A DNA stretch of 64,000 bases from assembly GCA_039930045.1 (NCBI GenBank), contig JBDSQB010000002.1, positions 450,286-514,285 of the forward strand. The letters run 5' to 3'. The stretch's first letter is position 1, and each line of letters opens with the position of its first letter. The notes below the pieces were generated by a model, which saw nothing but the letters and a program-made list of their open reading frames with translations, ran no database searches and was not told the origin of the DNA. This stretch comes from Chthoniobacterales bacterium. GTDB lineage: Bacteria; Verrucomicrobiota; Verrucomicrobiia; Chthoniobacterales; DASVRZ01. This document shows, one piece after another, positions 1-64,000 of the stretch. The position numbers and the translations under genes were made by a program.

Positions 1-864
1 AAGCGGACGCGGCGCCATCTGACTCACCATTTCCGGCTTCAATACGCCACCCGCGGAAAGGCCGAGAAAGACATCCGCTCCGGAGATGATTTCACTCAAA
101 GTCCGGGCGCTGGTTTCCTGTGCGTAAATGGATTTCCAGCGGTCCATGAGCACTTCGCGACCGGCATAAACGACGCCTTCCAAATCGCTCACCCAAATAT
201 TTTTACGACTGGCTCCGAGCGACACGAGCAGGTTGAGGCAGGCGAGCGCGGCGGCACCGGCACCGGAGCAAACGATCTTGACCTCGCCGATATTTTTAGA
301 GGCGAGTTCCAATCCATTCCGCACGGCGGCACTCACGATGATGGCAGTCCCATGCTGATCATCATGAAAGACCGGGATCGACATGCGCTCGCGCAGCCGT
401 TCCTCGATTTCAAAACATTCCGGACCCTTGATGTCTTCGAGATTGATTCCACCGAAAGTCGGCTCTAGAGCGGCCACGACATCGACAAATTTCTCAACGT
501 TCTTTTCATTCACCTCGATGTCGAAAACGTCGATTCCGGCAAATTTTTTGAAGAGCACCGCCTTGCCTTCCATGACGGGTTTCGCAGCGAGCGGGCCGAT
601 GTCGCCTAGACCGAGAACGGCGGTGCCGTTGGTGATGACCCCGACCAGATTTTGCCGAGCGGTGAGTTCACTGACTTGGGTCGCATCCTCCACGATGGCT
701 TCGCACGCGGCGGCGACTCCGGGAGAATAAGCCAGGGCTAGATCGCGCTGGTTGCCCAGCGGTTTGGTGGGCTGGATTTCGAGTTTACCCGGCTTTGGAA
801 AACGATGATAAACCAGCGCTCCCGTGCGCAAGTCGTCGGACATTATGGTGGGCGTGCGGCTCAT
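1..864 (-). CDS. maeB: NADP-dependent malic enzyme, N-terminal part (cut by window edge)
   Basis: Oxidative decarboxylation of malate to pyruvate with NADP+, feeding NADPH and pyruvate in the cytoplasm. The first 288 residues are visible and open to the left edge, so the C-terminus is outside the window. Family motifs read on the minus strand include the [12 protein letters not shown] region, [18 protein letters not shown] and [12 protein letters not shown], followed by the [13 protein letters not shown] nucleotide-binding loop. The start ATG at 864 is preceded by AGGA about seven bases upstream. Whether the C-terminal phosphotransacetylase-like domain of long malic enzymes is present cannot be seen. 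The family call is firm. Confidence 0.93.
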
Positions 865-929
865 GATGTTCCTGCCAGGATAACGATCTAACTCGGCTCT
901 GACGAGTCTTTCCTCTGACGACTGCGACC

Positions 930-2429
930 TTATTCCTTGAGTCGGCTGGTCAGCGGGATTCCGTATTGCTTGCTCAATGCTGTCGTGTCGGCCTCCACGG
1001 TATGGGCATCGACATAGAGCACTTTCGGATCGTCGCTTACTTCGATTTTGTGGAAGCCGTCAATTGGAGTTTTCAGCGCCTCATCAAGATCGGCAATGCT
1101 CTTGATGACATGGTCGTTCACCTTCTCGACAATGAGGTAGCTGAGCTGGTCATAACCAATCGTGCTCGGCGCGGAAAGAATGTGGCTGATGAAAACAATT
1201 CGACCGCGATCCGACGGAAAGATCTCTGATTGATACCGGTCGAAATAGACGAACTTGATTGGCGCGTCCTTCTGCCAGTTGGTGCCCCATTCGCGCAAAT
1301 ACTGGCGGCTGAGTTCCTGAAAAAGAAATCCACCGAGGAGCAGAAACTTCGGCGCGCGATCATAGACATAAGGTTCGATAACGTAGCTCTGCGGAGGCCG
1401 GTCGCTGGCGGTCGCAGTCGTCTCCTTAATTTCGCCGTTGCGAGAGTATTTGATTTTGATGGCATCGCCAACGTAGTGCTCGGTGCTGATGAGGTGGTTG
1501 ATGGAAATTTTGCCGAAAACCGGGTGCGTATAATTTCCGTCGGGATCGATTTCCTGGTCATCCACGCTGAGGACCACATCGCCTTTTTGCAGTCCGGCTT
1601 GGGCGGCGGCGGTGTTTGCGTCGATGTTGCTCAGATAAATGCCGCCGGCGTCGGGTGGGAGTTTTAGAAAACGTCGCAACTGCGGATCGCGTGTCGGTTC
1701 AAATTGAATCCCTGCCCGTGGAAAACCGCGATACGGCGTGTCTGCGGCGGCTTTGAGAAAATGCTGGATGACCGGCAGCGAAATGGACTCAACGGTTTGC
1801 GAGCGAGGATCAAAACGCAGAAGGAGTCCGGCTAGTTTTCCATCATGCACGATGGGAACGGTGTAGCTGTTTTCGCGGTATTGCAGGGCGGCGGTGATTT
1901 TGAAAAGGAGATAGCCGTAATCCTCCAATGCATAACGCCCCACTTCACAGGAGGTGACGAGTCCGCTGGTGGCGACGAGAGTGCCGCTGTTTTCGAGTTG
2001 CCAGACATCGAGGCGGTCGCCAGTTTTTACCTGGCCCGCAATGGTCAGGCTGCTGAGAGGCTCAAGAAATTTGGGATCTTCGGGAGCGAGCAAGGCGAGA
2101 TTTGCCTCGTAGTCCACGGCGAGAAGTTTGGCCGCGACCTTCTCACCAGAACCGGCTTTTTCGAGTTCAATGTAACTCTGGTTGGCGACCATCTCGGCGG
2201 TAACGAGAACTTTGTTTCCCGGGAGAATCGCTCCGAGAGCACGCTTGGAAGCGGCTGGTTTTTTTCCCCACGGACGAAAGAAATCGTAAGCCTGGGTGGT
2301 GCCATTGACGCGCACAACGGCGAGCGGGCTGCCGGTGGCGACGGGTTTTTCCTCGGCCAATGCGACGCTGATGAAACCGAGCACGAGTGAGAAGACTGCA
2401 ACTCGAATGGAGAAAAAATGGCGTGTCAT
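930..2429 (-). CDS. Deg/HtrA-like PDZ protein, apparently catalytically dead
   Basis: A 499-residue exported protein with a signal peptide (hydrophobic core about residues 9-24, AEEKP after the predicted cut), a degenerate trypsin-like domain and at least one PDZ domain (DAGGIYLSNIDANTAAAQAG, about residues 255-340). It parallels the upstream gene along its length, but the triad is lost: the expected TNAHVV is VTAEMV (about 76-81), the expected Asp is Asn in YEANLALL, and the GNSGG serine loop is replaced by VPIVHDGKLAG. Start chosen at 2429 because the signal peptide begins there and because the preceding gene stops one base before it (TAA-C-ATG), so the two are probably translationally coupled. 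Likely a regulatory or scaffold partner of the active protease; that role is inference. Confidence 0.8.
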   Translation of the reverse strand: MTRHFFSIRVAVFSLVLGFISVALAEEKPVATGSPLAVVRVNGTTQAYDFFRPWGKKPAASKRALGAILPGNKVLVTAEMVANQSYIELEKAGSGEKVAAKLLAVDYEANLALLAPEDPKFLEPLSSLTIAGQVKTGDRLDVWQLENSGTLVATSGLVTSCEVGRYALEDYGYLLFKITAALQYRENSYTVPIVHDGKLAGLLLRFDPRSQTVESISLPVIQHFLKAAADTPYRGFPRAGIQFEPTRDPQLRRFLKLPPDAGGIYLSNIDANTAAAQAGLQKGDVVLSVDDQEIDPDGNYTHPVFGKISINHLISTEHYVGDAIKIKYSRNGEIKETTATASDRPPQSYVIEPYVYDRAPKFLLLGGFLFQELSRQYLREWGTNWQKDAPIKFVYFDRYQSEIFPSDRGRIVFISHILSAPSTIGYDQLSYLIVEKVNDHVIKSIADLDEALKTPIDGFHKIEVSDDPKVLYVDAHTVEADTTALSKQYGIPLTSRLKE

Positions 2430-2430
2430 G

Positions 2431-3909
2431 TTAGCGAGCCGGAGGGTTGGCGAGGTTTTGCTCCTTCGCGACATTATAGCGGTCGAGAATGCGCTTCCTG
2501 GCGGCTTCGACGACGCTGCGTTCGAGGACAGCGGGACGTCCGCCGCCGAGAAATTGAATGATGTAGGTGTCGCGATTTTCGGCGAGAGCTGACGCGAGAT
2601 CGTCGAGGACTTTGATGGGTTTCCCATTCACGCTGTCCACAATATCGCCTTGAAACTGCCCCAGATACGTGTTCACCGGATCGGGCAGGATGCTGCTCAA
2701 AACCACCAGATCGGGATGCGCAGTGTAAAGCTCCTCGGTGATGTAGAAGTTGTAATAATAACGCGTCCGCAAGTCATCAATGGCAACTGCCGCCATGAAG
2801 TCGCGATTGATCGGCTGGAAAAGCAGTCCGGCAAATAGCACGTAGCGTGGCGGTGTATCGTAGCTGTTCGCCTGCATCGAGTAGGGCCAGGCGGACTTGA
2901 GTTTGACCTTTGCGGTCACGGGCTGGCCGTTTCGGAGGAGTTGAAAAACAACGGTGTCTCCCTTGAATTTCCGCTCCACGATCTCGGTCATCTCGATGCG
3001 GTCGTTGTCCAGCTCGACAAATCCATCGCTGGCGATCGGCACATTATCGAGGCTGAGAAGAATGTCGCCCGGCTGCAAAATTCCGGCGCTGGAACCTGCC
3101 GCCGCGACACTCGTAACCACGATACCGCGGTCGTCGTCGGGGAGCTTGAGCGCGGCGCGCTGGGCAGGATTGACCAGTTTGAAATAGTTGATCGAGAGAT
3201 CCACGTATTTGTCGTAGCGCCCGTCTTCAATGTCTTTCAGAAAGCGTTTAACGACCGGAGTTGGAATCATATAGGCGACGTTTTGCGCCTGGTCGCCGCT
3301 GTAGCCTTGGAAGGCGACTCCGACGACTTTTCCCCCTTGCATGACGGGTCCGCCGGAGTTTCCTGGGTTCACGGCCGCATCGATCTGGATGGCTAAATGC
3401 GAATCGATGCCAGAGTGCGTATAAGGTTGGAAGTCGATTCGGGAAACGATTCCGCGTGTGACGGACATCAGGTCGCCCCCGATGGGAAATCCATAGGCCG
3501 AGACGACGGTTTCGATCTCTGGAATGCCGCCCAAAGGCAGCGGCGAGCTGCCCTTGAAAAAGTCCGGATTTTCCACATCCAGCACGGCGAGATCGCAGTC
3601 GTGCGCGATGTATTTGACGTAGGCGACGTATTTCTTGGGATCTCCCTGGCGCTCGACGGTGAGGAAGCGATTGTTGCTGACAACGTGGGCGTTGGTGAGA
3701 ATGCGGTTGCCTTCAATGACGAATCCCGCGCCGACTCCGCCGCCGACCGCACCCGGGTTCCATGGGACTTTGTAATCCACGTCCTGCTCGGTGCAGGTGA
3801 TGCGGACGAGACTTTTACGAATTTCCTGTGCCTGCGAGACACCGGGTTGGGCGCGGGTCGTATGAAAAAAAAGAACGCCGAGAAGGAGCGGGATCAGTCG
3901 TGAGATCAT
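2431..3909 (-). CDS. Deg-like serine protease with PDZ domains (S1C)
   Basis: Periplasmic S1C protease of 492 residues. The start at 3909 gives a clean signal peptide (MISRLIPLLLGVLFF, then RAQPG). The triad is intact: His in LTNAHVV (about residue 75), Asp in HDCDLAVLDV (about 106) and Ser in NPGNSGGPV (about 185). A PDZ domain follows (RGIVVTSVAAAGSSAGILQPGD region, about 265-350), then a C-terminal region with a second PDZ-like segment (YLGQFQGDIVDSVNGKPI). The overall plan, protease plus PDZ plus long C-terminal part, resembles plant-type Deg9 proteases more than DegP. It is the first gene of a two-gene unit with its inactive paralogue directly downstream. No strong Shine-Dalgarno was seen. 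Confidence 0.88.
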   Translation of the reverse strand: MISRLIPLLLGVLFFHTTRAQPGVSQAQEIRKSLVRITCTEQDVDYKVPWNPGAVGGGVGAGFVIEGNRILTNAHVVSNNRFLTVERQGDPKKYVAYVKYIAHDCDLAVLDVENPDFFKGSSPLPLGGIPEIETVVSAYGFPIGGDLMSVTRGIVSRIDFQPYTHSGIDSHLAIQIDAAVNPGNSGGPVMQGGKVVGVAFQGYSGDQAQNVAYMIPTPVVKRFLKDIEDGRYDKYVDLSINYFKLVNPAQRAALKLPDDDRGIVVTSVAAAGSSAGILQPGDILLSLDNVPIASDGFVELDNDRIEMTEIVERKFKGDTVVFQLLRNGQPVTAKVKLKSAWPYSMQANSYDTPPRYVLFAGLLFQPINRDFMAAVAIDDLRTRYYYNFYITEELYTAHPDLVVLSSILPDPVNTYLGQFQGDIVDSVNGKPIKVLDDLASALAENRDTYIIQFLGGGRPAVLERSVVEAARKRILDRYNVAKEQNLANPPAR

Positions 3910-3964
3910 GCAGATTTGCGCCAAACTATGGAGGCAGTCCCGCTGCCTGTAAATGGCTCTTCGC

Positions 3965-4007
3965 AGAAACAAAAAAGAACCGCAGCCCGTAAAGGCGGCG
4001 GTTCTTT
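3965..4007 (-). terminator. Rho-independent terminator of the small membrane-protein gene
   Basis: A perfect 10-base-pair inverted repeat (AAAGAACCGC at 3974-3983 with GCGGTTCTTT at 3998-4007, 14-base loop) is followed on the minus strand by TTTTTTGTTT. It lies 17 bases past the stop codon of the gene at 4025-4192. Confidence 0.85.
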
Positions 4008-4024
4008 AATGCGTAAATGATCGG

Positions 4025-4192
4025 CTACACTCGCGGTCCGCGACGGCCCATGACAAAGGAAATAATAAAGAGCACCAGGAAAATGACAAAGAGGATTTTG
4101 GCAAATCCCATGGCCGTTCCGGCAATGGTGGTGAAGCCCAGCAAGGCGGCGATGATTGCGATAATTAGAAATGTGATGGCCCAAGAGATCAT
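4025..4192 (-). CDS. DUF1328-type small membrane protein (YtjA-like)
   Basis: A 55-residue protein consisting of two transmembrane helices ([18 protein letters not shown] and [17 protein letters not shown]) ending in GRRGPRV, which matches the short DUF1328/YtjA family in length and layout. The start at 4192 is supported by AAAGGA seven bases upstream of ATG; longer in-frame extensions have no such site. It stands alone between the Deg pair and the tRNA and has its own terminator. Function is unknown in the family; often annotated as a stress- or envelope-associated membrane protein. Confidence 0.85.
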
Positions 4193-4298
4193 GATTTTTC
4201 CTTTCGATAGGTGTTGTTGGTTTACAGAAAAGATTTCGCAAACCAGCAGGCCTCCGGGTGTATTTACTTGGGAAAAATTCCCCAGTGAGTCAGAAAAA

Positions 4299-4372
4299 TC
4301 GGGCTGACGTGATTCGAACACGCGACCTCTTGAACCCCATTCAAGCGCACTACCAAGCTGTGCTACAGCCCG
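4299..4372 (-). tRNA. tRNA-Pro(GGG)
   Basis: On the minus strand the 74-base sequence folds into a cloverleaf: acceptor CGGGCTG/CAGCCCG, D-arm with TTGGTAG, anticodon stem CTTGA/TCAAG around loop ATGGGGT (anticodon GGG), and T-loop GTTCGAATC. The first pair C1-G72 is the proline identity pair of bacteria. The discriminator base is A and CCA is not encoded; five T residues follow directly. Confidence 0.95.
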
Positions 4373-4441
4373 TTTATTTGGCAGAGTGCCAAGATTCTCG
4401 CAGAAAAAGAAAACTGCAAGCCGAATCCCAAGCCCTCGCGG

Positions 4442-5674
4442 CTATTTCAGGTGGAGTTCGTCGCGAGTGACGATTTTTTCCTCGCGAGTCGTGAGGTTTT
4501 TCACCTTCAAGAGCGGCCATTCGTCTCCGATAATAATGGCCACGGCGGCTCCGAGTTGCTCGGCGATCTGGAATTGTTTGCCGATCTTCGCGGGAGTCAG
4601 GGAGTAATCGACGCGGCGTCCGGCGTCGCGCAGTTGCTGGACGAGTTTTAGGGCGTCCGCCCGGCGTTCTTCGCTGGCGATGATGACGAATGTTTCCACC
4701 GGAGCGGCGGCCGCCAGCGCGGCGGACATTTTTTCGCGGGCTACTGGCGTATCGTCGATCAAGTTTCCGAGAACGACGTCGCCCATGGCGAAACCGATGG
4801 CGGCGAGGTTCGATTTGCCGTCGCTGATGAGGTTGAGAAGTCTGTCGTAACGACCGCCGCCGGCAAGGGCACGCTCGTTTTTGCCTTTATCGAAAACCTC
4901 AAAAACGACGCCTGTATAATAGGCGAGTCCTCGAACAATGGCATAATCGACCTCCACATAACGATCCAACTCGCGTGCTTTTAGATCGTCGAGGATCGGC
5001 GCAAGGTCGGCGCTTGGGGCTTTCGAGCGCATGAAGCCGAGCACTGTCTCGGCGGAAAAACCGAGCGGAGTTAGAAGCGATTCTGTTTTTTCCAGCGGCA
5101 TGCGCTCGGCCTTGTCCACGATCTGGAAAAAAGCCGATTCGTCCTCGGGTTTGCCGCCGTTACTGGAGAAGAATTCTGCCCACGCGGTGCGGCTGCTCAG
5201 GCGCACGACGAAATCATTTTCGTCGAACCCGAAGGCACGCAATGAATCGACTGCGAGTGCGATCAATTCCGCGTCGGCGGCGGGCGATGTTTCTCCAAAG
5301 ATGTCGGCGTTGAGTTGGTAAAACTCCCGTCCGCGTCCGCGCTGTTGCTTTTCGTAACGAAAAAACTGCGGCACGCAAAACCACTTGATCGGCTTGCGAA
5401 AATCCCGTTCCCGCGATGCCACCATACGGGCGACGGTCGGTGTCATTTCGGGTCGCAGCGAGACGTGACGCTGGCCTTTGTCCTCGAAGTTGAAAAGCTG
5501 GCCGACGATTTCGTTGCCGGATTTTTTTTGATACAATTCCAGCGGCTCGAGCACGGGGCCGTCGTATTCCACAAAGCCGTAGCGTTTCGCCACGGCGCGC
5601 CAAGTGTCGAGGATGTAGTTGCGCCGCGCGCATTCGGCTGGGTAGAAATCGCGGAAACCGGGAAGAAGTTGCAT
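4442..5674 (-). CDS. hisS: histidyl-tRNA synthetase
   Basis: Class II aminoacyl-tRNA synthetase charging tRNA-His; 410 residues, normal for the bacterial enzyme. It begins MQLLPGFRDFYP, the classical HisRS N-terminus, which fixes the start at 5674. Motif 2 is seen in FRYEKQQRGRGREFYQ, the histidine-specific motif in LAYYTGVVFEVF, and motif 3 in LAGGGRYDRL; a C-terminal anticodon-binding domain follows (VFVIIASEERRADALKL-type start). It is transcribed away from recF; only about 30 bases separate the two starts, so both promoters must overlap the opposite 5' regions. Confidence 0.97.
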   Translation of the reverse strand: MQLLPGFRDFYPAECARRNYILDTWRAVAKRYGFVEYDGPVLEPLELYQKKSGNEIVGQLFNFEDKGQRHVSLRPEMTPTVARMVASRERDFRKPIKWFCVPQFFRYEKQQRGRGREFYQLNADIFGETSPAADAELIALAVDSLRAFGFDENDFVVRLSSRTAWAEFFSSNGGKPEDESAFFQIVDKAERMPLEKTESLLTPLGFSAETVLGFMRSKAPSADLAPILDDLKARELDRYVEVDYAIVRGLAYYTGVVFEVFDKGKNERALAGGGRYDRLLNLISDGKSNLAAIGFAMGDVVLGNLIDDTPVAREKMSAALAAAAPVETFVIIASEERRADALKLVQQLRDAGRRVDYSLTPAKIGKQFQIAEQLGAAVAIIIGDEWPLLKVKNLTTREEKIVTRDELHLK

Positions 5675-5705
5675 CGGAAAAGCTGAATGGTGAATACTAA
5701 AGGCG

Positions 5706-6740
5706 GTGTTGAGCGAGCTACAAATACGGGGATTTCGTTGTTTTGAAAGGGCGAGACTCCAGTTGGGGCCGGGCGCGACGTGCATCGTCGGGCCGAATGC
5801 GCAGGGCAAAACGTCGCTGCTCGAGGCGGCCTGCGTGCTGCTCCGGCTGCAATCGCCTCGCGCCTCGACGCTCGGGCAGGCGGTGCGTTTCGGCGAAGCG
5901 GGGTTTGCGCTGGAGGGCGTCTGGAATGAGGCGCGCTGCCAATATTATTATAGTGCGCGGCAGCGAAAACTGGTCCTCGATGCCGTCGAGCAGCGCCGGG
6001 CGAACGAGTATCTCGGGCTCGCGCGGGTGGTGTGGTTTGGCAATGACGACTTGGATTTAATTCGAGGTGGCGGCGAGGAGCGGCGGCGTTTTCTGGATTT
6101 TGCGATTGCACAGACGAAGCCAAGCCACCGGGCGCACTTGCGGAGTTATGAGAAGGCGTTGCGCTCGCGAAATTCACTCCTGAAATCCGGCGGCAGTCCG
6201 CGCGAGATTGCTGCTTACAATGGTCCCCTGCTCCAATCTGGCGAAGCCGTGCGGCTGGCGCGGCGTGAGTTTGTCGCGGCCCTCACGCCCTTGGTCGCCG
6301 CTGCCAATCGCGACATCGGCGGGGAAGGCCCGGAGTTGCAATCTACTTACAAGGATGGCGTAGGCAGCGGGGATTTCGCGGACGCTCTGGAAAAGTCTGC
6401 GGCACAGGAGAAACACCTCCATCAAACCGTCGTCGGCCCGCACCGCGACGATCTTGAACTCAGCTTTGACGGACGCGCCGCTGCTCATTTCGCATCGGAG
6501 GGTCAGCAGCGCACGGCCGCTCTCTCCCTCCGTCTTGGTCAGGCGAAAATCCTTCAGGCGGGACAGCCGCAGCCACCGCTTTTCCTGATCGACGATATTT
6601 TTGGCGAGCTCGATCTTGTTCGCCGCAATCGCCTCCTCCAGCACCTGCCAAAAGACGGTCAGCAGCTCATCACCACCACCCATCTCGACTGGGCAGGCGA
6701 TTTCCCGGTCCATATCCTAAAAATCGGTGAAATCTGCTGA
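5706..6740 (+). CDS. recF: DNA replication and repair protein RecF
   Basis: RecF is an SMC-like ATPase that helps RecOR load RecA at single-strand gaps. Walker A GPNAQGKTSLL lies near residue 29, the ABC signature is in ASEGQQRTAALSLRLGQA, and Walker B is PLFLIDDIFGELD. Length 344 is slightly short of the usual 350-380. The first in-frame codon used here is GTG at 5706, but AAAGG at 5699-5703 sits only two bases before it and five bases before the next codon, TTG at 5709, so TTG (giving LSELQIRGFRCF) may be the true start. It is not next to dnaA/dnaN/gyrB here. Confidence 0.95.
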   Translation: MLSELQIRGFRCFERARLQLGPGATCIVGPNAQGKTSLLEAACVLLRLQSPRASTLGQAVRFGEAGFALEGVWNEARCQYYYSARQRKLVLDAVEQRRANEYLGLARVVWFGNDDLDLIRGGGEERRRFLDFAIAQTKPSHRAHLRSYEKALRSRNSLLKSGGSPREIAAYNGPLLQSGEAVRLARREFVAALTPLVAAANRDIGGEGPELQSTYKDGVGSGDFADALEKSAAQEKHLHQTVVGPHRDDLELSFDGRAAAHFASEGQQRTAALSLRLGQAKILQAGQPQPPLFLIDDIFGELDLVRRNRLLQHLPKDGQQLITTTHLDWAGDFPVHILKIGEIC

Positions 6741-6851
6741 AGATTTGCATGGCAAAGGATTGATCAACAGCCTTTTGCATCAGTTTTTGGTTGACCAATC
6801 CGCCTCAAAAGCTACTGTCGGGGGCACTTTCCCTACTCAACCTTCCAAACG

Positions 6852-7535
6852 ATGCTTCTAAAAAAATCCTTCTCACCTGTTTTTCTAGCATGGGCTTTGA
6901 CTTTCGTAACTGCGATTTCATGCCTTCAGACAGCAGGTGCCGAGGAAGATGGAATTTCGGTTGGAAAACTGAGATTTGGCAGCCAGACCAATGACAAATG
7001 GCTGACCGTGGACCTGAAAAAAACCAACCGCATAGGCAGTCCGACGGTTAATACCGACAGCAGCCGCTCTTTTGGCTCCACTTATCGCACGGTCACTCGC
7101 TCAACTTCCTCCACGAGCTATTTCAACTCCTATTCGACTCAAACGAGTTTGCCCGCAGTCTATCCGCCCGCGTCCTCCATGGTATCCAACCGCAAGCTCG
7201 TTCAGGCGGCAGACATCGCGCTGGGCAGCGCCCACCTTCACTCCACAGGGAGTTGCTGGCGCTACGTGAAATCCGCCTTGCTCAAGGCTGAGGCGATCGA
7301 CTCCTATCCCAAAACCGGCTACGCCAAGCAGGCCGGACTGGAACTCGTGCATGACTACGGCTTCGTGCGCACCACCATTTCCAACCCCTTTTCCGCTCCC
7401 GTCGGCTCAGTCCTCGTCTATGGCGGTTCTGGCGCCGGACATGTGGAAATCCGGACTCGCACCGGTTTTGTCAGTGACTTCGTATCGGCCAAACCTTCGG
7501 GTCGCCCGCTCATCGGCGTTTTCGTTAAACGCTAG
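6852..7535 (+). CDS. Exported NlpC/CHAP-like putative cysteine hydrolase
   Basis: A 227-residue protein with a signal peptide (to about residue 30, ...LQTAGAEED), a Ser/Thr-rich linker (residues about 60-105) and a C-terminal domain of about 110 residues. That domain has SCWRYVKSAL, in which Cys begins a helix, then SVLVYGGSGAGHVEIRT with a His, then DFVSA. This Cys-His-polar order is that of NlpC/P60 and CHAP amidases acting on peptidoglycan, but the motifs are weak and the assignment is tentative. The 110 bases before it contain a TTGATCAA palindrome (about 6760) within a near-inverted repeat GCAAAGG/CCTTTTGC; no clear terminator or promoter. Confidence 0.55.
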   Translation: MLLKKSFSPVFLAWALTFVTAISCLQTAGAEEDGISVGKLRFGSQTNDKWLTVDLKKTNRIGSPTVNTDSSRSFGSTYRTVTRSTSSTSYFNSYSTQTSLPAVYPPASSMVSNRKLVQAADIALGSAHLHSTGSCWRYVKSALLKAEAIDSYPKTGYAKQAGLELVHDYGFVRTTISNPFSAPVGSVLVYGGSGAGHVEIRTRTGFVSDFVSAKPSGRPLIGVFVKR

Positions 7536-7594
7536 TTTGCTTGTTCGGCCCGCAGTTTGCGCGCCGCTCCATTTGTGCGATGAATGGATAAGAA

Positions 7595-7741
7595 ATGTCG
7601 CCCACCCTTTTAGAGTCAGTCGTCGCGATACTCTTGATCTGGGTCGCATGGCAATTGGGGAAAATCGTTTATCTCCGGCTCATCAGAAAGCCACCCCAGC
7701 CTCTCTCCCTTCCCGATAAAAAACATGGCCACCACCGTTAA
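7595..7741 (+). CDS. Small single-span membrane peptide overlapping the SPFH gene
   Basis: A 48-codon reading frame starting ATG TCG CCC ACC and ending TAA inside the first codons of the SPFH gene (17-base overlap in another frame). The product begins MSPTLLESVVAILLIWVAW, continues with a basic stretch (YLRLIRKPP) and a short polar tail: one transmembrane helix with positive-inside charge. The overlap suggests translational coupling to the SPFH gene and a partner role at the same membrane site. Support is only the coding pattern and arrangement; no family was recognised, and it could be chance. Confidence 0.5.
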   Translation: MSPTLLESVVAILLIWVAWQLGKIVYLRLIRKPPQPLSLPDKKHGHHR

Positions 7742-8696
7742 CTACACTCCGCAACTTCCCTTTCGTCTCGGGAAAATCCTCATCGTCTTCGTCATCGCGA
7801 TCCTTCTTTTGATCGTCACCTTCAGTGCCTGGCGCAACATTCGCCCCGGCTACGTCGGCATCGTCTTCGACAAAATCAATCACAGCGTCACCACCTCGGC
7901 GCTCGATCCGGGTTGGGCTTTTATCAACCCATTGACGCAGGCCATTCAGGAATATCCCGTTACCATTCAGACCTATCAAATGGTGCAGACTTCCAACGAG
8001 GGCACCGTTTCTGGCGACGACTCGATCAAGGTCCAGAGCAACGAGGGCCAGCAGATCAACCTCGATGTCGTCATTCAATATCAGGTCGAGAAATCCAAGG
8101 CCAACCAGCTCTACACCGACTGGGGCGGCGCTCCCATTTCCGTCGTGGAAAACGGCGTCGTCCGCCAATACACCCGTTCTCAAGTGCCCGTCGTCGCGGC
8201 CCGTTACACCTGGGAGGAAATTACCTCCGGCAAGCGCGCGGAAATGATCGAGGAAATCATTCGCGGACTTCGCGAGGAATTTGACAAACGTCATCTCAAC
8301 CTCGTTTCTTTTGGCATTCGCGAGGTGCATTTACCGCAGTCGCTACAGCGCGCCCTCGACATTAAAATTCAGGCGCAGCAAGCCGCCGAGCAGCAGAAAT
8401 ATATGCTCGCGCAATCCAAGGTGAAAGCCGAACAGGACGTCACCCAAGCCACAGGCCAGGCCAATGCGGTCAAGGCGCAGGCCGAGGGCGATGCCGCCGC
8501 CACGCTTACCAAAGCGCGTGCCCAGGCCGAGGCCAACGACCTTCTGGCTAAAAGCATCACGCCGCCGCTCATTCAATACGAGCAACTCCAGCGCTGGGAT
8601 GGACGCCTCCCGCTTTTCACCGGCAACGGCGGCACTCCTCTGATCGACACTTCGGCATTGCTGAATGCGGCGAAAGAGTCCAAGCCGAATCCTTAG
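7725..8696 (+). CDS. SPFH/Band 7 (prohibitin-like) membrane protein
   Basis: A 323-residue protein with one N-terminal transmembrane helix (about residues 17-36), an SPFH domain (RPGYVGIVFDKINHSV onward to about 210) and an Ala/Gln-rich C-terminal coiled coil (about 215-285, repeats such as AEGDAAATLTKARAQAEAND). Proteins of this class form ring or vault-like scaffolds on membranes and often regulate proteases such as FtsH. No NfeD or protease gene is adjacent; the 48-residue membrane peptide just upstream is the only evident partner. The family is clear, the cellular role is not. Confidence 0.88.
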   Translation: MATTVNYTPQLPFRLGKILIVFVIAILLLIVTFSAWRNIRPGYVGIVFDKINHSVTTSALDPGWAFINPLTQAIQEYPVTIQTYQMVQTSNEGTVSGDDSIKVQSNEGQQINLDVVIQYQVEKSKANQLYTDWGGAPISVVENGVVRQYTRSQVPVVAARYTWEEITSGKRAEMIEEIIRGLREEFDKRHLNLVSFGIREVHLPQSLQRALDIKIQAQQAAEQQKYMLAQSKVKAEQDVTQATGQANAVKAQAEGDAAATLTKARAQAEANDLLAKSITPPLIQYEQLQRWDGRLPLFTGNGGTPLIDTSALLNAAKESKPNP

Positions 8697-8777
8697 CTAG
8701 AGTCGTATCTAACTCGACTCACGCCTGCGCAAAATCTTGCGTGCTCTTCGCGCGTCCGGCGTTCTATCATCGGTCTC

Positions 8778-9782
8778 ATGTTAGGAAACACTACCGCCCC
8801 GGACCCGGAATTTGACCGCTCGTTGCGGCCCCCGGCGTTTGCTGATTTTGGCGGTCAGTCCAAGGTCTGCGACCGTCTTGAACTCATGGTCGAGGCCGCG
8901 AAACAGCGTGGCGACGTGCTCGATCATATTCTTTTGAGCGGACCTCCCGGTCTTGGAAAAACCACGCTGGCTTACATTCTAGCGACCGCTATGGGCGGCA
9001 GCATCAAGAACACCAGCGGCCCGATGATCGAGAAGGCGGGCGACCTCGCCGGACTTCTAACCACGCTGGAGCGCGGCGACGTTCTATTCATCGACGAGAT
9101 CCACCGGCTCCAGCCGACGATCGAGGAATATCTCTATCCCGCGATGGAGGATTTCAAACTCGACATCCTCATCGACCAGGGCCCGAGCGCTCGCAGCGTG
9201 CGGTTGAATCTGCCGCGCTTCACCCTCATCGGTGCCACGACTCGCGCGGGAATGATTAGTGCGCCACTTCGATCCCGCTTTGGGATCAATCCACGGCTCG
9301 ATTATTACACGGCGGAGGATTTGCAAAAAATCGTTTTGCGCAGCGCGCATTTGCTCGATCTAACCATCGACGAACCTGGGGCGCTGGAGATCGCGGCGCG
9401 TTCCCGGGGCACACCGCGCATCGCCAACAATCTGCTCCGCTGGGTGCGCGACTATGCGCAGGTAAAGGCCAATTCGCAGATCAACCAAGACATCGCGGCC
9501 AGAGCTCTAACCATGCTCGAGATCGACGCCGACGGCTTCGATGAAATGGACAAACGCATCCTGGAGGCGCTCATCATCAAGTTTCAAGGCGGCCCGGTCG
9601 GAATCAATTCACTCGCCGTCTCAGTGGGCGAGGACGCTGGCACGATCGAGGACGTGAACGAGCCCTATCTCATCATGCAAGGCTATCTCAAGCGCACCGC
9701 ACAGGGCCGCGTGGCCATGCCAGCCGCCTATCGCAAGCTGGGACTTTCCATTCCGGGAAAATCCGCCGATCTCTTCGACTAA
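8778..9782 (+). CDS. ruvB: Holliday junction branch migration helicase RuvB
   Basis: AAA+ motor of the RuvABC resolvasome, 334 residues, typical length. It starts with the RuvB pattern [12 protein letters not shown]; Walker A is [11 protein letters not shown] (about residue 56), Walker [10 protein letters not shown], sensor 1 GATTRAGM and the arginine-finger region [10 protein letters not shown]. The C-terminal winged helix ([18 protein letters not shown]) closes it. ruvA and ruvC are not adjacent. It converges with the histone-H1-like gene, and the hairpin between them could end both transcripts. Confidence 0.97.
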
Positions 9783-9814
9783 CATCGAAACTGATCCGAC
9801 TTACATTCCAATCT

Positions 9815-9855
9815 GGAAACAAAAATGGGAGGCGGATTTCTCCAGCCTCCCATTT
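9815..9855 (-). terminator. Terminator between ruvB and the H1-like gene
   Basis: Perfect 11-base-pair inverted repeat (AAATGGGAGGC at 9823-9833, GCCTCCCATTT at 9845-9855, 11-base loop). On the minus strand it runs into TTTTTGTTTCC, so it terminates the H1-like gene; on the plus strand it lacks a T-run but may slow ruvB transcription. Confidence 0.85.
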
Positions 9856-9881
9856 GTTAGGAACTTGAAAATAGTCAGGGA

Positions 9882-10160
9882 CTATTTTTTCTTCGCGACC
9901 GCTTTTTTGGCGGGAGCTTTTGCGGCCGGGGCGGCTTTTTTAGCAGGAGCTTTCGCTACGGCTTTTTTGGGAGCGGCCTTGACGGCTGGTGCAGCTTTTT
10001 TGGCTGGTGCCTTGGCGGCAGCTTTGGGAGCGGCCTTAGGAGCAGCTTTTGCGGCTGCTTTGGGCGCAGCTTTGGCGGCTGGCTTTTTAGCGGCTAGTTT
10101 CTTAGGAGCTGCCTTTTTGACGGGAGCTGCTTTCTTGGCAGGGGCTTTTTTAATTGGCAT
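9882..10160 (-). CDS. Histone H1-like Lys/Ala/Pro-rich DNA-binding protein
   Basis: A 92-residue, extremely basic protein made almost only of Lys, Ala and Pro in repeated KKAAP and KAPAKKA blocks, beginning MPIKKAPAKKAAP. This is the composition of eukaryotic H1 tails and of bacterial Hc1/Hc2-type proteins that compact the nucleoid. The minus-strand ribosome site AAAGGGGGG lies eight bases before ATG, a strong site that fits an abundant protein. TTGACT on the minus strand at 10265-10260 may be a -35 element. The complementary strand is also open as an Ala/Gly-rich frame, but only the basic product makes biochemical sense. Confidence 0.8.
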   Translation of the reverse strand: MPIKKAPAKKAAPVKKAAPKKLAAKKPAAKAAPKAAAKAAPKAAPKAAAKAPAKKAAPAVKAAPKKAVAKAPAKKAAPAAKAPAKKAVAKKK

Positions 10161-10331
10161 CCAGAATCCCCCCTTTCCATCCGCAGTAGCGGGCGAGGCA
10201 AAGTGTGTGTGATGAAATGAACATCAGATAAGACTGCTAGTAGATAATTTCAGGAGCCGAGTCAACAAATTATTTTTAGCTAGTACTCAAATAGTTTGTC
10301 GGCCGCCGGCATCGCGGCTCAAAAAACCTAG

Positions 10332-10874
10332 CTATTCGCCAATAGCTAGAAGCGATTCGGCGCGGGCCACAATATCGCCCACGGGCAAGAGCCGCCCAAT
10401 GCCCTCGTATCCACATGCTAACATTCCCGACTCGGGCCCGATGAATTGCACGTTGCGCGATTTTAGAATGGCCACATTGGCCTGCGTTGCGGCGTGCAGC
10501 CACATTTTTCCATTCATCGCTGGGGCGACTAACATCGGAGCCAGGGTCGCGAGTGCAATGGAAGTCAGCGCGTCGTTGGCGAGGCCATGCGCCAGTCTTG
10601 CTAACACATCCGCTGTCGCTGGGGCGATGAGTAAAAGATCGGCCTCGTCCGCGAGTTCGATGTGACCCGGACGACTGCTGTCGCGCTCGTCCCACACACT
10701 GGTGATCACGGCTCGGCGCGTGAGGGTTTGCAGAGTAAGCGGGGTGATGAATTGCGCGGCTCCGTCGGTCATCACGGCGGTGACCTGATGCCCGCGTTTG
10801 GTTAGCTGGCTGGCGAGATCGGCAGCCTTGTAGGCAGCGATGGAACCGGTGATGCCGAGCAGGATGTTAGCCAT
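10332..10874 (-). CDS. coaC: Phosphopantothenoylcysteine decarboxylase (stand-alone CoaC flavoprotein)
   Basis: FMN-dependent decarboxylase of coenzyme A synthesis, 180 residues. It starts NILLGITGSIAAYKA, carries the catalytic His in PGHIELADEAD, the substrate motif APAMNGKMW and the flexible GMLACGYEGIGRL flap with its Cys. Most bacteria fuse this domain to phosphopantothenoylcysteine synthetase (CoaBC); here the frame ends after the CoaC domain and no CoaB follows, so CoaB must be encoded elsewhere. It follows gmk with a five-base gap in the order yicC-gmk-coaC; rpoZ, often between gmk and coaBC, is absent here. Confidence 0.9.
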   Translation of the reverse strand: MANILLGITGSIAAYKAADLASQLTKRGHQVTAVMTDGAAQFITPLTLQTLTRRAVITSVWDERDSSRPGHIELADEADLLLIAPATADVLARLAHGLANDALTSIALATLAPMLVAPAMNGKMWLHAATQANVAILKSRNVQFIGPESGMLACGYEGIGRLLPVGDIVARAESLLAIGE

Positions 10875-10879
10875 CGGAG

Positions 10880-11524
10880 TTAGATCAGAATGAGGTCTTT
10901 CATCCGGCGGCTGAGATAGCGTTCGGCTCGCATGATGGCGCGAAATTTCTGCAAATCCTCCTCGGTGGAGCCCGAGATGATGATGTAACGAAAGGCGCGC
11001 CAGCTTTTCATTTCGCGAGCGGCATTCGTCAGGCGCACTTCGATTTGCTCGGGAGTTTCCGTGCCACGTTTGGTGAGCCGGCGGCGGAGTTCATCCAGAC
11101 TCGGCGGCATGATGAAAACATCCGCCAGCGCCTCCTGGATATAGGCATCGGGAAACGCGCGAATCGCCGCCACGCCTTGAATATCGACATCGATAAGAAC
11201 ATCGACGCCTTCCTGCAAATGCTCGATCACCGTCGAGCGCAGAGTCCCGTAGAGATTGCCGTGGACGTTGGCGTATTCCAGAAATTCCCCAGCCTCAATG
11301 CGGGGGCGAAATTCGTCCTCACTAATAAAGAAGTAATCCTCGCCATGAATCTCGCCGGGACGCGGCTTGCGGGTGGTGCAGGAGACGGAATAAATGAAAT
11401 CCGGCGTCTGCCGCAGCGCCTCGCAAAGCGTCGTCTTACCAGCGCCCGACGGGGCGGCCACGACAAAGAGAATGCCGTGGCGCGAGGCGTCTTTTCTAGC
11501 TAATGGTTGCGTGGGCTTATTCAA
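10880..11524 (-). CDS. gmk: Guanylate kinase
   Basis: Phosphorylates GMP to GDP; 214 residues. P-loop APSGAGKTTLCEAL, GMP-binding SCTTRKPRPGEIHGEDYFF and the lid region RLTKRGTETPEQIEVRL are all present. The start codon appears to be TTG at 11524, eight bases inside the end of yicC; no ATG lies before the P-loop, so a non-ATG start is needed. The overlap indicates coupled translation with yicC. Confidence 0.95.
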   Translation of the reverse strand: MNKPTQPLARKDASRHGILFVVAAPSGAGKTTLCEALRQTPDFIYSVSCTTRKPRPGEIHGEDYFFISEDEFRPRIEAGEFLEYANVHGNLYGTLRSTVIEHLQEGVDVLIDVDIQGVAAIRAFPDAYIQEALADVFIMPPSLDELRRRLTKRGTETPEQIEVRLTNAAREMKSWRAFRYIIISGSTEEDLQKFRAIMRAERYLSRRMKDLILI

Positions 11525-12392
11525 TGTTCTGGACTTGTTCGCGTATCTTCTCCATCTCGCTCTTGCACGTCACGATAATTTGCGAAATAGCCGCGTCGTT
11601 CGCCTTTGAGCCGAGAGTATTCAGCTCGCGCCCGATCTCCTGCACGATAAATTCCAAGGTGCGTCCAATCGGTTCGTCTTTGGTTAGGTTTTCGCAAAAC
11701 TGGCCGAGGTGACTCTGCAAACGCGTAAGTTCCTCGGAAATGTCGCAACGATCCGCGAAGAGCACGACTTCCTTCGAGAGCCGGTCGTCGTCCAATTCGA
11801 GTTCGATTCCTATCTTGCGCACGCGCTCGTGCAGGGCAGCGCGATATTTCTCGATCACCGCCGGGTGCAATTCGTGGATTTTTTCGATCGCGGATAGAAT
11901 GTTAGCAGCCCGCGTTTCCAAGTCCGTGCGGAGATCGACACCTTCGCGCGTGCGCATGGCCACGAGTTGTTCTAAAGCCTGCTGCAACGCTTTTTCCAAG
12001 AGCGGCCAGACCACTTCCAGATCATGACTCAGCGCCTCCACCCGCAGCACACCGGGAATGGTTAGCAGCGATTGCAATCCAACTCCCCCTGTTAGCTGAT
12101 GCCTCTCCACGAGCGCCAGCAAAGCCGCATGTGCCCGCGCCGCTGCTGCCGGATCGATCAGATCGCCGCCCGCCGCACTCGCCAGATTCGTAGTCGCCAC
12201 CAGAACATTGATGCGCCCGCGCGACAACGTGGCTGCGACAAGCTCGCGAACGCGCGGTTCCAGCGAGGCGAGGTCGCGTGGCAGATTGATCGCTGGCTCG
12301 AGTTGCTTGCGATTGACGGAATTGACTTCCACCGTGATCGCCAGGCTCTCATCGGCCATCTGGCCGCGGCCATAGCCGGTCATGCTTTTCAT
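11517..12392 (-). CDS. yicC: YicC/YloC family endoribonuclease
   Basis: A 291-residue protein with the family N-terminus [10 protein letters not shown] and the conserved C-terminal stretch GRTLEFIVQEIGRELNTLGSK followed by KSEMEKIREQVQN. E. coli YicC degrades small RNAs such as RyhB together with PNPase; the family is almost always beside gmk, as here. Its start overlaps the upstream membrane-protein gene by four bases and its stop lies inside gmk. Confidence 0.95.
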   Translation of the reverse strand: MKSMTGYGRGQMADESLAITVEVNSVNRKQLEPAINLPRDLASLEPRVRELVAATLSRGRINVLVATTNLASAAGGDLIDPAAAARAHAALLALVERHQLTGGVGLQSLLTIPGVLRVEALSHDLEVVWPLLEKALQQALEQLVAMRTREGVDLRTDLETRAANILSAIEKIHELHPAVIEKYRAALHERVRKIGIELELDDDRLSKEVVLFADRCDISEELTRLQSHLGQFCENLTKDEPIGRTLEFIVQEIGRELNTLGSKANDAAISQIIVTCKSEMEKIREQVQNIE

Positions 12393-12673
12393 ACTTCGAG
12401 AGACTCGTTGCTCTTCTTCTTAAACAGCTTCACGATCGTTAGGAGCGTCGTCACCAAAATGCAAAATCCCATTACGCCAGTGCCTAGAAATAATCCCCAG
12501 ATCATTCCTAGCGCTGCCGCGAAACGCACCGGGTCGCTCCCCGTCGGAGGCATAAACCAGCCTTTCACAAACTCCGGTGAGATCCATGCGACTCCCGCTG
12601 CGAAGACGCCTCCTAACAATGCCGAGACCAGCGCCGCAGCCACGATGGCGAGGAAGTATTTTAGAAAGGTCAT
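12389..12673 (-). CDS. Small two-span membrane protein of unknown function
   Basis: 94 residues, two hydrophobic helices (about 4-31 and 51-82) joined by a short loop with [14 protein letters not shown], and a basic tail [10 protein letters not shown]. It overlaps trpB and yicC by four bases each (ATGA arrangement), so it is translated as part of this run. No family recognised. Confidence 0.75.
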
Positions 12674-13890
12674 TTCAAAAGAAAATCCGCCGCCTGACTT
12701 ACATCCTTATCACCGCGGCCGGAGAGATTCACGATGATGAGTTCATCCTTTCGCATCGTTGGCGCGACCTTGATCGCCTGGGCCACGGCGTGTGCGGATT
12801 CCAGCGCGGGAATGATTCCCTCGATCTTCGCCAGTGTCTGAAATGCCTCCAGCGCCGCGTCGTCGGTGGCGTAGTCGTAGTTCACCCGCCCGATGTCGTG
12901 CAGATAACAATGTTCCGGGCCAACCGCCGCGTAGTCGAGTCCGGCAGAAATGGAATGGGTTAGTTCGACCTGTCCATTTTCATCGGCCAGCAGCCACGTC
13001 TTCGCGCCTTGCAGAACGCCCAACCGTCCACCCTGAAAACGCGCCGCGTGCCTTCCCGAAATAATCCCCTCGCCGCCCGCTTCCACGCCCGTCATACGCA
13101 CCTCTTCGTCGCCGAGAAATGGATAGAACAGCCCGATCGCATTACTCCCGCCGCCCACGCAAGCCAGCAATAAGTCTGGAAGTCGATTCTCTTTTTCCAA
13201 AATCTGCCGCCGCGCCTCGTCTCCGATGACGCGGTGAAAATCCCGGACCATCATCGGATACGGATGCGACCCGTAAGCCGTTCCTAATATGTAATGGGTC
13301 GAGCGCACATTGGTGACCCAGTCGCGCATCGCCTCATTCACCGCCTCCTTCAACGTCGCCTGACCCGCCGTCACCGGCACCACTGTCGCCCCGAGGAAAC
13401 GCATCCGCGACACGTTCAACGACTGACGCACCATGTCGGTCGCGCCCATATAGATCACGCATTCGCAGCCAAACCGCGCCGCTACCGTCGCCGTCGCCAC
13501 CCCATGCTGACCCGCCCCCGTTTCGGCAATGATCCGTTTCTTGCCCATGCGATTCGCCAGCAGAATCTGGCCGATGGCGTTGTTAATCTTATGCGCTCCG
13601 GTATGGAGCAAATCCTCCCGCTTCAGATAAATCTTCGCCCCGCCGAGATGCTCCGTGAGCCGCGCCGCGTGATAGAGCGGGGTGGGCCGCCCGCAGAAAT
13701 TGTGGAGCAAATCGGCCAGCTCCGCCTGAAACTCGGGATCGACCCGTGCGCGATGGTACTCGGCTGTCAGGTCATTGAGCGCCGTCATCAGCGTCTCGGG
13801 CACAAACATGCCGCCGTATTCGCCGAAATGCCCAAATTCATCGGGCAACTGATTGAAACGTGTTGCGCTGGGTTGGGTGGCGGTGCTCAT
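12670..13890 (-). CDS. trpB: Tryptophan synthase beta chain
   Basis: PLP enzyme joining indole and serine to tryptophan, 406 residues. [13 protein letters not shown] is the typical N-terminal motif, the PLP lysine is in [11 protein letters not shown], and the phosphate loop is [12 protein letters not shown]. The start at 13890 gives MSTATQPS, close to other TrpB N-termini; longer extensions run into the queA promoter region. No trpA is adjacent; instead trpB heads a run with a membrane protein, yicC, gmk and coaC. It is divergent from queA across 77 bases. Confidence 0.96.
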
Positions 13891-13967
13891 GGCGAAACTT
13901 AACCACGAATCGGGGTGGTTCCACACGAATGTTTGCAGGGCTCGGCCTGCCGCGATAGAGACAGGGG

Positions 13968-14945
13968 ATGAGTTTGCGGACTGCGGATTATGACTTTGAA
14001 TTGCCCGATGAATTGATCGCGCGCTATCCAGCGGCGCAGCGCGATGGGAGTCGCATGTTAGTCGTTCATCGGAGTTCGGGTGCAATCGAGCACGCGCAGT
14101 TTCGCGATCTGCCGCAGTTTCTCACGGCGGATGATCTGACGGTGCTGAACAATGCGCGGGTGATCCCGGCGCGGGTGTTTTCCGATGATGGCCGCATCGA
14201 ATTGTTAGTGCTCGACCCGCGTCCGGATGGTCATTGGCAGTGCATGGTGAAGCCTGGTCGCAAGATGCGGCCCGGCCATTCCGTGATGATCGCTGGCTGC
14301 CGGGGCGAGGTGCTCTCGATGTTAGAAGACGGCACGCGGGTGATTTATTTTTCGGTGCAGCCGGATTTGGAGAAGGTGGGAAAACTGCCGCTGCCACCTT
14401 ACTTCGGACGCGAGGCGGAGGCATCGGACTTGGAGCGTTATCAGACTGTCTATGCCACGCAATCGGGAGCGGTCGCCGCGCCGACGGCGGGGTTGCATTT
14501 CACTCCGGAATTGCTGGCACAATTGCCGCACTGCTTCGTGACGCTGCAAGTCGGCGCGGGCACATTTCGCGGGGTGCACGACGACGACCTGACGCATCAC
14601 ATCATGCACTCGGAAAAGTTCTGGTTGTCACCCGAAGTGGCGGCGCAGATCAATGCAGCGAAGTCCGTCTTCGCAGTGGGAACGACGACGGTGCGCGTGT
14701 TGGAAAGCTGCGCGCACGAAGGCAAGCTAAGAGCGGGCGAGGGCGAGACGCGGATTTTCATTCACCCGCCATACGAGTTTCAGGTGATTGATAAATTGCT
14801 CACTAATTTCCATCTGCCGCGTTCGACGTTGCTGATGTTAGTGTCGGCGTTCGCAGGTCGTGAATTGATTCTGGAGGCTTACACGAAAGCGGTCGAGGAG
14901 CGGTATCGCTTTTACTCCTACGGCGACTGTATGTTGCTGGTCTGA
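13968..14945 (+). CDS. queA: S-adenosylmethionine:tRNA ribosyltransferase-isomerase
   Basis: Makes epoxyqueuosine in the wobble position of certain tRNAs; about 325 residues. Family motifs: [20 protein letters not shown] at the start, [19 protein letters not shown] in the middle and [19 protein letters not shown] near the end. The ATG at 13968 is fused to AGGGG with no spacer, whereas the TTG two codons later (13974) has a six-base spacer and yields [10 protein letters not shown] directly after the initiator, the same spacing as in E. coli QueA; TTG is probably the real start. All four TTA leucine codons noticed here lie in G-TTA-G context. Confidence 0.96.
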
Positions 14946-14961
14946 ATCGGCTCTAACTCCT

Positions 14962-15456
14962 ATGAAAGATACTTCCATTGATCCTGGTGTTTCCATTGGG
15001 CACGTGCATTTGAAGGTGGCTGATCTCGATCGTGCGATTGGCTTTTACTGTGGCATTCTCGGGTTCCGAATCATGCAACGTTTTGGCGACGAGGCGGCCT
15101 TCATTTCCGCAGGCGGCTATCATCACCACATTGGCTTGAACACCTGGGAGAGCAAGAATGGCACGCCGCCCCCGCGGGGTTGCACCGGGCTGTATCATCT
15201 CGCGATTTTGTATCCGACTCGAAGGGCGCTGGCGGATGCGTTGCGGCGATTGATGGACGCTGGCATCATTCTCGACGGAGCGAGCGATCATGGTGTTAGT
15301 CACGCCCTTTACTTGCGCGATCCGGACGAAAATGGAGTGGAGTTGTATTGGGATTGTCCGCTCGAAAATTGGCCCATGACACCAGATGGCCGGCTTGCGA
15401 TGTTTACCCGCCCCCTCGATGTGAAGGGGCTTCTGGCCGAGGCTCCCGAACGATAG
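14962..15456 (+). CDS. VOC-superfamily ring-cleavage dioxygenase/glyoxalase-like protein
   Basis: 164 residues with paired beta-alpha-beta-beta-beta modules. Metal ligands are likely His in IGHVHLKV, His in LYHLAILY and Glu in NGVELYWDCP, the arrangement of CatE-type extradiol dioxygenases and related glyoxalases. Sixteen bases separate it from queA, so it may be cotranscribed. Substrate cannot be told from sequence. Confidence 0.85.
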   Translation: MKDTSIDPGVSIGHVHLKVADLDRAIGFYCGILGFRIMQRFGDEAAFISAGGYHHHIGLNTWESKNGTPPPRGCTGLYHLAILYPTRRALADALRRLMDAGIILDGASDHGVSHALYLRDPDENGVELYWDCPLENWPMTPDGRLAMFTRPLDVKGLLAEAPER

Positions 15457-15457
15457 A

Positions 15458-15913
15458 CTAACCAACCGGACGCGTCTGCCGAAGTGCTTCGTAGAGGACG
15501 ATGCCGACGCTGGTCGCCAGATTCAGGCTGCGGACCTCGGGTTGCATCGGAATGGTGAGGCAAGTTTCGGCATTGGATGTTAGCAGGCTTTCCGGCAGGC
15601 CTTTCGTTTCGCGTCCAAAGACGAGGTAATCGCCTTTCTGGAAGTGTGCCTGATGATAGATGCGCCGGGTTTTCGTGGTTAGGAAATACCATTGGGCCTC
15701 CGGGTTGGCTGCGGATTGGCAGGCGGCGAGATCGCCCCAAATGTGGAGATCGACGTGCTGCCAGTAGTCCATGCCGGCGCGTTTCAAGTATTTGTCGTCC
15801 AACGAAAATCCGAGAGGTCGGATAAGATGCAAGGTCGCCCCGGCGGCGAGGCAAAGGCGGGCGATGTTGCCGGTGTTAGGAGGAATTTCCGGCGAGACGA
15901 GGACGACGTTCAT
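15458..15913 (-). CDS. trmL: tRNA (cytidine/uridine-34-2'-O)-methyltransferase TrmL
   Basis: SPOUT methyltransferase modifying wobble position 34 of tRNA-Leu; 151 residues. The N-terminal SPEIPPNTGNIARLC, the knot motif FGRETKGLPE and the C-terminal SLNLATSVGIVLYEALRQ are all diagnostic. It converges with the VOC gene, with a single base between stops. Confidence 0.94.
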   Translation of the reverse strand: MNVVLVSPEIPPNTGNIARLCLAAGATLHLIRPLGFSLDDKYLKRAGMDYWQHVDLHIWGDLAACQSAANPEAQWYFLTTKTRRIYHQAHFQKGDYLVFGRETKGLPESLLTSNAETCLTIPMQPEVRSLNLATSVGIVLYEALRQTRPVG

Positions 15914-15945
15914 GCGAGTAGAATGGAACTGGAATGGAAAAATCC

Positions 15946-15985
15946 AAAAACAAAAAACCCGCCATCGGTGAGGATGACGGGTTTG
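15946..15985 (-). terminator. Rho-independent terminator of the RRM protein gene
   Basis: Hairpin AAACCCG-C-CATC (15956-15967) with GATG-A-CGGGTTT (15974-15985), one mismatch, six-base loop. On the minus strand it is followed by TTTGTTTTTGG. It lies 24 bases past the stop of the gene at 16010. Confidence 0.82.
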
Positions 15986-16009
15986 GGATTTTGTTTGGTT
16001 CGTTTCGAG

Positions 16010-16759
16010 TTAGGAAGCGCTGCGTTCGGAGGTTTTGGCTCCGCTGACGAGCAGCTTGCGGCCCATGAATTCTTTATCATGAAGCTCGGTGACGGCGCGT
16101 TTGGCTTCGTCGATGGTTTCCATGGTGACGAAGGCGAAACCTTTCGATTTCTGCGTGTAGTTGTTGCTCACGACCTCGGCGTTGCGCACTTTTCCGACTC
16201 CGTTGAAGAGGTCGATGAGATCGCTCTCGGCGGCGTCGAAGGAGAGGTTGCCGACATAGAGTTTCGGCGAGGTAACCTCGATGATTTCGATGGAGCGGGG
16301 AGCGCGTTCTTCACGTGGTGCGCGGGTTTCGCGGGACTCAGAGGGCTCGTTTGATGCCGCTGCGTCGGCTGGCTCGGCGTTGCGGTCGGGACGGGTCTCC
16401 GTGCGGCGATAGCTGTCGGAGGGACGCCCGGTGCGTTGTTCCTCGGCGCGCTGCTCGGTCGGATGGATCGAGCGGGGCTGCGTAGATGCGGGTGCGGTGG
16501 CTTTTTTCCCGGAGAAGAAAGCGACTATCTTTCCCCAGAAGGTGAGCGGCTTGGGAGCCTGGTGGCCGTCGCGGTTGCCGTAGTTGGAACGTTCCCGCTG
16601 CGAGCGGTTGCCGTTGTCTCTGCGGGGACCGCGTGAGTCGTTGCGGCGGCCGCCGCGTGAGCCGCCCCGGTTGCGGTTGTTGTCGCGATTATTGTCTCGC
16701 GGTCCGCGATTGTTTTGCCCTGAGTGGGGCGAAGTGTTTTCATTCATAGCTGTGTTCAT
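16010..16759 (-). CDS. Single-RRM RNA-binding protein with RG-rich N-terminal tail
   Basis: About 249 residues. The N-terminal half is low-complexity and rich in Asn, Arg, Gly and Gln (RNRGGSRGGRRNDSRG type), followed by a short hydrophobic patch (LTFWGKIVAFFSGKK) and an Arg/Glu-rich linker. The last 85 residues form one RRM: RNP2 KLYVGNLSF and RNP1 KGFAFVTM. Bacterial RRM proteins of this kind are usually about 80-100 residues; the long disordered tail resembles eukaryotic hnRNPs. Start is uncertain: ATG at 16759, 16747 or 16786, none with a clear ribosome site. It has its own terminator and stands alone. Confidence 0.85.
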   Translation of the reverse strand: MNTAMNENTSPHSGQNNRGPRDNNRDNNRNRGGSRGGRRNDSRGPRRDNGNRSQRERSNYGNRDGHQAPKPLTFWGKIVAFFSGKKATAPASTQPRSIHPTEQRAEEQRTGRPSDSYRRTETRPDRNAEPADAAASNEPSESRETRAPREERAPRSIEIIEVTSPKLYVGNLSFDAAESDLIDLFNGVGKVRNAEVVSNNYTQKSKGFAFVTMETIDEAKRAVTELHDKEFMGRKLLVSGAKTSERSAS

Positions 16760-17000
16760 ATAGGTGTGTGATATGACAAGGCGCATATTGGATGCTGACT
16801 CCGCGGTGGTTCGTCGGGAGCCGTGTGCTCGCGTGCGAAACTGCGGAGTCGTTGTCAAAGAACCGGCGCCAACAAGGTGGCCATCCAGCGCGCCGGAAAT
16901 TTTCCTGCCCAATGAGAATGGCACGCTGCGGTGCCGGAAGGGGAGATCTGTAGCACAGTGCAATGCCACTCGCAAGCGATCAATCGGAGGTCGCGGATTT

Positions 17001-17914
17001 TGAGCGGAAAATGGGACGATGTCTTCGTGCTGGCAGGCCCGACTGCGAGCGGGAAGTCGGCGCTCGCCGTGGAGCTGGCGGAGCAATGGGATGCGGAAAT
17101 CATCAGCGCCGACGCGTATCAGGTCTATCGCGGTCTCGCCGTGCTGACCGCGCAACCTAACTCGACTGAAAAAAAACGCGTGCGCCATCACCTGGTGGAC
17201 GTGCTGGGGCCGCAGGTGGAGTCTAGTGCGGCGGATTTTGCGCGGCTGGCGAGAGCAGCTTTGGAGGAAATCCGTGGCAGAAATAAACGTGCTCTCGTCG
17301 TCGGCGGGTCTGGTTTTTATCTGGAGGCGTTCTTCGACGGATTGCCCGAAACACCGCCGCCAAATGAAGCGATTCGCCAGCGGCTGAGCTCCCTGACCTT
17401 GCCAGAAATGGTCGCGGAATTGCAGCGGCTCGACCCGACTGCAACAGCGATCGTCGATCTGCAAAATCCCCGACGGGTGCAGCGGGCGATCGAAATTGTG
17501 ACGGTGACGGGGCAGCCCTTTGCGTCCTTTGCCCGGGAGCCGGATCGCTCCGTGCGCGGCCTCGTGCTGGATCCAGGGCGGGATGTTTTGCTGCAGCGAA
17601 TCGAGCAGCGGACAGCAGCGTTATTGGAAAATGGCGCCCTCGAGGAAGTCCGCACGCTCGGCCCGTGCAGCGCCACCTGCCGGAAAACCATCGGACTTGC
17701 AGAGATATCAGCGTTTCTAACCGGCGAGATCACGCTGGCGCAATGTCACGAGCGAATCGTGATCGCCACACGCCAATACGCCAAGCGCCAGCGCACGTGG
17801 TTTCGCCATCGCGCCCGCTGGCCGCTCGTCATGCCGGAAAACGCCCTCGTTCACGCCTGCGCCACGCTGGAGATTCGAGTCCCATTGCACTCACAGGCCG
17901 CCGTGCGAGACTGA
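17001..17914 (+). CDS. miaA: tRNA dimethylallyltransferase
   Basis: Adds dimethylallyl to A37 of tRNAs reading UNN codons; 304 residues from the chosen start. P-loop AGPTASGKSAL, the SADAYQVYRGL substrate motif, RRVQRAIEIVTVTG and the C-terminal RQYAKRQRTWFR are all family signatures. The start is taken as TTG at 17001 because GGAGG lies nine bases upstream (16987-16991) and the product then begins close to the P-loop as in other MiaA proteins; an upstream GTG at 16931 would add 23 residues unlike the family. Confidence 0.95.
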
Positions 17915-17924
17915 GCGCCATCAA

Positions 17925-18893
17925 ATGAGTTGGTTTTCGTTCAATCCGCACGATTTCAGCATCTCATTTCTCAGCATTCTCTTTGAGGGAGTGCCCTATC
18001 TTTTCCTCGGCACACTGCTCTCGGGCTTGATCGACGCCTTTCTCCCCGCGCAAGCCCTCGAACGCTGGCTGCCAAAGAACGCCGCGCTCGCCATCGGAGT
18101 CGCAGGCGTCTTGGGTTTCTTCCTGCCGATGTGCGAATGCGGCGTGATCCCAGTGATCCGGCGGATGCTGAAAAAAGGACTGCCCATCGCACCGGCGGTC
18201 ACGTATTTGCTCGCTTCCCCGATCATCAACCCTGTCGTTGCGCTGAGCACGTATGCCGCGTTTCGCGGCCAAGAACCTGGAACCGTGCTGGCCTTCCGCA
18301 TGATCCTCGGTTTTCTGATCGCGTGCATTTTCGGAGCCATCGTGCTGCGTTTGCCGAAGCAGGAAATCCTCCTGCCGAACCTGCTCGAGCCTGCACCCCA
18401 GCGTTTCACGAGTCTCTTCGCCGCCGTGCCCGACGACTCGGCCACGCTCGATGATCTCACTGCCGCAGAGCCGCGCCCTTCGATTCGCAGTCGGCTGCTG
18501 GCGGCGTTGCGGACGGCTTCGTTCGACTTTCTCGACGTCGCGTTTTACCTGATCATGGGAGCGATTCTGGCGGCTATTTTCAACACCGCCATTCATCGCG
18601 AGACGATCATTCTGCCGCTGGCGGGCAACATCTGGCTCGCGACTTTTTCGCTGGAAGGCCTCGCCTCCATTCTCTCGCTGTGCAGCACGAGCGACGCTTT
18701 TATTGCGGCCAATTTCGTCGCCTTTCCGCTGGCAGCCAAGCTGGCTTTCATGGTGCTCGGCCCCATGATGGACGTAAAACTTTTCCTGATGTATGGTCTA
18801 GTCTTCCGGAAAAAATTCACCATCGCGATGGCCGCGAGTTTGTTTGTAGGCATCGGGCTTCTCTGCATTTTTCTGGCGAAGACATTGCCCTGA
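17925..18893 (+). CDS. UPF0718/DUF318-type permease (YcgR/ArsP-like)
   Basis: 322-residue integral membrane protein with eight or more predicted helices in two halves separated by a cytoplasmic loop (about residues 155-200). The first half has the family hallmark MCECGVIPVIRRMLKKG followed by LLASPIINPVV; the second half has a related LCSTSDAFIAANF motif. Such permeases include ArsP, which exports trivalent organoarsenicals, and B. subtilis YcgR. The gene directly downstream is the usual partner of the YcgR branch, so metal-linked transport is more likely than arsenical export. Confidence 0.85.
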   Translation: MSWFSFNPHDFSISFLSILFEGVPYLFLGTLLSGLIDAFLPAQALERWLPKNAALAIGVAGVLGFFLPMCECGVIPVIRRMLKKGLPIAPAVTYLLASPIINPVVALSTYAAFRGQEPGTVLAFRMILGFLIACIFGAIVLRLPKQEILLPNLLEPAPQRFTSLFAAVPDDSATLDDLTAAEPRPSIRSRLLAALRTASFDFLDVAFYLIMGAILAAIFNTAIHRETIILPLAGNIWLATFSLEGLASILSLCSTSDAFIAANFVAFPLAAKLAFMVLGPMMDVKLFLMYGLVFRKKFTIAMAASLFVGIGLLCIFLAKTLP

Positions 18894-18911
18894 AACTCCG
18901 ATGAAACTTCA

Positions 18912-19817
18912 GTGAAAAATAAAATCACCAGTCTTCTCGCCCCGGTCACCCTCCTCGAATGGGGCGGCGTTTTGCTCTATTTTTACCTGAGCGGACGACT
19001 AAGCGCCTTCCTCCATCCATCGTTTCGGCCGCAGGTGCTCATCGCCGGAATTGTCCTCGTGCTCTGCGCGATCACCTTGTTTCTCACGCGAAACCAGAAG
19101 GCCGTCTGCGAGTGCGGCATCGTGGAAAATTGCCCCGAGCAAACCCGCTCGCCATTCGTTTCGAGCTGGCTGTTTCCCATTATGCTTCTGCTGCCACTGG
19201 CCATCGCGGCGACTTTTACCCGCGACTCCTACGGCTCAAATATCCTCGCCACTCGCGGCATCGCCGACAGCGCGGCTGCCCTTCCGGGACTGGCGGACAA
19301 AATGAGCAAAACGCTGCCTGTTCCGAAAGTAACGGCGACCACTCCGACCATCGAGCCCGCGCTCCCGGACGCAAATCCCAATGCCTCCAGCACCCCGCCG
19401 CCAACTGAAGATCAGACAGCGGAGGATTTCTTCAAACCAGATGCCAACGGCAACATTCAAGTAAATGTGGCCGACCTGCTTTACGCCGCGGAAGAGCCGA
19501 CTTTGCGAAAGCCGTTCGTGGGCAAATCCGCCGAGATCATCGGCCAGTTTATGCCCGCCAAAGGCAACAATCCCACTGGCAATCGATTCAAACTCGTCCG
19601 TCTTTTCATGACCTGCTGCGCTGCCGACGCCCAGCCCGTTTCGCTCCTGATCGAGCACGATACCGCTCTTCCCATTCCATCGAAAATCTCCGACATGACC
19701 TGGACCAAAGTCGTGGGCGACATTGCATTTTCCATCGAAAACGGACGCACCATTGCGGTGATCAAGGCGAAAAAAATCGAGCCTATTGATCCTCCGGAAG
19801 AGACCATGCTGTATTAG
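18912..19817 (+). CDS. DUF1980/TIGR03943 family protein (YcgQ-like), partner of the upstream permease
   Basis: 301 residues: a two-helix N-terminal membrane region (about 10-60), a CECG motif echoing the permease, a third helix near residue 85, a Pro/Thr-rich linker and a C-terminal extracytoplasmic domain with LVRLFMTCCAADAQPVS, the family signature. It starts at GTG (18912) because the nearby ATG at 18901 runs into a stop after four codons. YcgR-YcgQ pairs are conserved neighbours in many phyla; the Cys motifs suggest metal or thiol chemistry. Stop overlaps the convergent cytochrome gene by four bases. Confidence 0.82.
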   Translation: MKNKITSLLAPVTLLEWGGVLLYFYLSGRLSAFLHPSFRPQVLIAGIVLVLCAITLFLTRNQKAVCECGIVENCPEQTRSPFVSSWLFPIMLLLPLAIAATFTRDSYGSNILATRGIADSAAALPGLADKMSKTLPVPKVTATTPTIEPALPDANPNASSTPPPTEDQTAEDFFKPDANGNIQVNVADLLYAAEEPTLRKPFVGKSAEIIGQFMPAKGNNPTGNRFKLVRLFMTCCAADAQPVSLLIEHDTALPIPSKISDMTWTKVVGDIAFSIENGRTIAVIKAKKIEPIDPPEETMLY

Positions 19818-20122
19818 GATTTCAGGGCGGTGAGATAGCTCATCAGAGCCGCCTTGCGAGTCGCATCCAAATGCGCCCTCGGAGCCATTCCATCGACGAT
19901 GCCACTCCATTCCTGCAAAGTGTAATGGGCAACGGGTTGGGCCGCATGACACGCCGTGCAACTCGTGGCAAACGTGGTGCGTCCGAGCTCCAGCGTCTTA
20001 AGCGAAATACCATTCTGCGCCATGCTCGCATTTACCGATGGCGCTATCGGCTGGGTCGTTGCGCAGCCCGCGACTGCCAATGCAATCGAGGCTGCGATCA
20101 GACGAAGAAAGTTTTCGATCAT
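19814..20122 (-). CDS. Monohaem cytochrome c lipoprotein
   Basis: 102 residues. A lipoprotein signal (LALAVAGCATT pattern with lipobox Cys) is followed by one haem-attachment site CTACH and, about 30 residues on, a Met (DGMAPRAH) that could be the distal ligand. It therefore sits on the outer face of a membrane and carries one electron. It lies three bases after the barrel gene on the same strand, so the pair is probably one operon; whether they work together is unknown. Confidence 0.8.
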   Translation of the reverse strand: MIENFLRLIAASIALAVAGCATTQPIAPSVNASMAQNGISLKTLELGRTTFATSCTACHAAQPVAHYTLQEWSGIVDGMAPRAHLDATRKAALMSYLTALKS

Positions 20123-20125
20123 GCT

Positions 20126-20878
20126 CTAGAAATCGAAGCCAACGATCATCCGGTTCTCCCAATCGGGCTCCCCTTCGATATCAGTCAGTTGCGCGAGGCA
20201 GGCGGCAGTCACGAAGAAACGTCCGAAACGCACCGAGGCGTTCGGCCCCGCAAAAACGATGGAGTCTTCGCCGCTTTTCCAATCGGGCAGCGGGATTTCA
20301 TGAAAGGCTTCCACGCCGATGGAGAAATGCGGATTTAACTCGTAGCTGACACCCAAAGTTTGGGCAAATTCGCCTTCGCGCTCGTCCAGATTTTCGCCTT
20401 CCCATTTTCCTTCGAGCACCAAGTTATAGGCGACTACGAGAGGGCCAACGTTCTTTTGGAGCAACAATTTTCCCTCCACTTCGGCGACGTCATTACCACC
20501 AACGACCTCGAGGTAAACCGCTGAACCAAGGAAATCCGTAGTCGGATTGGTGAGATTGTAGATCGCTTCCACGCCCGAATGTTCGTAAACCGCGCCGACG
20601 GCATCACTGTAACTCCAGTCGGCCAAGTAGATGCCGAGTTGCAGTCGATCCGTGACGCCGAACTCCAGCTCGTGTCGGAATTCAAAAGCGTTTCCATCAG
20701 CGCCATCGTGCTTCCAAGTAACCCAGTTTTCCAGTTCGACGGCACCCTGAGGAGAGGTGGTGGATTCGTAGCTGAAGGCAAATTTGCGCTGTCCGGCGTC
20801 GGCCGGCGAAGCGATAAGGAACAGAGCTGCCAGACATATTAAAAGCTGAGCAGGATATGGAAGTGACAATTTAAGCAT
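20126..20878 (-). CDS. Putative outer-membrane beta-barrel protein
   Basis: 250 residues with a signal peptide (about 1-28, ASPADA) and a pattern of alternating hydrophobic/polar strands (FAFSYESTTS, ELEFGVTDRLQLGIYLADW, VYLEVVG, FAQTLGVSYELNPHFSIGVEAF), ending in GFDF with the terminal Phe typical of Omp-assembly substrates. No conserved domain was recognised. It precedes the cytochrome lipoprotein and is divergent from the ABC transporter operon. Confidence 0.65.
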   Translation of the reverse strand: MLKLSLPYPAQLLICLAALFLIASPADAGQRKFAFSYESTTSPQGAVELENWVTWKHDGADGNAFEFRHELEFGVTDRLQLGIYLADWSYSDAVGAVYEHSGVEAIYNLTNPTTDFLGSAVYLEVVGGNDVAEVEGKLLLQKNVGPLVVAYNLVLEGKWEGENLDEREGEFAQTLGVSYELNPHFSIGVEAFHEIPLPDWKSGEDSIVFAGPNASVRFGRFFVTAACLAQLTDIEGEPDWENRMIVGFDF

Positions 20879-21050
20879 GAGGATGAGACGTTAGTTTTTT
20901 ATCAGCAGCTCAGCCGCGAGCTTCTGATGCGACTGAGTCTTAAATACAACAAGCGGTTTGCCAAGAACTTTTTTAGAAATGTGAGCTCTCAAGCCACCAT
21001 CTTTTCACTGGTTGCTGCTGGCAAACAGTGGTTAAATCGCGCGTCCGAAA

Positions 21051-21101
21051 ATGAAAAAGCCGTCCTTTATTTTTCGCAGATTGGAAGAGGCCGTTTCATG
21101 A
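21051..21101 (+). other. Possible 16-residue leader peptide
   Basis: ATG AAA AAG CCG TCC ... TCA TGA encodes MKKPSFIFRRLEEAVS and its stop overlaps the next gene's start as ATGA. It contains the likely ribosome-binding sequence of that gene (GGAAGAGG). It could couple translation or be chance; there is no ribosome site for it. Confidence 0.25.
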
Positions 21102-21529
21102 AAGGCTGGCCTTTGCTGCGAACGTTTCTCACGCTTCTGGCCCTGCTCCTGGCCGGTCTGCCCCTGCGCTCTCTCACCCGCCCCAAGTCGAATCCAACTC
21201 CCCTGAAAGTGGTCGCGCCTACGAAGGAAAAAATCACTATCGCGCTTACTTTCACCCAACCACCGGAGAAGTTTTCCCTTAAGTTTCTCGGTCAGGAAAT
21301 CCTCGCCCAAACCGACAAGTCCGCCTTCGACGCGAGCAAAACCATCGACGTTCATTTTCCTGCTGAGGGAATTGATCTCGTCTTCGAAGGCACCTGGCCG
21401 GAGTATTTCAAAAAGGTGGGCGCCAGCATCCAAGTGACGCGCGCCAATGGTTCCCGCCAACTCCAGACACTCTGGGGCAAGCGGACCATTTTCGAGCTTC
21501 TCACCTTCACTGGAAAGGCTCAGCCCTGA
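21098..21529 (+). CDS. Membrane-anchored protein of unknown function heading the metal ABC operon
   Basis: 143 residues: one N-terminal hydrophobic segment (PLLRTFLTLLALLLAGLPL) that could be signal or anchor, then a soluble part of about 110 residues with KITIALTFTQPPEKFSLKF and IDLVFEGTWPEYFKKVGAS, likely beta-rich. Start at 21098 is favoured by AGAGG eight bases upstream and by the signal-like N-terminus. Its TGA overlaps the ATG of the ABC ATPase, so it belongs to the transporter operon, in the place where a substrate-binding lipoprotein is often found, but it is far too small and lacks that fold's motifs. Confidence 0.7.
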   Translation: MKGWPLLRTFLTLLALLLAGLPLRSLTRPKSNPTPLKVVAPTKEKITIALTFTQPPEKFSLKFLGQEILAQTDKSAFDASKTIDVHFPAEGIDLVFEGTWPEYFKKVGASIQVTRANGSRQLQTLWGKRTIFELLTFTGKAQP

Positions 21530-22266
21530 TGGCCAGTCACCGCCTCGAAGTTTCCGATCTCACGGTCTCCTACAACCGTGTGCCCGCCGTGCATCACATC
21601 GAGTTTGAGACGTCTTGCGGACAGTGCGTGGCCTTGATGGGCCCCAATGGAGCGGGCAAAACCACGCTCCTGAAGACGCTCGCCGGCCTGCTCACGCCAG
21701 AGACGGGTTCCATTGTATTCCACGGGCGCGAGGTGAGGCGTGCAAATACGGATTTTGCCTACCTGCCCCAGCGCGAAAATATCGACTGGGATTTCCCTCT
21801 GACCGTACGCGGCCTGGTCGAGATGGGGCGTTATCTGCGGGTTGGCTGGTCGCAACGCTATCGCCAGGAAGATGAAAGAGCCGTGCAGCTCGCCATCGAT
21901 CAAATGCGGCTCGGTGACTTGGAAAAACGCCAGATTTCCGCGCTCTCCGGCGGCCAGCAGCAACGGGCGTTTTTGGCGCGTTCGCTGGCGCAGGAGGCCC
22001 ATGTTTTCCTGCTCGACGAGCCATTTACCGGACTCGACGAGCCCGCCCGCGAAAGCCTGTCCATCACTCTGCGCGAACTGGCCGCGGATGGAAAACTGAT
22101 CATCGCCTCGCATCACGATCTCGCGACGGTCAAGGGGCTTTTCTCCGAGGTGCTGCTCTTGAATGGAGAGCTCATTGCCAGCGGAAACACGCGCGACGCA
22201 TTCACCAAAGCCAACATCGACCGTACCTACGGCACGCTGGCATTTTCCGGCAGAAAACACGCATGA
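21529..22266 (+). CDS. Zn/Mn-type ABC transporter ATP-binding protein
   Basis: 245 residues with Walker A GPNGAGKTTLLKT (about residue 39), Q-loop YLPQRENIDWDFPLTV, signature LSGGQQQRAFLARSL, Walker B HVFLLDEPFTGLD and H-loop SHHD. The Q-loop context with IDWDFP is characteristic of the MntB/SitB/ZnuC cluster A-I importers. It overlaps the membrane permease gene by four bases. Confidence 0.92.
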   Translation: MASHRLEVSDLTVSYNRVPAVHHIEFETSCGQCVALMGPNGAGKTTLLKTLAGLLTPETGSIVFHGREVRRANTDFAYLPQRENIDWDFPLTVRGLVEMGRYLRVGWSQRYRQEDERAVQLAIDQMRLGDLEKRQISALSGGQQQRAFLARSLAQEAHVFLLDEPFTGLDEPARESLSITLRELAADGKLIIASHHDLATVKGLFSEVLLLNGELIASGNTRDAFTKANIDRTYGTLAFSGRKHA

Positions 22267-23192
22267 ACCTCGAACCCTTTCAGCATGAGTTCATGCTCCG
22301 CGCTCTTTACGGCTGCGCGGTTATTGGTTTTTTGAATGGCTTTCTAGGCGCCTTCATCGTGCTTCGCCGGCTGGCTTTAATGGCCGATGCGCTGTCGCAT
22401 TCGCTGCTGCCCGGACTCGCGATTGGCGTATTGCTCTTCGGCATTGCCCCGCTGGGATTGTTTTTTGGGGCTTTGGCGGCAGCGCTTTTCGTGACAGTTG
22501 GATCGCAACTCATCTCGCGAAATTCCCGGATCAAAGAGGACACCTCACTCGGCATTTTATACACAGTGGCGTTTTCCATTGGCGTGATTTTGCTCAACAA
22601 AGTCCATTCGCCGATCTCGCTGCATCACTATTTATTTGGCAATATCCTCGGACTCTCCGACAGCGATCTTTGGATGAACTACGGCATCGCCCTACTGGTA
22701 ATTCCCACCGTCGTGGCCTTGCAACGTCCGCTGCTACTTTGCCTTTTCGATCCGACCGTGGCCAAATCCCAAGGCATCCGGGTGGAAACGCTAAATTATC
22801 TGCTCATGGGTATGCTAGTGCTCACCATGATCTCCACACTGCAAGCCGTGGGCGTAGTGCTGGCGCTGGGCCTGCTCGTAGCTCCGGCGGCCACGATTTA
22901 TCTGCTGAGTGATTCCGTGAGCAAAATGTTTTGGTGCGGCGGCTTGCTGGGCAGCGTGGGCTCCTGCCTCGGGTTGCTGCTTTCCTACTGGTTCGACCTC
23001 GAAACCGGCCCCTGCATCGTTCTTCTGCTCGGCAGTATCTTCCTGCTGGCTTACTTCTTTGGCCCGCGATATGGCATTCTCTCGAAGTTCCTGCGCCGCA
23101 GGCATTTCCATCGGGAATCTCTCGAACGCTGGGAACAGCCGCACACTCTTCTGGAGAGCTCACAAGCTCCCTCAGCCCGCAAAAACGATTAG
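22263..23192 (+). CDS. Zn/Mn-type ABC transporter permease (ABC-3 family)
   Basis: 309 residues with eight or so helices. Family features are FIVLRRLALMADALSHSLLPG near residue 35 and VVLALGLLVAPAATIYLLS near 195. A hydrophilic C-terminal tail of about 30 residues (HFHRESLERWEQPHTLLESS) contains several His residues that might sense or bind metal. No periplasmic binding protein follows; the gene is followed by a 240-base gap and glnB. Confidence 0.92.
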   Translation: MNLEPFQHEFMLRALYGCAVIGFLNGFLGAFIVLRRLALMADALSHSLLPGLAIGVLLFGIAPLGLFFGALAAALFVTVGSQLISRNSRIKEDTSLGILYTVAFSIGVILLNKVHSPISLHHYLFGNILGLSDSDLWMNYGIALLVIPTVVALQRPLLLCLFDPTVAKSQGIRVETLNYLLMGMLVLTMISTLQAVGVVLALGLLVAPAATIYLLSDSVSKMFWCGGLLGSVGSCLGLLLSYWFDLETGPCIVLLLGSIFLLAYFFGPRYGILSKFLRRRHFHRESLERWEQPHTLLESSQAPSARKND

Positions 23193-23348
23193 TGCACTTA
23201 ATTTGACGTCTTGGGCAATTCGCGACAAGAAATGCTCCCGCCTCCATTCGAGTTACACATCGCCGCCTCGGAGACGGGAATGTTTTTCAGAACAGTTTAG
23301 CCATTGCGCCTTGTAGCCTCACGGATAATCTTGCGCTGAAATTTAGTC

Positions 23349-23364
23349 TGGCACGCACTTTGCT
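23349..23364 (+). promoter_or_regulatory. Sigma-54 promoter upstream of glnB
   Basis: TGGCAC-N5-TTGCT (-24/-12 class) matches the sigma-54 consensus at all key positions (GG at -24, GC at -12). It lies 96 bases before the glnB start, the expected architecture for NtrC-activated nitrogen genes. A CTGCCA-N8-TGGCAG inverted repeat at 23420-23439 lies in the predicted leader. No NtrC site was identified. Confidence 0.85.
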
Positions 23365-23411
23365 ATTGGCCAAACGTGCCGCAGGTTGTAAGAAATCTGG
23401 GCTATCAGTAA

Positions 23412-23798
<387 letters not shown>

Positions 23799-23831
23799 TT
23801 TTTCGTCTCCAGTCAGAGACGAATCCAACTC

Positions 23832-23870
23832 AAAAGCCGGCGGGGAATTCACATTCCCGGTCGGCTTTTT
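23832..23870 (+). terminator. Rho-independent terminator of glnB
   Basis: Stem AAAAGCCG (23832-23839) with CGGCTTTT (23862-23869), an inner GGGAAT/ATTCCC stem, then a T-run. The right end touches the stop codon of the convergent membrane-protein gene. Confidence 0.85.
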
Positions 23871-24871
23871 CATGTCTCGGCGGCGGCGCTCTCGATGGCT
23901 TCCATCTCGGCGAGTTGTGCCCGGTCCATCCGCTGCGAGAAGAGATAGACCACGGCTCCGATGACTCCGTAAAAGGTGAACATCAGAAATCCAAGGAGCG
24001 AAACTAGCGCCGCGACCTCGGCAGGCGTGCCACACAGATCGCCGAGCAAACGCTCGAAAAGCCCTTCCCGAACACCCAACCCTGCGACGCTGATCGGCAG
24101 CGAAGTGATGATCGTGACGATCGGCATCAGCGAAAAGATTTGACCCAGAGTCGCCCCGGCATCGACCGCGCGCGAGGCGCAATAAAATCCGCCATAGTAG
24201 GAAAACAAAACGGGCATCGAGAGGAATAGAGCCCAACTGAACTGATGGCCCTCCTTTGTGAAAAGCTGCCAGGCCTTGGCCAGACCGGCGAGTTGCTGGT
24301 GACCCGGCAGCCATTGGGGAATCTTCGAATGGGCGCTAAAGAAGAATGAAAGTCCGATCACCACGGCCATGCCTCCGCAAAAAACCAACGTGCTCATGAG
24401 CAAACCCGAAGTCGCCGGTGTCTGCGTGAGCCATCGGTAATTGAGCGTCGTTCCCAGCGCCGCCGCAAGAATCAACGGAATCAGCCCAATTAGCCGATCC
24501 GCGACCAGCGTCAGAAAAGCACCCTGTCGATGCTGCGGGTAGTCGCGCCACAAATAATAGAGCCGGGCCAGATCGCCTCCGGTGGTTCCGGGCAGGAAAA
24601 TATTGAAAAAAAGCCCTATGAAAAACCAGCGTGAGACCGTTCCCAGACTGGCGTGAATGCCTTGCGCCTGAAGGAAAATTCGCCAGCGCAGAATGCCTGT
24701 GACCTCGCCCACCATCGCCCAGCCCAGCCCGAGCAGCAGCCACGACCAGCGGGCGTTTTTCAGCGCATGGAGCATCGACTCACGCTTGCCCGCGTCGCGG
24801 AACAGCCAGTAGAGCACTCCCACCGTGAGCGCGATCTGGAAAAACTGCCAGAGTCGTTTTTTCACAGGCAT
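23870..24871 (-). CDS. UPF0104/AglD-type multispan membrane protein (lysylphosphatidylglycerol-synthetase flippase-domain family)
   Basis: 333 residues with about eight transmembrane helices. Family features are RWFFIGLFFNIFLPGTTGGD (about residues 85-104), a VADRLIGL segment and the late PISVAGLGVREGLFERLLG motif. This fold is the flippase half of MprF and is also stand-alone in many genomes, where it is often linked to glycolipid or glycan assembly. The start at 24871 gives MPVKKRLWQFF; the upstream kinase-like gene overlaps it by ten bases, so both are co-translated. Confidence 0.85.
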   Translation of the reverse strand: MPVKKRLWQFFQIALTVGVLYWLFRDAGKRESMLHALKNARWSWLLLGLGWAMVGEVTGILRWRIFLQAQGIHASLGTVSRWFFIGLFFNIFLPGTTGGDLARLYYLWRDYPQHRQGAFLTLVADRLIGLIPLILAAALGTTLNYRWLTQTPATSGLLMSTLVFCGGMAVVIGLSFFFSAHSKIPQWLPGHQQLAGLAKAWQLFTKEGHQFSWALFLSMPVLFSYYGGFYCASRAVDAGATLGQIFSLMPIVTIITSLPISVAGLGVREGLFERLLGDLCGTPAEVAALVSLLGFLMFTFYGVIGAVVYLFSQRMDRAQLAEMEAIESAAAET

Positions 24872-25662
24872 TCGCGCAGCCAATGGATGCGGCGACGCAG
24901 TTCCTCTCGTCCCAGATAACTCGTCCGCACCGCCCACCAAATCGCGCCCAAGCCGGATGGGAGACGCAGGCGATTTTTCAACTCAGCCAGCACCCCCGGC
25001 TCTTGGTATGCCTGTAAAAATGCGGGGCTGAGCGACTGCCATTGCTCCTCGCTGGCGCGGCCCACCAAGTCCAACAGAAGCACGAGCAAATCATCCGCGT
25101 GCCGTTCCCGTACGTCGAGATTGCCACAGTGAATCGTCTCAAAGTCCACCCAGTTTACCGACTGCGAGAGGTCATCATAGAGCACGTTGCCGAGATGCGG
25201 ATCGCCATGGGAAAACAGCTCACCCGTCGCCGGATTCAGTGTCCGATGCATCTGGCGAAAAGCCTTTCCCACAGACTGCATCACTTCCGGAGTCAGATCG
25301 TTATCTCTCAGCAACCCGACGAGATCCGTCCCCGGCAAAGCCTCCGCGTACACCGAGTCCGTGCGCAGCGCACCGACCCGGCGGTTCTCACCATTGAGGA
25401 GGAGAAAGGTGCGCGTCTCGTTCCGCTGCCACTCGGCATTCGTTGCAAAAACCTCCACCGGATTTCCCGCCAGCCAGAAAAAACCATTGGCCACCGGCAC
25501 CAACAATCGGCTGAGCCAGGTGCGGCGTTTCACCCAGACCGGCACGCCCGCGATGGTGTCGCGCGAAAGATCGTTGATCCGAATTAGGTCGATGCGGCTG
25601 CCTGTGCGTGCGATCCAACCCGGAGCTGGTGAAATGGTCTGCATCCCGTCCATTGATGCCAT
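24862..25662 (-). CDS. Protein-kinase-fold (LPS kinase/APH-like) phosphotransferase
   Basis: About 266 residues. The catalytic loop is HGDPHLGNVLYD (HGD and Asn) and the metal site is VDFETIHC (DFE in place of DFG or DxD), as in KdkA/WaaP, RIO and APH-type kinases. The N-lobe is short and its lysine is not obvious. Start is uncertain among ATG at 25662, 25653 and 25644; the last has GGACGGG close by. The overlap with the UPF0104 flippase-like gene suggests phosphorylation of an envelope lipid or sugar. Confidence 0.72.
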   Translation of the reverse strand: MASMDGMQTISPAPGWIARTGSRIDLIRINDLSRDTIAGVPVWVKRRTWLSRLLVPVANGFFWLAGNPVEVFATNAEWQRNETRTFLLLNGENRRVGALRTDSVYAEALPGTDLVGLLRDNDLTPEVMQSVGKAFRQMHRTLNPATGELFSHGDPHLGNVLYDDLSQSVNWVDFETIHCGNLDVRERHADDLLVLLLDLVGRASEEQWQSLSPAFLQAYQEPGVLAELKNRLRLPSGLGAIWWAVRTSYLGREELRRRIHWLRECL

Positions 25663-25746
25663 CGCCGCCGGTTCGTGTCCACCGGAGTTGCGGTCAAGTG
25701 GACGATTGACCCCACCCGCGCGGCGCATACACTGTCCGTCCGCACC

Positions 25747-27036
25747 ATGAAAATCCTGCGCCACACTGATCCAGATTTTGCCGAGGAAACGGCGAGGCTG
25801 AATCGTTTTGCCGAGCCGTCCCCGGCTGTGCGGCAGACCGTTTCCGAGATCGTGGCGGAAGTGACGAAAAACGGAGACGCGTCGCTGCTGGAATTCACCA
25901 CGAAATTTGGCGGACCGAAACTGGGGGCGGACGAAATCCGGGTGAGTGCCATCGAACTCGCCTCGGCCAGTGTGGATGAGGCCACGCAGAAAACACTGGA
26001 GCTTTGCCATGCAAACATCACTGCATTCGCCTCACACTCGCTTCGCAAAAACTGGTCGATGCACAACGAGCAGGGCGTGCTCGTCGGCGAGCGGTTCGAT
26101 CCGTTTCAACGCGTCGGGATTTACGTTCCCGGCGGCACCGCACCGCTGGTTTCGACCGCGTTGATGACCGTCACGCTGGCCGCCGTCGCCGGTGTTCCGG
26201 AGATCGTTGTCACCACACCCGCCGGTCCCGACGGTACGATCCATCCGGCTCTGCTTGTCGCGCTGCGCATGGCCGGAGCCACGGAAATTTACCGTGTCGG
26301 AGGTGCCCAAGCGATTGCGGCGCTGGCGTTTGGAACGGAAACGATTCGTCCGGTGCTGAAGATTTTTGGCCCGGGAAATTCGTATGTCATTGAGGCCAAG
26401 CGACAGGTTTTCGGAAAAGTCTCCATCGACCAATTGCCCGGTCCGAGTGAAATCCTAGTCTTGGCTGATGACTCTGCGAATCCGGCCTGGATCGCAGCCG
26501 ATCTGCTCGCGCAGGCGGAGCATGGTCACGACAGCGTCATCGGTTTTTTGACCGACTCGGAGTCGCTTCTAACTCGAGTGCAAAACGAAATCGAGAAGCA
26601 GGCTGTCACGCTTTCGCGTCAGCAATATCTGCTCGAGGTGCTGGAGAAAAATGCCTTTCTCATTCTCTGCAACGACCTCGCCCAAGCCGTCGCACTGGCC
26701 AACGATTTTTCCAGCGAGCACCTCAGCATTGTCGCCCGCAACGCCGAGGCGCTGGCCCAACAAATCCAGACGGCGGGAGCCATTTTCATCGGGCCTTGGT
26801 CACCGGTCGCGGGTGGCGATTATCTCGCAGGTCCGAGTCACACGCTGCCCACGGGAGGGGCAGGAAAGTCTTTCTCCGGCTTGACGGTGGATCAATTCCA
26901 GCGCCGCACCAGCGTTGTGGAATTTCACCAGCATTCCCTTCGCATTTCGGCTCCGATTATTGCTGCCGCCGCCGCGCTTGAGGGTCTTGATGCTCACGCG
27001 CATTCCGCCACCATTCGACTTCCAATCCAATCATAA
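25747..27036 (+). CDS. hisD: Histidinol dehydrogenase
   Basis: Zn-dependent NAD enzyme for the last two steps of histidine synthesis, 429 residues. Motifs: VPGGTAPLVSTALMTV, the signature segment around QAEHGHDS, the catalytic Glu-His in FSSEHLSIV and the GPSHTLPTGG loop. ATG at 25747 gives MKILRHTDPDF. It heads a tight plus-strand run with gltX and aroE (gaps of five and three bases). A PHP-type histidinol phosphatase lies about 18 kb away. Confidence 0.96.
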   Translation: MKILRHTDPDFAEETARLNRFAEPSPAVRQTVSEIVAEVTKNGDASLLEFTTKFGGPKLGADEIRVSAIELASASVDEATQKTLELCHANITAFASHSLRKNWSMHNEQGVLVGERFDPFQRVGIYVPGGTAPLVSTALMTVTLAAVAGVPEIVVTTPAGPDGTIHPALLVALRMAGATEIYRVGGAQAIAALAFGTETIRPVLKIFGPGNSYVIEAKRQVFGKVSIDQLPGPSEILVLADDSANPAWIAADLLAQAEHGHDSVIGFLTDSESLLTRVQNEIEKQAVTLSRQQYLLEVLEKNAFLILCNDLAQAVALANDFSSEHLSIVARNAEALAQQIQTAGAIFIGPWSPVAGGDYLAGPSHTLPTGGAGKSFSGLTVDQFQRRTSVVEFHQHSLRISAPIIAAAAALEGLDAHAHSATIRLPIQS

Positions 27037-27041
27037 CATTT

Positions 27042-28361
27042 ATGTCCACTCGCGTTCGTTTTGCTCCCTCGCCCACCGGTTACCTCCACGTCGGAGGTGC
27101 CCGCACGGCTTTATTTAACTGGCTTTTTGCACGTCACACCGGCGGAAAATTAGTTCTCCGAATCGAGGACACCGACAAGGCCCGCAACACACCAGAGGCC
27201 GTCCAGGCGATCTACGACGGCATGAACTGGCTCGGGCTCGATTGGGATGAAGGTCCGCTCAAAGGCGGCGAGAATGGGCCTTATTTTCAGAGTGAGCGCG
27301 ACGCCATTTACCAGAAATATTTCGACCAGCTCGTCGCTGCCGGAAGGATCTACGAGGATCACGGCACGATGCGTTTCAAAACCTATCGTGGCAACACCAC
27401 AGTCGAAGATGTGATCTGCGGAAAGGTTACTTTCGACATGTCGAACCCGGTGACAAATCCCGACATGACAATCCGCCGTCCGGACGGCGGCTGGATTTTT
27501 CACTTCGTCAATGTGGTCGATGATATCGAGATGAAAATCACCCATGTGATTCGTGGCGAGGACCATCTTTCCAACACGCCGAAGCACGTGCAAATCTACG
27601 AGGCTCTCGGCGTGAAACCGCCGCTGTTTGGCCATATTCCGCTCATCCTGAACAAGGACGGCTCGAAAATGAGCAAGCGTGATCAAGGGGCTAGCGTGCA
27701 GAGTTATATCGAAGGCGGTTATGCGCCTGAGGCAGTGGTGAACTACTTGTGTTTGCTCGGTTGGTCGCCGAAAGACAATCGTGAAAAGGTCGATCTCAGC
27801 GAGATCATTCCGCTGTTTGAGTTGGAAAATGTGAACCGCCGCAACGCGCATTTCGACCTCGACAAATGTTTCTGGCTCAACGGCCAATACATTGCGCAAA
27901 TGACGATTGAGCGTTTCCGCGATCTGAGTTTGCCCTTTATCCAAAAGGCCGGAATCCAGATTGACGATGATGCAAAATTGCTGGAAGTGCTCGCCATCGT
28001 GAAGGAGAAGATCAAGCACTTCGGCGATGTGCCGGACTGGATTTCCTACTTCTTCACCGACGCCTATCCTTACGATGAGGCGAGTGTGGAAAAGACGTTG
28101 AGGAAGGCGGGGGCGCTCGATCATTTGCAAGCGCTGCACGATGCGTATGTGCATGTGAGCAATTGGGATGCGGCCACTTTGGAAACTTCGCTGAAGGACA
28201 CCGCGACACAACGCGGAGTGAAATCCGGCGAGCTGATTCATCCAGCCCGTGTCGCCTCGACCGGACGTTCCGTGGGTCCGAGCCTGTATCATTTGCTCGA
28301 GGTTTTGGGGAAAGAGAAGGTTCTAACTCGATTCAAAAGCACGGTCACAAAATTTAGCTAA
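27042..28361 (+). CDS. gltX: Glutamyl-tRNA synthetase
   Basis: Class I synthetase, 439 residues, on the short side for bacterial GluRS (about 465-500). The N-terminus is RVRFAPSPTGYLHVGGARTA, containing the HIGH-type motif as HVGG; the KMSKS loop is GSKMSKRDQG. The C-terminal anticodon-binding region is shortened. It lies five bases behind hisD. Confidence 0.95.
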   Translation: MSTRVRFAPSPTGYLHVGGARTALFNWLFARHTGGKLVLRIEDTDKARNTPEAVQAIYDGMNWLGLDWDEGPLKGGENGPYFQSERDAIYQKYFDQLVAAGRIYEDHGTMRFKTYRGNTTVEDVICGKVTFDMSNPVTNPDMTIRRPDGGWIFHFVNVVDDIEMKITHVIRGEDHLSNTPKHVQIYEALGVKPPLFGHIPLILNKDGSKMSKRDQGASVQSYIEGGYAPEAVVNYLCLLGWSPKDNREKVDLSEIIPLFELENVNRRNAHFDLDKCFWLNGQYIAQMTIERFRDLSLPFIQKAGIQIDDDAKLLEVLAIVKEKIKHFGDVPDWISYFFTDAYPYDEASVEKTLRKAGALDHLQALHDAYVHVSNWDAATLETSLKDTATQRGVKSGELIHPARVASTGRSVGPSLYHLLEVLGKEKVLTRFKSTVTKFS

Positions 28362-28364
28362 CTC

Positions 28365-29231
28365 ATGAAGGCCGTCTATACTCTGGACGACCTGCGCGAC
28401 TGGCCGGAGCCGACTCTGCGTTACGCGGTGTTGGGCGATCCTGTGGCACATTCCGCATCGCCTGCGATGCACAATGCGGCGCTGGAACATCTGGGTTTGG
28501 CGGATCGTTATTGCCGGCTTCACATCCTGCCAGAACAGCTTGTGGAGGCCATCGAATTGCTGCCACTTGCTGGATTTAAAGGCGTCAATCTAACCATTCC
28601 GCACAAGACGCAGATTCTCCCGCTGCTCGACGAAATTGACGAGCATTCCACACGCTTGGACGCGGTCAACACCGTCGCCTTCCGCGATGGAAAACTCATT
28701 GGAACGAACACCGACGGGCCGGGAATTGTCCGTGCGATTCAGGAGGAATTTGGCCTCTCCATTTCCGATCTACGCATTCTCATTCTCGGTGCAGGCGGTG
28801 GAGCGGGGCGGGCGATTGCCACGCAATGTCGTCTCGAAAACTGCCGCAGTCTCACTCTCGCCAATCGCACTTTGGAGAAGATCACGGAGCTGGCCGCGAT
28901 ATTAGATGCAGAGACTGTTTCTTGGAATGAAATTTCTCTCAGCAACATCGACCTGATCATCAATGCGTCTTCAGTCGGCATGAAGTCGGGCGAGGTTTCA
29001 CCTATTCCGGGATCGCTATTGAACTCGACTCATCTCGTCTTCGACACGATTTACGTGGGCAAAAAAACTCCGCTGCAAATCGCCGCCAGCAGCGCTGGAG
29101 CGAAGTCCGCCAATGGACTTTCATTGTTATTGCACCAAGGCGTGCTGGCGCTGGAATTCTGGTTGGGACAACCAGTTCCAGTTGAAGTGATGCGGCGTGG
29201 ATTGCAAAACTACATCAGCGCCAAACACTAA
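28365..29231 (+). CDS. aroE: Shikimate dehydrogenase
   Basis: Reduces 3-dehydroshikimate with NADPH in aromatic amino acid synthesis; 288 residues. LGDPVAHSASPAMHNAAL, the catalytic Lys in NLTIPHKTQI, DAVNTVAF, GTNTDGPGIV and the LILGAGGGAGRAIA dinucleotide loop are all present. The nucleotide specificity loop is ANRTLEKITEL. It ends the hisD-gltX-aroE run and converges with the large fusion gene with 13 bases between. Confidence 0.95.
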   Translation: MKAVYTLDDLRDWPEPTLRYAVLGDPVAHSASPAMHNAALEHLGLADRYCRLHILPEQLVEAIELLPLAGFKGVNLTIPHKTQILPLLDEIDEHSTRLDAVNTVAFRDGKLIGTNTDGPGIVRAIQEEFGLSISDLRILILGAGGGAGRAIATQCRLENCRSLTLANRTLEKITELAAILDAETVSWNEISLSNIDLIINASSVGMKSGEVSPIPGSLLNSTHLVFDTIYVGKKTPLQIAASSAGAKSANGLSLLLHQGVLALEFWLGQPVPVEVMRRGLQNYISAKH

Positions 29232-29244
29232 CTGTCAGCGTGGC

Positions 29245-31821
29245 TCACGGTCGGCCGTCGGTGCGTTTGAGTCCAACTCGATTGGCGGCGACTTCGATCA
29301 ATTCGGCCACGCGTTTTTTCAAGCGCCAAGCGCGGATCAACTGATAAAGCACGAAGACAACGAAGAGCGCCTTCAGCGGATAATCGTTGTTAGAAGTCGC
29401 CAGCGAACGGTAAAGCAGGATGGAAAAGTAGATGAAATTAATCAGAACATTCGACACAGTCGGCTTGGCGCTGAGGTTCACGCGTGTGAGACATTTCGGG
29501 CCGCCGTGATATTCGGTGACGCTGCCAAACTTGATGATCCACCAGAAGTTTCCATAAATTTGGATGTCCCAACTTTTCCAGCCGGTGTCGGTGCTGTAGC
29601 TCCAGTTTTCGGTTTCGAGTGACGAGCAAACTTCAGTGATGAGCCCCTCGCGCCCCTGGCCCTCTTCGTTCCAAAAGATGAGGTTGCCGAGGCCGTTGTA
29701 AGGTTTGAGCGTTTTGTAATCTGCCTCGTGCTTCGTGATGACATTCCGCGGCGTGCGCTTGTAGGACATCCAAGTGAAATAGCGGGCCCAACCGCGCATG
29801 AGTGGTTGCGTGAGCGCCAGGAAGGCGACTAACAATCGGGCTCGAATCGTATCGAACTTCGGTTCGATGCGCGCGCTTAACATGTAGGAAAGCGCCACCA
29901 GGAAGGTCGCGCCAAACATCAGAAACGGCACAATTCGCAAGCCCGGTAGCGGAATCGCAATAACAAAAATAAAGACGGTCAGCGCGACCCATTCGACACT
30001 GCTAACATACGCCGCGATTTCGGATTGCGGCGCGGGATAAATGGATTGGAAAAGCCCCTGGCCGAAGACACCGTGATAGATGATGGGCTTTTTTAGCAGC
30101 CAGTTAAAACGTGGCGCGCCGTAAATCATTCCCTTCCATTTCGCGGTTCCGGTCGGTCCGAAGAAGACGAGATGCTGAAAGCGGAGCATGGATTCCGCTT
30201 CGCCGTAACCCTCTTGTTGTTTACGGAATGCCTGCAAAGTAAAGCGCCGATAATGCCAAACGATGGCCGCCGGGGAGAACGCGATCACGCCGCCGTTCGT
30301 CTGCAATCGCCAGCAAAAATCCACATCATCACCTGCCTTGCGATACTCAGGATCGAAGCCACCAACGCTGTCGAAAGCCCATTTGTGAAATGCCATGTTG
30401 CAGCCGGGAATGTGCTCGGCAACGACATCGGTAAGAAGAACGTGACTCGGCCCACCGGGCGCGGCGGCGACGGCAGCCTGCACCCAATCGACTGCCGGCG
30501 GGGAAATGTTCGGACCGCCAACGCCTGCGTAATCGCCGCTGATCAGTGTGCCAACCAGATAATAAAGCCAGTCGGGATCGGCCATGCAATCGGAGTCGGT
30601 GTAGGCAAAAATCTCGCCCGTTGCGGAGTGCGCGCCAGCGTTGCGCGCGTAGCTGAGGCCCATGTTTTTTTGGACGATGTTCTGAAAGTCGGGCAGCTTG
30701 CGTCCGCTGCGTTTGCGTGCGCTTTCAAAGGCGGAAACGAGCGTCTGGGTGTTGTCTTTCGAGCCATCATCAACGAGGACGATTTCGTAGTCGGGATAGT
30801 TTACGAGGTCGAGCGACTCGAGGCAGTCCTTAAGCGTTTTGCCGCCGTTGTAGGAGCAGACGATCACGGAGACGCGCGGGTATTTTTCCAGTTTGACGCG
30901 GCTGGTGACGGGCTCATTTCCGGCGAGTCGATCCTTTAATAAATGGAAGGCTTTCTTCGGCTGGCGATCTCGCGTGACGAGCCCGAAAGCCCAGTCGGTG
31001 ATCTCCATTCCGCCAGTGAACCACTCGTCAGTCCAAGCGTAGAAAATCGTTCCGGCTGCGCCGCCCTTGACCACGCAATCGAGGTGCCAGTCGAGAACCT
31101 CGGCCTGTTTTTCCTCGCTGTTGCGGATGGTGTCCATGCCGAATTCGCCGAAGATGAGTGGCTTGTCACCCGCGAGATTTTGCAGCCGGGCGAGATAACG
31201 CTCAAAGTCGATTCGGCGTTCGAGATAGACGTTGAAGCTATAGAAATCGACGTTTTGCGGGAGCAGATATTCCGTCGGCGGGTAGCTTGCGTAGGAAAAA
31301 AGTGCGTCCGGATCCTGCGCCCGCGCGCGGCTGATGAGGTGCTCGACAAATTCCACGACGCGACCGGCTCCGAGCCAGCGAACCATGGAGCAGGGAATTT
31401 CGTTGCCGACAAGGTAGCCAAAAATGGCCGGGTGACCGGCGTTTTTAGCGACCGCTTCCTCGATGGTTTTGACAATTCCCTCGCGGATTTTTGGCTGGTC
31501 GAGAAAAGCGACGTGCTGCGTCCAGGGAATGGAAATGAGGACGCGGATGCCGGCTTCTTCAGCCAAATCGAGGAACCAACGTGGCGGCGCGTAATAGATG
31601 CGCAGGAGGTTGGCACCCATCTCCGCCATGAGCCGGACGTCGTCGCGGGTGCGCTCGGGCGAGGCGAAATATTCGCCATCGGAGTTGGGGGTGAATGGGC
31701 CATAAGTGACGCCTTTGAGGAAGAATTTATCGTCCCCGGCAAAGAAAAATTTGGCGCGTACTTGGATGCGCGGAAGGTTGCTCACGTTGGCGAGAGTGGG
31801 AGGTGCGGATGAAGAAATCAA
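29245..31821 (-). CDS. Glycoside hydrolase (GH-A clan) fused to a family 2 glycosyltransferase, membrane-anchored
   Basis: 858 residues in three parts. Residues about 20-300 form a TIM-barrel hydrolase of the GH2/GH5 type, with acid/base Glu in YLVGNEIP (about 141) and nucleophile Glu in IFGEFG (about 226). Residues about 315-560 form a GT-A domain: VSVIVCSYNGG, LVDDGSKDNT, the DXD motif TDSD (about 408-411) and AGDDVDFCWRL. After about residue 615 come two or three helices, a soluble insertion of about 120 residues and two more helices. Start appears to be TTG at 31821 with no obvious ribosome site, so the N-terminus is uncertain. Likely a synthase that also trims or transfers its glycan. 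Confidence 0.85.
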   Translation of the reverse strand: MISSSAPPTLANVSNLPRIQVRAKFFFAGDDKFFLKGVTYGPFTPNSDGEYFASPERTRDDVRLMAEMGANLLRIYYAPPRWFLDLAEEAGIRVLISIPWTQHVAFLDQPKIREGIVKTIEEAVAKNAGHPAIFGYLVGNEIPCSMVRWLGAGRVVEFVEHLISRARAQDPDALFSYASYPPTEYLLPQNVDFYSFNVYLERRIDFERYLARLQNLAGDKPLIFGEFGMDTIRNSEEKQAEVLDWHLDCVVKGGAAGTIFYAWTDEWFTGGMEITDWAFGLVTRDRQPKKAFHLLKDRLAGNEPVTSRVKLEKYPRVSVIVCSYNGGKTLKDCLESLDLVNYPDYEIVLVDDGSKDNTQTLVSAFESARKRSGRKLPDFQNIVQKNMGLSYARNAGAHSATGEIFAYTDSDCMADPDWLYYLVGTLISGDYAGVGGPNISPPAVDWVQAAVAAAPGGPSHVLLTDVVAEHIPGCNMAFHKWAFDSVGGFDPEYRKAGDDVDFCWRLQTNGGVIAFSPAAIVWHYRRFTLQAFRKQQEGYGEAESMLRFQHLVFFGPTGTAKWKGMIYGAPRFNWLLKKPIIYHGVFGQGLFQSIYPAPQSEIAAYVSSVEWVALTVFIFVIAIPLPGLRIVPFLMFGATFLVALSYMLSARIEPKFDTIRARLLVAFLALTQPLMRGWARYFTWMSYKRTPRNVITKHEADYKTLKPYNGLGNLIFWNEEGQGREGLITEVCSSLETENWSYSTDTGWKSWDIQIYGNFWWIIKFGSVTEYHGGPKCLTRVNLSAKPTVSNVLINFIYFSILLYRSLATSNNDYPLKALFVVFVLYQLIRAWRLKKRVAELIEVAANRVGLKRTDGRP

Positions 31822-31863
31822 GAGCCGAGTCAGACGGTGTCCTGAGGGGTTTCTTCAATCTCT

Positions 31864-33099
31864 TTACATTGCTGGCTTGGCGATGACTGGCTCGAGCTGC
31901 GCGTGCGGCTTGATGCAGACGATGAACAGGGTGGCCAGAATTAGTATGCCGCTGCTGGCGAGAAAGGACGTGCGCGCGTACTGGCCAGTCGCGTCGAAAT
32001 GTAGCAGGTGAAACGCAATCAGCGGCCCGATGAATCGGCCCAGACTCCCGGCGGACGCGACCAGACCGAGCACGCGGCCTTGGGTGTGAGCGTCGCTGCT
32101 GCGCGATGCGAGGCCGTTCATCGTGGGCGTGACGAGACTGTTGCCAATGGAAATGCCAGTGCAAACGAGGAGGAGCAGCCCCCAGCTGGGCGGCGTCTGC
32201 GGCAGAAAATACATGCTGATCGCGAGGATTGCCGCACCGGCTAAGGCGAGTTGTTTTTCAATCGGCTTGCGGAGAAGTCGGCGCAGCACCCCGCCTTGCA
32301 TCACGACGCCGAGGAAGCCGACATAAAAGAAAATCCAGCCGGTGTGAGCGATATCCAACCCAAATCTTTTTTGGCAAAAGAGCGCGAAGAGTGAGGTCAT
32401 GATCGAGAAGCCGACGATCGAGGCAAACTGGCTCGCAAGAATCATGGAAATCAAAACGCTGCGGCCATGCGAAAAGACTTCACCCAGATTGGCGCGTTCC
32501 TTGTTTCTGGAGCGCACTTCGGGAGTCAAAGTTTCCGGCAAACGCCACGCGACGAGGCCGCAGTTGATCAGCGCCATTCCCGACGCCACAAAGAACGGCA
32601 GCGCTGGGGAAATCTTCCCAAGCACGCCACCCATGGCGGGCCCGATCATGAAGCCGAGGCCAAATGCCGCACCGATCAGGCCCATCGCCTTGGAGCGATT
32701 TTCCTTGGTCGTCACATCGGCGATGCAAGCCATTCCAGTGGAGATATTTCCCCCGCTCGCTCCGTCGATGATCCGGCCCAGCAACAAAATCCAATAGCTG
32801 CTCGCGAGTCCTGTAACCAAAAAACCGACTGCCGTGCCGAAGATGCTCAAAGTCAGCACCGGCTTGCGTCCGAAGCGGTCGGAGATTTTTCCGAAGATAG
32901 GCGAGCAAAGCAGTTGCAGCAGGGAAAAAATGCCGATCAGGATACTCATTTGAGTGGGAGTCGCATGAAATTTAGCCCCCTCGGCATAGACCGGCAGCAC
33001 GGGTATCACGATTCCAAAGCCGATCATGTCGATGAAGATCGTCAGGAAAATCAGGGTGAGCGGAGACAGCGTCGATTTTTTCGGAAGAGACTCGGCCAT
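31864..33099 (-). CDS. Major facilitator superfamily transporter (TetA-like)
   Basis: 411 residues, 12 predicted helices. The A-motif GKISDRFGRKPVL follows helix 2, FIDMIGFGIVIPVLPVYA is in helix 1, and the helix-5 region GLGFMIGPAMGGVLG resembles motif C of antiporters, all as in the TetA(B)/multidrug family. ATG at 33099 gives MAESLPKKSTLSPL. Substrate is unknown. It lies 42 bases upstream of the glycosidase/transferase fusion on the same strand and may be cotranscribed, which would fit export linked to glycan assembly; that is speculation. Confidence 0.85.
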   Translation of the reverse strand: MAESLPKKSTLSPLTLIFLTIFIDMIGFGIVIPVLPVYAEGAKFHATPTQMSILIGIFSLLQLLCSPIFGKISDRFGRKPVLTLSIFGTAVGFLVTGLASSYWILLLGRIIDGASGGNISTGMACIADVTTKENRSKAMGLIGAAFGLGFMIGPAMGGVLGKISPALPFFVASGMALINCGLVAWRLPETLTPEVRSRNKERANLGEVFSHGRSVLISMILASQFASIVGFSIMTSLFALFCQKRFGLDIAHTGWIFFYVGFLGVVMQGGVLRRLLRKPIEKQLALAGAAILAISMYFLPQTPPSWGLLLLVCTGISIGNSLVTPTMNGLASRSSDAHTQGRVLGLVASAGSLGRFIGPLIAFHLLHFDATGQYARTSFLASSGILILATLFIVCIKPHAQLEPVIAKPAM

Positions 33100-33175
33100 G
33101 GAGCGGAATTGATACGCTGAAATTTGCCAGCCGCAAGACCGCAAAGGCGGAATCACGAGGTGGAGAGATTTTCAG

Positions 33176-35572
33176 CTACGCCACTAGTGTCCCGGTAGTC
33201 ACGCCAAGTTGCGATGTGGCCTGGAGGTGACGCCAGAGCGTCTCGCCGGAGGCTTCACCAGCGAGCAGCTTCTGGTAAGAGGAAATCAGCGTGCGGGTTT
33301 GCTCGGCATTTTCCTCAAGAAGCTCGACTCGGAAATGACTCAGACCCGTTTCGCGCAGGGCGCTGAAAAACTGTGCGCCGGTCTGGGCTTTGGAATTGAA
33401 GAGCGTGTTGCGGCAGCCCACGTCGGCGCGCAGCGGATGCTCGGCACCGACACGATCGCGCAGGTGAACACGATGCGACTCGCATGGACGACCGCAGTTT
33501 GTGTGATCCGTGCCGGTGGAAAGAAACGCCGCATAAACGCAGTGCTCCATGTGAAACATCGGCATGTGTTGATGCAGAGTAATCTCAAACCAACGGGATG
33601 GAGCCGTGGTGAGAAGCGACAACACCTGGGGCAAGTTTAGGTCGTAGGAGATCGTCAGCCGCTCCAATCCGCAGTCGATGAAATGTTGCGCGCTCAGTGG
33701 ATTTGCGACGTTAAGCGAGAAATCGCCGATCTTCGGAATAGGCGAGTCGCGATAATAACTCAGTGCGCCGAGATTGCGGATGAGCAGCGCATCCGGGCCG
33801 CAATTTTCGATGAGCTTAAAGAAGCCCTGTTCACCGGCTTTTTGAATCCGCGGTGTCGCGAGTGTAATGCGACTCGACTCTGTTTTTCTCACCAAAGCCA
33901 CGGCGTCGCGATAACGTCGAATGTCCTCAAAGTCCGCATAAATGCTTCTCGCGCCCGAGTCGAGCGCGGCCTCGATTTGCTCCAGACTGCGGCAGAGAAT
34001 GTGAAGTTGAGCCGGCTCAGATAACGATGCAACTCGCTTTGAAAACAATTCCGCACAGGAGATTTCGGGACGCTGAATTTCCCGCGTCTGATCCAGCGCA
34101 AACACCATTTCGCGACGCAGACGGTTCAGCTCGCCAATAGGCAAAATCACATCACCTTCCAACTCGTTTGTGAGTTCGCCCAACTCGTAACCGCTGTCGC
34201 CCAGCTTGCCGAGATGTTCGTGCAAACGCGCAGTCGTCAACGGCGCGGTGCGGGCGAGTTGCAGTGCAATGGATGAACGGATTTCTCCGTGCAGATTTCT
34301 AACAACGAGCGGCTCTCCGGCGCGTCCAGTCACAGTTAGGTCGATCTTTGTTTTTCTGCGCGGGTCGATGCGTCCGCCATAACTTTGGCGAAGTTTTTCA
34401 TCCAGTTTTGGATCGCTAGTTTTCCAGAGATGCGCACCCGGTTTGATGCGAGAAAAGTTGAGCTGACCACGCTGGAACTCCAGCCGGTTTCCGTGAATAC
34501 CGTAGATGCGTCCGCCTTGTTCGTGGTTTGTGTCGCCACCTGTGTCGAAGACCACGCCATCGCCTAACTTCAACCCGCCGGGATGACTCACCTCGACTGA
34601 ATCCTTGTTCACGTGGCTCACCGTTCCGAGATATGCACCGCGCTTTTTTCCGTAGCGGGCTCCGACCAATTCCTGGTGATTCACCCCGTGCATCCAGCCG
34701 GGATAGAGACCTCGGGAAAACGTCATTTCCAACTGATATTTTTCGGCGGCGGCGAGTCGGACTTCCATGCCACTCAGAGCGGAATCGATCGCACGGCGAT
34801 AAACCTGGCAGACCGCCGCGACGTATTCCGGCGACTTCAAGCGGCCCTCAATTTTGAAACTGACCACGTCCATTTCCAGTAATCTTGGGATCTGCTCGGC
34901 GGCGGCCAAATCCTGCGGCGAGAGAAGATATTTTTTGTCGCCCAGATCGCGGCGCTCTCCATCTACGATTAACTCGTAAGGCATCCGGCAAGCCTGGGCG
35001 CATTCACCGCGATTCGCGCTGCGCTGACCGAGCGATTCGGAGGTGAGACACTGCCCGGAATACGCGACACAAAGCGCACCGTGGACAAAGGCTTCCAGCG
35101 GCATCGTACCGTCGAATTTCTCCAGTTCGCGCAATGACGTTTCTCGTGCGAGCACGACTCTTTCCACTCCGAGATCGCGCGCAAACTCGGCACCTTCCGG
35201 AGAGGTGATCGTCATCTGCGTGGACGCGTGAATTGGCAGTTCTGGCACGATCTTTTTCGCGAGTCTCACCAAGCCCACGTCCTGCACGATGAGCGCATCG
35301 ACTCCGGCGCGGTTGAGCAGACGAAGCTGATCCGCGGCGGACTCTAACTCGTCTGTGAAAATGAGCGTGTTGAACGCCACATAAGCCTTCACTCCATAGC
35401 GATGCGCAAAGCGGACGACGTCGGGTAATTCCGCCTCCGTAAAATTATCCGCGCGCATCCGGGCGTTGAATTTCGGCAGTCCGAAATAGACCGCGTCCGC
35501 TCCATTGGCGACAGCGGCTCGCAGGCAATCCCAGCCGCCTGCGGGTGCCAGCAATTCGGGTTCCAGCGTCAT
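33176..35572 (-). CDS. U32 family protein (RlhA/TrhP-type RNA hydroxylation factor), long form
   Basis: 798 residues. It begins ELLAPAGGWDCLRAAVANGA, the U32 hallmark, and carries the Cys cluster SGQCLTSESLGQRSANRGEC followed by QACRMPYEL. A middle region (about 370-500) matches the extra domain of long U32 proteins, and a second TIM-like half near the C-terminus has further Cys residues (MEHCVYAAF, NCGRPC). Though historically called collagenase-like peptidases, characterised E. coli members hydroxylate rRNA (RlhA) or tRNA uridine (TrhP). The duplication-like second half makes this longer than E. coli RlhA (about 650). ATG at 35572. Confidence 0.85.
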   Translation of the reverse strand: MTLEPELLAPAGGWDCLRAAVANGADAVYFGLPKFNARMRADNFTEAELPDVVRFAHRYGVKAYVAFNTLIFTDELESAADQLRLLNRAGVDALIVQDVGLVRLAKKIVPELPIHASTQMTITSPEGAEFARDLGVERVVLARETSLRELEKFDGTMPLEAFVHGALCVAYSGQCLTSESLGQRSANRGECAQACRMPYELIVDGERRDLGDKKYLLSPQDLAAAEQIPRLLEMDVVSFKIEGRLKSPEYVAAVCQVYRRAIDSALSGMEVRLAAAEKYQLEMTFSRGLYPGWMHGVNHQELVGARYGKKRGAYLGTVSHVNKDSVEVSHPGGLKLGDGVVFDTGGDTNHEQGGRIYGIHGNRLEFQRGQLNFSRIKPGAHLWKTSDPKLDEKLRQSYGGRIDPRRKTKIDLTVTGRAGEPLVVRNLHGEIRSSIALQLARTAPLTTARLHEHLGKLGDSGYELGELTNELEGDVILPIGELNRLRREMVFALDQTREIQRPEISCAELFSKRVASLSEPAQLHILCRSLEQIEAALDSGARSIYADFEDIRRYRDAVALVRKTESSRITLATPRIQKAGEQGFFKLIENCGPDALLIRNLGALSYYRDSPIPKIGDFSLNVANPLSAQHFIDCGLERLTISYDLNLPQVLSLLTTAPSRWFEITLHQHMPMFHMEHCVYAAFLSTGTDHTNCGRPCESHRVHLRDRVGAEHPLRADVGCRNTLFNSKAQTGAQFFSALRETGLSHFRVELLEENAEQTRTLISSYQKLLAGEASGETLWRHLQATSQLGVTTGTLVA

Positions 35573-35637
35573 CTTAGCCGAGTGCCGTCCCACGCTCGAC
35601 ATGGGTCGTCTTTGTTCTTAATCTGGGTGCCGTCAAC

Positions 35638-36300
35638 ATGCCCCGCAACCTGCCATATTTTCTAGCCATCGCGATTTGTTTTTTGTTCGCCGAGCGGCTG
35701 CGAGGTGAACCAGTCGAGTCTCCTAACGATCTGGTGGAAATCCAAAAACTTGATCCCACGATTCAAGTGGAACTCAAATATGCCACGACCGACAACATCA
35801 CCGGGAGGGTGTTATATCCGGCTAAATTCAAGGCGCAATTGCGGCGCGGGGTCATGGAGGAATTGATGCGGGCTCAGGCCACGTTGCGGCCGATGGGTTA
35901 CGGCCTGAAAATCTGGGACGCCTACCGTTCGCTGGACGTGCAGAAGGCGCTCTTTGCGGTGATCAGCGATCCGCGTTATGTGGCGACGCCGGGGGTGCAT
36001 TCGATGCACAATCGAGCGGCAGCGGTGGATGTGACACTGGTGGATGCGAATGGCCGGGAACTGGAGATGCCGACGAAGTTCGATGTGATGGGGCCGCGCG
36101 CCTCTTATTTCTATTCAGCGAAGGATCCGGCAGTGCTGAAACGGCTCGTGCTCTTGCAGCGGGTGATGAGTCAGAGTGGTTTTTACGCCTGTCGCACAGA
36201 ATGGTGGCATTTTTTCAGCCGCCGCTGGGAGAAATATCCCAATGTTCCAGAGCCCAATACCGGCAAGAAAAAGGGGGCCATACCCGAACCAAGCACGTAA
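35638..36300 (+). CDS. VanX-type D-Ala-D-Ala dipeptidase (exported)
   Basis: 220 residues with a signal peptide (about 1-23). M15D family features: WDAYRSL with the catalytic Arg, zinc ligands His and Asp in SMHNRAAAVDVTL, and EWWHF with the base Glu and third ligand His. The canonical SxHxxGxAxD has Ala in place of Gly. Export and context (murein, not a van cluster) suggest cell-wall dipeptide recycling rather than glycopeptide resistance. No VanS/VanR pair is present, although a lone receiver protein follows 11 bases later. Confidence 0.86.
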   Translation: MPRNLPYFLAIAICFLFAERLRGEPVESPNDLVEIQKLDPTIQVELKYATTDNITGRVLYPAKFKAQLRRGVMEELMRAQATLRPMGYGLKIWDAYRSLDVQKALFAVISDPRYVATPGVHSMHNRAAAVDVTLVDANGRELEMPTKFDVMGPRASYFYSAKDPAVLKRLVLLQRVMSQSGFYACRTEWWHFFSRRWEKYPNVPEPNTGKKKGAIPEPST

Positions 36301-36311
36301 CCGTAAACGTC

Positions 36312-36722
36312 ATGAGTGATGTTGTGCAGCACTGGATATTAGTCGTGGAAGATCATGCGGACAGCGCGGTGATGCTCACCCGTTTGTTGAAGCGGGCGGG
36401 CTACGAAGTCTGCAACGCTGCCCGCGTGGCGGAAGCTTTGCAAATCGCCGGGGAAAAGGAGCAGTCCGGCCGGCCATTTGACATGGTGCTGAGCGATCTG
36501 GGGCTGCCGGACGGGACGGGTTACGAGCTGATGCGGCAATTGCGCGACAGGCATCATCTGCGCGGGATCGCCCTCAGTGGATATGGCCAGACCGAGGACG
36601 TACGCCGCGCGCTGGAGGCGGGTTTTGGATGTCATCTGACGAAGCCTATCGACTTCGACAAACTTCGGAAAGCGATCGAAAAAATGCTGGCGTCCCAGCC
36701 TCACCCGGCGATCGCGAGCTGA
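36312..36722 (+). CDS. Stand-alone response-regulator receiver domain
   Basis: 136 residues. ILVVEDHADS holds the acidic pocket, SDLGLPDGTG the phospho-acceptor Asp (about residue 61), ALSGYG the switch Ser and LTKPID the conserved Lys. There is no output domain. The start at ATG 36312 is the first that fits the domain boundary. It follows the dipeptidase gene by 11 bases and converges with rlmN, overlapping its end by 22 bases. The partner kinase is not in this window. Confidence 0.9.
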   Translation: MSDVVQHWILVVEDHADSAVMLTRLLKRAGYEVCNAARVAEALQIAGEKEQSGRPFDMVLSDLGLPDGTGYELMRQLRDRHHLRGIALSGYGQTEDVRRALEAGFGCHLTKPIDFDKLRKAIEKMLASQPHPAIAS

Positions 36723-37723
36723 CCGCAGCCTGCGGCGACGTCGATGCCCCGGCGCTGCCGGATCGTGGTGGGAAAACCGGCGGCGCGTAGAATGGATTTG
36801 AAACGCATGGCATTGGAACTCGGCTCACCGGCATAGCCCTCGGTCGGGTTGAGCGGAATGAGATTGATATGAGCAGGCATGTTTTCCAGCAGTCGCGCGA
36901 GGGCTTCGGCTTGCTCGGGAGAATCGTTGGTGTCCTCGATCAGTGTCCACTCGAAGAAAATGTGGCGTTCGGTCTTCGCGGTGTAAAAGCGGCAGGCGTC
37001 CATCAGTTGATCCAGCGGCCATTTTTTCGCGGTGGGGACGAGTTGGGCACGTTCCTCCTGCGTCGCTCCGTGGAGGCTGACGGCGAGGTTGTAGGGACGA
37101 TTTTCCTCGGCTAGGCGAATGATTCCGGGAACGACTCCGACAGTGCTGATCGAGATCCGGGTCGGACCAATATTAGCGCCGCGTGTGTCGGATAAAATCT
37201 CCAGCGCGGTCATCACGGCGTCGTAATTATGCAGCGGCTCGCCCATGCCCATGAGGACGAGATTGCGGAGTTGGCCTTGGCCGTTTTCGCGAAGGCGGCG
37301 GTTCTGATGGAGGACCTGCGCGACGATTTCACCGGGAGTCAGGTGCCGGGTGAATCCCATCTGACCCGTCGCGCAAAAGACGCAGCCCATGGCGCAGCCG
37401 ACCTGTGTGCTGAGGCAGGCGGTGAAGCGTCCGGTGAAGCCCATGAGGACGGTCTCGATACGATGTCCGTCGGCGAGTTGCAGGAGCACCTTGCGGGTGT
37501 GTCCGTCGCTGCTCTGGGTTTCGTGAACAACCATCGGCGGCTGCGGTTGCAGAGTGGAATGCAACTCGAACCACTTTTTGAGCGGCGGGAGAAAATCTGG
37601 ATGTCCGGCGAGATCGGTCGCGTTTTCGCGATACAGCGCGCGCCAGAGGGTGCGGGTGTGCGACTCGTGCAGGCCGGGCATCTTTTCCCGGAGTGCGATG
37701 TAAGTCAGGTCGAGCAGCGACAT
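36701..37723 (-). CDS. rlmN: Dual-specificity 23S rRNA/tRNA adenine-C2 methyltransferase RlmN
   Basis: Radical-SAM enzyme, 340 residues. The 4Fe-4S motif is GCAMGCVFCATGQMGF (CxxxCxxC), LMGMGEPLHNYD and ISTVGVVPGI are RlmN-specific, and the methyl-carrier Cys is in AAGCGQLA at the C-terminus. ATG at 37723 gives MSLLDLTYIALREKM. It is eight bases downstream of the O-antigen-ligase-like gene. Confidence 0.95.
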   Translation of the reverse strand: MSLLDLTYIALREKMPGLHESHTRTLWRALYRENATDLAGHPDFLPPLKKWFELHSTLQPQPPMVVHETQSSDGHTRKVLLQLADGHRIETVLMGFTGRFTACLSTQVGCAMGCVFCATGQMGFTRHLTPGEIVAQVLHQNRRLRENGQGQLRNLVLMGMGEPLHNYDAVMTALEILSDTRGANIGPTRISISTVGVVPGIIRLAEENRPYNLAVSLHGATQEERAQLVPTAKKWPLDQLMDACRFYTAKTERHIFFEWTLIEDTNDSPEQAEALARLLENMPAHINLIPLNPTEGYAGEPSSNAMRFKSILRAAGFPTTIRQRRGIDVAAGCGQLAIAG

Positions 37724-37731
37724 GGCTCCGG

Positions 37732-40167
37732 TCAGAGTCGGCTGCGGTAAATGTAATCGTCGAGGCAGCCCCAAGCTTCCTGCCAGTTACCGTTTGCAGC
37801 GAGGAGTTTGGCCTGAAAATAGCGCAGGTAAAGCGGTGCGCCGAAGAGAGTCTGGAGACGTTCCAAAGTGGAAATGGCGCCGTAGTTGTCGTGGCGGGCG
37901 AGTTGCAATTGCACCAACGCCATGCCCGCTCCGAGGCTGTTGCGCGAGTAAAATTCGCGACTAAGATCGGACTCCGACAGGGAGTTTTCCAACTTCGGAA
38001 AATGTGGTTCCGGCAGCGCCTTGAAGGCGATGGCGCAGGCTTCGGGGAAATATTTCAAATTGGCCTTGGCCGAGGCCAGCGGCAGATCGCAAGCCGGGCG
38101 CAGACCGGGAATTTTTTCGATGACTCGCATCGCCTCCGCCGGGTTGCCACGTTCGACCCAGACTCGGAACAGGGCGCTCTGGTCGTCGGGGCGAAGTTGG
38201 TCGAGTTGCGGATGCTGTTTTAGAAAATCGGCCAGCAGCAACGGGAATCGTTTCTGATCGACCCGGTTGAGTTGGATAATAATGCGGCTGACGTTGCTGC
38301 CGGCGATGAATTCGAGCTGGGTGAGCAGGCGCGGATACGGCGCGGCCATTTCGAGATAGCGGGCGTATTTGCGGTCTCCTTCTGCGGGAGCCATGCGGCG
38401 CAAGGCCTCGGCCCAAGGCAGCGCGGCGAGTTCCGGCCGATAGGAAAGCCAGGCGATGCCCTCGTTTTCGGGGGTGATGGGCGAGGAGCGTTCGAGGAAA
38501 TTGGCGCGCTGATAATCGAGCAAGCTGGCGGCCCAATCGCGGTGTTGCAGGATGCGGCTCGTGCCGCGCTGATAGTAAAGCTGCCAGTCGAGCGGCGCCC
38601 ATTGGAGCGCGGCGTCCACCTCGGCAAAGGCCTCGCTGCCGTGGCCGTGGGTAATGAGGAGGGTGGCGTTTTTTTTGATTTGAGCCAGGGCGTTATGGCT
38701 GGGCCAAAGTGGGGTTTCGTCGAGGTTGATGAACCAGCCGACGGCGATCAAGACGAGTGCAAGTCCGATGGTGTAGGAGCGTTTCGGGGAAACTGCCCGC
38801 TCGATAAATTGCCCGGGCCAGGCGAGCGCAAAAAGAAAGCACGCCGGAAAAAACGTGCCGGAGCGATGGCCGGAGACGTCGAAAAAGCCATGCAGCACGA
38901 ACAAGCCCGCGCAAATTGCGCTTGCCAGACGCAGCGGATGCGGGCGTTTGAAGGAGCCGCAAAACGCCCGCCAGACAAACCAGCACGCAGCGCCGAGGAT
39001 CATGAGCGTGCCGGGCCAGCCGATCTCGCTGGCGAGCCAGAGCCAATCGCTCTCGGGGTGAATGATGCCGTTATCGACGATGGCCAGCTTGCGAAACAGC
39101 GGGAAAACCGGTGCGAAATTGGAGAGTCCGAGTCCAAACCACGGCTGCTGGGCGGTCATGGCCAGCGTGTCGCGGAAAATGAGCCGACGAAAATCGTCGC
39201 TCATGGACTGGTTGTTGTCGCCAACAGTGAAGCGTTCGAGTGTTTCCCCCCCGAAGGCTAGAAAGAGCGCCAGAACCAGCGCGACGGAGGCAAAACCGAT
39301 CCAGATTTTTTTGCGCGAGGGATTGGTCAGCGTGGTGATCAGCCAGTAAACGCCGACGCCAAGCACGGGCAGAATAATGCCGGCGCGGGAGAAATTGACG
39401 ACCAATCCGTAGCCGATGATGACGATGCCGACCATCCACAACGGTGCGATGCGGGATTTTTTTACCACCGCCATGTGCAGCAGCGCGACCATCAGCACAA
39501 AAGTGAGCGCCAGCAGATCGGCGGTCTGGTTGCGATTGGGGAATGGCCCGAAGAGACGTTGCGCGTGCCAGAACGGCAGCGGGTGTTGCGTGTGGTAGCC
39601 GATGAGGGCGCAGACGGTGAGGACGATCATCCCGATGGCAAACAACTCGGCGAGCGGTTTGCGGACCTCGCGCGTCCAGCCCTGGCAGCCGAGCCAGTAA
39701 ATCCACGCGACACCGCCGAGCCAGCCGAGATAGGAGTCGAGCGTGAGCCAAGGCTGCGGGGTGATCGTTCCCGGAAGCGTGATGGAGAATTTCTCCGCCA
39801 GCCCGCTGCGCCACGCGGGAATGCCGGTCAGCGACACCGGCAAAAATGCGAGCAGCGGCAGTACGAGGAGCGCGATCAGGAAGAGCCGGTAGCGGAGTTT
39901 GAGCGCAGTCGTGACCGGGTAAATGATGAAGAGCGCTCCGAGCAGGCAATATAAAATGCCCAATGACCACGATTCGACGCTGCCGCCGAGAAATGGGGCC
40001 ATCCAGACGACGAGCAGCACCGGGAGCAAGGCCCAACGCGAGGCGGTGTGATTGAGATTGGGGATGATGGCTGCCCGGCTGCGCGACCGATGCCTGCGTT
40101 TTTGCGAAACCGGCACGTCATCCCCAGGCAGCGGAGAATCTTGGAGCGGTGGGGAGGAAATGGACAC
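37732..40167 (-). CDS. O-antigen ligase-like polytopic membrane protein with C-terminal repeats
   Basis: 811 residues: a basic N-terminal tail, 10-12 transmembrane helices to about residue 465, then about 345 soluble residues that look helical and TPR-like. The ligase/polymerase domain signature (RLFGPFPNRNQTADLL, then NFSRAGIILPVLG and FGLGLSNFAPVFPLF, with HPESDWLWLASEIGWPG) matches the Wzy_C/WaaL/PglL family. Such proteins transfer undecaprenyl-linked glycans to lipid A, protein or each other. The neighbouring initiating sugar transferase is divergent by about 140 bases, so this is probably a small glycan-assembly locus. Confidence 0.82.
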   Translation of the reverse strand: MSISSPPLQDSPLPGDDVPVSQKRRHRSRSRAAIIPNLNHTASRWALLPVLLVVWMAPFLGGSVESWSLGILYCLLGALFIIYPVTTALKLRYRLFLIALLVLPLLAFLPVSLTGIPAWRSGLAEKFSITLPGTITPQPWLTLDSYLGWLGGVAWIYWLGCQGWTREVRKPLAELFAIGMIVLTVCALIGYHTQHPLPFWHAQRLFGPFPNRNQTADLLALTFVLMVALLHMAVVKKSRIAPLWMVGIVIIGYGLVVNFSRAGIILPVLGVGVYWLITTLTNPSRKKIWIGFASVALVLALFLAFGGETLERFTVGDNNQSMSDDFRRLIFRDTLAMTAQQPWFGLGLSNFAPVFPLFRKLAIVDNGIIHPESDWLWLASEIGWPGTLMILGAACWFVWRAFCGSFKRPHPLRLASAICAGLFVLHGFFDVSGHRSGTFFPACFLFALAWPGQFIERAVSPKRSYTIGLALVLIAVGWFINLDETPLWPSHNALAQIKKNATLLITHGHGSEAFAEVDAALQWAPLDWQLYYQRGTSRILQHRDWAASLLDYQRANFLERSSPITPENEGIAWLSYRPELAALPWAEALRRMAPAEGDRKYARYLEMAAPYPRLLTQLEFIAGSNVSRIIIQLNRVDQKRFPLLLADFLKQHPQLDQLRPDDQSALFRVWVERGNPAEAMRVIEKIPGLRPACDLPLASAKANLKYFPEACAIAFKALPEPHFPKLENSLSESDLSREFYSRNSLGAGMALVQLQLARHDNYGAISTLERLQTLFGAPLYLRYFQAKLLAANGNWQEAWGCLDDYIYRSRL

Positions 40168-40309
40168 GGCTCAGACTACTAAAAAGCCGCCTCGCGGCCA
40201 GTAAATTGCGGCACTTTTAGAAAGACTGCGCCGGGTGAAAACGGATTTGCCCGCAGCTCTGCGACGTGACTATGCTGCGAATCTCTTTTGTGACGATTTT
40301 CCCGCAACC

Positions 40310-41716
40310 ATGCTGAACCAACGTATCCTCGGGCTCCACAAATTGGTGGTGGTCTGCCAGATCGCGCTGTCCATCGTGCTCTTCGCGATCCTGTATGCGG
40401 CGATCGTGGTGGATTTCAGAACCGGCGAATGGTTTGGGCTCCAGCGTTATGCGATTTACGCGATGCTGGCGGGGTTCGGCGTTTTTATCGAGGGCTCGCA
40501 GGAGGCGAAATCCAGCGAGCATCTGCTCGATACGGGCATGTCCAATCGCTTCGCGCGCACTCTGCGACAGGTGTTTTACATCACCGGGGCGATCACTTTT
40601 TTCCTGTTCCTCACCAAGGATCTCACCATCTCGCGTCCGTTTCTGGTGGCCTATATTTCCTCGGTTTTTCTGGTCCTCTACTACAGTCACCGCGTGCTGC
40701 CGCAATTCATCTCGGAACGCACCTTCAACAGCCGGCATCGGGACCGCGCCATTCTCATCGGACCCGTCCAGAACGCGGTGAAGCTAAAAAACTGGCTCAG
40801 CAAACAAAGCCAGCTCGGCTACGAGACCGTCGGCGTCATCACCGAGGAAGCCGACGAGGCGCAGCGCCAGGGATTTTCCGTTCTCGGCACGATCGAGCAG
40901 ACGGAGACATTACTGAAAACACACCAGGTCAGCCTCGTCATCCTGACCGAACTCCCCTTCTTCTCGCAGTTCAACCGCCACCTCATCGGTCTCTGCGAAA
41001 GCCTCGGCGTGCGCCTGCTGATTTACAGCGACATTCAGGACAAACTGGGCTACCCGCTCCAGTATTTTGCGGACGGTGACCACCGATTTTTCACCCTGCG
41101 TGAGGAGCCGTTGGAAAACGTCATCAACGCCTACCTCAAGCGCGGTCTCGACATTGCGATCTCACTCCCGGTCTGTCTTTTTATACTGCCGTTCACCAGT
41201 CTTTTTGTCGCCATTTGCCACCGGCTGCAATCGCCCGGGCCGCTCCTCTACCGCCAGCAGCGCGCCGGGATGCAGAACCGCACTTTCATCATCAAAAAAT
41301 ACCGGACGATGTATGTCCATAACCAGCCCGAGGCGAAACAGGCCACCCTCGGCGATGCGCGGATTTTTCCCGCTGGGGCCATGATGCGCAAGCTCAGCAT
41401 CGACGAACTGCCGCAGTTTCTAAACGTCCTCAGCGGCGAGATGAGCATCGTCGGTCCGCGCCCACACCTCATCGAACACAACCAGCAATTCTCGAAATTC
41501 CTGCGCAACTACCACATCCGCACGCTGGTCAAACCGGGCATCACCGGCCTGGCGCAAGTTCGCGGTTATCGCGGCGAGGCCAAGGAGGAAAAAGACATCG
41601 AGCGCCGCGTCGCCGCCGACATCGAATACCTCGAGCACTGGAAGCTGAGCCTGGAATTCAGCATCATCTGGGGGACGTTCCTCCAGGTTTTCCGGCCACC
41701 CAAAACCGCCTACTAG
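40310..41716 (+). CDS. Undecaprenyl-phosphate sugar phosphotransferase (WbaP/GumD type)
   Basis: Starts exopolysaccharide or O-antigen repeat synthesis by loading sugar-1-phosphate on undecaprenyl phosphate. 468 residues from the chosen ATG (a GTG at 40235 would add 25). About four N-terminal helices, a Rossmann-like central part ([16 protein letters not shown]), a helix near 310 ([16 protein letters not shown]) and the catalytic bacterial sugar-transferase domain: [47 protein letters not shown] and [16 protein letters not shown]. Confidence 0.9.
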
Positions 41717-41720
41717 CGGC

Positions 41721-42626
41721 TTATTGAATCATCTTCGGCACCTCGATCTGGGCCAGCCGGGTAAAGGCTCCCATGGCGCTGTTCACCTCGGCATCGATCA
41801 AGCGCAGCAAGCCGATCTCCAGCGACAAATCGTTTCCCTGCAACGGCAGCGCCTGCAAGTGCAACCCCTCGCGACCGCGCAGCGTGATATTGGGCATCAA
41901 CGCCCCGGCGTCCAGCACGGAGAGTGAGCGGAGCAGGGTTTCAATGGCGTTGATCTCCGCCACGGTGCGCGGGCGAACCTGATGCTTCCGGCAGATTTCG
42001 TCCGTCATCCGGCGCATGACGAAACTGTCCGGCAACTGCAACAGTCGTTGCTGGTGCAGCTCCGAGATCGGAATCAAACTCCGCCCGGCCCACGGGTGAT
42101 TCTCGGCCACGATCAAGGAAAACGCGTCTGTGCAGAGCGACTCATAATGCAGGTTTGGCGAGTGGCGCGTGAGAAATCCGAGGCCCACATCCATCCGGCC
42201 TTCCTCCAGTGCGGTTTCGATCTCTGTCGAGGAAATTTCCTCCACGATGAGACTTAAACCCGGATGGGCTGCGGCAAAAAGCCCCAGCAAATGCGGCATC
42301 AATGGCACATTTAAAATCGGCACCACACCGATGTGCAGCGACCCACGCAATTGATCCGGCTCGCTCGTCAGTTCCTGATGCAGCGTCTCCAGTTGTCTCA
42401 AAATCGCCTGCGCGTGTTCTTGAAAAATCACCCCCGCTGGCGTGAGTAGAATCCGTTTTCCGCGTCGCTGAAAAAGCGACACCCGCAGATCCGCCTCCAA
42501 GTCGCGAATCTGTTGCGAGACGCTCGGTTGCGAAATCCCCAGTCGATCAGCCGCGCGGCTGAAACTCCCCGCCTCCGCCACTGCGAGAAAATAACGCAGG
42601 TGACGGATTTCCAACGGCTCATTCAT
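41721..42626 (-). CDS. LysR-family transcriptional regulator
   Basis: 301 residues. HTH RHLRYFLAVAEAGSFSRAADRLGISQPSVSQQIRDLE is split here: residues about 8-45, followed by a standard LysR effector domain (GSLHIGVVPILNVPLMPHLL). The N-terminal half most resembles CynR/CbbR-like members; the two redox Cys of OxyR are not both present (only an ICRKH Cys near residue 208-212). ATG at 42626 is set by the MNEPLEIRHLRYF start. It is divergent from the antiporter gene, its likely target. Confidence 0.92.
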   Translation of the reverse strand: MNEPLEIRHLRYFLAVAEAGSFSRAADRLGISQPSVSQQIRDLEADLRVSLFQRRGKRILLTPAGVIFQEHAQAILRQLETLHQELTSEPDQLRGSLHIGVVPILNVPLMPHLLGLFAAAHPGLSLIVEEISSTEIETALEEGRMDVGLGFLTRHSPNLHYESLCTDAFSLIVAENHPWAGRSLIPISELHQQRLLQLPDSFVMRRMTDEICRKHQVRPRTVAEINAIETLLRSLSVLDAGALMPNITLRGREGLHLQALPLQGNDLSLEIGLLRLIDAEVNSAMGAFTRLAQIEVPKMIQ

Positions 42627-42675
42627 CGCGGCATGATGCAAAACATCGTCGGAAAAGCCACGAGAAATCCGCTTG

Positions 42676-42692
42676 CATAGGTTGTGGCTATG
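42676..42692. promoter_or_regulatory. LysR-type operator candidate (CATAG-N7-CTATG)
   Basis: A perfect inverted repeat CATAG GTTGTGG CTATG between the divergent LysR and antiporter genes. It fits the T-N11-A LysR box and nearly fits the ATAG-N7-CTAT half-site used by OxyR. Its position, 50 bases before the regulator start, suits autoregulation. Confidence 0.6.
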
Positions 42693-42716
42693 ATTGTATT
42701 TCGTTCGCCTTCGTTT

Positions 42717-43982
42717 ATGAAAAACCTCGACCTCGCTGTCCAATTCTTCCTGCAACTGGGTTGCATCCTGATCTTCTGCCGCATTGTCGGCTCGATTGCC
42801 GCCCGCTTCGGACAGCCCCAGGTCGTGGCCGAAATGATCGCCGGCGTCCTACTCGGGCCGTCACTTTTTGGACTACTCGCGCCTGCCGCCCAGCACTGGC
42901 TTTTCCCGTGGGACGCGAAGCAGCTCACGCGCGACACACAGAGTTATCTTTTCCCCGCGTCGCAGCTCGGTCTGGCGCTTTACATGTTCGTCGTCGGCAT
43001 GGAATTCCGCGTGGACATCGTGCAGAAAAAACTGAAAAGCGCCGTCGCTGTCTCGCTGGCCGGGATGATCGCCCCCTTCCTACTCGGCGCGGGTCTGGGC
43101 TACGTTTTCTTCCATTACACGAAGCTGTTTCCTGCCAAAACCTCGGAGATGGAGGCCATGTTGTTCCTCGGCGCGTCGATGTGCATCACGGCGTTTCCGA
43201 TGTTGGCGCGAATCATTCATTTTAAGAAACTGGCGGGCACCACGATGGGCACAGTCGCCCTCGGAGCCGGGGCCATCGACGACGCGGTCGCGTGGTGTTT
43301 GCTCGCCGTCGTGCTGGCCAGCTTCGATAGCAATTGGACCCACGCCATCGTCAATATCGGCGGCGGCGCGGCTTACGTCATCATCACGCTGGCCGTCGTC
43401 CGGCCCATTTTGGCCCGCATCCAGACGTGGTTTGTGAAGGAGGAAATCCTCAACGAAGCCGGGCTCGTCGTCGGGCTCGGGCTGATGGCTTTTGGCGCTT
43501 ACATCACAGACAAAATCGGGCTGCACGCGGTTTTCGGCGCGTTCGTCATGGGCGCGGCCATCCCGCGCGGCACGATGTCGCGCGATTTGATCGCCCGCAT
43601 CCAGCCGCTCACGGTCGCCCTGTTGCTCCCCCTATTTTTCACCTACTCGGGGTTGAATACGAAAATCACCCTGCTCAACACCGGCTTCCTCTGGCTGATG
43701 TGCGGTGCCGTGCTGGTCGCCGCCGTGCTCGGCAAAGGCATCGCCTGCTGGCTCGCCGCCCGCGCCACGGGGCTCTCCAATCGCGAGGCGCTCGGCATTG
43801 GCACCCTCATGAACGCCCGGGGTCTGATGGAACTCATCATCATCAACATCGGCCTCCAGCGCGGGATCATTTCCGAGGGGCTGTTTGCGACTTTGGTCAT
43901 CATGGCCGTGATCACGACTCTCATGGCGTCGCCCATTTTTGAGCGACTGGTCGGCACGGGCCGTTTTGGAGCCGAAGCTTAG
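42717..43982 (+). CDS. CPA2 family cation/proton antiporter
   Basis: 421 residues with about 12 helices. FGQPQVVAEMIAGVLLGPSLFG, the helix-4 to 6 GASMCITAFPMLARII and GAIDDAVAWCLLAV (the ion-binding Asp) are family signatures; GLNTKITLL and MNARGLMELIIINIG follow. No RCK/TrkA-N domain, so not a KefB/KefC type. Start is uncertain: ATG at 42717 is used; ATG at 42690 would lie inside the palindromic site. It overlaps folP by four bases at its 3' end (convergent). Confidence 0.88.
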   Translation: MKNLDLAVQFFLQLGCILIFCRIVGSIAARFGQPQVVAEMIAGVLLGPSLFGLLAPAAQHWLFPWDAKQLTRDTQSYLFPASQLGLALYMFVVGMEFRVDIVQKKLKSAVAVSLAGMIAPFLLGAGLGYVFFHYTKLFPAKTSEMEAMLFLGASMCITAFPMLARIIHFKKLAGTTMGTVALGAGAIDDAVAWCLLAVVLASFDSNWTHAIVNIGGGAAYVIITLAVVRPILARIQTWFVKEEILNEAGLVVGLGLMAFGAYITDKIGLHAVFGAFVMGAAIPRGTMSRDLIARIQPLTVALLLPLFFTYSGLNTKITLLNTGFLWLMCGAVLVAAVLGKGIACWLAARATGLSNREALGIGTLMNARGLMELIIINIGLQRGIISEGLFATLVIMAVITTLMASPIFERLVGTGRFGAEA

Positions 43983-44845
43983 TTTAAGGCTTCCAGCATT
44001 TTCAGGGTCTGCCAGGCCGCCTCGACATTGTGGACGCGGAAAATGGACGCTCCACGGCTGGCTCCAACCACGATGCAGGCCACCGTTCCCGCATCGCGCT
44101 CGGTCGCGGGAATGCCTAGAACGTCGCCAATGACAGTTTTGCGCGAGACCGGCAGGAGCGTGGCGAAGCCCAATTCCACAATGCGCTGGAACTCGCGATA
44201 GAGGCGAAGGTTGTCGTCGCGCTGCTTCGCGAAGTCGATGCCAGGGTCGAGTATGAGCTGTTCCGACTTGAGCCCTGCGGCCAAAGCACCGGCGATTTTT
44301 TCCCGGAAAAAGGCGAGTTGCACCGCTATCACGTCGTCGTAGCCGACATGGGTGTGAGCCACTTTCGGCTCGCCGACCGAGTGCATGATCACAAGCGCCG
44401 TCCCGTGTAGCGCGGCGATCTCGGCGTTTTCCCAAGTCGGCAGCGCGCCCATGTCGTTGAGAATGTCGCCGCCGACGGCGAGAATTTCACGCGCGACCTC
44501 GGGCCGCCAGGTGTTGATCGAGAGGAGCGGCGGGAAGATTTGCGCACTATCCCGTGGGGCAGCCTCGATGGCTGCGAACCGCTCCACGAACGGTCGGACG
44601 CGGGCAATTTCTTCGCTGATCGCGATGGCGCTCCGATTGGTCCGGGCGCTCTCACCGCCGATGTCGATGATGTCCGCGCCCCCTGCGATCATGGTCTGGG
44701 CACGAGTTAGAGCAATATCGAGGTCGAGCGTGCCGTCGTCGGAAAATGAGTCGTCGTTCAGGTTCAGAATCCCCATGACCAGCGGACGACGCGGGAAATT
44801 GACTTCGCGCCCACGCGCCCGCAACGAAACCGATCCGAGTTTCAT
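43979..44845 (-). CDS. folP: Dihydropteroate synthase, atypical active-site residues
   Basis: 288 residues of the DHPS TIM barrel, the folate enzyme condensing pABA with the pterin. The fold markers are in order (MGILNLNDDSFSDDG, DIIDIGGESARTN, LDPGIDFAK, LLPVSRKTVIGD, FRVHNV). Several usually invariant positions differ: TPDSF is NDDSF, the S-x-D-T is SINTW, IMHN is IMHS and RVHDV is RVHNV. The Lys of SRK and the Asp of DPGI remain. It may be a diverged functional enzyme or a paralogue with altered substrate. Its start overlaps the PHP gene by four bases. Confidence 0.8.
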   Translation of the reverse strand: MKLGSVSLRARGREVNFPRRPLVMGILNLNDDSFSDDGTLDLDIALTRAQTMIAGGADIIDIGGESARTNRSAIAISEEIARVRPFVERFAAIEAAPRDSAQIFPPLLSINTWRPEVAREILAVGGDILNDMGALPTWENAEIAALHGTALVIMHSVGEPKVAHTHVGYDDVIAVQLAFFREKIAGALAAGLKSEQLILDPGIDFAKQRDDNLRLYREFQRIVELGFATLLPVSRKTVIGDVLGIPATERDAGTVACIVVGASRGASIFRVHNVEAAWQTLKMLEALN

Positions 44846-45636
44846 TCCAATGGAACTCGTGTCTTTTCGCGGCGGGTAAATCGCACCGTGGACGTGTAGC
44901 CGATTTCGCGAATGAGCCGTTCGGCGACATCGAAATCCGCCCCGACCTCATCCGGCGCGTGCGCGTCCGAACTGACGACGATTTCCACACCGGCGGCGCA
45001 GGCCATTTCGAGCATTTCACGCGAGGGATAAATTTCCCCAACCGGCTTGCGCAGTCCGGCGGTGCTGACTTCCATGACGGTCCCGGTCTCGGCCAGCGCG
45101 GCGATGACGGGTTCGTAATAAGGCCGCAAGTCGCCCGCCGGGCGATGCCCGAATTTCTTCACCAAATCCGGGTGCGCCACGAAGTCAAAGAGCCCGCTGC
45201 GGATGCATTTCTCGTATTCGGCGAAATACATTTGCCAAATTTCGCCAACGGGACGCTCGGTGAAACGTCCGATCCATTTCGGATTATCCACGTCCCAGCC
45301 CTCGGCGATGTAATGGACCGAGCCGATCAAATAATCCCACGGGGCGCGGCTGGCGAGGGTCTCGATCCAGTCTTCGTGGCCGCTGATGTAATCCACCTCG
45401 AGCCCGAGCCGCACGGGAAACGGAGCCACGGCGGCGCGGGCCTCGGCGACGAGCGCGAGATATTCCTCCAACTCGTCGAGGTCCATTCGCCAGTCGTCAA
45501 ACGTCTCCGGCATGGGCGCATGATCGGAGATGCCGACTTCGGCGAGTCCCATCGCCATGGCCGCGAGCGCATACTCGACGGGTGCTCCGGTGGCGTGCCG
45601 GCAGAGCGGCGTGTGGGTGTGGTAATCGGCCAGCAT
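44842..45636 (-). CDS. PHP-family histidinol-phosphatase
   Basis: 264 residues. DYHTHTPLCRHATG at the start and HAPMPE, GLEVDYI, GSVHYI, DFVAHPDLVKKFG and SSDAHAPDEVG give the trinuclear-metal ligand set of the HisJ/HisK type. ATG at 45636 gives MLADYHTHTP. Histidinol-phosphate phosphatase is the likeliest activity; other PHP phosphoesterases cannot be excluded. Coupled to folP by a four-base overlap. Confidence 0.87.
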   Translation of the reverse strand: MLADYHTHTPLCRHATGAPVEYALAAMAMGLAEVGISDHAPMPETFDDWRMDLDELEEYLALVAEARAAVAPFPVRLGLEVDYISGHEDWIETLASRAPWDYLIGSVHYIAEGWDVDNPKWIGRFTERPVGEIWQMYFAEYEKCIRSGLFDFVAHPDLVKKFGHRPAGDLRPYYEPVIAALAETGTVMEVSTAGLRKPVGEIYPSREMLEMACAAGVEIVVSSDAHAPDEVGADFDVAERLIREIGYTSTVRFTRREKTRVPLE

Positions 45637-45737
45637 GGTGCGACTTGAATAGACGCGAAAATGGCCGCGCTCAAGTTGCATTCGAGTTCCAAGGCAATGC
45701 GTTTGACGGCGTGCCTAGTTAGGAGCATTGGTGCGGG

Positions 45738-46484
45738 GTGATTTTGGAATTTCCCCGTCGGCTAAGCCAATGGACGGCACCCTGGCTTGCAGGCTGGTGT
45801 CGGATGGGGTTGATTTTTCTCCTGACGATGGGCAGCCAAAGTCTTCCTATCTATGCGCAACCGACAGATGTCGGGCCCGCGTTTTCGGACTTCGACGACT
45901 GGTGGCAGGTCTATACCACGGTCGCAGCCTCCGAGCGTCCGGGCATGGTAAAAAAAGGCACCGCCCTCGCCAAGACCCGCAGCAACGCGATGCTTCAGCT
46001 CATTGAAAACGATCCGTCAGCCGCGATCCAGAAGGCCTTCGCCGAGGAATATCGCAGTGCGCTTCCGAAGTCCGTTTCTGAAAATATCGAGCTGCATGTG
46101 CGCGGTTTGGCCAAACTGACGGTCACGAAAAAAGACGGCACCACCTCGCGCAAAGTGACGATGGGGGAGGAAAGCTGGAAGGCGTTTTTCTATGGCCCGA
46201 GATTGGAATTAAACTCCCGTGCGGAAATCCCGATCCATGGCGTGACGCTCGCGGGCCGCATCGCAGTCGATGGCAGTCCGTTGGAACGTTTCCCCAAGCG
46301 CGAGACATTGCTCAGTGTTTTGCGAGAGGGCGAGGGCAAGAAAACCTGCCCGATCTGCGGCGAACCGGGCGTGATCCCGAGCGCCGTGGGCGACGTTCTT
46401 CTCTGGTTCGACACCGAGGAGCATCAGGCCGTCTGCGAAAAGGCGCTGGTCGAAAAAGAGATGTCGCCCGAGAGCGAGGACTAG
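45738..46484 (+). CDS. Exported protein of unknown function
   Basis: 248 residues if GTG at 45738 is used, or 226 from ATG at 45804; AGGAG lies 12 bases before the GTG. A hydrophobic stretch (RMGLIFLLTMGSQSLPIY) precedes AQPTDVG, consistent with signal cleavage. The body has GEESWKAFFYGPRLEL and a C-terminal CPICGEPG with one CxxC pair, perhaps a metal knuckle. No family recognised. Confidence 0.65.
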   Translation: MILEFPRRLSQWTAPWLAGWCRMGLIFLLTMGSQSLPIYAQPTDVGPAFSDFDDWWQVYTTVAASERPGMVKKGTALAKTRSNAMLQLIENDPSAAIQKAFAEEYRSALPKSVSENIELHVRGLAKLTVTKKDGTTSRKVTMGEESWKAFFYGPRLELNSRAEIPIHGVTLAGRIAVDGSPLERFPKRETLLSVLREGEGKKTCPICGEPGVIPSAVGDVLLWFDTEEHQAVCEKALVEKEMSPESED

Positions 46485-46523
46485 CACCTCGACACGGCAG
46501 AAGGTTCCTGTTCACTTCGCTGG

Positions 46524-47117
46524 ATGGAATATCCGCTGCATCTCTCTTTCAAACTTCTGGCGCTGGCACCGCAGATCTCGATCACCGACAATGCCGGGCG
46601 CTCGCTGTTTTATGTGAAGCAGAAACTCTTCAAGTTTAAGGAAGCGGTCCAGATTTTCAGCGATGAAAGCCGTTCGCAGCATCTCTACGACATCAACGCG
46701 GATCGCGTGATCGACTGGTCGGCTCGCTACACGTTCAGCCTGCCTTCCGGCCAGACGGTGGGCGCGGTAAAACGCTCCGGCATGCGGAGTTTGTTTGCGG
46801 CGCATTACATCGTGCAGGACGAAAATGGAATGCCGCATTTTGAGTTGCAGCAGACCAATCCCTGGCTCGGAGTGCTCGATTCCCTGTTGGGAGAAGTCCC
46901 CGTTTTGGGAATGCTGACGGGCTATTTCCTCAACCCCGTCTATGCGGTGAAGCGCGCCACCACGCCCGAGCTGGTGATGACACTCGTGAAGAAACGCACG
47001 TTTTTCGAGAGCGGTTTCAGCATCACCAAAGAGAGCGCCAGCATCACGGAAACCGAGGAAACGCTAGTCGTCCTCAGTGCGATCATGGTGACCTTGCTAG
47101 AGCGCCAGCGGAGTTAG
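46524..47117 (+). CDS. LURP-one-related (tubby-like fold) protein
   Basis: 197 residues. YVKQKLFKFKEAVQIF followed by INADRVIDWSARYTF and GSGFSITKESA-type strands match the LOR family of phospholipid-scramblase/tubby-like beta barrels, found in plants and many bacteria. Function in bacteria is unknown. The end converges with aspS, overlapping by four bases. Confidence 0.75.
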   Translation: MEYPLHLSFKLLALAPQISITDNAGRSLFYVKQKLFKFKEAVQIFSDESRSQHLYDINADRVIDWSARYTFSLPSGQTVGAVKRSGMRSLFAAHYIVQDENGMPHFELQQTNPWLGVLDSLLGEVPVLGMLTGYFLNPVYAVKRATTPELVMTLVKKRTFFESGFSITKESASITETEETLVVLSAIMVTLLERQRS

Positions 47118-48919
47118 ACCGGACTCTCTTTTTTCTTCGTGCTCTGGATGTAAATCTCGCGAAGCAGCTTCGGCTCGACTTCCACCGGACTCTGCGTCAT
47201 GAGGTCGGTGCCGCGATTGTTTTTGGGGAACGCGATCACGTCGCGAATGCTCGACGCGCCCACGGCCAGCATCACGAAACGGTCGAGTCCCAATGCAATG
47301 CCACCGTGAGGGGGCGCGCCAAAACTGAACGCTCGCAGCAAGTGCGCAAACTTCAATTCCTGCTCCTCGGGCGTGACGCCGAGCACGCCAAACATCTTCG
47401 CCTGCAAATCCTTCTCATGGATGCGGATCGAGCCGCCGCCGAGTTCCACTCCATTCAGCACCACATCGTAGGCGATGGCGCGGACTTTGCCGTATTCGCC
47501 CGCCTCCAGCAGCGCGATGTCCTCCGCCTTCGGACGCGTGAATGGGTGATGCACTGCGACCCATTTGTTGTCCTCGGGCGAGAACGCCAGCAGCGGGAAA
47601 TCCACCACCCAGAGGAAATTTAGCGGCGCGTCGGCAGGGACGAGTTTCATCAGATCGGCGACGCGCAAACGCACGCGGCCCAGCACTTCGCAGACCGCCT
47701 CCCACTTCAAATCCGCTCCGAAAAAGAGCACGTCGCCGTCCTCAAACTGCATCCGCGCCGCCAGCGCCGCCTTCTCCTCCTCGGAGAAAAATTTCACAAT
47801 CGGCGACTCCCAGTTGCCGTCCTTCAGTCGAATGTAAGCCAGCCCTTTTGCGCCAAATTCCGTCTTCACCCACTCCTCCCATTTCTTGAGCTGCTCCTTG
47901 CTCAGCGCCTCGGCCGCACCCTTCGCATTGAGCGCCTTGATCGTCCCCTGCCCGTCCACGATGGAGCGGAAAACCTTGAACTGCGATGCGTGAAAAATAT
48001 CCACCAAATCCACCAGCTCGACGCCGAAACGCAGGTCGGGCTTGTCGGAGCCGAAGCGGTTCATCGCGTCGGCATACGTGATGCGCGGGAACGGCGTCGA
48101 GACTTCCACTCCTTTCGCCTCGCGGAAAACGCGGGCCAGCATTCCCTCGGTCAGCGTCTGAATGTCTTCCTCGCCGACGAACGATGCCTCGATGTCGATC
48201 TGGGTGAATTCCGGCTGACGATCCGCGCGCAAATCTTCGTCGCGGAAACAGCGGGCGATCTGGAAATATTTCTCCAGCCCGGCCACTTGCAGGAGTTGTT
48301 TGTATTGCTGCGGCGCCTGCGGCAGCGCGTAAAACGAACCCGGAGTGAGCCGCGACGGAACGAGAAAATCGCGCGCACCTTCGGGAGTCGGGTTCGATAA
48401 AATGGGGGTCTCGATCTCCAGAAAACCAGCCTCATCGAGGTAATCGCGGGTCGCCTTCACGATGCGATGGCGCAGTTTCAGGTTTTCCTGCATGTGGCGC
48501 GTGCGCAGGTCGAGGTAGCGATATTCCAGGCGGAGATCCTCGTTCACCTTCGGGTCGTCGAGCGGAAATGGCGGCACATCGGCCTTGTTCAGCACGGTCA
48601 ATTCCGCCGCCACGAGTTCGATGGAACCCGTGTCCAGACGCGTGTTTTCCGTTCCACTCAGACGCGCGGCGACTTTGCCTGAAACTTGAATGACATCCTC
48701 TCCGCGCAACGCATGGGATTGCTCGGCGATGGCCGGAAATTCCTCGGGGCGAAACACGACCTGAGTCAGCCCATCGCGATCCCGCAGATCGATAAAAATG
48801 ACGCCACCATGGTCACGCCGCGAATTCACCCAACCGGCAAGGGTCACGGTCTGGCCGATCTGTTCCGGGCGCAAAGCCTGGCAGGAGTGGGTGCGATATT
48901 TCTGGCTGTTCTGACTCAT
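47114..48919 (-). CDS. aspS: Aspartyl-tRNA synthetase
   Basis: Class II synthetase, 601 residues, normal bacterial length with the GAD insertion. Motif 2 is FRDEDLRADRQPEFTQID; motif 3 is IALGLDRFVMLAVGASSIRD; the N-terminal OB fold is GWVNSRRDHGGVIFIDLRDR. ATG at 48919 (MSQNSQ) is chosen. The 5' flank holds one copy of the 21-base repeat. Confidence 0.97.
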   Translation of the reverse strand: MSQNSQKYRTHSCQALRPEQIGQTVTLAGWVNSRRDHGGVIFIDLRDRDGLTQVVFRPEEFPAIAEQSHALRGEDVIQVSGKVAARLSGTENTRLDTGSIELVAAELTVLNKADVPPFPLDDPKVNEDLRLEYRYLDLRTRHMQENLKLRHRIVKATRDYLDEAGFLEIETPILSNPTPEGARDFLVPSRLTPGSFYALPQAPQQYKQLLQVAGLEKYFQIARCFRDEDLRADRQPEFTQIDIEASFVGEEDIQTLTEGMLARVFREAKGVEVSTPFPRITYADAMNRFGSDKPDLRFGVELVDLVDIFHASQFKVFRSIVDGQGTIKALNAKGAAEALSKEQLKKWEEWVKTEFGAKGLAYIRLKDGNWESPIVKFFSEEEKAALAARMQFEDGDVLFFGADLKWEAVCEVLGRVRLRVADLMKLVPADAPLNFLWVVDFPLLAFSPEDNKWVAVHHPFTRPKAEDIALLEAGEYGKVRAIAYDVVLNGVELGGGSIRIHEKDLQAKMFGVLGVTPEEQELKFAHLLRAFSFGAPPHGGIALGLDRFVMLAVGASSIRDVIAFPKNNRGTDLMTQSPVEVEPKLLREIYIQSTKKKESPV

Positions 48920-48954
48920 AAGGACGGGCACCATAGCAAAAAACCCGGTGAATC

Positions 48955-48975
48955 AAAGAACGCATTCACGTTTCC
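48955..48975. repeat. 21-base direct repeat, copy 1
   Basis: The sequence beginning AAAGAACGCATTCACG and ending TTTCC is identical at 49755-49775, exactly 800 bases away. It is in the upstream region of aspS. On the minus strand it is the ETxxx-GNVNAFF-coding part of the 42-base repeat unit found in the array at 49743. Confidence 0.85.
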
Positions 48976-49086
48976 CCTAGAGCATGTTTCCACTTGGACA
49001 GCAGCCCAGCCAAAGTCGGACACAGCAATAGATTTCCTACTTTTAATCTCTTGACGGACACAGCTAAAATATAGGACTTGTAGGCC

Positions 49087-49374
49087 ATGAGCATAAAAAC
49101 GAAAGCAGATACCATTCGTTTTACCACCAAGGGGCAGGTCGTCATTCCCAGTTGGCTGCGCAAGGAGTTCCAAATTGAGGACGGCACCCGTGCCATTGTC
49201 ACCGCCACCGAGGAGGGAATTTTGCTCAAACCCGTCACCAAACGCTCCATTGCGCGGCTGCATGGCATCTTAAAACCCAATTCTGGCGATCCCTCATTTG
49301 CAGAAGAGTGGTCTGCACACAAGCGCGATGAAAAAACCTTGGAAGACGCGGATCATGGCCTTCACGATACTTGA
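49087..49374 (+). CDS. AbrB/MazE-type antitoxin of a PIN toxin pair
   Basis: 95 residues. The N-terminal swapped-hairpin domain IRFTTKGQVVIPSWLRKEF (about residues 10-28) is AbrB/SpoVT-like DNA-binding; the C-terminal half (FAEEWSAHKRDEKTLED) is likely to wrap the toxin. It ends 20 bases inside the PIN toxin gene. Autoregulation through sites before 49087 is usual; none was identified. Confidence 0.88.
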   Translation: MSIKTKADTIRFTTKGQVVIPSWLRKEFQIEDGTRAIVTATEEGILLKPVTKRSIARLHGILKPNSGDPSFAEEWSAHKRDEKTLEDADHGLHDT

Positions 49375-49756
49375 TTCTCACGCCCTGCTGACGCTGCTCC
49401 GGAGTGAGGCGGGTTCTGATATCGTGCGGGCTTTGCTGGAAAAGGCTGCTGAAAAGGACATCCCGCTGCATATGACGGAAGTGAACTACGCCGAGGTGCA
49501 AACCATCGTTCGGCGCAAGGCAGGGAATGCCCTCTGGAAGACCATCGCCGATGAGTTGACCGCCGCTCCCATCCAGTTTCATCCCGTGGATAGAAAACTG
49601 GCCGACCTGGCGGCCGACTTCAAAACCCGTTTCCGGCTCTCGCTCGCCGATGCCTGTGCCGCCGCCCTGGCCAAAGAGAAGAAAGGCCAGCTCGTCACGG
49701 GCGATCCGGAGTTCCAGGCTCTTGAAAAGGAAATCGGGATTACTTGGTTGAAATAA
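49355..49756 (+). CDS. vapC: VapC-type PIN-domain ribonuclease toxin
   Basis: 133 residues from ATG at 49355. PIN acidic residues: Asp in TILDSHALL, Glu in TEVNYAEV, Asp in LSLADACAAALA and Asp in TGDPEF. VapC toxins cut specific tRNAs or rRNA; the antitoxin here is AbrB-like. Its end touches the second copy of the 21-base repeat. Confidence 0.9.
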   Translation: MAFTILDSHALLTLLRSEAGSDIVRALLEKAAEKDIPLHMTEVNYAEVQTIVRRKAGNALWKTIADELTAAPIQFHPVDRKLADLAADFKTRFRLSLADACAAALAKEKKGQLVTGDPEFQALEKEIGITWLK

Positions 49757-49994
49757 AGAACGCATTCACGTTTCCGGGGAACCGCGTTTCGGGCTTGGAG
49801 AACCCCCGCACTCCCGGCAATAGCCCCATTCCCGCAGTCAGGAATGGAGGTATTCCAGCCGGAAAGCCCAATCCCGGGGTCGGGAATGGGGTTATTTTCT
49901 GGAGGGTGGCCGTTTCCGTGGTCGGAAATGAATGTATTGGCGAGAGGGTGACGGTTTCGGGCTCGGTTTGGACAGAAATCGGCCTGGAAATGTC
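49743..49994. repeat. Phase-locked 42-base imperfect tandem repeat array (about six units)
   Basis: Unit starts that can be aligned lie exactly 42 bases apart: 49785 (CGTTTCGGG), 49827 (CATTCCCG), 49869 (CAATCCCG), 49911 (CGTTTCCG), 49953 (GGTTTCGG); a further unit precedes at 49743. Three units carry a short hairpin whose arms change together (ATTCC/GGAAT, TCCC/GGGA, TTTCC/GGAAA). 42 is 14 codons, and the minus strand is open across the array (to 50006), giving 14-residue repeats such as ETVTLSPIHSFPTT and ETATLQKITPFPTP. Sequence from 50007 to 50115 holds nothing recognised. Confidence 0.8.
49755..49775. repeat. 21-base direct repeat, copy 2
   Basis: Identical to 48955-48975. It lies just past the vapC stop and forms part of the first unit of the 42-base array. 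The two copies bracket the toxin-antitoxin pair. Confidence 0.85.
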
Positions 49995-50115
49995 CAAATC
50001 GCGCACAATGAGGCTGGAACGGCGTTTTGTGCCTCTTTTTGCCTGAGCCCCGCCTCCATGCCCGAGACAGATGAGCGGGTTGGCTCATTTGACTGGCTGG
50101 GCGAACTCTCTTCCC

Positions 50116-50796
50116 CTACGGCTTCCAAGTTTCCGGTTTGTCGAAATCGGCCGGGGTGAGGTTTTCCAAGCGGCGACGGTCGGCAATGGGGAGTTCGCCG
50201 AGGAGCTGTTCGCGCTGTTCCTGCCAGTTGCGGAGGGTTTTGCCAAAGTCGGCCCGGGCTTTCGGCGGGAGTACGGCCCACCATTCCGGCGAGCGCGATT
50301 CGTAGTAGAGGGCCAGGGCGATGCTGCGGTAGAGCAGGCGGCGTTGCAGCTCGGCCATATGCGCCGTTCCCACCAGGCCCATTTCCTGAAACTCCTCGCC
50401 AGGTGACTGGCCGCGACTCATTTTTTCCAGCGCGGCATCTTTCGCGGTCTCCAGATCGAGTGCCGTCTGAAGGGCATCGGGCCGGGCGTCGTCACGGAGC
50501 TGTTGGATTATGCCCTCGATGGCTTCGAGAGCGTTTGGAATCTCGGCGACGGCAGCCACGGCGGCGGCTTGGCGCATGAGGGACTCGTGCTCGGCGACCT
50601 CCTCCGCATACTGGCTGAAGCGCCGGATGAGCGCCGAGACATCGACCTCTTCCTCCAGCCGACCCTCACTGAGGGCGATGAGCTGATCGCACGCCTCCAG
50701 AAAATCGGCAGGGTCGAGGCCATTCTCGGCGAGGTTGGCGGCGATGGGTCGAATGGCGTCGCTCAGTTCGCGCACCCGCCGGATTAAGTCTTCCAT
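50116..50796 (-). CDS. Helical protein of unknown function
   Basis: 226 residues from ATG at 50796, chosen because GGAGG lies eight bases upstream; an ATG at 50823 lacks this. The product is acidic, Ala/Leu/Glu-rich and predicted almost wholly helical (LRDDARPDALQTALDLETAKDA type), ending in NLTPADFDKPETWKP. No family recognised. It follows the broken gene at 50842 and may be part of the same old operon. Confidence 0.6.
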   Translation of the reverse strand: MEDLIRRVRELSDAIRPIAANLAENGLDPADFLEACDQLIALSEGRLEEEVDVSALIRRFSQYAEEVAEHESLMRQAAAVAAVAEIPNALEAIEGIIQQLRDDARPDALQTALDLETAKDAALEKMSRGQSPGEEFQEMGLVGTAHMAELQRRLLYRSIALALYYESRSPEWWAVLPPKARADFGKTLRNWQEQREQLLGELPIADRRRLENLTPADFDKPETWKP

Positions 50797-50841
50797 CGGG
50801 TGATCCTCCATGACCCGCCGCATGTCTGCAAGCCAGGCCGG

Positions 50842-51446
50842 TTAGGGTGTCGGCGAGGCGGGCGCAGGCTGGTCGGTAACGTCCTCGGGAGTCTCGCCGG
50901 GATAAGACTTGAAACGGAATCCGAGCTTGCGCAGGAGCCGGCGCTGGCCGGGGTCGTCCTCGCGGCGGGCATGGTCGAGGGCGTCGAAACGAATCTCGCT
51001 CACCAGAAACAAGGCGCGCTCGTCCTGCGCATCGAGGAGGGTTTGCGCGGCCTGCACCGCCGAGTCGGCAGGGGCCACATCGGCATGTTCCTCCTGCGCG
51101 GCGGTAAGAGCGGACTGCAACTCGGCTGCGCTGGGATTGGCCATCGCGCCGTAGGCGGCGGTGGAGCTGGCGTCGCCTGCCACGAGTGCCTCGGCGACGC
51201 GCTTGAGATTGGGCCAGCCCTCCATGTTAGGAGTGTCGCCGGTGGAGTCGAGACCGTGATTCACTAACACGGCGACACATCATGTTTCTGGCGGCGCGTG
51301 CGGCGGCGAAGGACTTCGATGTAATCGCGGGTAAAGAGTTCGAGTGTGGCCTTGGCATCGTTGGATTCGCGCACTTCCCGAGAACGATTGCCGAGGGCGA
51401 GAGTGAGGCTGGCGACGAGCGGTTCGTAGAGTGCGATGAAACTCGG
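50842..51446 (-). pseudogene. Broken gene remnant, frameshifted and cut at its 5' end
   Basis: Two minus-strand segments read as one protein if a frameshift is allowed. Segment A (51446-51264) gives FIALYEPLVASLTLALGN, ...ELFTRDYIEVLRRRTRRQKHD and stops at TAG. Segment B (51270-50842, 142 residues) continues LVNHGLDSTGDTPNMEGW ... AMANPSAAELQSAL ... SEIRFDALDHARRED and ends normally. Segment A also has an in-frame TAG just upstream (51452-51450) and no start, exactly where the HNH gene begins on the other strand. This looks like the 5' part was lost when foreign DNA joined here. Segment B may still be translated from GTG. Function unknown. Confidence 0.55.
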
Positions 51447-52131
51447 AAGCTATTATCTAAAAAGTGATTCGCTCTGGTTGGCATTTAAAAATGACGGTGC
51501 AAGAGAACATCCATTAGAGCATCCACCCACAGTCTCGGAGGCCGTCTCAGGCGTCGTTTTTGCTCGCCTGGTAAATGGCTTCGAGCGATTCGTTGAAACT
51601 GTGGATGATCGTATGAAGCTGCGGTTAGCGATCATAGCCAGGTACTTTCCAAGTCAACTGGAGACACTTATATCTTTATTTACTGACCAGACTGCGCGGA
51701 GACCATCCCCGGTGTCACGTCTCTGCGAAGAAGGCCCAGAGGTCGCCGGCAGAAACCCTGCTTTCCGTCGCAAGGTGTTAGAGATATATGATTACCAGTG
51801 CGCAGCCTGCGGACTGCGAATCAAATTGCCCGACGCAGAGCTAACCTTCGTCGATGGTGCTCATCTTATGCCTTTTGCGGAGACTGGAAATGACCACCCG
51901 AGCAATGGAATAGCGCTGTGCAAGAATCACCATTGGGCCATGGATCGTTTTCTTCTCGTCCCGAACGTGGAGGGCCTATGGAAAGTATCCCCCCTCCTAG
52001 ATCGCCGACGCTCTCCCGGCGAAAACGCTTTGATGCAGCTGGATGGTGAACCACTATTGCCGCCGCACGACGATGCATTTCTACCAGCAAAGGCGAGTCT
52101 GCTTTGGCGGTTTGAGAGAATGTTGAGTTAA
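51436..52131 (+). CDS. HNH endonuclease domain protein, probably 5'-truncated
   Basis: 231 residues. The C-terminal HNH zinc/metal domain is clear: VLEIYDYQCAACGLRIKL, DGAHLMPFAE, HPSNGIALCKNHHWAMDR. The N-terminal part (FARLVNGFERFVETVDDRMK region) is short for restriction-type HNH proteins, which usually have about 60-70 more residues before the segment resembling SYYLKSDSLW. The ATG at 51436 lies inside the remnant gene on the other strand, so the first codons come from the junction. It is 31 bases upstream of jetA and could be a remnant of a restriction system or an accessory nuclease. Confidence 0.75.
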   Translation: MKLGSYYLKSDSLWLAFKNDGAREHPLEHPPTVSEAVSGVVFARLVNGFERFVETVDDRMKLRLAIIARYFPSQLETLISLFTDQTARRPSPVSRLCEEGPEVAGRNPAFRRKVLEIYDYQCAACGLRIKLPDAELTFVDGAHLMPFAETGNDHPSNGIALCKNHHWAMDRFLLVPNVEGLWKVSPLLDRRRSPGENALMQLDGEPLLPPHDDAFLPAKASLLWRFERMLS

Positions 52132-52162
52132 GCTCCGACAATCACCCCACCAAATTCGATCT

Positions 52163-53344
52163 ATGTCGATCCACAAAGACAGTCTATTTCGTATATTTCA
52201 AACTGACTATCGCACGGCGCTTTGGCGATTTTTTGAAAATCGTCATGATCGAATTACGGGGGCTCTCGCCTCTGAATTTTGCGACCACGCTACGTTGGAG
52301 CATTTGCTAGGCATTGAGTTACTGCAATACGATGGCGCGAGTAACGAATACAGGCTGGATGATCGCATTGAGCGTTTCATCGAGGATATGCTGGGCGCTG
52401 CGGAGGTGGCACACGCGGACTGGCTCTCGTCGCTGCTCGACGATTTAAGGAAGTTGATTGATGGGTATAGTAAGCTGGCGCAGACAAGTAAGAGCGACAC
52501 TTTTTTCCGAGGTATCCTGCGATTTTTGCGAACTTGCGACAGCCGAGCACAGCGGCATCTGGAGGACATCAAGTCCACTGTAGACTTCGATTATCGGGCG
52601 GGGGCGGATTACGAAGTTAAGTTGTTAAAGCTTCAGTGGCATCTCGAACGCGCTCATAGTTACGGAGGGGCGATCGGAGAACTAGATGACTTGCTTAAGA
52701 ATCACGCTTTTTTTCAGCAGCAAGGGAATATCGAAATTCTTTCGCTTCGATCTCGATTGATCAGGCGTTGTGACCAAATCGGCAATGCATTGATCGATAT
52801 CTATCAGCAGATCGAACAGTATTTAAATCGCGTCATGCGCGATCACGAGCGAGCCAGAAAATTGATTCGCCTTCGTGGCTTAATCGAACGGCATGAACAT
52901 TTACCTGCAACGAATATTGAGGAGATTGCCGCAACGGCTGATGGGCCTTACTTTCGTGACTCTCGCCGGCACACTTTGCTGGCTCCGTCTGTTATCGATG
53001 AGCGTCCAGAACTATTCGAGCGCATGCTAGCGCGTGCTGGTCTGAAAAATGAGCCACGCACGAATCGACGTGTGGAGATACAGGAGCATCCCCTAGATGA
53101 AATGCCCCCCGTAATTGATTGGCAGGACGTTTTCGATAGCTTTTGCAAGCAGACCGACAATCTTTTTGTGTTCCTACGTAGTCTAAAGGTAGAGGGTAGG
53201 CTACTGACAGAAGAAGAAGTAATCGACGGCTTTTGCGCCATCCTTAGCAACGAGGATTGGACGGATGGCTGGAGCAACAAGCCGTTTGATCTCGCCATGA
53301 GCGATGGTTGGCAATATGCCGTGGTAACATCCGCAACCCGATGA
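52163..53344 (+). CDS. jetA: Wadjet JetA/MksF-like kleisin subunit
   Basis: 393 residues, helical, with an N-terminal winged-helix-like part (MSIHKDSLFRIFQTDYRTAL; ATLEHLLGIELLQYD) and a central coiled coil (about 195-245). By position and overlaps it is the kleisin that bridges the SMC heads of a JetABCD/MksFEBG complex. Type I JetA proteins are about 480 residues, so this is shorter. Two rows counted (52501, 52801) are 52 % and 48 % G+C. Assignment rests mainly on the neighbouring JetC and on order; sequence recognition alone is weak. Confidence 0.7.
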   Translation: MSIHKDSLFRIFQTDYRTALWRFFENRHDRITGALASEFCDHATLEHLLGIELLQYDGASNEYRLDDRIERFIEDMLGAAEVAHADWLSSLLDDLRKLIDGYSKLAQTSKSDTFFRGILRFLRTCDSRAQRHLEDIKSTVDFDYRAGADYEVKLLKLQWHLERAHSYGGAIGELDDLLKNHAFFQQQGNIEILSLRSRLIRRCDQIGNALIDIYQQIEQYLNRVMRDHERARKLIRLRGLIERHEHLPATNIEEIAATADGPYFRDSRRHTLLAPSVIDERPELFERMLARAGLKNEPRTNRRVEIQEHPLDEMPPVIDWQDVFDSFCKQTDNLFVFLRSLKVEGRLLTEEEVIDGFCAILSNEDWTDGWSNKPFDLAMSDGWQYAVVTSATR

Positions 53345-53925
53345 CTATCGAAACCCCACTCGTCGCTCGCCGTCTCTTTTCAAGGCTCTGTCGTGGAACA
53401 AATAGGTTACTCTCGGAAAATGGCCCGGACGACGATAAAGATTTGTATCGGCAGGTGCATGAACCCGATGTTGAAGCTGCCTGCCAAATATTTTTCGCCG
53501 TTATTGGATTTCGGCTGCAAAAGGGAGATGGCTGCTACTATTTCACTTCCGACGACGAGCCTCAGGCAAATATCGAATCTAAGCTCGAAAAGATGATTCG
53601 ATTGGTGGGATTGCTAAATTTTCTTTCCACACACATCGAACACTTTAGCGAAGGCGTGATATTTTCTGCCGCCACGTTAGCGACGAAATGCCACGGTGAT
53701 GCCAAGGCCGAACGGTTTCTTCAGGAGGCAGCAAAGGGTACAAATTTTGCAGACAGGATCACGAATCTGCTCCATTCGCTCGTTAGCCAAGGTTATCTCT
53801 CGGAATACGATCCGGCTCGGCAGGAATACCGAGTTCTCTCTGCGATCCACTATCTCTTTGAGTTTGCAGATCGAATTCAGATCTACGACACAGCCGAGAC
53901 AGGAGGGTCAATTGCCGAGGCTTGA
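53341..53925 (+). CDS. jetB: Wadjet JetB/MksE-like KITE subunit
   Basis: 194 residues from ATG at 53341, which overlaps the jetA stop as ATGA. Predicted tandem winged helices (EADVEAACQIFFAVIGF-like region; LLHSLVSQGYLSEYD) and size agree with the KITE dimer of MksE/DUF4194 type. The last residues GGSIAEA are encoded over AGGAGGGTCAA, which serves as ribosome site for jetC. Confidence 0.7.
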   Translation: MTIETPLVARRLFSRLCRGTNRLLSENGPDDDKDLYRQVHEPDVEAACQIFFAVIGFRLQKGDGCYYFTSDDEPQANIESKLEKMIRLVGLLNFLSTHIEHFSEGVIFSAATLATKCHGDAKAERFLQEAAKGTNFADRITNLLHSLVSQGYLSEYDPARQEYRVLSAIHYLFEFADRIQIYDTAETGGSIAEA

Positions 53926-56900
53926 ACGTATACGTCTCATCAATGCTGCGGGCTTCGATGAAGTGGATTTTCCAGTCAATGGCCATTGCCAGGTCATCGG
54001 CGTTAATGGCCATGGGAAGTCCACGCTGTTGCGCACGGTTTTGTTTTTCTACCTTGGCACAAACGAAAAGGCACCTTACGCGCTACACGATACGAAGAAA
54101 GATTTTGTCAGCCACTATCTCGGTGATCCGCCGGGTTATCTGATTTATGAAGTTGCGAGAGATGCAAGCCAGCCAGGCTACCACATTGCGGTAACACGTC
54201 CGGCGGGACGCATTCAGTTCCATTTCGTAGATGCGCCATTTCGGCGGGATTACTACGTTGACGGGAAGGTCGTGCTACCCATCGAGCGCGTGCAGGATCA
54301 ATGGCGTGATGCACGCTGTGCGGTAGAGACGCTCTGGTCCTACGAAGATTTTGCGCATCGCATCTATGGAATCGTGCCTTCAACCTACGCGGTGTTTCGT
54401 CCCGCTGAGCGTGGTGCCAGTCAGGTGAGCGTGCTACCGCGCATCATCAGCGGAATTTTCACCGTCAGCCAATTGGATGCGGACAAGTTGAAGTCCGCGC
54501 TGACCTGCGGTGTTCGGAGCGACGCCTCCGCAGCGGAGCTGGACTTGGTGCAGCTCAAGAATCAGCTGGAGCACTTTCGCCGTGTGAATCGAGCAGTTAA
54601 GACCTTCCTGCGACACGAGCAGGATGCCGTGAACCTCGTAGAGTTGGCGGCTTCGTTCGATATTGTGAAAGGAGACCGGCGACGCGCAATCGAAGGCTTG
54701 GTCCGCGCAGCCAAATTCTTGCCGGAAGAGGCGCGCTGGATCGAGGAACATATCGGTCTTCTGAAAGATGAGGAAGCCGAGGAGGAAGCCGAGTTTAAAT
54801 GTGGGAACCTCCAGTTGAGTGAGGCGATCCAAAAACGCGGCGAAGAAATTGCCGTGCTCGGTGCGAATATCAAAACGGCAAAAGAAATTTCCACCGAATA
54901 CGTGAATCGGGAGATTGAGCGAAAGGCAAAGGAATTGGACTCGCTACAGGAGCGCGAAGAAGAGCGACGACTGGCGGAACGCGAACATGCATCGCTCACC
55001 GCAGAATTTGTCGATGAGAATCAGCGCAAAGAGCAGTTGCTCGATAGCGTTCGCCTGAGTTGGTCGGAACTCACCAATGGCTTTCAAAAGCGGCGGTTCG
55101 AAAGCGGCGAGCGGTTCCGCTTTAAGTTCACAGAACTCGAAGCGGAAAAGGATTCCGCACGAACAAAGATCGCGCATGAACGCAACATTACCGTCAAGGC
55201 GGTCCAGCCGCGACGAGAGAAACTCAATCGTGAACGAACAGTTCTGAACGACGAGTTGAGAGCCTTCGCGGACATCGCGCCGCCGCGGGAGATCGCGGAA
55301 ACCGAAGGTGGCTTTCGGCAAGCCGAACGAAAACAGAATCAGGAGTCCGCACAGCAAGAGCGGTTTCGCAGCGAATTGGCGCTCGCGCGGCAGGAGGCGA
55401 AGATGGACCGAGAAAAACTCGATCGCGACGCTGCAGACGAGAAGGTGCGCATTGAGGCAGCAATCGCGAATCTGGATGGAGAGCGCAGCCGCACGACAGC
55501 GGAATTAGAGAAATTCGACACCTCACTGGCGCATTTTTTCCAGACACAGTCTCCGCACTCGTGGCAGGAGGCCGCGAAAACGTTGAACCACGAGCTTCTA
55601 TTCCGGAACGCGCACGAGCTGGAGGCGGAAGCCGTGTCTAACACCGATTGCGCGGTATGGGGCGTAAAGATTTCCACAACCAGCCTGGCAGACTCGACTG
55701 AAGCTTACGATCGCGCCCGCCTTACCACTGCCTTGCAAGAGTTGCGTAAGAAACTCGCTGGAGAGAATGAAGCGCTGAACTCAGCGCAGGCACGTTATGT
55801 CGCGGGATTCGATGCGCAAGAGAAACGCCATGCGCAGATCGTTGGTGAACTGGAAGGGAAGATTGCCGCCAGCGTGGAGGCGTGCGGCAAGCTCGGCAAC
55901 GAAGTCGTCCGGCTCGAAAACCATCTGCTTAATTTGCAAAGCCAGTTCAACGCTGCAAAGCTGCGCAGGCGCGAAGAGCTCGATATGCGGGAGGCTACGT
56001 GGAAGGCGGACGACGAAGTTCTGCGGAAGGAGGAAGGCGAAATCGAACAACGCTTCCGCTCTTTGCAAAGTGTAGCGGACGACGATTTCAAAGCAAGACG
56101 CGAAAAACTGACGGAAGCCGAAAATGCCTCACGAGCCGACATTGATCTCGACGAAAAAGCGGCTCGGCTAAAGCGAGATGCGGATGTGGTCCGCATTGAG
56201 CGAGAGTCACAACGGGCACTTTCGGAGAAAGGCGCGAACGCCGAGCGCATCGCCGCCGCTCAGAAGCGCTTTACGGATGCGGAAAAAAATGTTCACCGCA
56301 TTGAGGAGTATCGCGAGGAGGTCGCAGAATATCGGAAGAAAAAAATTGAATGGATGGATAGGCTGCCTGGGTGGGAATCCGAGCGCCCGGTAGCCGAGGA
56401 AATCCAGCGTGCGAAACAAACTTCGCTCGGGCAACTCGCCGAACGTAATCGCCTAGCTAAAGCCGCGCTGGCCGAACGCGCGAAGAAGCTGAATGATGCT
56501 AGCGGTGCGCTCCAGGAAGATCAAAAGGCGGTCGCACGTTTCCAAAAAGACATGCGCTTTCTCCAAGAGTGGGGCTATTTCGATCGCCCTGATCTCCCAC
56601 CGGCGTCGTTTCACCAGACGGGTTCTGTCGACGGTTTTCTCACTACTGCGGAGAACGCACACGAGAGCCTCGAATCAATCAGAAAGAAGGGAGATGACAG
56701 CGCGAAAAAATTTCTCGGCCATTTTGAAGAGGAGACACTCAAGCGAAAGCTGCTCGGCTTTTCCCCACCCCACGAGAACTTCGATTGGTTTCAGTTTGTC
56801 GGTGGCGAACTCAAGCCTTTCGTCAACAACCGTGCGATTACGGGAATGAAGCGCCTGCAGACGCAGCAGTTCGAGCAACTCATCCATAACATTTGCAGCA

Positions 56901-57586
56901 AAAACGCCGCGTTCCGCGATGGCATCCGTCAGGTAAATCAGACGGCGGATTCTGTGCAGGCGCACCTCGTGAAAAACAACTTCGTTGATGTGCTCGACTC
57001 AGTCGAACTCAAGGTCGAGCGAGTGGACAATCAACTCACCCGGACGCTTGAGGGCTTGGAAAGATTCGCCGGGATCTCCTTCAGCCAAGAGAACGATCTC
57101 TTTGCCAAACGAGCAGACAGCGCAGAGATCGACCGGGCCATCGAGCATTTTGAGCGATTACTCCGTGAGATCGACACCCATCGCAGCAAGCAGCTTTCGC
57201 TCACCGACTACTTCGACTTTTTGATTCGCATCTACGAAAACGGCCACGATATGGGCTGGCGAAAATCACTCGATCACATTGGTTCCACCGGCACGGACTA
57301 CTTGGTGAAAATGCTCATCTACCTGTCTCTTATAGAAGTTTACCGCTCTCGTGCCATCGACGCGAAAGCAGAGTCCACCGTCCATTGCGTGATGGATGAA
57401 ACAGGTGTGCTTGCGCCGAAATACGTTCGCGCCGTGCTTGCTTACGCTGCGGAGCGCGGCATTATTTTGATCACCGCTGGCCACTCGCAGCAGACGACGG
57501 GATTCGACCACTGGATACTCGTTCGCAAACAAGGTCCGCGATTTGGCGGGCAGACAGTGCTTCGTAAAGTCCTGCGATGCGACTAA
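53912..57586 (+). CDS. jetC: Wadjet JetC/MksB-like SMC ATPase
   Basis: 1,224 residues from TTG at 53912. AGGAGG ends five bases before it and no ATG precedes the ATPase core. Walker A is GVNGHGKSTLL (about residue 30-40), a MukB-like short hinge region lies near ELEAEAVSNTDCAVWGVKI (about 555-575), long coiled coils flank it, the signature is IGSTGTDYLVKMLIYLSL and Walker B is VHCVMDETGVL, followed by ITAGHSQ. This is the motor of a loop-extruding condensin. It overlaps jetB by 14 and jetD by 10 bases. Confidence 0.87.
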   Translation: MPRLERIRLINAAGFDEVDFPVNGHCQVIGVNGHGKSTLLRTVLFFYLGTNEKAPYALHDTKKDFVSHYLGDPPGYLIYEVARDASQPGYHIAVTRPAGRIQFHFVDAPFRRDYYVDGKVVLPIERVQDQWRDARCAVETLWSYEDFAHRIYGIVPSTYAVFRPAERGASQVSVLPRIISGIFTVSQLDADKLKSALTCGVRSDASAAELDLVQLKNQLEHFRRVNRAVKTFLRHEQDAVNLVELAASFDIVKGDRRRAIEGLVRAAKFLPEEARWIEEHIGLLKDEEAEEEAEFKCGNLQLSEAIQKRGEEIAVLGANIKTAKEISTEYVNREIERKAKELDSLQEREEERRLAEREHASLTAEFVDENQRKEQLLDSVRLSWSELTNGFQKRRFESGERFRFKFTELEAEKDSARTKIAHERNITVKAVQPRREKLNRERTVLNDELRAFADIAPPREIAETEGGFRQAERKQNQESAQQERFRSELALARQEAKMDREKLDRDAADEKVRIEAAIANLDGERSRTTAELEKFDTSLAHFFQTQSPHSWQEAAKTLNHELLFRNAHELEAEAVSNTDCAVWGVKISTTSLADSTEAYDRARLTTALQELRKKLAGENEALNSAQARYVAGFDAQEKRHAQIVGELEGKIAASVEACGKLGNEVVRLENHLLNLQSQFNAAKLRRREELDMREATWKADDEVLRKEEGEIEQRFRSLQSVADDDFKARREKLTEAENASRADIDLDEKAARLKRDADVVRIERESQRALSEKGANAERIAAAQKRFTDAEKNVHRIEEYREEVAEYRKKKIEWMDRLPGWESERPVAEEIQRAKQTSLGQLAERNRLAKAALAERAKKLNDASGALQEDQKAVARFQKDMRFLQEWGYFDRPDLPPASFHQTGSVDGFLTTAENAHESLESIRKKGDDSAKKFLGHFEEETLKRKLLGFSPPHENFDWFQFVGGELKPFVNNRAITGMKRLQTQQFEQLIHNICSKNAAFRDGIRQVNQTADSVQAHLVKNNFVDVLDSVELKVERVDNQLTRTLEGLERFAGISFSQENDLFAKRADSAEIDRAIEHFERLLREIDTHRSKQLSLTDYFDFLIRIYENGHDMGWRKSLDHIGSTGTDYLVKMLIYLSLIEVYRSRAIDAKAESTVHCVMDETGVLAPKYVRAVLAYAAERGIILITAGHSQQTTGFDHWILVRKQGPRFGGQTVLRKVLRCD

Positions 57587-58413
57587 CTACTGCCCAAGCT
57601 GCCCAACTCGCACACCTCGCCAAGGGCGGCTCCTTACAGCGGAGCCGCGTGGCAAAAGCTCTCCTGCCACTCCTCGAAAATGCGGGTGTAGTACGCACGG
57701 AGAAATCAGGATCTAGCTCTCTTATGCGCGGAGTTCCTGGAAAGATAGAAGCGTTCGCCGAGCACTATTGGGGCATTCGCGACTTGTCTCGCTTTGCGCT
57801 TGCCACCCCCGGCAACAGAAGTCGCGAATCGCTGGCTGAGATTGCTGGCGATTCCAAGGCACTGCCGAGTAATCCCTTAGCGGGGATCTTCATTCGCTCC
57901 TTCGGTAATTGCACTCTCGGTGATCAGCCACTGATGCACACGCCCCTTGGCAGCGCGATTCTAATCTCTCCAGCACAACTACCGTATCTGAGAGTTACAG
58001 CACGCACATTAATTGTAATAGAAAACTCAGAATGCCTTTTGAAGTTTGAGAAGGTGCTTCCTTATTTTACTGATGTAGATCGCGCAAATATTGCGCTCGT
58101 TCTGCGATGGAATTGGAGAACGGCCTGGCAAGAATGGCTGCATGAATGGACGGGTAAGGTCGTTCATTTTCCTGATTATGACCAAGCGGGTTTACGCATC
58201 TTTGCGACAGAAGTTTTGCCCCACGCCCCGGAAGCTCGCCTACTTATCCCCTCTAATCTCGAAGCGATCCTAAATGAACGAGGGAGTCGCAATCTATTCC
58301 TCCGCCAGGAACATCTCTCGATGCTTGAGGCGAAGCATCCCGACATCGCACAAGTGAATGTCTTGATTCAGACTACTCGTAAAGCACTCGAACAGGAGAC
58401 GCTGTTGCATTAA
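57577..58413 (+). CDS. jetD: Wadjet JetD/MksG-like Toprim nuclease, short form
   Basis: 278 residues. An N-terminal winged-helix-like part (TTAQAAQLAHLAKGG, KALLPLLENAGVV) precedes a Toprim core: Glu in LIVIENSECLLKFEKV and the DxD-type acids in HFPDYDQAGLRIF. In JetD the comparable motifs are ENxxxL and GDxDxxG; here Pro replaces the first Gly. JetD cuts DNA held by the JetABC motor. Type I/II JetD proteins are about 390 residues, so this lacks about 110, presumably from the N-terminal arm. It ends the operon. Confidence 0.78.
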   Translation: MRLTTAQAAQLAHLAKGGSLQRSRVAKALLPLLENAGVVRTEKSGSSSLMRGVPGKIEAFAEHYWGIRDLSRFALATPGNRSRESLAEIAGDSKALPSNPLAGIFIRSFGNCTLGDQPLMHTPLGSAILISPAQLPYLRVTARTLIVIENSECLLKFEKVLPYFTDVDRANIALVLRWNWRTAWQEWLHEWTGKVVHFPDYDQAGLRIFATEVLPHAPEARLLIPSNLEAILNERGSRNLFLRQEHLSMLEAKHPDIAQVNVLIQTTRKALEQETLLH

Positions 58414-58460
58414 CTCAAGCTCTTCAGGCAAACTTTGGCAATCGGCGAAACGTTTTTTCG

Positions 58461-58498
58461 CAAACAAAACAGCCGGACCCCTTTCGGAATCCGGCTGT
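58461..58498 (-). terminator. Rho-independent terminator of groEL
   Basis: Perfect nine-base-pair stem ACAGCCGGA (58469-58477) with TCCGGCTGT (58490-58498). On the minus strand it is followed by TTTGTTTG. It lies between jetD and groEL, which converge. Confidence 0.85.
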
Positions 58499-58530
58499 GT
58501 TTGAGTTTTGGTTAGTCGAGGGAGCCGGAC

Positions 58531-60210
<1,680 letters not shown>

Positions 60211-60504
60211 TTAGCCAATGATGCCGAGGATGTCGTCCTCGCGCATGATGAGATAGTTTTCGCCATCGATCTTGATTTCGGTGCCGCCGTATTTGCTGAT
60301 GAGAACTTTGTCGCCGACTTTGACGGTGAATTCAGATTTGACGCCGTCTTCATTAGTTCTGCCAGTGCCGAGGGCAACGATGGTGCCTTCCTGCGGTTTC
60401 TCTTTGGCGGTGTCGGGAATGATGATTCCGCCTTTTTTGACTTCTTTTTCTTCAAGCGGCTGCACGATGACGCGGTCGCTGAGTGGTTTTACGTTAATTG
60501 CCAT
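60211..60504 (-). CDS. groES: Co-chaperonin GroES
   Basis: 97 residues from ATG at 60504 ([18 protein letters not shown]). The mobile loop ([19 protein letters not shown]) and ISKYGGTEI are family marks. No CIRCE element was found upstream, so HrcA control is not evident; the gene may be read through from dnaK 98 bases upstream. Confidence 0.97.
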
Positions 60505-60550
60505 ACTAGGATTATTTTCCGTGTTGGGTTGTTGGTTTTTGTTGGTTTGC

Positions 60551-60596
60551 CTAACAAGGCCGCGCAAGTGAACAACACTCACGCGGCCATGGTTAG
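60551..60596 (-). terminator. Hairpin between dnaK and groES
   Basis: Nested inverted repeats CTAAC/GTTAG, GGCCGC/GCGGCC and GTGA/TCAC around a seven-base loop, starting seven bases after the dnaK stop. There is no T-run on the minus strand after it, so it is a weak or partial terminator or a processing/stability hairpin between the two genes. Confidence 0.6.
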
Positions 60597-60602
60597 AAAA
60601 AA

Positions 60603-62561
<1,959 letters not shown>

Positions 62562-62592
62562 TTAAGCAGATGCCAGACCGCTGAAGAATGTA

Positions 62593-62624
62593 ATTATATA
62601 TCCCTGATTTGCTGCGACTTACAA
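62593..62624 (-). promoter_or_regulatory. Sigma-70-type promoter of dnaK
   Basis: On the minus strand TTGTAA (62624-62619), an 18-base spacer and TATATA running into TATATAAT (62600-62593). No sigma-32 consensus was recognised here. Confidence 0.5.
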
Positions 62625-62706
62625 CTTCTTCGTGCGATTGAAGATGCTCACAGGCGAGTCAGGCTGGCACACTGTGCCAGAACAGGTGCGTCACACCCGT
62701 GGCGCA

Positions 62707-63702
62707 CTATTGCTCGGTATCGATCAACTGGTTGAGCTGCTCCGTGGACTTTTTCGCGGCAGAAATAATGTTCCAAGCGAGGAAGATCACGATCACGAAG
62801 TAGATCGCTTTTGGCATCCAGTCGCCGAAGCTTTCGATGCCGCGCAGGGCTTTGGCCTCGTAGTCGCCCGCAGCCCGGAGCAGCTCCGCATCGAGCGCGC
62901 CCGTCTGTTCGCCGATGACCAGACTGCGCACTAACTCCGATGGCAGCGCGCCGGTTTTCGCCAGCTCGGGGCCGACCGCCTGACCGGCACGAATCTCTGG
63001 CAAACTGGCCCGAATTCCTTGAACGATGCGAGCGCTGGCAGACGCACGGGCGGCGGTGTCGAGGCTGTCCATGACGTTGACGCCGGCGTCGAGTTGCATC
63101 TGATAGGTGGTGCAAAACCGCGAGAGCGCCAGCGAGAGGTGGATGCCTCCGAAGAGCGGCAGCATTCCCAGGATTTGGTCGAGCACCGACGAGTGCATGG
63201 CGAGTTTGATCACCATGGACGACACGCCGTAAAGCACGGCGGCGAGCAAATAAAACGAGCCGAGTTCCATTCCAATCTCGCGCAAAACTCCACTCGCCGG
63301 GCTGCCTTGAAAAAACTTCGGCACCGCCAGCAAGACGACGCCGAAGTGCAGTATGAAAAACGGATACAATGCCCGGCGAACGATCTGCCGCCGCACCGCA
63401 TCGAGCCGCGCATAATAACGCGTCAGAAAATCGCATCCCCGCTGGAGTTGACCGCTGCGTTCGCACGCGGAGATCAGCGCGATCTCCATCTCCGAAAAGG
63501 GCATTCGCGGCTCCGAAAAACTCTCCGTGATTGTGTTGCCACCCAAGGCGAGCCCTTGGAATTTCTCTAAAAGCCGGCGTGTGGAAAACCTTGGCCGCGC
63601 CGTCAGCATCGTCTCGATCGCCCGCAGAAAAGGGAACCCCGCCGTCAGCAATTTTCCCAGCTCATCGTAGAACCGGCTGCGTTCGGCGAGAGAGAGTTTC
63701 AT
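62707..63702 (-). CDS. Type II secretion/type IV pilus inner-membrane protein (GspF/PilC family)
   Basis: 331 residues containing two copies of the T2SF domain (MEIALISACERSGQLQRGCDFL and SELVRSLVIGEQTGALDAELL) and about three helices, the last at the C-terminus (YFVIVIFLAWNIISA). It begins MKLSLAERSRFYDELGKLLTAG, lacking the longer N-terminal tail of canonical GspF (about 400 residues). No other secretion or pilus genes are adjacent. It lies 29 bases downstream of lpxA. Confidence 0.85.
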   Translation of the reverse strand: MKLSLAERSRFYDELGKLLTAGFPFLRAIETMLTARPRFSTRRLLEKFQGLALGGNTITESFSEPRMPFSEMEIALISACERSGQLQRGCDFLTRYYARLDAVRRQIVRRALYPFFILHFGVVLLAVPKFFQGSPASGVLREIGMELGSFYLLAAVLYGVSSMVIKLAMHSSVLDQILGMLPLFGGIHLSLALSRFCTTYQMQLDAGVNVMDSLDTAARASASARIVQGIRASLPEIRAGQAVGPELAKTGALPSELVRSLVIGEQTGALDAELLRAAGDYEAKALRGIESFGDWMPKAIYFVIVIFLAWNIISAAKKSTEQLNQLIDTEQ

Positions 63703-63731
63703 GCGGCAAACTTTCCCCCAAGCCGGCGGGG

Positions 63732-64000
63732 TTAGCGAATGATTCCTCGCTGACTCGCCGCGATGAAATCGATCAGGATGCGCCCCTCAGCCGTGTGGCC
63801 ATATTGCGTTTCCAGCTCGGCGGTGGCCTGTTTGACATTCAGTTTCGACCGGTAAAGCAGGCGGTAGGATTCCTTGAGCGTCTTCAGCTGCTCTGGCGTG
63901 TAGCCGCGACGTTCGAGTCCTACTGCATTCACGCCGCGCACTTCCGCCGGGTTGCCGTCGGCGATGAAAAACGGTGGCACGTCCTGGACGATTTTCGAGC
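63732..64000 (-). CDS. lpxA: Acyl-ACP:UDP-GlcNAc O-acyltransferase, C-terminal part (cut by window edge)
   Basis: First enzyme of lipid A synthesis. Only the C-terminal helical domain is visible: DVPPFFIADGNPAEVRGVN, VGLERRGYTPEQLKTLK and YRLLYRSKLNV, ending in DFIAASQRGIIR, which closely follows the E. coli LpxA C-terminus (DLPPFVIAQGN... STRGLIR). The left-handed helix part is beyond the right edge. It shows that the organism makes lipid A. Confidence 0.93.
   Translation of the reverse strand, partial: SKIVQDVPPFFIADGNPAEVRGVNAVGLERRGYTPEQLKTLKESYRLLYRSKLNVKQATAELETQYGHTAEGRILIDFIAASQRGIIR

Follow-up and report, generated by a model that had tools for sequence, protein, structure and literature searches.

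The sulphur cavity of ScoMcrA is made up of residues H116, R117, Y164, P165 and A168, and the shift with phosphorothioated DNA was abolished by the P165N replacement and by the change of R117 to A or G (PMC6224610). The gene fragment described here encodes a protein that aligns over 221 residues, through its HNH part and the latter half of a sulphur-binding domain (SBD), with the SBD-HNH type IV enzymes to which ScoMcrA and SprMcrA belong (family model NF045808). Its full-length relatives carry the SBD fold with an invariant PHK motif and an invariant proline, whereas the protein itself lacks the first ~83 residues, which include the pocket. The operon that follows the fragment shares with the Wadjet/MksBEFG plasmid-defence systems the gene order A-B-C-D, an MksE protein, a DUF3584 ATPase, a JetD-like C-terminal domain and an invariant E and DxD in the nuclease, although it is too divergent to give good sequence matches with PADLOC models or PDB chains. 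The site at which the fragment meets its left-hand neighbour has no notable difference from the ordinary deletion joints and pseudogene pairs of accessory regions, in which two truncated genes are fused, one of them frameshifted, beside defence genes of patchy distribution. The window, i.e. the whole stretch of DNA that was analyzed, comprises 64,000 nucleotides of a Chthoniobacterales genome, and all coordinates given below refer to it unless another locus is named.

Results

The meeting point of the two truncated genes is surrounded by the following features.

50116-50823, minus strand: neighbour of the leftward pseudogene; intact, 235 residues, without family match
50842-51276, minus strand: 3' piece of the leftward pseudogene; frame -2, equivalent to paralogue residues 99-239, separated from the 5' piece by the frameshift near 51274
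51273-51443, minus strand: 5' piece of the same pseudogene; frame -3, equivalent to paralogue residues 44-100, E 2.5e-8 when taken alone
51443-51454, no strand: joint; leftward homology stops at 51443, and homology to full-length HNH proteins starts at 51451-51454 (tblastn with the paralogue L012 and with P0002/P0003)
51436-52131, plus strand: predicted SBD-HNH restriction endonuclease gene fragment, 231 residues; HNH intact, first half of the SBD missing

The leftward gene has an intact paralogue of 239 residues, counted from the first ATG, in the same genome (L012, on G000:C3). Compared with this paralogue, the copy in the window lacks the first 43 codons and carries, in addition, the frameshift near 51274; residues 99-239 of L012 align to 51276-50860 in frame -2, and both pieces together reached an Expect(2) of 7e-30 (tblastn). 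Two genomes from the order contain other relatives, and all three intact relatives reach further at the N-terminus. The window copy is thus a pseudogene. An earlier reading of the window, made from the sequence only, had noticed that the minus-strand frame is lost at a TAG within 16 bases of the HNH start codon, and that this codon lies inside the leftward remnant. Both observations hold. The TAG that closes the frame of the remnant occupies 51452-51450, and the ATG of the HNH open reading frame, at 51436, lies within sequence that stems from the leftward gene, whose homology extends up to 51443. A start of the HNH gene further upstream is impossible, since a TAG at 51427-51429 immediately precedes its frame, which opens at 51430. 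The proposal that both genes are cut at their 5' ends at one spot was borne out by tblastn, in which the homology of both genes breaks off within the same 10 bases. The fall in G+C noted to the right, from about 60% to about 50%, was also recovered, with 64.7% at 51000-51400 and 50.2% at 51400-51800 (400-base windows), and this composition step (65% to 50%) coincides with the joint.

In the 231-residue protein, the Pfam domain HNH_2 was recognized with an E value of 2.3e-9 (37.4 bits; cut-off, 21), and model NF045808 matched residues 7-227 from its position 73 of 284 onwards (1.5e-20). With 73.5 bits, the latter match does not reach the family cut-off of 180, and neither do two full-length relatives, which score 71 and 90 bits. 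Most relatives from Verrucomicrobiota, among them full-length ones, are ~42-52% identical to the fragment. When bacterial and archaeal genomes were scanned, 80 loci with HNH homologues emerged, mostly from Verrucomicrobiota, and in 73 of the 77 loci that have a complete upstream frame at least 60 residues were found upstream of the first HNH residue of the window (median, 77). The match with two full-length relatives (P0002 and P0003) begins at their residues 85 and 78, which correspond to 51454 and 51451, respectively (tblastn), and with respect to 36 aligned full-length relatives the window gene is devoid of ~83 residues. Homologues therefore end at the place of the cut for neither gene, and the N-termini that the sequence-only reading had expected to be missing amount to 43 residues in the leftward protein and to ~83 in the HNH protein.

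Residues P30, H31, K32 and P82, which are invariant in the 36 full-length homologues, are all located upstream of the cut. By their register, P30/H31/K32 and P82 would fit H116, R/K117 and P165 of the ScoMcrA pocket, the position of R117 being occupied by lysine in most homologues. A full-length relative matched the SBD of 8h0l by sequence over residues 27-93, and the 15 best PDB matches of its predicted structure were all SBD-containing chains, with 8h0l, 7ccd and 5zmo on top. For the truncated protein, the structure comparison gave HNH-type modification-dependent enzymes as the best matches (TagI, E 2e-3), and SBDs appeared only at E values of 5-6. A complete sulphur-binding domain with the pocket residues (His, Arg/Lys and Pro) is absent from the fragment. 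These comparisons indicate that the part that was lost is the N-terminal half of the SBD together with the phosphorothioate pocket, and that the gene encodes, as predicted by homology, an SBD-HNH type IV restriction enzyme without its front part. Since the residues that hold the sulphur are gone, the predicted protein should no longer recognise its substrate, and the HNH gene has most likely lost its function and become a pseudogene in the recent past. Its open frame and well-conserved domain would also fit a retained function; the HNH and zinc residues are conserved, and the HNH part shows three departures at 49 columns conserved at 90% or more, a number equalled or exceeded in 3 of 50 homologues. 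The idea that the SBD-HNH enzyme had to be lost because the genome carries a dnd phosphorothioation system was rejected, since no DndC was found there.

The genes to the right of the fragment, and the terminator that bounds the block, are the following.

52163-53344, plus strand: jetA-like gene (MksF/MukF position), 393 residues; operon position and L152 homologue (E 7e-59)
53341-53925, plus strand: jetB-like gene (MksE); Pfam MksE PF21980, 4.3e-20
53912-57586, plus strand: jetC-like gene (MksB/SMC-like ATPase); Pfam DUF3584, 3e-34
57577-58413, plus strand: jetD-like gene (MksG), nuclease; Pfam DUF7281, 1.2e-10, and JetD_C, 0.004, below cut-off
58469-58498, minus strand: groEL intrinsic terminator, a 13-pair stem followed by a T-rich tail; right bound of the block

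The order A-B-C-D and the matches listed above identify these four genes as a putative, intact Wadjet/MksBEFG-like operon, in which jetA was assigned by position and homology only, its product having no convincing match among the library profiles. The jetC product is 35% identical to those of L146/L152 over its whole length. Conserved nuclease and ATPase residues are present in the operon; E149, D200 and D202 of the JetD-like protein are invariant in seven sequences, and we take them to be catalytic, as in the JetD/MksG Toprim-like nucleases. PDB sequence searches with the Jet proteins returned nothing useful. Related Jet operons, with the same gene order around jetC, were located at six other loci of the phylum. 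Across the phylum, jetC was detected in 7 of 388 genomes, this one included, and among 96 relatives of the order it gave a single weak match. The GC3 values of the HNH gene (0.50), jetA (0.52), jetD (0.50) and jetC (0.62) are low when compared with 0.69 +/- 0.05 for the other genes of the window, which supports a foreign origin, and such an origin of the right side is plausible. A viral origin was rejected, because viral contigs contained no jetC relatives, only weak HNH matches and no copy of the joint sequence string; the plasmid records contained only distant jetC relatives.

Around the closest relative of the operon (L152, 1-16001), apparent defence genes for an AAA-type ATPase and restriction-like proteins were observed by eye. 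Some related Jet operons have an extra gene, which separates jetB from jetC in one case (L154:5540-6358) and from a short jetA-like frame in another (L153:4767-5171); judging by motif, its product is presumably a KilA-N-like protein in L154 and a GxxExxY-like protein in L153.

The distance between the HNH fragment and jetA is 31 bases. This closeness, together with the open frame and the conserved HNH and zinc residues, is what could be expected if the 231-residue protein were functional as it is, either as a PT-independent nuclease or as a helper of the Wadjet operon. However, Jet genes were found at none of the 80 HNH homologue loci, and such an HNH gene was found beside none of the six other Jet operons, for which reason the HNH gene was rejected as a Wadjet component; moreover, half of a compact domain is gone. 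A protein that is functional as it stands is thus very unlikely, a working SBD-less nuclease that has been enlisted as a partner of the neighbouring Wadjet-like operon is scarcely credible, and the adjacency of HNH and Jet genes looks accidental.

The fate of the two missing halves was then sought in the whole genome (99.9% complete, 0.77% contamination). The front half of the leftward gene was found neither in the window, the 58414-58530 gap included, nor elsewhere in the genome, in which the full paralogue was readily detected (E 7.5e-116), and the HNH front half was equally absent from the genome (best match, E 0.68). Relocation of the halves by inversion or translocation was accordingly rejected, and the absence of both from the genome argues that they were lost and not moved. 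At the right edge, 55 bases separate the end of jetD (58413) from the groEL terminator.

The sequence-only reading had taken the joint as an insertion junction and as the left edge of a horizontally acquired defence island. The defence operon on the right, its rarity in relatives and the composition step agree with an acquired island, but position 51450 need not be its edge. The gene at 50116-50823 is present in one other genome among 94 of the order, and the leftward gene is also rare in relatives, so that the accessory region may start nearer aspS than 51450. As for the hallmarks of island integration, no tRNA or flanking direct repeats bounding the block were found, no recombinase was seen among its genes, and Rfam gave no match in 48900-58600. 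The groEL surroundings of 20 relatives from other families of the order revealed no empty site, as dnaK-groES-groEL alone is conserved in them.

Discussion

The joint is probably the scar of one deletion. Before that event, the leftward gene (~240 residues) and an SBD-HNH type IV gene (~310 residues) would have formed a divergent, head-to-head pair, with the low-G+C Wadjet/MksBEFG-like operon located downstream of the ancestral full-length HNH gene. Because the two genes are divergent and both have lost their starts, one deletion suffices, and the absence of both front halves from the right edge and from the genome points to a deletion rather than to an insertion. A single illegitimate deletion would have removed both gene starts and the DNA between them, that is, at least ~129 + 250 bp (about 370 bp) plus the intergenic region. 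It would have left 231 open HNH codons, with an ATG supplied by chance, antisense, by the leftward remnant, and would not have damaged the Wadjet-like operon. The truncations, the missing halves, the composition step and the intact operon were observed directly; that one deletion was at work, its size and its timing are our inference, as is the loss of function. The deletion may have taken place after the arrival of the low-G+C block or as part of that arrival.

The composition step at the joint is also what one would expect had the block come in with an already damaged left end and taken the place of native DNA. In that case, the Wadjet operon and a broken HNH gene would have reached the chromosome on a linear foreign fragment, which by recombination replaced the native DNA from inside the leftward gene to the groEL terminator, and the joint would be the left edge of the acquired island, as in the sequence-only reading. 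The sharpness of the G+C step, the low GC3 of HNH, jetA, jetC and jetD, and the scarcity of jetC in the phylum and the order are in agreement with such a replacement. It requires, however, that the HNH end was broken and that, on the right, native DNA was lost in a second event; the ends of the block show no tRNA or repeats, and the genes on the left, being rare in relatives too, do not clearly represent the native side. Replacement is therefore a possible origin of the joint, but a rather doubtful one.

An assembly chimera, in which unrelated stretches were joined at 51450, might be suspected in a draft of 23 contigs that shows an abrupt change of composition. Nevertheless, the joint lies well within a 644-kb contig, the completeness of the assembly is high and its contamination low, the leftward gene has a separate frameshift, as a real pseudogene would, and the sole groEL of the genome sits just to the right of the block, all of which make a chimera improbable. 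Finally, a simple insertion of an island into the leftward gene with both halves kept would fit the abrupt meeting of the two genes. It leaves the HNH truncation unexplained and, barring a later deletion of the other half, is contradicted for this genome, in which that half is present neither in the 55 bases at the right edge nor anywhere else, so that it deserves almost no credence.

If the joint is, as we favour, a deletion scar, the locus offers a small, clean example of how a restriction gene is lost in a defence region, the recognition half disappearing at once and the nuclease half remaining open for a time; it is otherwise an ordinary genome scar. For annotation, the HNH open reading frame should be named neither a Wadjet component nor a working restriction enzyme.

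Further to the left, two 27-nt direct repeats (48949-48975 and 49749-49775), identical at 25 of 27 positions, enclose a MazE-like antitoxin/PIN toxin pair (49087-49374 and 49358-49756). This arrangement, with a 21-nt repeat core of which the genome has no other copy, suggests that the toxin-antitoxin stretch 48949-49775 is a small inserted module. Between this pair and the next genes, an imperfect inverted repeat with 47-nt arms, 70% complementary, extends over 49801-49914.
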